Source of the DNA: Parcubacteria group bacterium
Lineage (GTDB): Bacteria; Patescibacteriota; Minisyncoccia; Phycocordibacterales; Zambryskibacteraceae
DNA length: 43,177 nt
Direction of reading: 5' to 3'
Assembly: GCA_028286565.1 (NCBI GenBank)
Contig: JAQBRH010000006.1
Span: forward strand, 1-43,177
Below the pieces are notes generated by a model, which was not told the DNA's origin, did no database searches, and was given only the letters and a program-made list of their open reading frames with translations. Both the position numbers and the translations under genes were made by a program. Of this stretch, positions 1 through 43,177 are shown one piece after another (positions within the stretch are counted from its first letter, which is position 1; every line of letters begins with the position of its first letter).

Positions 1-872
1 AAATCCGTTGATATCATGGGGAACACCAAAAGCGAAGGCAATTCACTGGCGCATTCCTGACACTGAAACACGAAAGCGTGGGTAGCGAACGGGATTAGAT
101 ACCCCGGTAGTCCACGCCCTAAACGATCTCTACTAGCTTTGGGAGGAATCGACCCCTTCCGAGGCGTAGCTAACGCGTTAAGTAGAGCGCCTGGGTAGTA
201 CGACCGCAAGGTTAAAACTCAAAGGAATAGACGGGGACTTGCACAAGCAGTGGATTATGCGGTTTAATTCGACGACAAACGAAAAACCTTACCAGGGTTA
301 GAAATCTACGTGAAGCCATTTGGAAACAGATGGCGTCCGCAAGGACTCGTAGACAGGTGATGCATGGCCGTCGTCAGTTCGTGATTTGAATTGTTCCCTT
401 AAGTGGGGTAACGAACGCAACCCTCGTTGCCAGTTACAAGTGTCTGGCGAGACTGCCCCGGTTTGTGCGCGTGAACCGATATGAATAATATTGGGTTCGC
501 GAATACAAACCGGGGAGGAAGGCGAGGATGACGCCAGGTCAGCATGTCCCTCTGATACCCTGGGCCACACGCATAATACAATCGCCGCTACAACGGGTCG
601 CGACGCCGCAAGGCTGAGCTAATCCTAAGAAAAGCGGCGCCAGTTCGGATTGGGGGCTGCAACTCGACCCCATGAAGCCGGAATTGCTAGTAATCGCAGG
701 TCAGCTATACTGCGGTGAATACGTTCTCAAGTCTTGTACTCACCGCCCGTCAACTCAAGGGAGATGGGAGTACCCGAAGTCCCGTTTATGCGGGCCTACG
801 GTAAGCTCATCGACAGGGAGTAAGTCGTAACAAGGCACGGGTAGCGGAAGCTGCTCGTGGAGTAATTCAATT
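1..872 (+). rRNA. rrs: 16S ribosomal RNA, 3' portion (5' end outside window)
   Basis: Conserved 16S blocks: GGATTAGATACCCCGGTAGTCC, AAACTCAAAGGAATAGACGG, GGTTTAATTCGACG, GTCGTCAG, AACGAACGCAACCC, GAATTGCTAGTAATCGC, CACCGCCCGTC, AAGTCGTAACAAGG, and helix 45 with its GGAA loop at 836-859. 3' end placed ~13 nt after h45 by analogy to E. coli. Confidence 0.97.
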
Positions 873-1042
873 TGAAACACTCTATCGAAAGGTAGATGAT
901 CGAGTCGATATTGTATGGCTCAATTGACCATATAATGGATTGTAGAGGACTCCTAGAACCTCTATGACACTTGGAAAGACAAGCGCAGCCCAACATGAAA
1001 GTGAAGGGTAAAGAGAACGGAGCAGAATAGAGAACGATAAGC

Positions 1043-1068
1043 AAAAGCCGCCCTCGGGCGGCTTTTGT
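1043..1068 (+). terminator. intrinsic terminator AAAAGCCGCC-CTCG-GGCGGCTTTT
   Basis: Perfect 10-bp inverted repeat with A/T flanks, downstream of the 16S. Confidence 0.85.
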
Positions 1069-1069
1069 G

Positions 1070-1098
1070 TTGCACAATAAAACTAAAAAGTGTACAGT
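1070..1098 (+). promoter_or_regulatory. promoter TTGCAC-17-TACAGT
   Basis: -35/-10 pair with 17-bp spacer, ~30 nt upstream of the ATG at 1129. Confidence 0.6.
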
Positions 1099-1128
1099 GC
1101 AAAAAGACCTTACCTAGGGAGATTCCCC

Positions 1129-1347
1129 ATGAAAACCACGTTTAGGTTCGATAGCCCCCGGATCACCGGTACACCGCTTGCGGCTCCGCCAAACCCTCGT
1201 TTTGGCGAGGATGAAGCCCCGAGGAAGTCTCGGCTCGCCGCCTTTGTGGACGGCCTCATCTGCGGGCTCCTCGTCCTCTGCCTGGGCGGCCTTCTGATCT
1301 ATGTTGCCGGGAGCCTCGCGCTCTTTTTGTGGCACCGGATCTTTTGA
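1129..1347 (+). CDS. small hypothetical membrane protein (72 aa)
   Basis: ORF-track frame trimmed to the ATG after GGGAGATTCCCC; C-terminal hydrophobic helix; own promoter and terminator. Confidence 0.65.
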   Translation: MKTTFRFDSPRITGTPLAAPPNPRFGEDEAPRKSRLAAFVDGLICGLLVLCLGGLLIYVAGSLALFLWHRIF

Positions 1348-1357
1348 AGGTGCCCCG

Positions 1358-1383
1358 CCTTGCCTTCCGGCAAGGTTTTTTCT
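1358..1383 (+). terminator. intrinsic terminator CCTTGCC-TTCC-GGCAAGG-TTTTTT
   Basis: 7-bp stem followed by a T-run. Confidence 0.85.
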
Positions 1384-1493
1384 TGTTTAAATAGGCTATT
1401 TTTGATATGTTGATGCAGCGGCGCTTGTCTCTACGAGACACGCGCTGCGCTCGGAGATAATGAAAAAACAAGCTTTTTCATTCCTCCTCGCTT

Positions 1494-1569
1494 GCGCGTG
1501 TAGCTCAGCTGGTAGAGCAATCGACTGATACTCGGTAGGTCCCAGGTTCGACCCCTGGCACGCGCACCA
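1494..1569 (+). tRNA. tRNA-Ile(GAT), CCA end encoded
   Basis: Manual cloverleaf: acceptor GCGCGTG/CACGCGC, D arm GCTC/GAGC, anticodon stem ATCGA/TCGGT with loop CTGATAC (anticodon GAT), T arm CCAGG-TTCGACC-CCTGG, A73 then CCA. Confidence 0.95.
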
Positions 1570-1847
1570 TGGGAATATTCTTTGATGATACAAAGCCTCA
1601 TGTCGGGAAGGACGAACTGAAAAAGGTCCGCAATTCTTTGGCCATGCATGACTTCACATCGAAGGAGCTCGACCTTGTCGAATCATTTTTCTCCGGGGAC
1701 ATGAACGAAGAGCGTTCGATCGATAAGGGGATCGACAAGGAGGAGATCGAGCGGGGCGTAGAAACGTTAAGGAAGAATCCGGAGATCTATCACCTCACCG
1801 AGAAGAAGCTCATCATCCTTGAAGAGAAGCTTAAGGAACACCTCTAA
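1569..1847 (+). CDS. hypothetical protein, 92 aa
   Basis: Intact ORF starting on the last base of the tRNA CCA; stop overlaps the next start (TAATG). Confidence 0.7.
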   Translation: MGIFFDDTKPHVGKDELKKVRNSLAMHDFTSKELDLVESFFSGDMNEERSIDKGIDKEEIERGVETLRKNPEIYHLTEKKLIILEEKLKEHL

Positions 1848-2695
1848 TGCAGAACCTCACGATCGGATTCATCGGGCAGGGATTCGTCGGCAAGAACCTG
1901 GCCGACGATTTTGAAGAAAGGGGATTTACCGTTGTCCGCTATTCGCTCGATCCGGAACACGCGGGGAATAAAGATAAGATACAAGAATGCGACGTGGTAT
2001 TCATCGCCGTGCCCACTCCAACGCTTCCGTCCGGCTTTGATGATTCGATCCTCCGGGGAGAGATGAAGCTCGTCGGCAAGGGGAAGACCATCGTCATCAA
2101 ATCCACCATTCTCCCAGGCACGACCGAATCGATCCAAAAAGAAAATCCGGATATTTTCGTCTTGCATTCTCCCGAGTTTTTGGTGGCGGCGACAGCCAGG
2201 GAGGATACGCGGAAACCCGAAAGGAATCTGGTCGGCGTTCCCCAGGACACTCCCGAATACAGAGAGAAGGCCGAACTCGTGCTTTCGATCTTGCCCCATG
2301 CTCCGTATATGAAAGTTCTGCTTTCAAAAGAAACCGAACTTATAAAGTATATCGGCAACAATTTTCTCTATACCAAAGTGGTGTTCATGAACATGATGTA
2401 TGATCTCGCGCAGTCGATCGGCGCGGACTGGAGCGAGGTGAGCCAGGCGGTGGCCAAAGATCACCGCATCGGGGAGACCCATATGCAGCCGGTCCATACA
2501 TCCGAGCGATCCAAGGGGCGAGGGGCGGGCGGACATTGTTTCCCCAAAGATTTTGAGGCGCTTCTCGGATTCTATATAGAAAAGATCGGGGATGAGGAGG
2601 GAATTCGTTCGCTTGAATCTATTCGGGATAAAAACATGACTCTCCTCAAGACAAGCGGCAAGGATCTCGACATCCTCAAGGGTATCTACAATTAA
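1847..2695 (+). CDS. UDP-glucose/GDP-mannose dehydrogenase family protein, short form
   Basis: N-terminal GFIGQGFVGKNLA Rossmann motif; GGHCFPKD catalytic-Cys motif; C-terminal nucleotide-sugar-binding domain not evident (282 aa). Confidence 0.85.
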   Translation: MQNLTIGFIGQGFVGKNLADDFEERGFTVVRYSLDPEHAGNKDKIQECDVVFIAVPTPTLPSGFDDSILRGEMKLVGKGKTIVIKSTILPGTTESIQKENPDIFVLHSPEFLVAATAREDTRKPERNLVGVPQDTPEYREKAELVLSILPHAPYMKVLLSKETELIKYIGNNFLYTKVVFMNMMYDLAQSIGADWSEVSQAVAKDHRIGETHMQPVHTSERSKGRGAGGHCFPKDFEALLGFYIEKIGDEEGIRSLESIRDKNMTLLKTSGKDLDILKGIYN

Positions 2696-2696
2696 T

Positions 2697-3191
2697 ATGC
2701 ACCACTTCTACCTCAAATCGATTCCTGCCGCGCTTGCGCACATCTCCCGCCTTAACTATCCGGAGATCTTCCTTATTATCATCGCGAGCGGGCACCCGCT
2801 GCCCGTGCCCGAAGGAATTATATTTATCGGGCTTGGCGTCCTCGCGGCGCATGGCGGGAGTTTCCTCGGCTACTGGGTGACCGCCGTGCTCGCCGTTTTC
2901 TGCTACGATGTTGTGCTCTTCGGCCTCGCGTATGCCGGCTCGCGCCTTGCGGAAAAGATGTCCCGAAAAATAAAAGCCGATTGGATAGAAAAATACACGG
3001 GAGCATCCGGCGGAAGGGCGCTTTTCCTCGTCTTCGTTTCTCATTTTGTGCCCGGGTGGAGGATGGTCAATCCGCTCATCTGCGGAGCTCTTCGCCTGAA
3101 GCCGAGAGACTTCTTCTTTTATACGATCTGTTCCGCGCTCGTGTATCCGGCTTTATACCTTGCGATTGGTTTCTTTCTTTTTTTGAGATAA
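2697..3191 (+). CDS. DedA/VTT-domain (SNARE-associated-like) membrane protein
   Basis: Hydrophobic; SHFVPGWRMVNPLICG and ADWIEKYTG resemble VTT/DedA motifs. Confidence 0.75.
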   Translation: MHHFYLKSIPAALAHISRLNYPEIFLIIIASGHPLPVPEGIIFIGLGVLAAHGGSFLGYWVTAVLAVFCYDVVLFGLAYAGSRLAEKMSRKIKADWIEKYTGASGGRALFLVFVSHFVPGWRMVNPLICGALRLKPRDFFFYTICSALVYPALYLAIGFFLFLR

Positions 3192-3200
3192 ACTAGACCC

Positions 3201-3542
3201 ATGCCAAAATCGAAGATCATCCTCGCTCTCGGATTCCTCATCGCCCTCCTCCCGGTCTTGGGCTTTCCTCATTCATGGGAATCGTTCTTCCAGGTCTTGT
3301 TCGGGCTCTCGATCGTCCTCCTGTCCGTCCTTATCTCCGTCGACCGCCGCCTTTCGTTGAAAGCTCGAGTCCAGAAGAGACAGGCGAGAAAGAGAGCGGT
3401 TATCGAGACCAATCCTGAGGTCCAATTCGGCCGCCGAGCCTCGGATGTCGCCGAAGTTCCTCGATCGCGTTTCGGCCGCCGGGCGTCTGACCCCGTGATC
3501 CCTGTCCCGATCCTCGAAGAGGAAGGACCTGAAGTACAATAA
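3201..3542 (+). CDS. hypothetical membrane protein with FGRRASD repeats
   Basis: Two N-terminal TM segments; two copies of FGRRASD in a basic C-terminal tail. Confidence 0.65.
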   Translation: MPKSKIILALGFLIALLPVLGFPHSWESFFQVLFGLSIVLLSVLISVDRRLSLKARVQKRQARKRAVIETNPEVQFGRRASDVAEVPRSRFGRRASDPVIPVPILEEEGPEVQ

Positions 3543-3574
3543 AACTGCAATTCCTCTAAGGGTTGCAGTTTTTC
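3541..3574 (+). terminator. intrinsic terminator AAACTGCAA...TTGCAGTTTTTC
   Basis: Perfect inverted repeat plus T-run; overlaps the preceding stop codon and the next -35. Confidence 0.8.
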
Positions 3575-3590
3575 ATTTTTGTGATATAAT
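3563..3590 (+). promoter_or_regulatory. promoter TTGCAG-16-TATAAT
   Basis: Consensus -10; the -35 lies in the 3' arm of the upstream terminator. Confidence 0.7.
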
Positions 3591-3624
3591 ACCTACCAGA
3601 CCACCCGTTCAACCAGGAGATCCA

Positions 3625-3909
3625 ATGATCGCAGTATCGCAATTGGTTCCAGATGATCGTGGAAGAGAGAAGCATCAGATCCTCGCGAGCAATGATCCCC
3701 GCAGATTCGCCGAGGTGGCCCGCCGGCTTTTCCAGGAGGGATCCGCGATCTTCATGCGGTCGGAGACCGAGGAAGGCCTCGACCTCGTCGATGAAGCGCT
3801 CCACTATGCGGAGTCCGGCCATCCCGAGTTTTGCGACCCCGGATTGCTGGGGCAGATCAAAGATTTCAACGGCCGGCTCGGGAGAAACGAACCTCTCGAT
3901 CACGACTGA
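3625..3909 (+). CDS. hypothetical protein, 94 aa
   Basis: ORF with its own promoter, CCAGGAGATCCAATG leader and terminator. Confidence 0.65.
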   Translation: MIAVSQLVPDDRGREKHQILASNDPRRFAEVARRLFQEGSAIFMRSETEEGLDLVDEALHYAESGHPEFCDPGLLGQIKDFNGRLGRNEPLDHD

Positions 3910-3925
3910 ACTCGCATTTTGTACT

Positions 3926-3952
3926 GAGCGGACCTTCGGGGCCGCTCTTTTT
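3926..3952 (+). terminator. intrinsic terminator GAGCGG...CCGCTCTTTTTC
   Basis: Stem-loop with TTCG loop and T-run. Confidence 0.85.
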
Positions 3953-3964
3953 CTTTGTTTGTTA

Positions 3965-3970
3965 TATAAT
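3965..3970 (+). promoter_or_regulatory. -10 element TATAAT placed for a leaderless transcript of the 3978 CDS
   Basis: TATAAT at 3965-3970; GGGACAA follows and ATG begins at 3978. The upstream in-frame ATG (3969) overlaps the -10 itself. Confidence 0.75.
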
Positions 3971-3977
3971 GGGACAA

Positions 3978-5723
3978 ATGGACGATCCAAATAAGGTTAC
4001 ATACTTCGGCGAGACGGATTCCAGGAACAAACGCGTTGCCTTTGGCATTAAATCCAAAGACCGGGCCAAGCATATGTACGTGATCGGGAAGACGGGCATG
4101 GGAAAGTCGACCCTCCTCGAGAACCTGGCTATTCAAGACATCCAGAACGGGAACGGCGTGGCGTTCATCGACCCGCACGGAGGCACGGCAGAAAAACTTC
4201 TTGAATATATCCCGCAGGACCGTATTAAGGACGTACTCTACTTTGCACCCTTTGACCTCGAACACCCGGTCTCTTTTAATGTGATGGAGGACGTCGGCGC
4301 GGACAAGCGCCACCTCGTGGTGAACGGGCTCATGTCGACCTTCGAGAAGATCTGGGTCGACGCTTGGAGCGCCCGCATGGCCTACATTTTAAATAACACC
4401 CTCCTTGCCCTCCTCGAATTCCCCGGAGCGACGCTCCTCGGCGTGAACCGCATGCTCGCGGATAAGGAATATCGAAAGAAAGTTGTGAATAATGTAAAAG
4501 ATCCGTCGGTCAAAGCGTTTTGGACCGAAGAGTTTGCGGGCTACACCGAGAAGTTCGCCGCCGAAGCCACTCCGGCTATTCAAAACAAGGTTGGACAGTT
4601 CACATCGAACCCGCTCGTGCGAAACCTCATCGGTCAAAGCGTTTCCACATTTGATATTAGGAAATTCATGGATGAGAAGAAGATCCTCATTGTGAACCTC
4701 TCGAAGGGCCGCGTCGGCGAAGGCAATGCGAACCTCATAGGTTCGATGCTCATCACCAAAATTTATCTCGCGGCCATGAGCCGCGCCGACCGAAGCGAGG
4801 CCGAACTCTCAAAGCTTCCGAATTTCTATCTCTATGTGGACGAGTTCCAATCGTTTGCGAACAAATCATTCGCCGATATTTTGTCCGAAGCCCGCAAATA
4901 TAAATTGAACCTCACCATCGCCCACCAATACATCGAGCAGATGGAAGAAGAAGTGAGGGATGCGGTGTTCGGAAACGTAGGCACCATGATCGCCTTCAGG
5001 GTGGGTGCCTTTGATGCGGAAGTTCTGGAAAAGGAATTTGCTCCGACCTTCACCGCCGAGGACCTCGTCAATCTCGGATTCACCCAAGTCTATCTAAAGC
5101 TCATGATCGACGGCGTGTCATCCCAGCCCTTCTCGGCCACAACGACCGCCCCGATCCCTCGTCCGCCGGTAAGCTACAAAGAAGAGGCCATCGAGAGCTC
5201 CCGCGCCCAATACACGAAGCCTCGCGCAGAGGTAGAAAAGAACATCAATGACTGGCACGAAGAGGGCAAGGTCGAACGACCTGCCCGCGCACCGGAGCGG
5301 TCTGCCCGCCCTGCAAGCGAGAGCTCTCCCGGCAGGTACGAGCGCCCGGAGCGGTCAAGCGAGGCTCCCGCTCGAAGGTCTGAACCGGCGCCGATCGATA
5401 TCCGCGGGAGGAAACCGGAAAGAGAAGCTCCTAAACAAGAGCGCCGTACTCCTCCGCCGGCCGGAGACGACTTCAAGCCCCTTGCCTCGATCTCCCTTGC
5501 CGACCTCAACAAAAAAAGCGACAACCAGCGTCAGCCGAGCCCGAAGAATATTTCCGATCTCAGAAGCGTCCTTGCCACGATCGTGAAGACTCCGGCCGAA
5601 GCGAAGCCTGCTCCTCATTCCGCGCCGAATCCCCAGCCTCAATCGACCCCGGCCCCAAAGCAAGATACGCCAAAGGAAGTTCCCGAAGCCGAGCTTAAAG
5701 CGCTTTTAGGAGTAGACGAATAA
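3978..5723 (+). CDS. TraG/VirD4/DUF87-like conjugative-transfer-type ATPase with Pro-rich disordered C-terminus
   Basis: Walker A GKTGMGKST; FIDPHGG; LYVDEFQSF Walker B; Pro/Arg/Ser-rich tail. Start moved from 3831 to after the -10. Confidence 0.85.
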   Translation: MDDPNKVTYFGETDSRNKRVAFGIKSKDRAKHMYVIGKTGMGKSTLLENLAIQDIQNGNGVAFIDPHGGTAEKLLEYIPQDRIKDVLYFAPFDLEHPVSFNVMEDVGADKRHLVVNGLMSTFEKIWVDAWSARMAYILNNTLLALLEFPGATLLGVNRMLADKEYRKKVVNNVKDPSVKAFWTEEFAGYTEKFAAEATPAIQNKVGQFTSNPLVRNLIGQSVSTFDIRKFMDEKKILIVNLSKGRVGEGNANLIGSMLITKIYLAAMSRADRSEAELSKLPNFYLYVDEFQSFANKSFADILSEARKYKLNLTIAHQYIEQMEEEVRDAVFGNVGTMIAFRVGAFDAEVLEKEFAPTFTAEDLVNLGFTQVYLKLMIDGVSSQPFSATTTAPIPRPPVSYKEEAIESSRAQYTKPRAEVEKNINDWHEEGKVERPARAPERSARPASESSPGRYERPERSSEAPARRSEPAPIDIRGRKPEREAPKQERRTPPPAGDDFKPLASISLADLNKKSDNQRQPSPKNISDLRSVLATIVKTPAEAKPAPHSAPNPQPQSTPAPKQDTPKEVPEAELKALLGVDE

Positions 5724-5724
5724 C

Positions 5725-6858
5725 ATGAGGATACTGATTTTTTCCATCGCCTATCACCCAATGATCGGAGGCGCAGAGGTTGCGGTCAAAGAGATCACGG
5801 ATCGCTTGCCGGAGCATGAATTCGAGATGGTGACGCTGCAATTCGATCCGAGCCATCCAAAGGTGGAGCGGATCGGGAACGTGGTCGTGCACCGCATCAA
5901 TACGTCGAAACTGATGTTTCCTTTTGAAGCGAGCTTTTATGGCAAGAAGCTTCATAAAGAAAAGAAGTTCGACGCGATCTGGTCGATCATGGCGGCCTAC
6001 GCCGGATTTGCGAGCCTCTTTTTCAAAATGGCCAATCCCGAAGTGCCGTATATCCTCACTCTTCAAGAAGGGGATCCGATAGAATCCATCAAAGCCAAGA
6101 CGTGGTTCGTCTCGCCGATCTTTCGAAAGATATTCATGCGAGCGGACAAGATCCAGGCCATCTCCTATTTCCTTGCGGACTTCGCCGAAGCTATGGGCTA
6201 TAAAGGCAAGACCGAGGTCATCCCGAACGGGGTGGATTTCAGATCCTTTGCTGCGACTCCGGCCCCGGATCGGTTGCAGGAGATCATAGAACGATTCGAA
6301 AAGAAGGGCGAGACCTATCTCATCACCACTTCTCGCTTGGTGAAGAAAAATGCCGTGGACGATGTTATCAAAGCTGTCGCCCTATTGCCCGATACGGTGA
6401 AATTTCTAGTAGTGGGGGTCGGTCCGGATCAAAAGATCCTTGAGAGCCTTGCGCGGAGATGCGGAGTGGAGAACAGGGTGAAATTTTTGGGGTATGTGGA
6501 TTATAAAAATATTCCGCTGTATCTCCACGCCTCCGATATTTTTATCCGCCCGTCGCTTTCCGAAGGATTCGGGAATTCGTTCATCGAAGCGATGGCTGCG
6601 GGGTTGCCGATCATCGCCACCCCGGTCGGGGGTATCGTCGATTTCGTCTTCGATCCGGACAAAGATCACGACATGCCTCCGACGGGGTTGTTCGTGAATG
6701 TGAAGGATCCGGAGAGTATTAAGACCCAAGTCTTGCGTCTCATGAACGATATGCCTCTTCGAGACAAGCTTATAGAGAACGGGCGAAAACTTGCCGAAGA
6801 AAAATACGACTGGAACCTCGTGGCCAAGGAGATGAAGGAGAAAGTATTCATACAATAA
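5725..6858 (+). CDS. GT4-family glycosyltransferase
   Basis: GGAEVAVKEI N-terminus; SRLVKKNAVDDVIKA; RPSLSEGFGNSFIEAMAAGLPIIATPVGG. Confidence 0.95.
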   Translation: MRILIFSIAYHPMIGGAEVAVKEITDRLPEHEFEMVTLQFDPSHPKVERIGNVVVHRINTSKLMFPFEASFYGKKLHKEKKFDAIWSIMAAYAGFASLFFKMANPEVPYILTLQEGDPIESIKAKTWFVSPIFRKIFMRADKIQAISYFLADFAEAMGYKGKTEVIPNGVDFRSFAATPAPDRLQEIIERFEKKGETYLITTSRLVKKNAVDDVIKAVALLPDTVKFLVVGVGPDQKILESLARRCGVENRVKFLGYVDYKNIPLYLHASDIFIRPSLSEGFGNSFIEAMAAGLPIIATPVGGIVDFVFDPDKDHDMPPTGLFVNVKDPESIKTQVLRLMNDMPLRDKLIENGRKLAEEKYDWNLVAKEMKEKVFIQ

Positions 6859-6859
6859 T

Positions 6860-7855
6860 ATGCGCATCCTTATCACATCCGGGCTGTCGGCGAGGGATAC
6901 GGGCGGGCCGGCGCAGTATGGGCCGAATCTGGCGAATGAATTCAAAAAGCTCGGGCACGAGGTCGACGTCGTGTGTTATGAATTTGAAAAGAAGCTGCCC
7001 GTCGGCATCCGCCACCTCTGGTTCTTCGAGCGCATTATCTCCAAGGTCTGGAATGCGGATCTTGTGTTCGCTCTTGATACGTTCAGTGTCGGAGTGCCGT
7101 CGGTGGCCGCGGCCGCCCTCCTCGGCAAGCGCTCGATCGTCCGAGTTGGAGGGGACTTTTTGTGGGAATCATATATTGCCCGCACCAAAGAGAAGCTTCC
7201 GCTGCCGGCGTTCTATGAGTCGCATCCGGTCTTTAATCTCAAGGAAAGGATCATCTTTGCATGTACGAAATTTTTGGCGAACTCATCGATCCTCGCGTTC
7301 AATACGGAGTGGCAGAGAGGTATCTGGAAAGAGCCGTACGCTCTGGATATGACGCGTACAAAAGTAGTAAAGAATTTTATCCCTCCGCGCCGGGAAGGAG
7401 CGGAACCGAATGAGAAGAATTTCTTGTGGGCCGGCCGGAAGATCACTCTGAAAAATCTTGATCTTCTTGGCCGAGCAATGGAAAAAGTGCGGACAAAATA
7501 TCCGGACGTGAAGCTCGAGATCGTCACCAAGCTTTCCCGAGAGGCGCTCGAAGCAAAGATGCGTGCCTGCTACGCCGTCGTCCTCCCTTCACTCTCCGAC
7601 GTCTGTCCGAATGTTATTCTCGAGGGCGCCTCGTTCGGGAAGCCGTTCATCATGACCACGCATACGGGCATACATGAGATCTGTCCGGACGGAGGCATCT
7701 TTGTTGATCCGCTAAGCCAGCGGGAGATGGAAGAGGCCATAGAGAAGATGCTTGATCCGGAAGCGTATGCGGAGTTCAAGCGAAAACTTTCGAATATGGA
7801 GATCCATCGTGCCTGGAGCGATCTCGCGCACGAATACTTGAGTATAATAGGCTGA
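6860..7855 (+). CDS. GT4-family glycosyltransferase
   Basis: GLSARDTGGPAQYGPNLANE; PSLSDVCPNVILEGASFGKPFI. Confidence 0.9.
   Translation: MRILITSGLSARDTGGPAQYGPNLANEFKKLGHEVDVVCYEFEKKLPVGIRHLWFFERIISKVWNADLVFALDTFSVGVPSVAAAALLGKRSIVRVGGDFLWESYIARTKEKLPLPAFYESHPVFNLKERIIFACTKFLANSSILAFNTEWQRGIWKEPYALDMTRTKVVKNFIPPRREGAEPNEKNFLWAGRKITLKNLDLLGRAMEKVRTKYPDVKLEIVTKLSREALEAKMRACYAVVLPSLSDVCPNVILEGASFGKPFIMTTHTGIHEICPDGGIFVDPLSQREMEEAIEKMLDPEAYAEFKRKLSNMEIHRAWSDLAHEYLSIIG
7843..7848 (+). promoter_or_regulatory. intragenic -10 TATAAT, leaderless position for the 7855 CDS
   Basis: TATAAT-AGGCTG-ATG at the end of the upstream CDS. Confidence 0.5.
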
Positions 7856-9012
7856 TGGAACCGGCAGGAATCAAAGTGCTGATGATCTCAACCGACCGCA
7901 ATGAAGCGGTCGAATATAGCGCTGCGGCGGAAAGGATGAAAGAGTACGGAGAACAAGTCGAAGAATTGCACATCGTCCTCCTGTCGGACAGAAAGCACGG
8001 GCTCAAGAATGTCCAGCTCTCGGGGAATGTCTGGGTATATCCGACCAATTCGTTCTCGAGATGGCTCCGCCCGCTCGGCGCGGCGCGGCTAGGCAAAAAA
8101 ATAATCTTTGATAAAAAATTCGTACGAGGAAGATCCCTCATCACCGCCCAAGATCCCTTTGAAGCGGGCTGGGCGGGAAGATCGATACAAGAGGCCTGGA
8201 GGCTCCCGCTCGAGGTTCAGCTTCACACCGATCCGTTCTCTCCGTATTTCAGCGGATTCCTTAATTCGATACGCAAAAGGATCGCAGAAAAAGTGATTCG
8301 AGCCGCCGATTCTATTAGAGTCGTCAGTGCTCCTCTCAAAAATGAAGTGGTTACCAGATTCGGCAGAGAAGAGAAGGATGTATCCGTGCTGCCGATATAT
8401 GTGGACATAGAGAGAATTCAAAAGGAAAAGGTGGCCTTTGATCTCCATGCGCGATACGGCTGGCACTTTATTATTCTGATGGTTTCTCGCCTGACCGCAG
8501 AGAAAAATATTCCTCTCGGGCTCGAGGCCTTCAGCCGGTTGAAGAAATTTTTCCCGGATTCGGGTCTTGTTATTGTCGGATCGGGTCCGGAAGAGAGAGC
8601 GCTCAAGGCTCGAGTGAAAGAACTCGGCCTCAAGGCCAATGTGGCCTTTGCCGGCTGGCAGGAACACCTTGCCTCGTATTATCGAAGTGCGAATCTCTTC
8701 CTCCAGACCTCCAAATTCGAGGGGTACGGGCTTTCCCTGATCGAGGCCGGAATATCGGGAGTTCCCGTGGTAACCACGCCTGTAGGGGTCGCAAATGAGC
8801 TTAAAAACGGCCAAGATGCCTATATTTGCCCCCAAAATGACCCAGAATACGTGTTTAAGGCTATGTACGACCTTCTAGAGAATAACCCAAAAAGAGAGGT
8901 TTTAAAGGCCAATTTGAAGCATACGCTCGAGGCCCTTCTTATCCCTAGAGAGGAGTATCTGAAGCGGCAGAGAGAGTCGTGGATTGAAACTGCAGGTAAG
9001 GTTAAGGCCTAA
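7855..9012 (+). CDS. GT4-family glycosyltransferase
   Basis: VSRLTAEKNIPLGLEAFSRL; LQTSKFEGYGLSLIEAGISGVPVVTTPVG. Confidence 0.95.
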   Translation: MEPAGIKVLMISTDRNEAVEYSAAAERMKEYGEQVEELHIVLLSDRKHGLKNVQLSGNVWVYPTNSFSRWLRPLGAARLGKKIIFDKKFVRGRSLITAQDPFEAGWAGRSIQEAWRLPLEVQLHTDPFSPYFSGFLNSIRKRIAEKVIRAADSIRVVSAPLKNEVVTRFGREEKDVSVLPIYVDIERIQKEKVAFDLHARYGWHFIILMVSRLTAEKNIPLGLEAFSRLKKFFPDSGLVIVGSGPEERALKARVKELGLKANVAFAGWQEHLASYYRSANLFLQTSKFEGYGLSLIEAGISGVPVVTTPVGVANELKNGQDAYICPQNDPEYVFKAMYDLLENNPKREVLKANLKHTLEALLIPREEYLKRQRESWIETAGKVKA

Positions 9013-9931
9013 AGAACGCCCGTGCGCCGGACACGGCTACCTCCACGCTCTTTCTGTCATGCAGGGCATCCATGGAGATCCTTTTGAGGATATACCGGTC
9101 CGTTTTTGTCGTCGTGATGCCTTCGAGCGTGCTGAGAGCCCCGGCAAATTCTGCTTTTGTTTCTTGGAGCACGTCCCGGTTGATGTCTTCCGATTGGCCG
9201 TTCGGGTAGCAGAAGATATTTGAAATACTCCCGATCTTTTCTTTAAGGAGATCCTTAGATCCCTTGATCTCCGCCTCGAGTCTATCTCTTTTTATTTTAC
9301 TGAGGATCGGATGAGACTTGGTGTGAGCGCCGAATTTCATGCCGGCGTTCTGCATTTCACGGATCTCATCCAAGGTGAGGGGCGCATACACAGATCCGCT
9401 CATATTGTCAGCGAGTTTTTTGTGGTGGTCTTCCTCGAGCCGTACGAGCCTTGCTTCTTTTTCTTCATCGGACAGAGATTTAAGCTGTGTACGTATGGAT
9501 GCGTCGTTCGGAAGCCCTAAATATTCAAGCCGGTCCATCCACAGAGGCTTTCCTTCAAACACAAAATCCGTCGGAAGGAAAAAGGCGGCAGTCATGCGGG
9601 CCTTTTGAAGAGCGGGAAAGGCGTGTTCATAAAAGTTCTTATAGCCGTCGTCGAAGGTGATCACGAGCGGATTCGGAGGAAGCATCCCCGCCTGTTGTTT
9701 CTCCAGGGCTTCATCAAGGTCGAGGACGCTATAGTGCTTCTGTATATGCTCGAGGTGCCTAGCGAACACGTCCGGCGGGATGAATTTTCCCCGGTAGTTA
9801 TACATGCCTCGGTCTTCGTGCGGAGCCACTCCGTGGTAGAGGAGGATGGTCAGGTCGCGCCGGTGGGTATGCCTCATGAGGCTCGGGACGCCCGCGAGAG
9901 CGAGAAGGCCTATAATGAAGCGCTTAAGCAT
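9002..9931 (-). CDS. polysaccharide deacetylase (NodB-like)
   Basis: LLYHGVAPHE; LVITFDDGYKNFYEHAFPAL; AHTKSHPILS; CYPNG. Start trimmed to MLKRFIIGLLAL at 9931. Confidence 0.9.
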   Translation of the reverse strand: MLKRFIIGLLALAGVPSLMRHTHRRDLTILLYHGVAPHEDRGMYNYRGKFIPPDVFARHLEHIQKHYSVLDLDEALEKQQAGMLPPNPLVITFDDGYKNFYEHAFPALQKARMTAAFFLPTDFVFEGKPLWMDRLEYLGLPNDASIRTQLKSLSDEEKEARLVRLEEDHHKKLADNMSGSVYAPLTLDEIREMQNAGMKFGAHTKSHPILSKIKRDRLEAEIKGSKDLLKEKIGSISNIFCYPNGQSEDINRDVLQETKAEFAGALSTLEGITTTKTDRYILKRISMDALHDRKSVEVAVSGARAFFRP

Positions 9932-9937
9932 TATCCC

Positions 9938-9945
9938 TGTATAAT
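9938..9945. promoter_or_regulatory. overlapping divergent -10 elements (plus TATAAT 9940-9945; minus TATACA 9943-9938)
   Basis: Both ATGs (9953 plus, 9931 minus) begin 6-7 nt past the respective -10. Confidence 0.6.
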
Positions 9946-9952
9946 AACCCAG

Positions 9953-10981
9953 ATGAGGCTTATTATCTGCACTCAGAAACTCGATCAAAAAGACCCGATC
10001 TTGGGCTTTTTCCACGCCTGGGTCGAGGAGTTTGCCAAGCACTGTGAGCTCGTGACCGTGGTGTGTTTGGAGGAAGGTGCGCACGATCTTCTCGAGAATG
10101 TCCGCGTATTCTCTTTGGGCAAAGAGAAGGGCCGGTCGCGGCTCGCATACCTTTCTAATTTCTATAAAACTATTGTAAGAACGCGACACGACTACGATAC
10201 GGTCTTTGTGCATATGAATCCCGAATATGCGGTGCTCGGCGGTCCGATATGGAAAATGATGAATAAAAAGATCGCTCTCTGGTATACGCATCGGGAAGTC
10301 GATGAGAAGCTCCGCATCGGCGAAAAGTTCGCCGACATTATCTTCACCGCTTCCAAAGAAGGATTCGGCTTGCAGAGCCGCAAGGTGCGGGTGGTCGGCC
10401 ACGGCATCGATATCAATAAATTTCCGCCGATCACTTCGGACCTGAGCAAGGATAGAGAGATCCTCTATTTAGGCCGGATCACAAAGATAAAAAATATCGA
10501 AACCATCCTCCAGGCCTTCCCCCTTCTTCCGGATGTTTCGCGCCTTCGTCTCGCCGGCCCGACGGTGACGCGCGAAGATGCCGTATACAAAGCCGCCCTT
10601 GAGAAAATGATCGAGGCGCTCGGCATCGGGCAAAAGGTCGTGTGGGACGGATCGGGAGAGGATGATCGGACCTTTACTCCAAGCACTATTTCCGTGAACG
10701 CCTCTCCGGACGGCGGAATGGATAAAGCCGTCCTCGGGTCGATTGCGGCCGGAGCCCCCGCTTTTGCTTCGAACGCCGCCTTCAGGAATGTGTTCGGAGA
10801 ATATGCGGATACATTTTTGTATCCATATGGAGATGAGAGATCGCTCGCGGAGAAGATCAAAGCTTTTCTGGCCTTGCCCGATGATGTCCGCGCTCACACC
10901 CTCGAGACCCTCAAAGGAAAGGTCCGCAGGGAATACAGCACGGAGGCGGTAGTAGGAAAGATAATGGCCGAGCTTTCATGA
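9953..10981 (+). CDS. GT4-family glycosyltransferase (342 aa)
   Basis: ILYLGRITKIKNIETILQAF; ASPDGGMDKAVLGSIAAGAPAFAS. Start moved from 9605 to 9953. Confidence 0.9.
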   Translation: MRLIICTQKLDQKDPILGFFHAWVEEFAKHCELVTVVCLEEGAHDLLENVRVFSLGKEKGRSRLAYLSNFYKTIVRTRHDYDTVFVHMNPEYAVLGGPIWKMMNKKIALWYTHREVDEKLRIGEKFADIIFTASKEGFGLQSRKVRVVGHGIDINKFPPITSDLSKDREILYLGRITKIKNIETILQAFPLLPDVSRLRLAGPTVTREDAVYKAALEKMIEALGIGQKVVWDGSGEDDRTFTPSTISVNASPDGGMDKAVLGSIAAGAPAFASNAAFRNVFGEYADTFLYPYGDERSLAEKIKAFLALPDDVRAHTLETLKGKVRREYSTEAVVGKIMAELS

Positions 10982-11658
10982 AAAAAAAGATACACGGCAT
11001 CTTGGAGAACATAAAAACTTTTATAAAAAGACACGTTGTCGTAGACAAGCTTTTTATCGCCCGAGAGCAATTCAAGCTCGATAATGCGGAGTTCGGACTG
11101 CGATATGCGTATCCGCTTGATGCGAACAGCGTGGTGGTCGATCTCGGCGGATATACCGGAGAATGGGCCGAGAAGATCTCGAACATGTACGGCTGTACCA
11201 TATATGTGTTCGAGCCTATAGAGGAATTTGCGGACCAGGCCAGAATGCGGTTCAAAGATAACCCGCGTATTCATATATACACCTTCGGGGTCGGAGACAA
11301 GGACGAACAGGCAACCATCTCACTCGACGGAGTCTCTTCGAGCGTGTTTGCGGGGAAAAAAGGAAGAACTATCGAATTAAGAGATATACAAAAGGTTTTT
11401 AAAGAGCTGAATATTACAAAAGCGGATCTATTAAAAATGAACATCGAGGGCGGCGAATACAACGTACTGCCGAGGATGATCGAGACGGGTCTCGTGCCTC
11501 TCTGCCAAGATATGCAGATAGAATTTCACCACTTTTATCCTGACGCGGAAGCACTGCGAAGCCGTATCCAAGATTCTCTTAAAAAGACCCATTATCTCAC
11601 TTACGATTATCCGTTCTTTTTTGAGAACTGGAGAAAGATCGCCGACACACATATATGA
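10978..11658 (+). CDS. FkbM-family methyltransferase
   Basis: VVVDLGGYTGEWAEKI; VFEPIEEF; LLKMNIEGGEYNVLPRMIETG. Confidence 0.92.
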   Translation: MKKKIHGILENIKTFIKRHVVVDKLFIAREQFKLDNAEFGLRYAYPLDANSVVVDLGGYTGEWAEKISNMYGCTIYVFEPIEEFADQARMRFKDNPRIHIYTFGVGDKDEQATISLDGVSSSVFAGKKGRTIELRDIQKVFKELNITKADLLKMNIEGGEYNVLPRMIETGLVPLCQDMQIEFHHFYPDAEALRSRIQDSLKKTHYLTYDYPFFFENWRKIADTHI

Positions 11659-12728
11659 AAAAAATAGGCTTTTTCGGCATTTACGATCGGGAATATTCGA
11701 GGAACAAAGTTATCATCCGAGGACTGGAAGAGAACGGCTACTCGATCGTGCACGCGCATATCGATCCGAAGGTCCACAAGGGCCTCAAAAAATATTGGCT
11801 TCTCGCCAAGGAAGCGCAGAAATTCAGAGGAGAAGATCTGGAATTCATCTTTGTAGCCTTCCCCGGCCACACCTGCGTCTGGCTTGCCAAGCTCCTGTTT
11901 CCGCGCAAAAGAATCGTCTTTGATATCTTCATCTCCCAATACGCATCGAATGTCGTAGATAGGAAGGTCCACAAGCCATACAGTCTTAAGGCATACAAGG
12001 ATTACTTTTTGGATTGGTACAGCATCCGAGCGGCGGACGTGGTGGTCATTGACGCGAACGAGCACATCAAAGCCTTCGGCAGGAATTACGGATTAAAGAA
12101 GGAAAAGGCTATCCGGATCTTCCTCAGCTCCGCCCTGACGCCGGTCGAGCATCCGAAAGATACGAGCGGCCGGGAAGAATTCATCGTCCATTACCACGGG
12201 ACGTTTATCGGCGTGCACGGGGTCGAACACATCATCCGCGCGGCGAAGATGGTCGAGGGGAATCCTCGGATCGTCTTCAAGATGATCGGCGGAGGCCAGC
12301 TTCAAAAAGAGATGAAGACACTCGCCGAATCCCTCGGCCTTCGCAACATGGAATTCTTCGGGCGCATCCCCGATTATCAGGATGTCTTAAAACGGATCGA
12401 TGACTGCGACGTGCTTCTCGGCGCTTTCGGCACTACCGAAAGAGGCCACTGGGTGATCATGAACAAAATTTTTGAAGGCATGGTATTCGGGAAGGCCATG
12501 GTCTCCGCCGATACTCCGGGCATGCGGGAATTGTTCACCGATCGAGAGAACGTATCGATGTGCAAAGCCGGAGACCCGTCGGACCTCGCGGAAAAGATCC
12601 TCGAGCTCGAGAAGGACGAAGCCTTGAAGAAAAAGATCGGCCAGGCAGCCCTCGACCTTTTTAAGGCCAAACTTTCTCCAAAGATGCTCGTTCAAGAATT
12701 CCTTATAGACCTATACAAGATCATATGA
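11655..12728 (+). CDS. GT4-family glycosyltransferase
   Basis: HGTFIGVHGVEHIIRAAK; GRIPDYQDVLKRIDDCDVLLGAF; GKAMVSADTPGMRE. Confidence 0.9.
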   Translation: MKKIGFFGIYDREYSRNKVIIRGLEENGYSIVHAHIDPKVHKGLKKYWLLAKEAQKFRGEDLEFIFVAFPGHTCVWLAKLLFPRKRIVFDIFISQYASNVVDRKVHKPYSLKAYKDYFLDWYSIRAADVVVIDANEHIKAFGRNYGLKKEKAIRIFLSSALTPVEHPKDTSGREEFIVHYHGTFIGVHGVEHIIRAAKMVEGNPRIVFKMIGGGQLQKEMKTLAESLGLRNMEFFGRIPDYQDVLKRIDDCDVLLGAFGTTERGHWVIMNKIFEGMVFGKAMVSADTPGMRELFTDRENVSMCKAGDPSDLAEKILELEKDEALKKKIGQAALDLFKAKLSPKMLVQEFLIDLYKII

Positions 12729-13486
12729 AGCTCCTGGCCATCCTTAGGATCAAAGATCAGATAGCGACGATCGACGGCTGTCTTTCGAAACTTTCAAGCA
12801 TCGCCGACGAGATCATCCTTATAGACAACGGCTCGACCGACGGGACGCTTGAGAAGTACAAAGCGTATCCAAAGATAGTGAAGATCATGTATACCGAAGG
12901 ATACGACGAAGGGAGGGACAAGATCATGCTCCTTGAAGAAGCCAAACTCCGCGAACCAGGGTGGATCCTCTGGATCGATGCGGATGAAGTGTTCGAGGAT
13001 CATTTTACCCGCGAAGTGGCTGAAGGGTACATGAGGTCCGGATACAATCGCATCACCTTCAGGATGTGCAATTTCTGGCTCGATACAAAGCACTGCCGGT
13101 TCGACGGACAATATTATCTCTATAACCTCCATCCGCAGAGAAGCATGTGGAAGAATGTCCCGAGCGCCTACTTTCGGAACAAAAAGCTTCACAACGGAGA
13201 CATCTTCGGCGTGCCGGGCAAAAGCTTCCTCTCGCCCTACCGCCTCAAGCACTACGGGTATGTTGACCGCAGGAAGATGCAGGAAAAGCTTGACCGATAC
13301 CTTGCCGAGGACAAGAGCGGGGACAGGGATTATATAAAGTTCATCGATCCGAACCTCCCAAACCGGACGTATGTGTGGAGAGAGTTCAAGAACAAGAAGC
13401 TGAACTATGCATATATACTTATGTATAAATACATATGCAATCTGCTTTGGCTCATAGAAAGGCTGCGGCTTAAAATATTCAAATAA
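12725..13486 (+). CDS. GT2-family glycosyltransferase
   Basis: LLAILRIKDQIATIDGCL; IDNGSTDGT; ILWIDADEVFED. Confidence 0.92.
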   Translation: MKLLAILRIKDQIATIDGCLSKLSSIADEIILIDNGSTDGTLEKYKAYPKIVKIMYTEGYDEGRDKIMLLEEAKLREPGWILWIDADEVFEDHFTREVAEGYMRSGYNRITFRMCNFWLDTKHCRFDGQYYLYNLHPQRSMWKNVPSAYFRNKKLHNGDIFGVPGKSFLSPYRLKHYGYVDRRKMQEKLDRYLAEDKSGDRDYIKFIDPNLPNRTYVWREFKNKKLNYAYILMYKYICNLLWLIERLRLKIFK

Positions 13487-13487
13487 T

Positions 13488-14102
13488 ATGCGACCTTGGG
13501 AAACATTTTTTAAAGAAAGAACTAAAAAGATCTTCACAGAAAAGAAGTATATTTTAGACATTGGCGGCGGGCTCCGGGTAGTTAAAGAGAAGGGAAATAG
13601 ATACGATCCGACAAGAGAATGGATCAGGCCGTATATAGAAAAGGTTGATTATAAAGTACTTGATGTGGTCGATACATATCATCCGGACATGGTAGGAAAT
13701 ATTCACTCACTCCCATTGGTAGATGATAGTATCGAAGGATTATTCGCGATAGCGGTGCTTCAACATGTGGAAGACCCAAAGCAGGCCTTCAAAGAAATTC
13801 ATCGAGTGCTCGCCCCTGGGGGCTACGCCTTTATCTACGTGCCGTTCCTCTACTACTATCACGGAGAGAAGGGCTACTACAAAGATTATTGGAGATACAC
13901 CGAAGATTCGCTTCGCCTGCTCGGTAAGGATTTTTCAAAGATAGAAATAGTGAATGTCAGAGGGGCCATCGAGACCTGGATCAAGATCTCGCCCTTGGGC
14001 AGGGTCGGATTTTTGAATGATCTCGGATATCTCCTCGACCGCCTGACCGGCAAGCTCTCCTCCAAACAAACGAGCGGCTACAATGTCTTTTTGACCAAAT
14101 AG
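13488..14102 (+). CDS. class I SAM-dependent methyltransferase
   Basis: LDIGGGLR; LPLVDDSIEGLFAIAVLQHVEDPKQAFKEIHRVLAPGG. Confidence 0.9.
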   Translation: MRPWETFFKERTKKIFTEKKYILDIGGGLRVVKEKGNRYDPTREWIRPYIEKVDYKVLDVVDTYHPDMVGNIHSLPLVDDSIEGLFAIAVLQHVEDPKQAFKEIHRVLAPGGYAFIYVPFLYYYHGEKGYYKDYWRYTEDSLRLLGKDFSKIEIVNVRGAIETWIKISPLGRVGFLNDLGYLLDRLTGKLSSKQTSGYNVFLTK

Positions 14103-14104
14103 TG

Positions 14105-14110
14105 TACTAT
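14105..14110 (+). promoter_or_regulatory. -10 TACTAT, leaderless position for the GTG at 14118
   Basis: TACTAT-TAAGGCC-GTG. Confidence 0.5.
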
Positions 14111-14117
14111 TAAGGCC

Positions 14118-15218
14118 GTGAAAATCACCTATATAGCAGACGTCAGGCTTCCAACGGAGAAGGCTCACGGGATCCAAATTATGAAGGCCTGCGAGGCATT
14201 CGTACAAAGCGGAGCCGAGGTCGAGCTTATCATCCCGGACCGTGAGAATCCTATCACCAAGGACCCTTTTGATTATTACGGAGTTCAGAGGATCTTTGCC
14301 ATCCGGAAGATCTCGAGCCCGAGCCTCATGCGATTTGAGAAATATCTCGGAGGCCTCGCCTTTCGTCTCCAGGTGCTCGGATTTCTTGCACGGCTCGTCT
14401 TTTTCAAAGTTCCAAAAGACCGCATCGTCTATACCCGCAGCGCAGAGGTGGCTTGGCTTTTTTCTCACCGAGGATACACGACCGTCTTCGAGGCTCATCT
14501 CTGGCCCGAGACGAAGGCCGGTCTGTATGAAAAATTATTACGGAAGGTCTTTCTCATCGTGGGTAATTCCCGAGGTACGGAAGAAGAATTCAAAAAAAGA
14601 GGCATGCATACGCTCGCGGTGCCGAACGGGGTCGACCTGCAGATGTTTGATATCACTGCGGACAAGCAGGCGCTTCGAGAAAAGCTCGGTTTGCCTCTCG
14701 GGAAGATCGCTCTCTATACCGGACACCTCTACGGCTGGAAGGGCGTAGACGTCGTCTTTGAAGCGGCTCGAGCTCGGCAAGATACCGATTTTGTCTTTGT
14801 CGGAGGCACGCAAAAGGACCTCGAGAAATATAGGCAAAGGGTTGGAACGGAGCACCTTTCAAACGTCCTTTTGCTCGGACACAAAGAACAGAAGGTTCTC
14901 CCCGAGTATCTCAAAGCGGCAGACGTGCTCCTCTTGCCGAATGTCCCCATCTCTATTGAATCCGAGAAGTACACCTCTCCGATCAAGATGTTCGAATACA
15001 TGGCGAGCGGGACGCCGATCGTGGCTTCGGATCTGCCTTCCATCCGAGAGGTGCTGAACGCCGAGAACGCCGTTCTGGTAGAGCCGGGAAATGCGAAGGC
15101 TCTCCTGGAAGGCATTGCGCGTGCTTTTAGTTCTTCCGTAGGAGAGCGGGCACATACAGATGCTCGGGAGTATACATGGATCAAGCGCGCAGAAAAGATC
15201 CTTCAGGCCCTAAAGTAG
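14118..15218 (+). CDS. GT4-family glycosyltransferase (GTG start)
   Basis: VRLPTEKAHGIQIMKACEAF; NGVDLQMF; YTSPIKMFEYMASGTPIVASDLPSIREVL. Confidence 0.95.
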   Translation: MKITYIADVRLPTEKAHGIQIMKACEAFVQSGAEVELIIPDRENPITKDPFDYYGVQRIFAIRKISSPSLMRFEKYLGGLAFRLQVLGFLARLVFFKVPKDRIVYTRSAEVAWLFSHRGYTTVFEAHLWPETKAGLYEKLLRKVFLIVGNSRGTEEEFKKRGMHTLAVPNGVDLQMFDITADKQALREKLGLPLGKIALYTGHLYGWKGVDVVFEAARARQDTDFVFVGGTQKDLEKYRQRVGTEHLSNVLLLGHKEQKVLPEYLKAADVLLLPNVPISIESEKYTSPIKMFEYMASGTPIVASDLPSIREVLNAENAVLVEPGNAKALLEGIARAFSSSVGERAHTDAREYTWIKRAEKILQALK

Positions 15219-16018
15219 GAGGGGATATCTTTAATGAACCGGGCCAGGATAAGAAGCGTTGATTTTATTTTAAGGAAAAAAGTGGGTGCGTTGAGGAGGG
15301 CGAACATGATATTCGCCCCGAGGTTCGAAGAAGATCTGCGGGAGAAATATTTTGTGAGGAACGGCCAGGCTTTCTCGCCGTGCTTTTCTTTGCTGTATAT
15401 AACGGCCTCATAGGACATGAGAAGAGGGGATCCGGCGCGCTTTGCGCGTAATGAAAAGTTCATATCCGCCGCGTGGTGAGGGAGAAGAGGGGTGAACAGG
15501 CCTGTTTTCTCGAATACTTCTGCAGGCACAAGCATGCCTCGGGTAGTGAGGGCATCAACCGGCTTTATCGAAAGGGAAGGGTCATACTCCCGATTGGGGA
15601 AAGAATACGTGTTCCAGTCGATCTTGATGCCCGCATCCTGGATGTGCTCGTCATAAAAGTTCTTCACCAAGGATCCCACCACGGCCCCGTGCTCTCGGCT
15701 TATCTTTTCAAGAGCCGCAATATACTCCGGCTTAACCTCGGTATCGTTGTTCATGATAAGGATGGCATCTCCTTTGATGCTCTTAAGCAAAACTCTTTGG
15801 AGGCCCATATTCACGGACTTGGCCCACCACCACCCGCCGGGGCCGCTGACAATATTCACCTTCGGATACAGTCTTCTGATCTCTTCGACCGAACCGTCCG
15901 TCGAACCGTCGTCAATGACGGTGATCTCGATATCTTTATATGTTTGAAGAGATAAAGAAGCCAGGCATTCAAGGGTCAGCTCTTTTCTATTGAATACGGG
16001 GAGGATGATGCGGATCAT
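15203..16018 (-). CDS. GT2-family glycosyltransferase
   Basis: MIRIILPVFNRKELTLECLASL; IDDGSTDGS; LIMNNDTEVKPEYI. Start at 16018 gives an ATGA overlap. Confidence 0.93.
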   Translation of the reverse strand: MIRIILPVFNRKELTLECLASLSLQTYKDIEITVIDDGSTDGSVEEIRRLYPKVNIVSGPGGWWWAKSVNMGLQRVLLKSIKGDAILIMNNDTEVKPEYIAALEKISREHGAVVGSLVKNFYDEHIQDAGIKIDWNTYSFPNREYDPSLSIKPVDALTTRGMLVPAEVFEKTGLFTPLLPHHAADMNFSLRAKRAGSPLLMSYEAVIYSKEKHGEKAWPFLTKYFSRRSSSNLGANIMFALLNAPTFFLKIKSTLLILARFIKDIPSYFRA

Positions 16019-16995
16019 TCTTTTGTGGCATATATGACGAGGCAATCTCCGAGGCCAAAGAGGTCCGTTGTTCGATTAAAGACCGTGATGAGGGCAACGA
16101 CCGTTTTAAAGACGTACGGTTTTAAGGAAAATGTTTTTTTCACGGCCGCCTTCTCGGCCTTTTCTTCCTTTGGCTTTCCGCTCCAGTAGGGATTTTTCTT
16201 GCCGATCTTTTGAGGATGGCGCACCGCGTAGAGGTGGTGAAGCGTCCAGGCGGTCGGGCTCACGGTCTTCGTCTCTCTCACTTTGAACTCGTGTTTTTGA
16301 AGGAGGATTTGGAGGGACCCTTTGGTGAAGATCTGCTGATGATAGGGAATGTGCCAATTGACCCAGGCTCGGCCGAAGAGTTTCCTCTGAAGGCTCCCGG
16401 CATTCGGCGTACTTATGATGATGGTCCCTCCGGGTGTAAGGAGCTTGCGGGCGGCGTTCATAAAGCTCTCCAGGTCGACGATGTGCTCGACGAGCTGGTT
16501 CGCGATGATGATATCGAACTTTTCGGGCAAGGACGGGTAGTCTTCAATGGTGCCGATGTAGATATCGAGGCGAAGCTCGTCCTTTATCCTGCGGATGTTC
16601 TCATCCGCCTCAATACCGCAGGCTTCGTAGCCCAGGGCCTCCAGTTGGAGAAGAGAGCGCCCGTCTCCGCAGCCGACGTCGAGGACGCGGCCAGTGCCGG
16701 GAGGAAGCATGTAGTGGATGCGGTGGTTGCCTCGGAGCCAATTGTGAAAGCGCTCACGCTCCGTCAATTCGGGCTTGAATCCGGTGCGGATCTTTTTCGG
16801 ATCCACATCGTTGTAGGGATAATGATTCGTATACAAAGGACCTACTTCGCTCTGAGTAAGTGGAGGCAATGTTTCCAAAAGACCGCAGGCCGGGCACTTG
16901 AATATGTCGAACGGTTTTGGGTACCCGTATCGATCGTCGAACATGTCTTTCTTATAGAGGCGGAGCTCCGTGCCGCAGACTTTGCAGGAATTCAT
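16015..16995 (-). CDS. SAM-dependent methyltransferase with N-terminal Cys4 zinc-ribbon-like motif
   Basis: CKVCG...CPACG N-terminus; VLDVGCGDGRSLLQLEALGYEACGIE; LLTPGGTIIISTPN. Confidence 0.9.
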   Translation of the reverse strand: MNSCKVCGTELRLYKKDMFDDRYGYPKPFDIFKCPACGLLETLPPLTQSEVGPLYTNHYPYNDVDPKKIRTGFKPELTERERFHNWLRGNHRIHYMLPPGTGRVLDVGCGDGRSLLQLEALGYEACGIEADENIRRIKDELRLDIYIGTIEDYPSLPEKFDIIIANQLVEHIVDLESFMNAARKLLTPGGTIIISTPNAGSLQRKLFGRAWVNWHIPYHQQIFTKGSLQILLQKHEFKVRETKTVSPTAWTLHHLYAVRHPQKIGKKNPYWSGKPKEEKAEKAAVKKTFSLKPYVFKTVVALITVFNRTTDLFGLGDCLVIYATKE

Positions 16996-17873
16996 GACCG
17001 TGGTCCGTATGAACTAATGACATTTTTGATCCCGTCTCGGAGGCTTACTTCCGGCTTCCAGCCGAGGGCTTTGATCTTTGAGATGTCGAGGTAGTTGCTG
17101 CCCATTTCGAACGGTTCGAGTTCAGCCGGGAAGGGTCGTTCTTCATAGGTTCCGCTTCCGCATTCTTCTATGATCATATCCGCCGTTTCTTTGAGGGTTG
17201 TTCCTTCTCCGGAGCCGATGTTGTATACCTCATGATGATACGGAAGGAGGGCCAGCTTTTCGAATGCCGCAACAACGTCGTCGATATGTATAAAGTCCTT
17301 CAGGTCTTTCCCAAAGCCGTTCAGATAGAACTTCTCATTTTTCATAATCTCGTCTATGAAAAAATTTATCGGATTTGTCATCCTCATATTTTCCCGGTGC
17401 GGTCCGTATACCTGCGGCAAGCGGACAGAGACCGTTTTTAAGCCGTATGCTCTGTTGTATAGATGAGCGTATGCTTCCGCGGTCATTTTATGTATCCCGT
17501 AGAGAGAGATCGGTGCCTGAGGGCCCGTTTCTCGAACAGGCAGATCTTTTTCTTCAAGCTTCGCGTATTGCGCCCTGCTTCCGATAGAAATATGAATCGC
17601 CTCAGAACCGCTCTCTTTTCTTGCCTCAAGGATATTCAAAGATCCTCTGAGGTTCACCTCAAGGTCAAGATACGGATCGAACTTTCCTCCTACCTGGACC
17701 ACCGCCGCACAATTAATGATCACGTCCTTGCCTTGAATGAGGGAATACACTTCGGCCTTATTGGTGACATCGCCTTCGATTGTTACTACGGCGCCCTGCG
17801 ACTCGAATCGAGCCCGCAGGTGAGAGCCTACATAGCCGTTCCCTCCGAAAATGATGATCTTCTTGTCTTTCAT
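16992..17873 (-). CDS. NAD-dependent epimerase/dehydratase
   Basis: IIIFGGNGYVGSHL Rossmann motif; YGIHKMTAEAYAH (YxxxK); VRLPQVYGPH. Confidence 0.92.
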   Translation of the reverse strand: MKDKKIIIFGGNGYVGSHLRARFESQGAVVTIEGDVTNKAEVYSLIQGKDVIINCAAVVQVGGKFDPYLDLEVNLRGSLNILEARKESGSEAIHISIGSRAQYAKLEEKDLPVRETGPQAPISLYGIHKMTAEAYAHLYNRAYGLKTVSVRLPQVYGPHRENMRMTNPINFFIDEIMKNEKFYLNGFGKDLKDFIHIDDVVAAFEKLALLPYHHEVYNIGSGEGTTLKETADMIIEECGSGTYEERPFPAELEPFEMGSNYLDISKIKALGWKPEVSLRDGIKNVISSYGPRS

Positions 17874-17874
17874 G

Positions 17875-18771
17875 CTAATAGTGGACGAGAGTGCTGTATT
17901 TGTTCTCAAAATATCCGCCCTTTCCCTTATAATAGTCCCAATCTATCCTTTTATTGAAGACAATGAAAGGCTTGTCCCCATAATATGAGGCATAGGCTCC
18001 AAAGGTGCTATTCGAGCCCATGATGCTGTCCGCATGAGCCAATGCGTATAGGTCCTCGACTGGCGTGCCTTTTGCCACTTCGATCCGCAGCCCATCGAAT
18101 ACAGGAAGATCGACGGGGCCGTCCGAACAGATAAGAAAGATAGTTCGTTCGGTGAGACGGCCCGAAAAGGCGAGATACTCGTCGAGCATGATTCGAACGT
18201 CAGGCTGTTCAAAATAATACCGCCCTCCTTCCCAAACTTTATAATCTCCCTGGCGGATGTGCACTCCGACGATGTGATCAGAGCTTTCCTTCAGCCTTGC
18301 TATCTTCTCACTGATCCTGCGCAGAATGCCTTTCTTTGGCGTAAAGTACGAAATGATCTCCTGCCTATGCTTTTGAAGGCCGATCGGATTCCTAAAGAGC
18401 CAGCCGTTTGTATATATGGTCGAGTATTCCTTGGAGCTGAAGGGATCCGCTTCGGCCGAGGGGGGCAGATAAAGAGGGCTAGAGTTATCGGATACGATCC
18501 TCTCTTGATACAAGAACTTCATTGTTCTCACAAACCTGTCCGGAATCCCGAGCATTCGAAACCATTTGTACCGGATGAGCTTTCCAAAGAGAAGCGATCG
18601 GACAAGCGGGTTTCGCGGAAGGGGAATAGAAAAATCTTCCGCGTATCTCCAAAAGGAATAATTCTCAAGGCAGTACCCTTTTTCTAGGGAAAATGCGTAC
18701 AGGCTTATGAAATTCCACAGCTGGTTCGCGAGCCGTCCGCCGTTGTGGTCAAGAATGATTATCTTTTTCAT
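17875..18771 (-). CDS. GT11-like fucosyltransferase (alpha-1,2-FucT family)
   Basis: N-terminal GGRLANQLWNF; VGVHIRQGDYKVW; IMGSNSTFGAYASYYG. Confidence 0.85.
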   Translation of the reverse strand: MKKIIILDHNGGRLANQLWNFISLYAFSLEKGYCLENYSFWRYAEDFSIPLPRNPLVRSLLFGKLIRYKWFRMLGIPDRFVRTMKFLYQERIVSDNSSPLYLPPSAEADPFSSKEYSTIYTNGWLFRNPIGLQKHRQEIISYFTPKKGILRRISEKIARLKESSDHIVGVHIRQGDYKVWEGGRYYFEQPDVRIMLDEYLAFSGRLTERTIFLICSDGPVDLPVFDGLRIEVAKGTPVEDLYALAHADSIMGSNSTFGAYASYYGDKPFIVFNKRIDWDYYKGKGGYFENKYSTLVHY

Positions 18772-19758
18772 CTATCGTCCCTTGATGAGGCCGAGGAAGA
18801 ACCTTTCCGCTTTCGAACCGCCGCCCGTAGAATTTCTGATCTGGCAGAGTCGGATATATTCGGGGAGATATTCCCGGAGAGTGTGTTTCGGCTTCCATCC
18901 GAGAGCTCTGATCTTTGAGGAGTTTACCGAATAGCGGAGGTCCTGGCCGGGCCGATTCTCGACGAAGGTATAAAAGTCTTTTGGCATGCCCATAACATCG
19001 TGGATAATCTCGACCACTTCGAGGTTCGAGTGCTCCTCATTTGTAGAAATGTTGTATACCTCGCCGTCTTCTCCCTTTTCCATTACCAAAAAAATACCTT
19101 CGCAGTTGTCTTGCACCTGCATCCATTCGCGCGTGTATGAGCCGTCCCCATGGAGTATCATTTTCTGATCTTTGAGGGCAAGCTTAATGGTGCGGGGGAT
19201 AAGCTTCTCCGCGAACTGCCCGTAGCCGTAGTTGTTGCCCGAGCGGCAGATGCGATATTTGATGCCATAGCTTCTGCCCCAGCCGAATACGAGCTGATCG
19301 GCCGCGGCTTTGGTGGCCGAGTACGGGCTCGAAGGATGAAGCGCGTCGGTCTCTGCGGCGGATCCTTGCAAGAGATCGCCGTACACTTCATCGGTGGAGA
19401 TATGAATAAGAGTGGGTCGGTCCTTTTTGTCCTTTGCGCGTATGAGGTCGAGGAGGTTGTACACCCCTTGGACGTTCGATCTAAAGAACACGACGTTCGC
19501 CGCGAGGGAGTTGTCGACGTGTGATTCGGCTGCGAAGTTCACTATATATTCGATACCGGAAGGCAGACTCTTGAGGTCGGAGATATCTTCGCGAATGAAC
19601 GTATAGTTCGGATGCTTAGAGAAGCTTATGTCGTCCCTGGCGGCGTAGGTCACTTTATCCACGTTTGTGACGTTATAGCCCCTTTCCAAGGCCATTTCTA
19701 TGAAATTTGAGCCTATAAAGCCGAGGCCTCCGGTGACTAAAATTCTTTTGGTATTCAT
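18772..19758 (-). CDS. rfbB: dTDP-glucose 4,6-dehydratase
   Basis: ILVTGGLGFIGSNF; AAESHVDNSL; HISTDEVYG; YSATKAAADQLV; RPGQDLRYSV. Confidence 0.95.
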   Translation of the reverse strand: MNTKRILVTGGLGFIGSNFIEMALERGYNVTNVDKVTYAARDDISFSKHPNYTFIREDISDLKSLPSGIEYIVNFAAESHVDNSLAANVVFFRSNVQGVYNLLDLIRAKDKKDRPTLIHISTDEVYGDLLQGSAAETDALHPSSPYSATKAAADQLVFGWGRSYGIKYRICRSGNNYGYGQFAEKLIPRTIKLALKDQKMILHGDGSYTREWMQVQDNCEGIFLVMEKGEDGEVYNISTNEEHSNLEVVEIIHDVMGMPKDFYTFVENRPGQDLRYSVNSSKIRALGWKPKHTLREYLPEYIRLCQIRNSTGGGSKAERFFLGLIKGR

Positions 19759-19767
19759 TGATGGACC

Positions 19768-19773
19768 ATTATA
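19768..19773 (-). promoter_or_regulatory. internal promoter, extended -10 TGTTATAAT upstream of rfbB
   Basis: Reverse strand reads TGTTATAAT-GGTCCATCA-ATG. Confidence 0.5.
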
Positions 19774-19779
19774 ACAGGT

Positions 19780-20778
19780 TTAGGAACGGCCGGCCCCCAC
19801 CGATCCTCGTAGCAGAGTACGGATAAGTGGAACCACATCTTGACGAATTTGTTTAAACATATTCGGCCGCGGCTTAGATCCTTCTTTGAATCCGGGTCGG
19901 ATCTTTTGTATCCGTTTCATCTCCTTGAATATCTTATGAATATATTCATCATACATGAGAGTTTTTTCGGGAGCGGGAAGGGTATAGTCAAAACTCGTCG
20001 TCGGACCATTGGGAAGGATGAAGCGAGAGGGATAATAAAAGTTAAAGAGGGAAAAGTGGAAACAGATAAGCGGAGTCCCAAGAGCCATGATCGTTCCGTT
20101 CTGTTTTTTTATCGTCCCGCGATAATTCTTTACGTTCCAAGGCGCCACATCGACCCCGAGGTTTTTCGAAACCAGTATCCCTTCAAATTGTTCGGCGAAA
20201 TAATCCAAGTATTTTTGATCTCCGAGCCGGCCGGGCTCCTCTTTGTGGTAGCACCATTCGTTGCATTTCTGCCTCCACCATTCAAGGCAGGCGCGGCCAT
20301 TTGTGTCGTTCCTGAACATGATCATGCCGGCGTTATACTTGCCCACATCATTTTCTTTGGCTTGTTTTCCTCCTTGGAGCCTGTGGGGAAAAAGGATAAC
20401 CGAGTGGCCCTCGAACTCCTCATAGATCGGCTGAGGCGAGTGATAAAAATAGATATCGCTATCAAGATAAAAAAGGGTTTCTATGTTCGGATACGTTGTA
20501 AAGAGAAAATTTGCCACAGAAGGCTTCATGGTCCAGCTGTATTCGCGGAGAGTGCGGGTTTTCTTTGCCTCGAGGAGATCCGCATCCTCGATGTCCTGAA
20601 GCGAGAGGAAGCGGGTATTTGCCAGGCCAAGCTCCTTGAGGATCGAGAAGCATTTGTCATCGAGACAAAGGACCCAGAGAGTGAACCCCCCAGGGCAATG
20701 CCGCACGAGGGAGTCGTGTAGTGCGAGGCCTTTGGCCAAGAATTCAGTATCGAAGATGGTATAGAAGGTATAGGTCAT
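19780..20778 (-). CDS. GT8-like glycosyltransferase
   Basis: LFYLDSDIYFYHSPQPIYEEF (DxD region); KYNAGMIMFRND; DQKYLDYFAEQF. Confidence 0.75.
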   Translation of the reverse strand: MTYTFYTIFDTEFLAKGLALHDSLVRHCPGGFTLWVLCLDDKCFSILKELGLANTRFLSLQDIEDADLLEAKKTRTLREYSWTMKPSVANFLFTTYPNIETLFYLDSDIYFYHSPQPIYEEFEGHSVILFPHRLQGGKQAKENDVGKYNAGMIMFRNDTNGRACLEWWRQKCNEWCYHKEEPGRLGDQKYLDYFAEQFEGILVSKNLGVDVAPWNVKNYRGTIKKQNGTIMALGTPLICFHFSLFNFYYPSRFILPNGPTTSFDYTLPAPEKTLMYDEYIHKIFKEMKRIQKIRPGFKEGSKPRPNMFKQIRQDVVPLIRTLLRGSVGAGRS

Positions 20779-21740
20779 TTCTTGGCTGCGAACAGATAGT
20801 AGTTATTTTTTAGGAGAGGGATCTTTTCATGATGCGTGATCGCGTAGTCTTCCATCCGCCCGATTATTTCTTCGGAGTAAGGAGTGGAATTTGATTTTGC
20901 CTGATGGGCCAACAGAAGCTTATCCGCTCCAAAGAACGAGAGAGATCCCACTTTGTCGATCGAGTACAAAGAAGACTCGCTGAGGGCCCAGGTGCTGAGG
21001 AACACATCGGCGTTTCGGATAGCCAGGCGCTCAAGGATGCCTTCTTCAAGCGGGACTATGTTGATCTTGCCGGGAAGAATGCTAGAGTCTTTCCCCAATA
21101 AAAGATTAACATTTTCGGCGCCTTCCACGGTCGATAAGTACAGGGACTGAATAAAGGAAAATATCGGTAAATCAATAATTATATATGTGGTGTCCGGGTT
21201 GATTTTTCGAAAGATCCTCGCGATATTGCCGTATCCTCCGCCCCACTCCACTAGGGTCTTGACCTTAAGCAGGTCTGTTTTTGTGTGCTCGATGAATTTT
21301 TCTAAATGGCACAAATGATGAATGGAGTTATGAGAGGTCCAATAGCGGAAATTAGTGAGGGTCGGGTGCCCGACGCGGTCTTCTTTTATTAAGCTTTTCA
21401 TTTCTTGCTTTCCCATAACCGATTCGAGGTAGTCAAGTTCGTTCTCCTGCTGCTCGCCGGCATAATCCATGAACATGGCCATGCGTATGACCCGATTGTT
21501 CAGAAACCCGTAGCTGAAATCTTCAAGGAAATTCCTGCTTATCTCCTGCTTGTTCTGCTCCCACATCGGAAGGATATAGTTCGTATGATCGTGCCGCTCG
21601 TTCTCATAGGTCTTAAAGAGATCCTGATGGCGTTTAAGGAGAGAATAAAACTCTTTTTTGGAAGACCAGTCGAACACATAGAGAAGCCTCGACACCGCTC
21701 GGTAGAAGTTCCTCTGGTTAAGGTGTCTGATGATTATCAT
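20775..21740 (-). CDS. putative sugar O-methyltransferase (NanM-like)
   Basis: LVEWGGGYGNIARIF SAM motif; YIIIDLPIFSFIQSLYL. Confidence 0.75.
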   Translation of the reverse strand: MIIIRHLNQRNFYRAVSRLLYVFDWSSKKEFYSLLKRHQDLFKTYENERHDHTNYILPMWEQNKQEISRNFLEDFSYGFLNNRVIRMAMFMDYAGEQQENELDYLESVMGKQEMKSLIKEDRVGHPTLTNFRYWTSHNSIHHLCHLEKFIEHTKTDLLKVKTLVEWGGGYGNIARIFRKINPDTTYIIIDLPIFSFIQSLYLSTVEGAENVNLLLGKDSSILPGKINIVPLEEGILERLAIRNADVFLSTWALSESSLYSIDKVGSLSFFGADKLLLAHQAKSNSTPYSEEIIGRMEDYAITHHEKIPLLKNNYYLFAAKK

Positions 21741-22528
21741 GGTCGCGGATCTTTTGATTTTTTAAAGTGATACATGCCTGTACCGAATCCGCTGGTCGGA
21801 TCATATGACTCAACGATATTCCTTCCGTATATGTATTTCTCCTCGGCAAGCTCTAGGGACGGGAATAGGCGAAGGGCGTGGTCGCGGGTGAATGCTCGGT
21901 GAGCGTTGAAGTATATCCTGCTTTCTGTATCTACCGGGAGAGATATGTACAAGTTGCCTCCCGGGGCGAGGATCCTCGAGAGCTCCTTAGCCGATTTTTC
22001 GGATCCGAACGGGTCTAAGCTGTCCCCGAACCTGCCGAGTCCGATATGCTCCACCACGCAGATCGAAGACAAAGAAGAGACCGAATTATCTGGAAAGGGC
22101 ATGGCCAGGATGTCCCCCTTAACGAAAGAGAATCCCGGCATGGAAAGGTTGACCGGGCGGATGTCGACCATGGTAGTAGGTACAAACTGAGAGACAATGC
22201 CCACAAATCCTGTTTCCGAACCGACGTCCACGTGATGGTCTGGCGATGCTTGGAATATCTTTCCGGCGCACCAGGCGTCCTGATAAAAATAAGTGGGATC
22301 AACGATGGTTTCGCTGAGGCGCTCAAAGATCATGGGCTTCAGGTTCTCCCTTCTCATGTTGAAGTCGGGGTTCTTGCCGAGTTTTTTGTACGCGGCCAGT
22401 TCCATATAAAAAGACGATAAGAGCCCTATCTTTTCAAAGATCGAATGCTTTACTGCAAGTGTGCGAAATCCCGCCAATAATTCTTGGACATAGGGAAATT
22501 GTTTGATCTTTTTTTTGAATTTAGGCAT
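21737..22528 (-). CDS. DUF268-like SAM-dependent methyltransferase
   Basis: HHVDVGSETGFVGIVS; VKGDILAMPFPDNSVSSLSSICVVEHIGLGRFGD; ELSRILAPGGNLYISLPV. Confidence 0.75.
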   Translation of the reverse strand: MPKFKKKIKQFPYVQELLAGFRTLAVKHSIFEKIGLLSSFYMELAAYKKLGKNPDFNMRRENLKPMIFERLSETIVDPTYFYQDAWCAGKIFQASPDHHVDVGSETGFVGIVSQFVPTTMVDIRPVNLSMPGFSFVKGDILAMPFPDNSVSSLSSICVVEHIGLGRFGDSLDPFGSEKSAKELSRILAPGGNLYISLPVDTESRIYFNAHRAFTRDHALRLFPSLELAEEKYIYGRNIVESYDPTSGFGTGMYHFKKSKDPRP

Positions 22529-22530
22529 GG

Positions 22531-23445
22531 TTATATTTTTCTATATATCGCGGTGATGCTGTGGCCCACGATGTGCGGAGCGAGGGCGTAAGCGCCTAAG
22601 CGGAGGATCTTGTCGCCTATGAATCTAAGGCCCGGGATCCAGGCGAGGCCTCTTCTCTTAAGCTTTGTTTCGAACGACTCCATGGCCACTCTGCGGGCGA
22701 ACTGCACGTGCTGGGGCTGGAGAGATTCTGAGCGTATATCAATGAGGGCGATAGGGAAAGCTCGAGTGAGGGCGACAAGCGAGTGCGCATCCCAGATGCC
22801 CATGTGATGCGGAGGCATATTGAGGAAAATGTCTCTGCCCGTATGAAAGAGCACCGAGCCGTTGTTCGGAACGCAGATGATAAGCTTGCCGCCGGGCTTA
22901 AGGGCATCGATGGATGCTTGCATGAACGCCCCAATGTTCGCGATGTGCTCGGCGACCTGGAAGGAGCAAACGACATCGTATTCATGGGGGTTGGCTTTCG
23001 CGTGGTCCTCGATCGATTCATGGAGAATGTTGAATCCCTTGGCTTGCCCGGCCTGTACGGCGTTTTCGTTCAGCTCAAGCCCCGTGACGTTGATATTTTT
23101 CTCTTTTGCCTTGTGTAGGAATTCTCCCCGGCCGCACCCTATCTCAAGGAGGGTTTTTGCATCACCGAGGAAATTGATAGCTTCCGAATGCTCGAGCTTT
23201 GTGTCTACGTAGTACCACGGATATCTCTCAAGCTCTTCGTAAAATGCGCCGTCTCCGGCGAGAGTGAGCGGATAATAAAATCGGTATCCGGTGCTGTCTT
23301 CGTAGATACTTATCGAGTCCAAATCCTTAAAATATTTTTGGACATCAATAGCAAGCTCGTCCTTGTATCCCCGGACAATGTCTTGAACAGGAATATCTTT
23401 GATCTTTTTTGCATCTGAGCCGGTGAGGGGAGAGATGATCGTCAT
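22531..23445 (-). CDS. class I SAM-dependent methyltransferase
   Basis: LLEIGCGRGEFLHKAKEKN; YDVVCSFQVAEHIANIGAF; LKPGGKLIICVPN. Start trimmed to MTIISPLTG (ATGA overlap). Confidence 0.9.
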   Translation of the reverse strand: MTIISPLTGSDAKKIKDIPVQDIVRGYKDELAIDVQKYFKDLDSISIYEDSTGYRFYYPLTLAGDGAFYEELERYPWYYVDTKLEHSEAINFLGDAKTLLEIGCGRGEFLHKAKEKNINVTGLELNENAVQAGQAKGFNILHESIEDHAKANPHEYDVVCSFQVAEHIANIGAFMQASIDALKPGGKLIICVPNNGSVLFHTGRDIFLNMPPHHMGIWDAHSLVALTRAFPIALIDIRSESLQPQHVQFARRVAMESFETKLKRRGLAWIPGLRFIGDKILRLGAYALAPHIVGHSITAIYRKI

Positions 23446-25019
23446 TTCTTTATCATATAACAGACACCGTTCGGAGTCCGCTGTACTTCTTCCTGTATCC
23501 CTTGTCCCTTCCGATACTCTTCTACCGCCTTCCGGCATCCTTCCCATGTGTCATAATCATCGATGATCACCGCTCCTCCCTTGGCAACGCGAGGATAGAG
23601 GTTCTCCAAACATGTGCGCGTGGATTCGTACCAATCTCCATCGAGACGGAGGATCGCTATGGGTTCGTCGGAGGTGAAGTTCGGGAGAGTTTCGTTGAAC
23701 CAGCCCTTGATGATTCGCACATTTTTCGCTCCGGACATTCTCATGGCGTTCTCCGCGAAGGTCATTTCAGCCTTGCAGTTGTCGAAATATATCGGAGAGT
23801 TTTTGTCACTCTGCCAGGCTTTGGCCGCCTGTCCATCCACCTCTTGGGCCGGCGGCAAGCCCTCAAAGCTGTCAAAGAGGTGGTATGAACGGCCGGATCC
23901 TAAAAGTTCCGCCAGACCCGCACTCATGCCTCCTCGCCAGACACCGCATTCGACGACGGAGCCTTTGATATCCGCAAATCTCAGAGCGAGACGCAGATTT
24001 TCCACAAATATTTTCTTGGGGATCATCGTGAAGTCCGCATACTTTCTCTGAAGCCGGCCTTCCAGATCGCCCTTCGGTCCGAGCATTGTCTTGACGATGT
24101 CTTTGATTCTGCGCGGAGTGATCTTAAACATGAATGATTTCAGTTTTCTGCCGAGCTGCCTCTTTGGCTTAAAAAGATTTTTAAATGTGAAGTGGTCCGC
24201 CTCTTTGTCGGGAGATATCTCGGTAGGATGAACCAGGGGAAAGATCATGGATTCCGTCGGAATATTTGCGAACATGCTCGCGCTTGATAAGGTGTGCGTC
24301 CCGTGAGCTCCGAAGCCTATGTTCGAGATAAGGTTCACGTTGGGCATGACGCAAAGGCCTCCGCGCTCGAATATAGTATAAACCCATACATAGTCCCATG
24401 TTTTAAAGGTCCCGGTATACGATTTCTCGAAAGTGTCCATCCATACCCGCTGCTCGTCGGTCCTCGACAGGATGGTCTGGATCGTTCTCTTTTCCTTGAA
24501 GAGAGGAAAACTCTTCATATCAGGATCAACGTGCTTCCAGGCTCTTTTCCAGGTTGCCCAGCCCCAGCTGTTCGGATAGACCGAGAAATAATAGCTTGCG
24601 TTCCCTCGCTTTCTGCCGAATTGGAAATTGTCTCCGCTGATATGCATCACTCTTTCGTCATCCCTGTATTTCTCAAGCATTTCTTCGACAAAGGGGAAGA
24701 AGGTCGGGTCGGGGAGGCAATCATCTTCAAAGATCATCCCTTCTTCCACATGATCGAAAAACCAAGAGATGGCCGCCCTCATGCCTTCCATGAATCCCAT
24801 GTTCTTTTCAGGGAACATCGTTTTTACTTCACATTCCCAATCGATCTGCTTCAGCAGATCTTTGACCGCCTCGAGCTTAGGCCCGTCCTCCGGGTGAGTC
24901 TCACGCGGTCCGTCCACATACATAAAAAATCTCTTCGGTTGTACGCGGCGGATCTCATTGAAGATCTTTTGAGCGGTATCGAGCCGGGTGAAGGCCATGA
25001 GGAGAACGGGCGTGTTCAT
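23442..25019 (-). CDS. fusion: glycosyltransferase domain + TylF/MycF-like O-methyltransferase
   Basis: N-terminus MNTPVLLMAFTRLDTAQKIF...IFEDDCLPDPTFF; C-terminus VVECGVWRGGMSAGLAELLG...HLFDSFEGLPP...LRLDGDWYESTRTCLENLYPRV...VIIDDYDTWEGCRKAV. Confidence 0.88.
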   Translation of the reverse strand: MNTPVLLMAFTRLDTAQKIFNEIRRVQPKRFFMYVDGPRETHPEDGPKLEAVKDLLKQIDWECEVKTMFPEKNMGFMEGMRAAISWFFDHVEEGMIFEDDCLPDPTFFPFVEEMLEKYRDDERVMHISGDNFQFGRKRGNASYYFSVYPNSWGWATWKRAWKHVDPDMKSFPLFKEKRTIQTILSRTDEQRVWMDTFEKSYTGTFKTWDYVWVYTIFERGGLCVMPNVNLISNIGFGAHGTHTLSSASMFANIPTESMIFPLVHPTEISPDKEADHFTFKNLFKPKRQLGRKLKSFMFKITPRRIKDIVKTMLGPKGDLEGRLQRKYADFTMIPKKIFVENLRLALRFADIKGSVVECGVWRGGMSAGLAELLGSGRSYHLFDSFEGLPPAQEVDGQAAKAWQSDKNSPIYFDNCKAEMTFAENAMRMSGAKNVRIIKGWFNETLPNFTSDEPIAILRLDGDWYESTRTCLENLYPRVAKGGAVIIDDYDTWEGCRKAVEEYRKGQGIQEEVQRTPNGVCYMIKK

Positions 25020-25930
25020 ATGAATCTTTGTATAAAATTTTTTATTTTTTGTTTTCTTCCGATATTTCTCTGAAAGAAGCGGGAAAAAGTACGTGCATCT
25101 GCTGCTTCGTCCAATGCCGTTGTTGTGGGCTGAACCAGCGGAGAAGGGACTGCTCCGAGAGTCAGTCTCGAAAGGAATGCGTCCGGATCGCGGGTGTGGG
25201 TCGCGTCTCTGCCGACCCCGATATTTATCACCAAGTTCTCTTTGGGAGTGATCGAAAACCCTCGATGAGACCAGATCGCGTACACCCATTGATAATCCCA
25301 CGTATCCTTGCCTCGCCCTTCATAATACCGATCAAAGATCTCCAGCCAATAGGTTCGGGCCTCCCTGTTCGGAAGGATCTCCTCCAACTGCCCACTTTCT
25401 TTAAAGGCCGGGTATGAGGCCATGCGCACATCATAATGTTTCCAAGCTCTCTTCCACGTTGCCCAGCCCCAGATATGGGGATATATCGAAAAATAGTAAC
25501 TCGCGCCCATATGGCTTCCGCCTTGGAAATTATTGCCTCCGATATGCATGATCCGCTCATCATCTCTGTGTTTTCCTAAAAGCTCTTCGCAATACCTGAA
25601 GAAGGTCGGATCCGGAAGGCAGTCGTCTTCGAGGATGATGCCTTCGTCGACATTCTCAAAGAACCACGTAATGGCCCCGCTTACTCCCAGCCTGCAGCCG
25701 AGATTTTCTTCCCGAAATAATGTGTGAACCTCGCATTCCCAATCCACTTGTTTCTCAATATCTCTGACCGTCCGGACCTTTTCTGCTTCTCCGGGTTGCG
25801 TGCTTCTCGGCCCGTCCACCGCTAAAAAAAGCTTCTTTGGCCCGGCCTTCCTGATCTCATTAAAGATCTTTTGAGTAGTTTCCGGGCGATTGAATGCTAT
25901 GAGAAGAACCGGAGTAGAAAGCTCCTTCAT
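25016..25930 (-). CDS. glycosyltransferase, tandem paralog of the N-terminal domain of the 23442-25019 protein
   Basis: TPVLLIAFNRPETTQKIFNEIRKAGPKKLFLAVDGPR; IILEDDCLPDPTFFRY; WGWATWKRAWKHYD. Confidence 0.85.
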   Translation of the reverse strand: MKELSTPVLLIAFNRPETTQKIFNEIRKAGPKKLFLAVDGPRSTQPGEAEKVRTVRDIEKQVDWECEVHTLFREENLGCRLGVSGAITWFFENVDEGIILEDDCLPDPTFFRYCEELLGKHRDDERIMHIGGNNFQGGSHMGASYYFSIYPHIWGWATWKRAWKHYDVRMASYPAFKESGQLEEILPNREARTYWLEIFDRYYEGRGKDTWDYQWVYAIWSHRGFSITPKENLVINIGVGRDATHTRDPDAFLSRLTLGAVPSPLVQPTTTALDEAADARTFSRFFQRNIGRKQKIKNFIQRFI

Positions 25931-25931
25931 A

Positions 25932-27206
25932 TTATTCCTCTTTAATGCTCCAGTGCTGTTCGAGAAGGATGGGGCTGTGCTTGATGTCTGCTCCGGTGCC
26001 GTAGAAGTTCCCTTCCTGCACTTCAAAGACCCCGAGGTTCTTTATGTAATCTTGGATGGTCTCTCCGCTAAAGAGATTAGCCGAGATGTGATAGAGCCCG
26101 GGAGCGAAAGGGAATTTCTGTCTGATCTCGCAGCGGATAATCCCTTTGGCCGGCGCCGTATTCTTGTCTTCGTTCGTATATCGGGACCAGTTCAGGGAAA
26201 GCGGGGCGTTGTCCGGTCCCGTGATCGCAGAGGCGACACTGAGGTCGTGTGCTTCTCTGCCGTCCTTTGTCTCATAGCCAAAGCACAACGTATAGAGGCC
26301 TCCTGAGAAAATGTTATTCACCCGCTCTCCCTTCTCGTTCTCTACGAAGAAAGAAGAGAGCTTTATGTTGCCTTCGCCTCTCCTGTCCTTTCGCGTCTTC
26401 AGGCTTCCTTCCTGGGTAAGGGGATTCGACTCGAGATATGCGGCGATCACTTCATCTGTCTTGCCGATCATCTTGACCTTGCCGTGCTCGAGGAGGATGG
26501 TGCGCTTGCAGAGCTTCTGGATGGCGGACATGTTGTGCGAGACGAAGAGGACGGTGCGGTGCGCGGTCTGAGTGACCTCGTCCATCTTGCCCAAGCATTT
26601 CTTCTGGAACTCCGCGTCTCCGACGGCGAGCACTTCGTCGACGATGAGGATGTCCGGTTCCATATGAGCGGCGACGGAGAAGGCCAGGCGGACATACATG
26701 CCCGATGAATATCGCTTGACCGGCGTGTCGATGAACTTCTCGACGCCCGAGAACTTCACGATGTCGTCGAACTTTGAAGCGATCTCTTTTCGAGTCATGC
26801 CGAGGATGGCGCCGTTGAGAAGGATGTTCTCGCGACCGGAGAGCTCGGGATGGAACCCTGTGCCGACCTCAAGGAGGGAAGCGACCCGTCCGCGGAGAAC
26901 GACCTCTCCTTCGGTCGGAGGAGTGATCTTTGAGAGGATCTTTAAAAGCGTTGATTTGCCGGCACCGTTCGAACCGATGATGCCGATAGCTTCGCCCTTC
27001 ATCACTTCGAAATCGATGCCCTTCAAGGCCCAGAACTCTTCCTGGGTTTCTCGGCCGATCATCGACTTCGCCTTGGATTTTAAGAACCTAAAAGGATTTC
27101 TGAACGCGTTCGCGATGATATCGCGCAAAGCGATATAGCCGCCGCGCTGATGCGTGATGTTGTATTTCTTCGAAAGGCCTGTAACTGTGATGATCGGTTC
27201 GTTCAT
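25932..27206 (-). CDS. wzt: polysaccharide ABC transporter ATP-binding protein with C-terminal Wzt-like domain
   Basis: GSNGAGKSTLLKIL Walker A; YSSGMYVRLAFSVA signature; LIVDEVLAVGD; ~180-aa C-terminal extension. Confidence 0.93.
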   Translation of the reverse strand: MNEPIITVTGLSKKYNITHQRGGYIALRDIIANAFRNPFRFLKSKAKSMIGRETQEEFWALKGIDFEVMKGEAIGIIGSNGAGKSTLLKILSKITPPTEGEVVLRGRVASLLEVGTGFHPELSGRENILLNGAILGMTRKEIASKFDDIVKFSGVEKFIDTPVKRYSSGMYVRLAFSVAAHMEPDILIVDEVLAVGDAEFQKKCLGKMDEVTQTAHRTVLFVSHNMSAIQKLCKRTILLEHGKVKMIGKTDEVIAAYLESNPLTQEGSLKTRKDRRGEGNIKLSSFFVENEKGERVNNIFSGGLYTLCFGYETKDGREAHDLSVASAITGPDNAPLSLNWSRYTNEDKNTAPAKGIIRCEIRQKFPFAPGLYHISANLFSGETIQDYIKNLGVFEVQEGNFYGTGADIKHSPILLEQHWSIKEE

Positions 27207-27209
27207 GGT

Positions 27210-28043
27210 TTATACAATATCGGCGAAATATCTCTCCGTCTTCTTGAAGAAGTAGACTCCGATGGTCATGAGGACGGATACGGCGACGAGCGAAATGCCG
27301 AGGAGAAGCCAGTTGATCGGCTCTGTCCCGAGGATGGCCCCGCGGGCGGCTTTGATCACGCCGGTCATCGGATTGATCGCGAGTATCCACGAATATTTGC
27401 CGGCGATAGAAGCGGGATAGATGACCGGCGTGATGTAGAGGAGGAGCTGGATAAAATAAGGAAGGATGTAGCGGACATCCCTGTATTTCACATTGATCGA
27501 GGCCAAGAAGAGACCTCCGCCGACGGATGCGAGGAACGTGATCAGGAGAAGGAGAGGAAGGATGAAGAGTCCGGCGAGATGGGGAGTGTAATGATAATAG
27601 AACATGAGGGCGATGAGCATGGCCGTCGCCACCAAGAAGTCGACGAGCTGAGTGATGACCGCCGAGAGCGGAAGGATGAGGCGGGGGAAATATACTTTAG
27701 TGATGATCGATTGGTTGCCCAAGAGCACGTTCGAAGTTTCAGAAAGTGCGCCGGAGAAAAATTGCCAGAAGAGGAGCCCGGTGTAGACAAAGATCGGATA
27801 CGGAACGCCGTCGGACGGAACCTTGAGGAGCCTGCCGAAAAAGACCGAGAAAACAATCATGGTCATGAACGGCTGGAAGATCGCCCAGGCGACGCCGATG
27901 GCTGTCTGTTTATAGCGGACCTTGAGGTCTCTCCATGTGAAAAAGTACAAGAGTTCCTTGTACTGCCAGATCTCTCGAAGGTCCCCTAAGCTAAAGGTCT
28001 TTTTGGGCCGGATGACCGTTATTTCCGCCTTTTGTGTGGCCAT
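27210..28043 (-). CDS. wzm: polysaccharide ABC transporter permease (ABC2 type)
   Basis: ELLYFFTWRDLKVRYKQTAIGVAWAIFQPF; multiple TM segments; directly upstream of wzt. Confidence 0.93.
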   Translation of the reverse strand: MATQKAEITVIRPKKTFSLGDLREIWQYKELLYFFTWRDLKVRYKQTAIGVAWAIFQPFMTMIVFSVFFGRLLKVPSDGVPYPIFVYTGLLFWQFFSGALSETSNVLLGNQSIITKVYFPRLILPLSAVITQLVDFLVATAMLIALMFYYHYTPHLAGLFILPLLLLITFLASVGGGLFLASINVKYRDVRYILPYFIQLLLYITPVIYPASIAGKYSWILAINPMTGVIKAARGAILGTEPINWLLLGISLVAVSVLMTIGVYFFKKTERYFADIV

Positions 28044-28054
28044 ATTGCCCGGTT

Positions 28055-28060
28055 ATTGTA
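28055..28060 (-). promoter_or_regulatory. -10 TACAAT for wzm
   Basis: Reverse strand TACAAT-AACCGGGCAAT-ATG. Confidence 0.45.
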
Positions 28061-28082
28061 GCAGAAATAAGCATATTTTCCA

Positions 28083-28108
28083 ATAAAAAAACCCGACCGA
28101 AGTCGGGG
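28083..28108 (-). terminator. intrinsic terminator CCCGAC-TTCG-GTCGGGTTTTTTT
   Basis: Reverse strand stem with TTCG loop and T-tract immediately after the 28111 stop. Confidence 0.9.
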
Positions 28109-28110
28109 TG

Positions 28111-29079
28111 CTACACCAGAGATCCCTGCTTGATCCTCGACTCGACCCAGTGATAGGTCGCGGCGAGGGATTTGCGAAGGTCGCGCCTCGGCTTCCATCC
28201 GAGCTTATCCTGCGCCAGATCGTTCGACGCGTGCCTGATCTGGCCGCCGGTCGGACCCTGAATGTACTTCTTGACCAGGGTCTTGCCGGCCGCTTCGGAG
28301 ATGATGTCCACCAAGCCGTTGATGGTGATCGACTGCGAATCGTCCGGCCCGAGATTCACGGGGCCTTCGAAGTTTGACGTCATCAGAGCTTCGATGCCGT
28401 CGAGGAGATCGTCGATGTAGATGAACGGACGAAGCTGTTCGCCGTTGCCCCAGATCTCGATCTCCCCGCCGTCTTCGGCCATAGCCACCTTGCGGGAAAT
28501 GGCGGCGGGGGATTTCTCCCGGCCTCCATCGAATACTCCGCCCGGTCCGAAACAGTTGTGGAAACGGGCCACGCGGATCTTCAGACCGTGATTGTCCGCG
28601 AACGCCTTGTACATGCGCTCGCTGTACATCTTCTCGTAGCCGTAGTTCGAAGGGGGATGAACCGGGTAGGCGTCCTCCTCGTGTCCTTCGACGTCATCTG
28701 GGTAGATGCACACCGAGGAAGAGTAGAAGACGAGGCCGTCGAACTTGGCCTCCATGAGGCGACGGAGGACATGCATGTTGATGAGTGCGGAGTTCACGAG
28801 GATCTCCGCGTCATTGTCTCCCGTGAACACGTGTCCGGCTCCGCCCATGTCGGCGGCGAACTGGTACACGCGGTCGAACGAGTGTCCGCGATCGATGAGG
28901 GCGCCGACGTATCGGGGGTCCCTCAGGTCGACGAGATGAAAATCATCGGCCGGCGTGTCTTCGAAGGACGGTTCCTCCAGATCCGCTCCCACAACCTGCC
29001 ATCCTTCTGTCTTCAGGAACTTGACCATGTTGTGGCCAATGAATCCTCCGGCTCCGCAAACCAAGGCTCTTTTCTGCAC
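28111..29079 (-). CDS. NAD-dependent epimerase/dehydratase (GDP-mannose 3,5-epimerase-like), GTG start
   Basis: ALVCGAGGFIGHNMVKFL; YQFAADMGGAGHV; YGYEKMYSERMY; RFHNCFGPGG. Confidence 0.92.
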   Translation of the reverse strand: MQKRALVCGAGGFIGHNMVKFLKTEGWQVVGADLEEPSFEDTPADDFHLVDLRDPRYVGALIDRGHSFDRVYQFAADMGGAGHVFTGDNDAEILVNSALINMHVLRRLMEAKFDGLVFYSSSVCIYPDDVEGHEEDAYPVHPPSNYGYEKMYSERMYKAFADNHGLKIRVARFHNCFGPGGVFDGGREKSPAAISRKVAMAEDGGEIEIWGNGEQLRPFIYIDDLLDGIEALMTSNFEGPVNLGPDDSQSITINGLVDIISEAAGKTLVKKYIQGPTGGQIRHASNDLAQDKLGWKPRRDLRKSLAATYHWVESRIKQGSLV

Positions 29080-29124
29080 GATATTCTCCGTTGAGTGGTG
29101 TAGTTGGTACGTAGGTCCGGCAAA

Positions 29125-29152
29125 ACTATAGCACTTTAATCTTTAATTTCAA
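29125..29152 (-). promoter_or_regulatory. promoter TTGAAA-16-TATAGT for the 29079 CDS
   Basis: Reverse-strand -35/-10 with 16-bp spacer; ~45-nt leader with CAACGGAGA. Confidence 0.65.
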
Positions 29153-29191
29153 GCCCACGGCATGCAAAGAAAATTACCCATTGATTTGGGG

Positions 29192-29197
29192 TATAAT
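29192..29197 (+). promoter_or_regulatory. -10 TATAAT, leaderless position for the 29204 CDS
   Basis: TATAAT-GGCCAA-ATG. Confidence 0.7.
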
Positions 29198-29203
29198 GGC
29201 CAA

Positions 29204-31369
29204 ATGCAAAAATATCTGAAAAACATCATCTATATAGGGCTTTTCCTTGTGCCGTTCGTCCCATTCCTCGTGTCCGGCAACTTTTTCTTCCCCTTTATTA
29301 CCACCAAGGCTTTCGCTTGGAGGATCATCGTCGAGGTCGTGTTCGCCGCCTGGGTGCTCCTTGCCCTCGTCGCTCCGGAATATAGGCCTAAAAGATCGCT
29401 CATCCTCTACGCCCTCCTCGCTTTCATCGCCATCATCGGGGTAGCCGATCTCTTCGGCGTGGCGCCTCTGAAGAGCTTCTGGTCGAACTACGAACGCATG
29501 GAAGGATTCATCACTCTTCTCCACCTCGGAGCGTTCTTCCTCATCATAGGATCGTTCTTCAAGGAGAAAGAATGGAATTGGTGGTGGAATGCGAACCTCA
29601 TCGCTTCGTTCATCATGGTGCTCTACTGCTTCTCTCAGCTCCTCGGAATTACCGCTATCCATCAAGGAGGCGTGCGCGTGGATGGGACGCTAGGGAACGC
29701 AGCCTACCTTGCGGTCTACCTTCTCTTCAATATTTTCATCGCCTTCATATATGCGGTCCGCGCCAAGGGGAACACCGCGCTTCGCTATATATATAGTATC
29801 CTCGTCTTTCTCGAGCTCGTGGTGCTCTACTATACGGCGACCCGCGGGGCCATCCTCGGGGTCATCGGCGGCTTCCTGCTCATCGCTCTCCTTAATATAC
29901 GAAACAAAGAGTCAGCCACTATCCGTAAGTGGAGCATAGGGACGATCGTCGGCATTGTCGTACTGCTCGGAGGATTCTACCTCGTTCGCACCGCGTCGTT
30001 TGTGACGAATAGCCCTGTGCTCTCGCGCTTCTCGTCGATCAACGCCGCTGAGATAAAGACCGAAGGGCGCTCATTCGTCTGGCCGATGGCGCTTCAAGGG
30101 ATACAAGAGAAGCCTCTCCTCGGATGGGGACAGGACAATTTCAACTATATCTTTAACGAGCATTACGACCCAAAGATGTATAGGCTCGAGCCCTGGTTCG
30201 ACCGCGCCCACAACATTTTCCTCGATTGGGGAGTGGCGGGAGGCCTTTTGGGGCTCCTGGCCTATCTCTCGCTCTACGCCGTCTTCTTATACGGTGTCTG
30301 GAAAAAGGCCCGCGATCTCTCCTATATAGACAAGTCCATCTTAACGGGACTCTTGGCGGCATATTTCTTCCACAACCTCTTCGTCTTCGATCATCTGGTG
30401 AGCTATATCATGTTCATCTCGATCCTGGCGTTCGCGCATACTCACACCGCGCGCGGTGTCCGCCCGGAACAGAAAGGGGTAAGCGAAGAGAGCGCCATGA
30501 CCTTCGCCCTGCCGCTCGTTATCATCGCGGCCGGATGCATCCTCTATGTATGGAACATTCGCCCGATGATGGCGAACGCCACGCTCATTCAAGCGCTCCA
30601 GGATTCGCAGGGCGATAATGGAGCAATAGCGAACTCTCTCGCCGATTTTAAAAGCGCCTATAGCACTCGGCTTGGCCGGCCCGAGACGGTCGAATGGATC
30701 ACTTCCTCCGCCGAAAGCGTGCTCCAAAGCGGTTTGTCCACGGAAGAAAAGAACGCATACTTCACCTTCGCCAAGCAGGCTGTTGAAGATCAGGCTGCGG
30801 AGTTTAGCGGCGATGCCCGATATCAGATCATTGCCGGGATCTTCTTCCTAAAGACCGGATTCTCAGACGAGGCGTTGAAATATCTTACCCGGGCAAAGCA
30901 ACTTATTCCGGGCAAGCAGGTTGTCTACTTTGAGATAGGGGAAGTGCTCTTAGGCAAGAAAGATTATGCGGGCGCTCTTGGGGCCTTCAAGCAGGCGTAT
31001 GAGATGGCGCCCGAATACGGCGAAGCCAAGCGCCTGTATCTCATCGGAGCGATCTACGCCGGCGACAACAAGCTTGCGAACGAGCTGTCTGGGGGCATTC
31101 CGGAAAAGGATCTTACGAGCGATGACCGCATTGCCGGGGCGCTTCTCAACACCAATCGCCTCGCCGAGCTCGTCGCCTTCCTTCGGAAAAAAGTAGAGTA
31201 TTATCCGAATGATCCGCAGGCCTATACCTCTCTGGCCGCCGCATATTTGAAGATGGGCAACAAAACCATGGCTCTACAGACGCTCAAAGAAATGGGGGAT
31301 AAGATCCCGGGAGCCAAATCCCAAGCCGACCAATACATCAAAGGCATTCAAGACGGAACGATAAAATAA
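29204..31369 (+). CDS. O-antigen ligase/polymerase-like (Wzy_C) membrane protein with C-terminal TPRs
   Basis: Many TM helices; GRSFVWPMALQGIQEKPLLGWGQDNF; DRAHNIFLDWGVAGGLLG; C-terminal TPR-like repeats. Start trimmed to MQKYLKN. Confidence 0.88.
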   Translation: MQKYLKNIIYIGLFLVPFVPFLVSGNFFFPFITTKAFAWRIIVEVVFAAWVLLALVAPEYRPKRSLILYALLAFIAIIGVADLFGVAPLKSFWSNYERMEGFITLLHLGAFFLIIGSFFKEKEWNWWWNANLIASFIMVLYCFSQLLGITAIHQGGVRVDGTLGNAAYLAVYLLFNIFIAFIYAVRAKGNTALRYIYSILVFLELVVLYYTATRGAILGVIGGFLLIALLNIRNKESATIRKWSIGTIVGIVVLLGGFYLVRTASFVTNSPVLSRFSSINAAEIKTEGRSFVWPMALQGIQEKPLLGWGQDNFNYIFNEHYDPKMYRLEPWFDRAHNIFLDWGVAGGLLGLLAYLSLYAVFLYGVWKKARDLSYIDKSILTGLLAAYFFHNLFVFDHLVSYIMFISILAFAHTHTARGVRPEQKGVSEESAMTFALPLVIIAAGCILYVWNIRPMMANATLIQALQDSQGDNGAIANSLADFKSAYSTRLGRPETVEWITSSAESVLQSGLSTEEKNAYFTFAKQAVEDQAAEFSGDARYQIIAGIFFLKTGFSDEALKYLTRAKQLIPGKQVVYFEIGEVLLGKKDYAGALGAFKQAYEMAPEYGEAKRLYLIGAIYAGDNKLANELSGGIPEKDLTSDDRIAGALLNTNRLAELVAFLRKKVEYYPNDPQAYTSLAAAYLKMGNKTMALQTLKEMGDKIPGAKSQADQYIKGIQDGTIK

Positions 31370-31375
31370 ACAACC

Positions 31376-31397
31376 AACCCGCTTCGGCGGGTTTTTT
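31376..31397 (+). terminator. intrinsic terminator ACCCGC-TTCG-GCGGGTTTTTT
   Basis: Stem, TTCG loop and T-run after the 31369 stop. Confidence 0.92.
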
Positions 31398-31449
31398 GTT
31401 CCGGACATTTCCGCAGCGAAAGACGCGCGGCGGGCGCTTAAAACTTTTT

Positions 31450-31620
31450 AGAAAATATTTTTGAAAAATAAATTCAAAAAATATTTTTGAAAATAAAAAA
31501 GTTATCCACACATTTTTTAAAAGTTCTCTTGTATGCATGTGTGCGACGTACGATAATTATTAACGAGTCGCACGTAGAAAAATATTTTTGTTTCGAAAGT
31601 TGCAAAAAATATTTCTCTGC
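31450..31620. repeat. AT-rich intergenic region with four AAAATATTT-centred repeats
   Basis: GAAAATATTTTTGAAAA, CAAAAAATATTTTTGAAAA, GAAAAATATTTTTG and GCAAAAAATATTTC in 31450-31620. Confidence 0.7.
31502..31510 (+). promoter_or_regulatory. consensus DnaA box TTATCCACA
   Basis: Exact 9-mer beside the AT-rich repeats. Confidence 0.55.
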
Positions 31621-31639
31621 GACCTTACCAGTAATTTGT

Positions 31640-31651
31640 GTCCGTACGGAC
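31640..31651. promoter_or_regulatory. 12-bp perfect palindrome GTCCGTACGGAC
   Basis: Self-complementary 12-mer ending 11 nt before the ATG at 31663. Confidence 0.5.
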
Positions 31652-31662
31652 CAAACAACATC

Positions 31663-31740
31663 ATGGCAGCAAAAAAGAAAGCTAAGAAAAAGGCAGCTCC
31701 TAAGAAGAAGGCAAAGAAGTCTTCAAAGAAGCGAGCATAG
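31663..31740 (+). CDS. 25-aa Lys/Ala-rich basic peptide (histone H1-tail-like), absent from the ORF track
   Basis: ATG GCA GCA AAA AAG AAA GCT AAG ... CGA GCA TAG = MAAKKKAKKKAAPKKKAKKSSKKRA; followed by an intrinsic terminator. Confidence 0.7.
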   Translation: MAAKKKAKKKAAPKKKAKKSSKKRA

Positions 31741-31755
31741 TCTTCAAGGCTAACG

Positions 31756-31785
31756 AAAACCACCTCCCCGCAAGGAGGTGTTTTT
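31756..31785 (+). terminator. intrinsic terminator CACCTCC-CCGCAA-GGAGGTGTTTTT
   Basis: 7-bp stem plus T-run after the K-rich ORF. Confidence 0.88.
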
Positions 31786-31825
31786 CTATGTAAAAAGGCT
31801 TCACATATGCTAAAATAGCGTTCTT

Positions 31826-34336
31826 ATGGGACTTTTTGGCTCACTATTCACAGGACCAGAAGAAAAAAAGCTCCGCTCGTGGGGGCCTCTTGTGGCACAG
31901 ATCAATTCATTCGAAGAACCGTATTCGAAACTCTCCTCAGCGGAGATGAAAGGGAAGACCGCGGAGTTCAAGGAGCGTTTGGCAAAAGGCGCGAGTCTCG
32001 ACGATCTTTTGGCCGAAGCCTTTGCGGCCGTCCGCGAGGCATCAAAGCGAACACTCGGCCAGCGGCATTTTGATGTTCAATTATTGGGAGGCATCGCCAT
32101 GCACAAGGGCGGCATCGCCGAAATGCGCACCGGAGAAGGCAAGACCTTAGTGGCTACGCTTCCCGCCTACCTGAACGCCCTCACGGGCTCGGGCGTCCAT
32201 GTGGTGACGGTGAACGACTACCTGTCCAGGCGCGATGCCGTGTGGATGGGCCAGATCTATTCATACCTCGGACTCTCCGTCGGCGTATTGAACCACGCGG
32301 CCTCATTTTTGTATGACCCGGCTCACATCAGCCAGGGGGAAAGCGCCGATGAAGAGCGCGATGAGACGGGATCGTTCCATGTAGTGCACGAATTTTTGAG
32401 GCCGGCCACCAAGCAGGAGGCCTATAGGGCGGACATCACGTACGGGACGAACAACGAGTTCGGCTTCGATTACCTCCGCGATAACCTTATATATAGAAGG
32501 CAGGACCTGTCCCAAAGAGAGTTCGCTTTTGCCATCGTCGACGAGATCGACTCCATCCTTATCGACGAGGCCCGCACTCCTCTTATCATCTCTTCGAACA
32601 CCGGAGCGGCGGGGGACCTCTACGGCAAGTTTGCAGCCGTAGCCGAGAAGATGATCCCGGAGGAGGACTTTGTCGTAGATGAAAAGTTGAAATCGATCAG
32701 TTTGACGGATGCGGGCATCACCAAGGCCGAATCCATCCTCGGTCTTGAAAATATCTATACCGAAGGAGGAGTGAAGTACGTCCACCACCTCGAGACCGCA
32801 GTTCGAGCCAAGGCGCTGTTCCATAAAGACGATGAATACGTGGTGAAAGATGGTGAAGTGCTGATCGTCGACGAATTCACCGGACGCATCCAGCCCGGCC
32901 GCCGATGGTCCGAAGGCCTTCATCAGGCTATCGAAGCCAAAGAAGGGGTGAATATAAAGGAGGAGTCACGCACGTTCGCCTCGATCACCTTCCAGAACTA
33001 TTTCAGGATGTACAAGAAGCTCGCCGGCATGACCGGCACCGCCATGACCTCCAAAGAAGAGTTTTATAAGGTCTACGGGCTCGAAGTGTATGTCATCCCG
33101 ACCAACAAATCTGTGGCCCGCATCGACCACAACGATCTTATTTTCCAAACTCAAGCGGGCAAGATGAAAGCCGTGGCCAAAAAAGTGAAGGAAGTGAACG
33201 AAGGAGGCCAGCCCGTCCTTATCGGCACTGTGTCGATCGAGAACAACGAGCTCCTTTCCCAATACCTCACGGGCGAAGGCATCAAGCATGAGATCCTGAA
33301 CGCCAAGAATGCGAGCGTCTATGAGCGCGAAGGAGAGATCATCGCTCAGGCCGGCAAGCGCGGAGCCGTCACCATCGCCACCAACATGGCGGGCCGCGGA
33401 GTGGATATCAAGCTCGGAGGCAACCCGGGTACGCCCGAATCCCAAGAGGAGATCCGATCCCTCGGCGGGCTCTTTGTCTTGGGCACCGAGAGGCACGACG
33501 CGCGCAGGATCGACAACCAGCTGCGAGGGCGATCCGGCAGGCAAGGGGATCCCGGAGAAACGCAATTCTTCGTTTCTCTGGAGGACTCGCTCATGAGGAT
33601 ATTTGCGACCGATGCCATCAAGACGATGATGGGCAGGTTCAACATCCCCGAAGACGAGGCCATCGAGAATAAGCTCATCACGAATTCTTTGGAGAAGGCT
33701 CAGGAAAAGATCGAAGGATTCAACTTCGACGCCCGCAAGCACGTCTTGGAGTTCGACGATGTCTTGAACTACCAGCGAAGCATTATTTACAACAGGCGCC
33801 GAGGCATCTTGACCGGAGGAAAGGCCGAGATCGACGCATACCTCGACGAGGTGATCTCGCTCGTAGACGAGGGTACGGCCGGAAAGATCGAAGCCAAGCG
33901 CGAAGCCCTGGAGAAGCCGGAGATCGCCGAAGCGCTCCAGAGGGTGATCCTCCAAACTATCGACATGTTCTGGGTCGATCATTTGGAAATGATGGATTAT
34001 CTCAGAAACTCGGTGAATCTCCGCGCCTATGGCCAGCGCGATCCGCTTGTTGAGTACAAAAGAGAGGGGCTGCAATACTTCAAAAACATGGAATCTTCGA
34101 TCGCGCGGCAAGTCGGAGAATTCTTGGCCGTGCTCGAGCCCGAAGCCTTCAGCGGCGTACGGGCCACAACGATCGAGCTCGATGCCGCCGCAGTGGCGGA
34201 TACTCTCCGTTCCATGCCGGGCGAGATGATAGGCAGGAATGATCCGTGCCCGTGCGGAGCCGTCAATCCGGAGACGGGCAAGTCCTACAAATACAAGCAA
34301 TGTGGGCTGATTAATGCTCCTCATCATAAAGGCTAA
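31826..34336 (+). CDS. secA: preprotein translocase subunit SecA
   Basis: MRTGEGKTLVATLPAYLNAL; VNDYLSRRDA; YGTNNEFGFDYLRDN; GMTGTAMTSKEEF; ATNMAGRGVDIKLGG; C-terminal RNDPCPCG. Confidence 0.98.
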   Translation: MGLFGSLFTGPEEKKLRSWGPLVAQINSFEEPYSKLSSAEMKGKTAEFKERLAKGASLDDLLAEAFAAVREASKRTLGQRHFDVQLLGGIAMHKGGIAEMRTGEGKTLVATLPAYLNALTGSGVHVVTVNDYLSRRDAVWMGQIYSYLGLSVGVLNHAASFLYDPAHISQGESADEERDETGSFHVVHEFLRPATKQEAYRADITYGTNNEFGFDYLRDNLIYRRQDLSQREFAFAIVDEIDSILIDEARTPLIISSNTGAAGDLYGKFAAVAEKMIPEEDFVVDEKLKSISLTDAGITKAESILGLENIYTEGGVKYVHHLETAVRAKALFHKDDEYVVKDGEVLIVDEFTGRIQPGRRWSEGLHQAIEAKEGVNIKEESRTFASITFQNYFRMYKKLAGMTGTAMTSKEEFYKVYGLEVYVIPTNKSVARIDHNDLIFQTQAGKMKAVAKKVKEVNEGGQPVLIGTVSIENNELLSQYLTGEGIKHEILNAKNASVYEREGEIIAQAGKRGAVTIATNMAGRGVDIKLGGNPGTPESQEEIRSLGGLFVLGTERHDARRIDNQLRGRSGRQGDPGETQFFVSLEDSLMRIFATDAIKTMMGRFNIPEDEAIENKLITNSLEKAQEKIEGFNFDARKHVLEFDDVLNYQRSIIYNRRRGILTGGKAEIDAYLDEVISLVDEGTAGKIEAKREALEKPEIAEALQRVILQTIDMFWVDHLEMMDYLRNSVNLRAYGQRDPLVEYKREGLQYFKNMESSIARQVGEFLAVLEPEAFSGVRATTIELDAAAVADTLRSMPGEMIGRNDPCPCGAVNPETGKSYKYKQCGLINAPHHKG

Positions 34337-34881
34337 TGACCGAATTCCTCCGTCACTTGGTATTAGAACCAGGGCTTTGGGGAGCGGTCGGACTTTTTTT
34401 GGTCTCGGGCATCGATGAGATCATTGCTCCCATCCCGTCGTCATTGATCCTCGTCGGCGAGCTTTTATTTTTGAAAAACCCGATCACGTGGTCGACGCTC
34501 GCGACCCTCGTCTTCTATGTAGGGCTTCCGATTGCCCTTGGTACGACCGTCGGGTCCTTTGTGATCTATGGGGCGGCATATGCCGGGGGCAGGCCGGCCC
34601 TGGAAGGATTAAAGACCCGGCTACGTCTAAAAGGAGGCCAGTTCGAAAAATTCGAGGACAAGTTCAAGAACAACTGGTACGACGAACTCTTGTTCCTTTT
34701 CTTCAGGGCGACGCCTTTGATGCCCACCATGCCGATAACCCTTGTGGCGGGGATCATCCGAATGAAGCCGTGGAAGTATGCTTTTCTCACATTTTTTGGC
34801 ATCTTCATCCGGGTCATGCTGACGCTTGTGATCTTGCGCATGGGCGGGGAAGCTGTCTTCACTCATTTATTTAATCTATAA
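34336..34881 (+). CDS. VTT-domain (DedA/SNARE-associated-like) membrane protein
   Basis: Hydrophobic; FFRATPLMPTMPITLVAGIIRMKPWKYAFLTFFG resembles DedA motifs. Confidence 0.75.
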   Translation: MTEFLRHLVLEPGLWGAVGLFLVSGIDEIIAPIPSSLILVGELLFLKNPITWSTLATLVFYVGLPIALGTTVGSFVIYGAAYAGGRPALEGLKTRLRLKGGQFEKFEDKFKNNWYDELLFLFFRATPLMPTMPITLVAGIIRMKPWKYAFLTFFGIFIRVMLTLVILRMGGEAVFTHLFNL

Positions 34882-34882
34882 T
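34877..34882 (+). promoter_or_regulatory. -10 TATAAT, leaderless position for 34889; contains the upstream stop codon
   Basis: TATAAT-ACGAAT-ATG, with the TAA of the upstream CDS inside the hexamer. Confidence 0.6.
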
Positions 34883-34888
34883 ACGAAT

Positions 34889-35272
34889 ATGAAGAAACAA
34901 CATATTATATGGCTCGTCGTTCTCGTCGCTTTTATCGGATTTGTAGTATGGCTCGTTCGTACGCCGGGGAGGCAGGTCGTTTCAAAATATGATTCATTCG
35001 CAACATGCTTGAAAGACAAGGGGGTGACCTTTTACGGCGCGTTCTGGTGTCCTCATTGCCAGGCTCAGAAAGCCCTCTTCGGCAGCGCACAGAAACTTCT
35101 TCCGTATGTTGAGTGTTCGAATCCGGACGGCAATTCTCAGAATGAGACCTGCAATGCGGCAAAGATCGCGAGCTATCCTACATGGGTCTTCCCGAACGGC
35201 GATCGCCTGACCGGAGAACAAACGTTCGAAACCCTCTCCTCTAAGAGTTCCTGCGAACTTCCGGCCGCATAA
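34889..35272 (+). CDS. membrane-anchored thioredoxin-fold protein (CPHC active site)
   Basis: N-terminal TM; GVTFYGAFWCPHCQAQKALF; SYPTWVFPNGDRLTGEQ. Confidence 0.88.
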   Translation: MKKQHIIWLVVLVAFIGFVVWLVRTPGRQVVSKYDSFATCLKDKGVTFYGAFWCPHCQAQKALFGSAQKLLPYVECSNPDGNSQNETCNAAKIASYPTWVFPNGDRLTGEQTFETLSSKSSCELPAA

Positions 35273-35284
35273 TACATATTATTT

Positions 35285-35818
35285 ATGTCTACCCTCATTA
35301 CGCCTCTTTTTTCGTATGCTACCATTGTCGCCCACGCGGTCTTCGTGGTTATCATTCTCGCCGCCGTTTTCTATAGATCATGGGGCAGACCTCTCGTCGA
35401 ATTCATCGGCCGGCACGCGCTCGTGCTCGGATTCCTGGCCGCCCTTAGTGCGGTCGTCGGGAGCCTTCTCTACTCGGGCGTCGTCGGCTATGCGCCGTGC
35501 GAGCTCTGTTGGTGGCAGAGGATATTCTTGTACCCGCAGGTCGTTTTGTTCGGCATCGCTCTCTACAAACGGGATGGAGGAGTGTTTGCCTACAGTGTCG
35601 TTCTTTCAACCCTGGCCGGAGCGGTGGCGCTTTATCATTCGTATATCCAGCTCGGAGGAACTCACTCCGTGCTTCCGTGCACGGCAGAAGGCGCCGCGTG
35701 CGCCAAGGTATTCGTGAATGAGTTCGGCTACATCACTATCCCGACCATGGCCCTCACCGTGGCTGTTGGGCTTCTTCTTATCGCCCTTTGCCGCCGCTTA
35801 TATAAAAGAATGTCATGA
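35285..35818 (+). CDS. disulfide bond formation protein DsbB/BdbC family
   Basis: APCELCWWQRIFLYPQ CxxC motif; second Cys pair LPCTAEGAACAK; multi-TM. Confidence 0.93.
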   Translation: MSTLITPLFSYATIVAHAVFVVIILAAVFYRSWGRPLVEFIGRHALVLGFLAALSAVVGSLLYSGVVGYAPCELCWWQRIFLYPQVVLFGIALYKRDGGVFAYSVVLSTLAGAVALYHSYIQLGGTHSVLPCTAEGAACAKVFVNEFGYITIPTMALTVAVGLLLIALCRRLYKRMS

Positions 35819-36684
35819 AAACGATCGTTACCCACAGCGGCATGTTCCATATTGACGAAGTTTTCGCCGTTGCGACGGTCCTGTTGGTATATCCGGACGC
35901 TAAGGTCATCCGTTCGCGTGATATGGAAGTGATCAAAGCGGCGGACATAGCGATTGATGTGGGGATGGAATATGATTCTGAGAGTCTGCGCTTTGATCAC
36001 CATCAGGAAGGAGGAGCGGACGTGCGTCCAAACGGCATCCCATATGCTTCTTTCGGCCTTGTCTGGAGGGAGTACGGCTTTCGTTTGGCTCGAGACGGAA
36101 AGGATATCATCGAAGAAAAATTGGTCATCCCGATAGACGGACCGGACAATGGGGTGTCGATCTATGAACCAAAGTTTGAAGGTATCGAGCCATATACCAT
36201 TCGAGATTTCATCTATTCATTCTTGAGCTATGATGATCGATCCGAAAACCGTATTAACGAGGCCTTTATGTCGGCGGTCGAGCAAGCTAAGGGGGTTCTG
36301 GAGAGAGAGATCACGAAGGCCGAGGAGCGGGCCATCGGTATGAAGGAAGTGCGCAAAATATATGACAGTGCCGTAGACAAGCGGATCATCGTTTTGGATA
36401 AAGATCTTCCCTGGGAACCGGTACTTGCCCCCACTCCCGAAGCGATGTTTGTCGTCTATCCAAGAAAGGAGGGTAACTGGGGGACCAAGGGAGTGCCGGT
36501 AAAAAATTTCGGCTTTGAAAGAAAAAAACTTTTTCCCTATGCGTGGGTGGGCAAATCAGCAAAGGAATTAGCGAAGGTGACCGGGGTCCCCGATGCTTGC
36601 TTCTGCCACAACGGCCGATTCATTACTACTGCAAATTCTAAAGAAGGAGCCATGAAGCTTGCGGAGATCGCTTTAAACGCATAA
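35815..36684 (+). CDS. MYG1 family protein (DHH-like)
   Basis: THSGMFHIDEVFAVATVLL; FDHHQEGGADVRPNGIPYASFGLVWREYG; GVPDACFCHNGRFI. Confidence 0.88.
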   Translation: MKTIVTHSGMFHIDEVFAVATVLLVYPDAKVIRSRDMEVIKAADIAIDVGMEYDSESLRFDHHQEGGADVRPNGIPYASFGLVWREYGFRLARDGKDIIEEKLVIPIDGPDNGVSIYEPKFEGIEPYTIRDFIYSFLSYDDRSENRINEAFMSAVEQAKGVLEREITKAEERAIGMKEVRKIYDSAVDKRIIVLDKDLPWEPVLAPTPEAMFVVYPRKEGNWGTKGVPVKNFGFERKKLFPYAWVGKSAKELAKVTGVPDACFCHNGRFITTANSKEGAMKLAEIALNA

Positions 36685-36693
36685 GGTACGCAT

Positions 36694-37653
36694 ATGTTCA
36701 TCGACGAAATATCATTACATCTAAAAGCCGGACGCGGAGGAGACGGGGTTGAACGCTGGCTCCATGAGAAAGGCAAAGACCTCGGCGGCCCTTCGGGCGG
36801 GAACGGCGGCAAGGGCGGCGATGTGTTCGCCGTAGCCATTCGCGACATCGGCATCCTGTCATCGTATAGAAAAGAAAAAATATTTGAAGCCAAGCGCGGA
36901 GAAGACGGAGCAAAAAATACATGGCACGGAGGCGACGGGGAAGATATAGAAATAAAATTTCCGATCGGCTCCATTATCACAAATCAGGAAACGGGCCACG
37001 TCTTTGAGCTCATGGAAGACGGTCAAAGGATCAAACTTCTTTCAGGCGGACGCGGAGGGCTGGGGAACGAGCATTTCAGATCGTCGACGAACACGAGCCC
37101 TGTAGAGACGACCCTCGGGGTTGAAGGAGAAGAAGCGGATTTCCATATTGAGGTCGAACTGGCGGTTGACTTTGGCCTCATCGGGTTGCCAAACGCAGGG
37201 AAGTCGAGTCTCTTGAATGCCCTTACTCGAGCGCGTTCTAAGGTGGGAGCCTTCCCGTTCACTACTCTCGAGCCGTCCCTGGGAGATATGTACGGGGCTA
37301 TCATCGGGGACATCCCGGGGCTCATTGAAGGAGCCGCCGAGGGCAAGGGCCTTGGTCATAAGTTCTTAAGGCATATAAAACGTACTAAAGGGTTGATACA
37401 CCTTATATCCTCAGAAGAGCAAGATCCATTAGAGACTTATAAGGTTGTACAACGTGAATTGGAACTCTATAACAAAGCAATTCTCAAGAAGCCTGAGATC
37501 ATCCTTTTGACTAAAGTGGATATGGTGAATGATGCGGAGAGGGAAGCCAAGCTGGAGGCGCTTCGAACCTTGGGGAAGGAAGTCTACCCAATGTCGGTGA
37601 TTGATGATACGCTCATAAAAGCTTTTAAGGATATACTTTCACAGAAGACATGA
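36694..37653 (+). CDS. obgE: GTPase ObgE/CgtA
   Basis: KAGRGGDGVERWLHEKGKDLGGPSGGNGGKGGDV; GLPNAGKSSLLNALTRARSKVGAFPFTTLEPSLG; GDIPGLIEGAAEGKGLGHKFLRHIKRT. Confidence 0.95.
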   Translation: MFIDEISLHLKAGRGGDGVERWLHEKGKDLGGPSGGNGGKGGDVFAVAIRDIGILSSYRKEKIFEAKRGEDGAKNTWHGGDGEDIEIKFPIGSIITNQETGHVFELMEDGQRIKLLSGGRGGLGNEHFRSSTNTSPVETTLGVEGEEADFHIEVELAVDFGLIGLPNAGKSSLLNALTRARSKVGAFPFTTLEPSLGDMYGAIIGDIPGLIEGAAEGKGLGHKFLRHIKRTKGLIHLISSEEQDPLETYKVVQRELELYNKAILKKPEIILLTKVDMVNDAEREAKLEALRTLGKEVYPMSVIDDTLIKAFKDILSQKT

Positions 37654-39029
37654 GCGGATATACCCCCACGGTCGGCCTAGAGATCCACGCAGAGCTTCGT
37701 ACTAAAACGAAGATGTTTTGTAGCTCAAAAAACGATACGGAAGAGAAGCGGGCGAACGCAAATATCTGTCCCGTATGCATGGGCTACCCGGGAACTCTCC
37801 CGGTCATAAATAAAGAGGCGGTGCGCCTTGTGCTTTCGCTTGGAACCGCCGTGGGAGGGGAGCTCGCGGATTATACAGAATTCGATCGCAAAAATTATTT
37901 TTATCCGGATATCCCAAAGGGCTACCAGATCAGCCAATACGCGTACCCCCTCGTGAAGGGCGGAGAGATCGCGGGAGTGGCGCTGACTCGAGTGCATCTT
38001 GAAGAAGATACAGCCAAGTCAACGCACGATACCGGGGATCAAAGTCTTCTTGATTTTAATCGAGCCGGAGTGCCGCTTATGGAGCTGGTAACGGAACCCG
38101 TTATTCACGATGCGGAAAGTGCGGCGCGCTTTGCCAAAGAGCTTCAACTGCTCCTCATCTACCTCGGGGCAAGCTTTGCCAATATGGAAAAAGGCGAGAT
38201 GCGCGTCGAAGCGAACATCTCCGTATCCAAGGATGATACGCTCGGCACAAAGGTCGAAGTAAAGAATTTGAACTCCTTTAAGGCCGTGGAAAAATCCATC
38301 CGCTATGAGATCGAACGGCACGTAGCTCTCCTTGAGAAAGGGGAGAAGGTCATGCAAGAAACCCGCGGATGGGATGAGAACAAAGAGGCGACGTTCTCTC
38401 AGAGAGCCAAAGAAGATTCCCATGATTATCGCTATTTTCCCGACCCGGATCTACCCAAGCTTTTTGTGCGCGAGATGCCGGAATTTTCTACCGAAGCCCT
38501 CAGGGCCTCCCTTCCGGAGCTTCCGTGGCAGAAGCGAGAGCGATTCCTGAGGGAATTCGGGATCAAATCCGAGGACGTCGAATTCTATGTCCGAGACCGC
38601 GCCTGGGGCGCATATTTTGAAACAGTCGCCCCGAGCCTCGAGAAGGAGATGTACCAGCTCGCCTCGAACTACATCTTGTCCGACCTCAAAGAGCCGATCG
38701 ATCCTGAGAGCTTCAAAGAAGTGATCCGCATGATCCATGGGGAAGAAATTTCATCCCGCGGCGCGAAAGATATCTTGAAATATTTACATGAGAACGACGG
38801 TGATCCGAAAAAGATCGCTGAAGAAAAAGGACTCATCCAAAAAAGCGATGCGGGAGAATTAAAATTAATAGCAGAAAAAGTTATCGCCGAGAACGCCGCT
38901 GCGGTGCAGGAATATAAGAACGGCAAAGTCTCATCGCTCCAGTTCCTTGTTGGCCAAGGCATGAAGGCTTCCAAGGGGAGCGCAAACCCCGGGGTGCTGA
39001 AGGGTGTCCTCGAAGAGATGCTCGCATAG
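37650..39029 (+). CDS. gatB: aspartyl/glutamyl-tRNA(Asn/Gln) amidotransferase subunit B
   Basis: TVGLEIHAELRTKTKMFCSS; NICPVCMGYPGTLPV; RKNYFYPDIPKGYQISQY; GEMRVEANISVS. Confidence 0.98.
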   Translation: MSGYTPTVGLEIHAELRTKTKMFCSSKNDTEEKRANANICPVCMGYPGTLPVINKEAVRLVLSLGTAVGGELADYTEFDRKNYFYPDIPKGYQISQYAYPLVKGGEIAGVALTRVHLEEDTAKSTHDTGDQSLLDFNRAGVPLMELVTEPVIHDAESAARFAKELQLLLIYLGASFANMEKGEMRVEANISVSKDDTLGTKVEVKNLNSFKAVEKSIRYEIERHVALLEKGEKVMQETRGWDENKEATFSQRAKEDSHDYRYFPDPDLPKLFVREMPEFSTEALRASLPELPWQKRERFLREFGIKSEDVEFYVRDRAWGAYFETVAPSLEKEMYQLASNYILSDLKEPIDPESFKEVIRMIHGEEISSRGAKDILKYLHENDGDPKKIAEEKGLIQKSDAGELKLIAEKVIAENAAAVQEYKNGKVSSLQFLVGQGMKASKGSANPGVLKGVLEEMLA

Positions 39030-39034
39030 TCCCC

Positions 39035-39074
39035 AAATAAAAACACTCTCCCATTCGGGAGAGTGTTTTTATTT
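39035..39074. terminator. bidirectional terminator, 18-bp perfect stem AAATAAAAACACTCTCCC-ATTC-GGGAGAGTGTTTTTATTT
   Basis: Perfect inverted repeat between convergent gatB and the MerR-like gene; contains the latter's stop codon. Confidence 0.92.
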
Positions 39075-39314
39075 CTCGTCCTCAAGGTGCTGGATCATCA
39101 GTTTCTTGATCCTTTTCTCGGCGTTCGACTTCGTGGTCCCTCCTTCAATATCTTCGATAACGTGCTCTAGTGCGGAGAGCTTGTAGACCCGGTAATTGTT
39201 CATGGGATGCCTGTTGGCTTTGAACTTGCCAAGCTTGTCCCAGTTCCTTAGGGTGAGGGGAGACACTCCAAGTATCTCGGCAGCCTCCTTAATTGAAAAG
39301 TAAATTTCTTTCAT
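39069..39314 (-). CDS. MerR/excisionase-type helix-turn-helix protein (81 aa)
   Basis: FSIKEAAEILGVSPLTLRNWDKLGKFKANRHPMNNYRVYKLSALE. Confidence 0.88.
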   Translation of the reverse strand: MKEIYFSIKEAAEILGVSPLTLRNWDKLGKFKANRHPMNNYRVYKLSALEHVIEDIEGGTTKSNAEKRIKKLMIQHLEDEK

Positions 39315-39541
39315 TGGTTTAGATGCATAAACATTGATAATCTTCTATAAATATAGTATCACAATTTAACAAGCTCTAATAAGGTTTAAGTGTTGATAAA
39401 CTCGCTTTCAAAAATTACCTGAAATTTATTGTGCCTGTTCTGCCTATGCTAGTTTAATTAATCGTTGAGAAACGGCTATTTCATTGCATATCGTAAGGAA
39501 GTTCTAAATTAAAATTATTCTGTATATGCTCATCGGCTATC

Positions 39542-39562
39542 CCCATTTTTGCCTGAAATGGG
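39542..39562. promoter_or_regulatory. inverted repeat CCCATTT-N7-AAATGGG, candidate operator
   Basis: 7-bp perfect arms just upstream of the -35 at 39565. Confidence 0.5.
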
Positions 39563-39564
39563 TT

Positions 39565-39592
39565 TTGATATTGATGAGCCGAGATTTATAAT
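39565..39592 (+). promoter_or_regulatory. promoter TTGATA-16-TATAAT
   Basis: Consensus -10; ATG at 39601 is 8 nt past the -10. Confidence 0.7.
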
Positions 39593-39600
39593 TTATGTTG

Positions 39601-40488
39601 ATGAATAAAGGTCTTTCTTTCGATGGTAAGGAATATATCTCGGCAAGCCGAGCTGCAGAAAAGCTAAGTTATGCTCAGGATTATATTGGCGCGTTGATTC
39701 GAACCGGAAAAGTTCCCGGCCGCATGATCGGCCGTTCTTGGTATGTTGACTATGATTCTCTCCTTGCCCATAAAAAAGGCAGAAAAATAAAAAAGGAAAA
39801 ATCTCAGAATAATTTCCAGACAGAAGTTCCTTCTCAGGCAAAAATTGAATATGAGGATCTGCTTGCCGCAAATGAAGAAATTCCTTTGATGCAAAAGGCC
39901 GCGGCCGAAGAGACCGCTATGCCTCTGAGAACCTTTTTCAAATATGAGCAGGATGTACAACCTCGGCTACCCGAGCTTTCAAAACCCCATAGTAGCCCTA
40001 TAAGAAAAGGTAATTTCGTTCAGCGTACCGCGATCGCTGTTGCAGTGATTACACTCATTATCTCGAGTCTGCCCTTGATGGAGCATGCCTCCCCCAGACT
40101 TTCTGACAAGTTTAATAGTGGTGTCGCGTCTTCAATGGCCGTTTTGGAAACCGGATCAAATCATGCCGCCTCGATCCTGGGGCTTTTCAATATTGAGATG
40201 GCGCCGTTCCTTAGAAAAATGCTCGGCTTTGAGCCAAAAGTAGTGCCCGCTCTTACCGGCGAGCCCTTGGTCACCGAGGCGCAAACTGCGGGAGGCCTCG
40301 TGGTCTTGCCGACAGATGAAAATCATGACGCCGAGGTAGCCCGCATACAGAGCGCCTTCTCGGATCCGGTGGCGGTGCTCGCCGATACGAGCGGAGATTC
40401 AGGCGTGATCACCCCCGTTTTTCATCCCGGAGACGACACTCGGGGATATACATATGTCCTTGTTCCCATACAATCCAAAACGCAATGA
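39601..40488 (+). CDS. N-terminal HTH domain + single TM + extracytoplasmic region
   Basis: KEYISASRAAEKLSYAQDYIGALIRTGKVPGRMIGRSWYVDYDSLLAHKK HTH; TM TAIAVAVITLIISSLPLM. Start chosen at the second ATG. Confidence 0.75.
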   Translation: MNKGLSFDGKEYISASRAAEKLSYAQDYIGALIRTGKVPGRMIGRSWYVDYDSLLAHKKGRKIKKEKSQNNFQTEVPSQAKIEYEDLLAANEEIPLMQKAAAEETAMPLRTFFKYEQDVQPRLPELSKPHSSPIRKGNFVQRTAIAVAVITLIISSLPLMEHASPRLSDKFNSGVASSMAVLETGSNHAASILGLFNIEMAPFLRKMLGFEPKVVPALTGEPLVTEAQTAGGLVVLPTDENHDAEVARIQSAFSDPVAVLADTSGDSGVITPVFHPGDDTRGYTYVLVPIQSKTQ

Positions 40489-41918
40489 TCTCCTCTTTTA
40501 AAAAACTTATTGCAGCTTCTCTTCTTATCATGCTTGTTCCTTCTCTTTCTTTTGCACAGGTCCGTTCATCAAGCGCCTACAAGATCCAATCCGATAGCAT
40601 TAATTTTGCCGGAGGATTTGGCGCAAGCGCAACGTATAAGGTAGAGTCGGCGCTCGGAGAAACGGGCACGGGGAGACTGGCGAGCGCGAGCTACGGCTTA
40701 TTTGATGCCGGGTATCTGCATCCCGCGCCTTCTTCCGGAGGGGCTGCTCCGAACGCTCCATCGTCGGGAGGAGGATCCTCTTCGCCGAGCTCAAGTCATC
40801 CGGTGGTGACGAGCTCGCCCGACGAACCGCTTTTTTACATTGCGACGACGGACACAAGCGCGATCGTTATATTTCGAACGAGCATGGATGTGACCGCCCG
40901 CATCGCCTGGGGTGAAAATGCCGGCTATGCATCAGGCTCGGCCGCCGAGGTCGGGTACGGGGCATATCATAAATTCCTCCTCAAGAATCTTGCGCCGGGT
41001 ACTTCATACACCATGAAGGCGGTCATCACAACCGGCACGGGTAAAACGAATTCGTATGAAAATATCGAGTTCGCTACGCTTCTTCATCCGTTCGTAAATC
41101 TTCCTCTGAACGTCCTGTCATTCTCGGCCGCGCCGGGGACGCGCGCCATCGATCTCGCCTGGAAGCTCCCGAACGATCCCAATGTAGTTGCGAAGAGGAT
41201 CGTGCGCTCGACGAATTTTTATCCTACGTCTCCGGAAGACGGAGAGATCATATTTAACGAGCGGATGAGCGGGACGGAGAACTTCTCTGATACCAATGTA
41301 AAGCCGGGCGTCACGTACTACTATGCGATCTTTACCGAAGATCTGGCAGGCAACTTTTCCTCAGGCGCCATAGATTCGGCGCGCATCCTGCTTCACGGCG
41401 AGGCGCAGGCGACCTCTACCCCGCTTGAGAACATCCCGGATGCAGAGAACGTCGATCCGCTGATCGCCAAGCTGTCTTTGATCAATTTCACTTTCAGCCA
41501 GGACGGAGCTGTCCTCGATCCGAACGGCGAGATCGTCACCATCGACGGCAACAAGAACCTCAAGATCTCTCTCAGGTACACCGATCTGCCGAAAGTGCTG
41601 AAGACGGTGGCGGTTACGCTCGTCACCATCGAACCCGAGCCAAAATCGTTCACCTTTATCCTCCGGGCAAACAGCGCAAAAACGAGATACGAAGCCACGA
41701 TCGGATCTCTGGGTAAAACAGATAGCTATAGGCTGAAGATCACCATTATTGACTTCAAGAACCAGGGATTGAAAAAGATCAACGGGGCGCTGGTCGTGCA
41801 TTCGGGAGATCCGGCCTCCTACTCTGATGATGACATCAACAGGCTCCTTACATACCTTCTCTTGATCCTCGGCCTGTTTGTGATCGTCGTGTACCTTTTC
41901 AGGAACCGCCATGAATAG
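40485..41918 (+). CDS. secreted/membrane-anchored protein with fibronectin-type-III-like region
   Basis: Signal peptide LLIMLVPSLSFAQ; YKIQSDSINFAGGFGASATYKVESALGETGTG; FN3-like segments; C-terminal TM plus RNRHE tail. Confidence 0.8.
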   Translation: MISSFKKLIAASLLIMLVPSLSFAQVRSSSAYKIQSDSINFAGGFGASATYKVESALGETGTGRLASASYGLFDAGYLHPAPSSGGAAPNAPSSGGGSSSPSSSHPVVTSSPDEPLFYIATTDTSAIVIFRTSMDVTARIAWGENAGYASGSAAEVGYGAYHKFLLKNLAPGTSYTMKAVITTGTGKTNSYENIEFATLLHPFVNLPLNVLSFSAAPGTRAIDLAWKLPNDPNVVAKRIVRSTNFYPTSPEDGEIIFNERMSGTENFSDTNVKPGVTYYYAIFTEDLAGNFSSGAIDSARILLHGEAQATSTPLENIPDAENVDPLIAKLSLINFTFSQDGAVLDPNGEIVTIDGNKNLKISLRYTDLPKVLKTVAVTLVTIEPEPKSFTFILRANSAKTRYEATIGSLGKTDSYRLKITIIDFKNQGLKKINGALVVHSGDPASYSDDDINRLLTYLLLILGLFVIVVYLFRNRHE

Positions 41919-43177
41919 ATCTCTCGCCTACATCATCATCCTTTCCGCCGTTATCGTTTCTTTTGTGACGCCTGCGAACGCGGCGACGTGGAATGCGAGC
42001 TTCACTCCGGAGATCAATTATCAGGGCCGCCTCGTCACTCCGGCCGATGCGGCTGTTCCTGACGGGCTCTATAATATACGCTTCAAGCTCTACACCGCTT
42101 CATCGGGAGGAAGTCCGATCTGGACGGAAACGCTGTCCGGGGCTAATCAGGTTCAAGTGACCTCGGGCCTCTTTTCGGTCATGCTCGGAGCGGTCACTTC
42201 TCTCACTACTATTGATTTTAACCAAGTGCTGTATTTGACGATCGAGGTCGGAGGCACCGGAGGTTCTCCGAGCTGGGACGGGGAAATGACGCCGAGAAAG
42301 GTGCTCGGTGCGGTTCCCGCTGCCATGACCGCCTATACGCTGAATGGCCTCGACTCGACTCAATTCGTACGCAGCGACGCGAATTCGACCATTACCGGAG
42401 ACCTCATCATCAACGGCAATTCTACGACCACCGCGGCTACGACTACCCGCTTTTTCTCCACCACCGGCACGGTGACCAATCTGTCCGCCTCTACGTTTAC
42501 CGGCGCGGGCCTTACCACATGCAACAACGCATCCTCCGCCTTGATGTGGAATGCGGGGACGTTTAGCTGTCATACGATCTCGGGGGGCGGAGGAGGCACG
42601 GATGTTAACTGGTCGTTCTTCAACGGTTCGGGCATCATGCTCGCTACCACGACAAACCAAGTCTTGATCGGCGGATCTGCTACCACCTCGACCGCCAAGC
42701 TCGAAGTTGTCGGAGGCATTCAAGTATCCGCCTCGACTACGCTCCAGGACTTCACTTTTACGAACGCCACAGGCTCACAGGCGACCACTACGTCTCTCTT
42801 CTTCACCAAAGCTCAGGGCGGGTCGCTTATTGCGAGTGGCCTCGGAACTTTCCAGAATCTGCTTGTTCTCGGATCAACGACGCTCCAAGATTTTACAGCG
42901 CACACATCAACGTCGTCCCAAGCCACCACGACAAATTTCTTTACCACTACCGGCACGCATACCAATTTGTATTTCACGACCGCGAACGGAGCGACCGAAA
43001 CCCTCACCGGCACTCTCACTGCGGGGAATCTTCTCGTCAATGGCTCCTCCACTCTCCAAAGCTTCACCTTCGTCAGTGCTACCGGCACGCAAGCCACCAC
43101 CTCGCGTTTCGCTATCTCGAGCATTACGTCCAAGCTTCTCAAAGCTGATGCCAACGGCTCGGTCATCGGAGCCATCG
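41911..43177 (+). CDS. large Thr/Ser-rich repetitive surface protein, 3' end beyond window (absent from ORF track)
   Basis: No stop from ATG 41911 to the window end (422 codons read); signal peptide MNRSLAYIIILSAVIVSFVTPANA; INYQGRLVTPADAAVPDGLYNIRFKLY; repeats STTLQDFTFTNATGSQATTTSLFF etc. Confidence 0.85.
   Translation, partial: MNRSLAYIIILSAVIVSFVTPANAATWNASFTPEINYQGRLVTPADAAVPDGLYNIRFKLYTASSGGSPIWTETLSGANQVQVTSGLFSVMLGAVTSLTTIDFNQVLYLTIEVGGTGGSPSWDGEMTPRKVLGAVPAAMTAYTLNGLDSTQFVRSDANSTITGDLIINGNSTTTAATTTRFFSTTGTVTNLSASTFTGAGLTTCNNASSALMWNAGTFSCHTISGGGGGTDVNWSFFNGSGIMLATTTNQVLIGGSATTSTAKLEVVGGIQVSASTTLQDFTFTNATGSQATTTSLFFTKAQGGSLIASGLGTFQNLLVLGSTTLQDFTAHTSTSSQATTTNFFTTTGTHTNLYFTTANGATETLTGTLTAGNLLVNGSSTLQSFTFVSATGTQATTSRFAISSITSKLLKADANGSVIGAI

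Follow-up and report, generated by a model that had tools for sequence, protein, structure and literature searches.

A conserved 16S rRNA tail lacking the anti-Shine-Dalgarno sequence, and a structured 16S trailer, across an order of Parcubacteria

The 16S rRNA 3′ end and its trailer

The window, the whole stretch of 43,177 nucleotides that was analysed, is an entire contig (C7) of a Parcubacteria genome of 666,698 bases in seven contigs, 97.6% complete. Positions 1-872 hold the 3′ part of a 16S rRNA gene, which, like all features of its transcription unit described below, lies on the forward strand; as the window is the entire contig and the gene runs off its start, the gene is truncated at the 5′ end. 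Window positions 1-872 aligned with positions 684-1533 of the 1533-position Rfam model SSU_rRNA_bacteria (RF00177) at 742.5 bits. Helix 45 (836-859) reads CACGGGTAGC-GGAA-GCTGCTCGTG, and its description in the initial annotation as a perfect ten-pair helix with a GGAA loop is borne out, with two of the ten pairs being G-U wobbles. A KsgA-family dimethylase is encoded in the genome (195 bits).

Most bacteria find the start of a message via a short tail of the 16S rRNA, the anti-Shine-Dalgarno (ASD). In this gene the bases directly 3′ of helix 45 (860-874) are GAGTAATTCAATTTG: a replacement tail, GAGTAATTCAAT (860-871), stands where GATCACCTCCTT is expected, and in the Rfam alignment GAGUAAUUCAAUU is placed opposite the model's GAUcACCUCCUUu. 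A scan of positions 855-1075, which include everything up to the terminator at 1043-1066, found no CCTCC, in agreement with the earlier reading of the tail, and hence no CCTCC-bearing exon in that range; a single 16S gene was found in the assembly, and with it no second copy carrying CCTCC. Inspection showed a short potential hairpin, TTCAATTTGAA (UUCA/UGAA, 866-876), whose pattern recurs with variation in many relatives. Of other factors searched for in the genome, a divergent bS21-like stretch scored 22.7 bits, below the Pfam cut-off, and Era gave sub-threshold GTPase matches with none above the cut-off, in line with the loss of era from most CPR bacteria (PMC10582724).

Between helix 45 and the terminator, a variable hairpin is followed by a GTCGAT box and another hairpin; further on come an H-type pseudoknot, a GGAAAGAC-loop hairpin and, last, a motif of 25 bases (GAACGGAACAAAATAGAGAACGATA). 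The variable hairpin H1 (878-902) was delineated by inspecting the tails of the family and order, and the GTCGAT box (904-909) is conserved in relatives and also in members of the class that retain the ASD. RNAalifold supported both the second hairpin, H2 (909-938, loop of the CTCAATTGAG type), with compensatory changes at most of its variable pairs, and the GGAAAGAC-loop hairpin (966-983). The H2 loop of the window and its relatives is often palindromic (CTCAATTGAG, CTCGATCGAG, CCTTAAGG), which could permit RNA-RNA contact of two copies. The pseudoknot (937-965) pairs 937-939 with 951-953 and 942-948 with 959-965. In an anchored permutation test on 31 sequences chosen by eye, its stem 1 was Watson-Crick complementary in 25, against 4.9 with permuted partners, and 0 of 5000 permutations reached 25. 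This stem was not aligned by MAFFT, and a free search for the pseudoknot in each sequence did not discriminate from shuffles, with 9 of 49 sequences exceeding the 95% level, owing to an excessively large search space.

The 3′ strand of a leader-trailer processing stem (GAACGGAGCAGAATAGAGAACGATA, 1015-1039) was recognised by its reverse complement upstream of 16S in relatives and by duplex energies; the partner strand is known from these relatives, the leader of the source genome itself lying off the contig. Over 60 loci of the order, the duplex of a trailer with its own leader averaged −64.0 kcal/mol, compared with −49.5 for swapped and −46.4 for shuffled leaders, and long duplexes reach beyond the conserved motif. 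The leader of relatives holds, by inspection, a boxA-like motif (GTACTTTGAAA), and the 16S unit ends in an intrinsic terminator (AAAAGCCGCCCTCGGGCGGCTTTT, 1043-1066), with a terminator-like hairpin at the same place in relatives. Since the 3′ motif pairs with the leader, the region is the trailer of pre-16S rRNA, with a processing stem closing it. An unknown RNA gene fused to 16S was rejected on account of the same pairing, and RNase P RNA and tmRNA were rejected because both are encoded elsewhere in the genome. At the ASD-retaining locus L343 a trailer of the same kind follows an intact ASD, and the trailer therefore predates ASD loss. At ASD-retaining loci such as L343 and L337, a GGGAG of the trailer just downstream could pair with the CTCC of the ASD in the precursor.

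These features also bear on whether the tail is interrupted by an intron, with a downstream CCUCC-bearing exon joined to it by cis- or trans-splicing. CPR rRNA genes often contain introns (PMC11270868), and the 16S genes of relatives carry insertions at two sites, both of which speak for such an arrangement. However, no CCTCC occurs between helix 45 and the terminator, no Rfam intron model matched positions 800-1500 even when a loose threshold was applied, the end of the element is formed by the 3′ strand of the leader-trailer stem as in a trailer, and other families have the same type of trailer behind an intact ASD (L343). Splicing is thus highly improbable, and we take the region to be a trailer.

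No 23S gene was found in the assembly of the source genome. Genome G003 has 16S and 23S on one contig and one strand, separated by about 8 kb and not in one operon. A tRNA-Ile(GAU) gene is located at 1494-1569 of the window, downstream of the 16S terminator, and several relatives have a comparable tRNA after 16S; this placement is perhaps a remnant of a 16S-tRNA-23S operon.

Tails in the family, order and class

Comparison of the 16S 3′ end with relatives revealed that the CCUCC-less tail is kept across the order. GGAGTAATTCAA stands 3′ of helix 45 in 23 of 23 other family genomes read, and in other families of the order all 27 loci retrieved have tails without CCTCC, mostly with GGANYANTTCAA in its place; these 27 are the best matches of a query containing the tail and are slightly biased for that reason. 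Close variants of GGANYANTTCAA occur across the order in Nomura-, Zambryski-, Taylor- and Adlerbacteria, and a pattern scan of named genomes found, among the matches listed, Nomura-, Zambryski-, Taylor-, Adler-, Yonath- and Harrisonbacteria. Recurrence on this scale argues that the tail is neither a chance occurrence nor an assembly error. The truncation of the gene at the contig end could be taken as a sign of misassembly, of a chimera or of a pseudogene, but the same tail in 23 independent family genomes, with variants across the order, the intact helix 45, h44 region and Rfam score, and the covarying trailer structures leave an artefact with next to no probability. The initial annotation had already argued from the intact helix 45 against a degenerate or chimeric gene, and the family tails and the Rfam score uphold that argument.

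Among 392 genomes surveyed from the class, 83 of the 351 that lie outside the order carry exact GGATCACCTCC after helix 45, as does 1 of the 41 inside it. Helix 45 with any tail was detected in 238 of the 392, including 37 of the 41 of the order, so a missing ASD pattern alone does not prove loss in a given genome. The sole genome of the order with GGATCACCTCC (G159) has it on a 4-kb contig (C6, locus L341) with a different helix 45 and a foreign-looking 16S end, which is likely a contaminant; another 16S end of this genome, on its contig C2, is without CCTCC. The ASD has been lost in nearly all relatives checked across the order. Outside the order, tails grade from intact via GGATCACCTTCTTTCT, GGATCATCTCCTTTCT and GGATCACTTCTTATCT to GGATCATTTATTTTAG. 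As some families of the class keep GGATCACCTCC and others display this graded decay, the loss appears to have been stepwise and repeated.

Two further observations were made on 16S loci of relatives. At L052 (contig C3 of G199), pieces resembling a 16S end (GTAGCCGTAG and GGATCACCTCCTTTCAA) lie outside the 16S gene, downstream of its terminator, and contig C2 of G199 gives a second match to 16S. Insertions within 16S were seen in G002, G012, G016, G022, G028 and G029, with two recurrent sites near positions 244 and 329 of the query (window 500-872).

Gene starts and residual Shine-Dalgarno motifs

As gene start we used the first ATG of each simple open reading frame, and the counts for the source genome are without the small ends of C4 and C5. 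Between 20 and 4 bases ahead of ATG, TATAAT and TATACT dominate and Shine-Dalgarno (SD) motifs do not, the latter being near background upstream of genes genome-wide. Of 772 genes, 83 have a TATAAT-type hexamer beginning at −12, compared with no more than 21 for each of the other offsets between −25 and −7; G276 (30 of 205) and G320 (29 of 217) show this peak too, with far fewer at neighbouring offsets. This box at the ATG precedes 18.7% of head genes and 1.0% of internal ATGs. A −10 box at −12 is where it would be expected for transcription starting at the A of the ATG, and from this promoter position most first genes of transcripts appear to be leaderless. Genes inside operons carried an SD-like motif in 7.7% of cases versus 11.8% in the control, and many of them have starts at offsets of −4, −1 or +1 from the preceding stop, a spacing that would fit coupling or reinitiation. 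In the ASD-retaining genomes G427 and G503 the box at the ATG precedes 19.5% and 19.7% of head genes, in a comparison of ASD-plus with ASD-minus members that used pieces of 200-380 kb from few genomes, together with the genome of the window. Since class members that retain the ASD look similar in this respect, initiation of this kind probably came before ASD loss.

The tail strongly conserved across the order could itself serve a new SD system, in which mRNA motifs complementary to its UUCAA would be read. The corresponding motifs TTGAA and GAATT, however, have no peak upstream of ATG in G000, G276 and G320, and we consider a new SD system exceedingly improbable.

SD motifs have not vanished altogether. 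AGGAG or GGAGG at good spacing precedes 34 of 772 genes (~4.4%) where 16 would be expected from internal ATGs, and these residual motifs peak sharply at −11 and −10. The corresponding counts were 13 of 410 genes in G032 (5.8 expected), 13 of 206 in the ASD-retaining G427 (2.3 expected) and 8 of 44 in Escherichia coli (0.2 expected). The 34 carriers lie on C2, C4 and C5 and look mostly like lineage-specific open reading frames and lipoproteins; five full-length carriers were tested against Pfam, and a single one of them gave a match, to a Big_2 domain. One carrier lies between ftsA-like and ftsZ-like genes on C5. Such well-placed motifs run against our main model, as a ribosome without an ASD should not read them; they may have been acquired recently, be relics or be served by an unknown reader. 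The earlier claim that ribosomes made from this gene are incapable of classical SD pairing is supported by the conserved CCUCC-less tail, by the failure to find a second 16S copy or a CCTCC exon downstream, by SD motifs near background and by −10 boxes at the start codon, with the qualification that the roughly 4% of genes with a well-spaced AGGAG or GGAGG do not fit it.

These residual motifs would have a reader if the ASD had been relocated, with the trailer kept on the mature 16S rRNA and the UCCU of its pseudoknot pairing with the SD of leadered genes. UCC or UCCU is present in the pseudoknot of many members (CTCCTA at 950-955 of the window), and about 4% of genes keep AGGAG or GGAGG. Yet the UCC forms one strand of a stem that covaries, with AACU, AUCU or AUUC in its place in other members, and the retained motifs often extend to GGAGG, which has no full match to UCCUA. 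In two genomes with a UCCU-less trailer, SD motifs numbered 7 against 3.9 expected and 4 against 2.0, so that the excess is weaker and not clearly absent. A relocated ASD is, on balance, very unlikely. There is a small chance that, more generally, the trailer or its pseudoknot part stays on the mature small subunit, takes a role in start selection and reads the remaining SD motifs.

Interpretation and comparison with known systems

We hold it very likely that the window carries a working 16S rRNA gene of Parcubacteria (class Paceibacteria) in which a conserved, non-complementary tail (GGANYANTTCAA) has taken the place of the ASD, in genomes with SD-poor, leaderless starts. In this model the 16S gene forms its own transcription unit, consisting of a leader with a boxA-like motif, 16S, the structured trailer, the processing stem and the terminator, and the trailer would be removed by an RNase III-type step. 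A 30S or 70S ribosome would directly recognise the 5′ AUG of leaderless first genes, and many genes inside operons would be reached by coupling or reinitiation from the previous stop. SD-poor initiation probably came first, relaxing selection on the ASD, which would then have decayed stepwise in several families.

If this is right, a very large bacterial order makes its proteins without textbook SD pairing, and the wider class holds all stages from an intact to a fully lost ASD, which makes the order of events testable. SD-poor, leaderless-type initiation where the ASD is intact, in the genomes sampled, suggests that the use of the sequence was lost before the sequence itself. Gene callers that assume SD motifs should be applied with caution to these genomes, as should CCTCC as a marker of the 16S 3′ end.

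The initial annotation was right not to claim novelty for the missing ASD, since the absence of CCUCC has been reported for individual Parcubacteria-type genomes (PMC10783764). In the open-access literature searched, we found neither the order-wide extent, the conserved replacement tail and the trailer architecture nor leaderless initiation tied to these bacteria.

Among known systems, the processing stem resembles the RNase III-type leader-trailer stem of bacterial pre-16S rRNA in that its strands pair around 16S; the trailer described here differs in its GTCGAT box, H-type pseudoknot, own terminator and lack of linkage to 23S. Initiation of the Bacteroidota type likewise occurs in SD-poor genomes, but with an ASD that is intact and unused, whereas here it is gone, and ASD sequestration of that type is ruled out by the lack of CCUCC in the 16S gene; a closer parallel is offered by those members of the class that are SD-poor and retain the ASD. 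PMC6107228 reports 128 other organisms without a CCUCCU ASD, among them Flavobacteriia, Mycoplasma and Carsonella, where, as here, helix 45 is kept and CCUCCU is absent; these are unrelated lineages with sporadic or genus-level loss, and no CPR lineage was seen among the groups named. A further likeness is to the category iv genomes of PMC10783764, which include Candidatus Campbellbacteria and Wolfebacteria and combine a 16S tail without CCUCC with few SD-bearing mRNAs. The source genome shares the tail without CCUCC, in a variant typical of its lineage (23 family genomes and the order) and carried by the one 16S copy found in the 97.6%-complete assembly. Its 4.4% is a count of AGGAG and GGAGG, whereas the category's threshold of SD in <5.5% of mRNAs refers to an energy-based hybridisation. 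That study concerns single genomes; the present case extends over an entire order that shares a conserved replacement tail, and includes intermediate stages of decay in the class, the leaderless promoter signature and the structured trailer.
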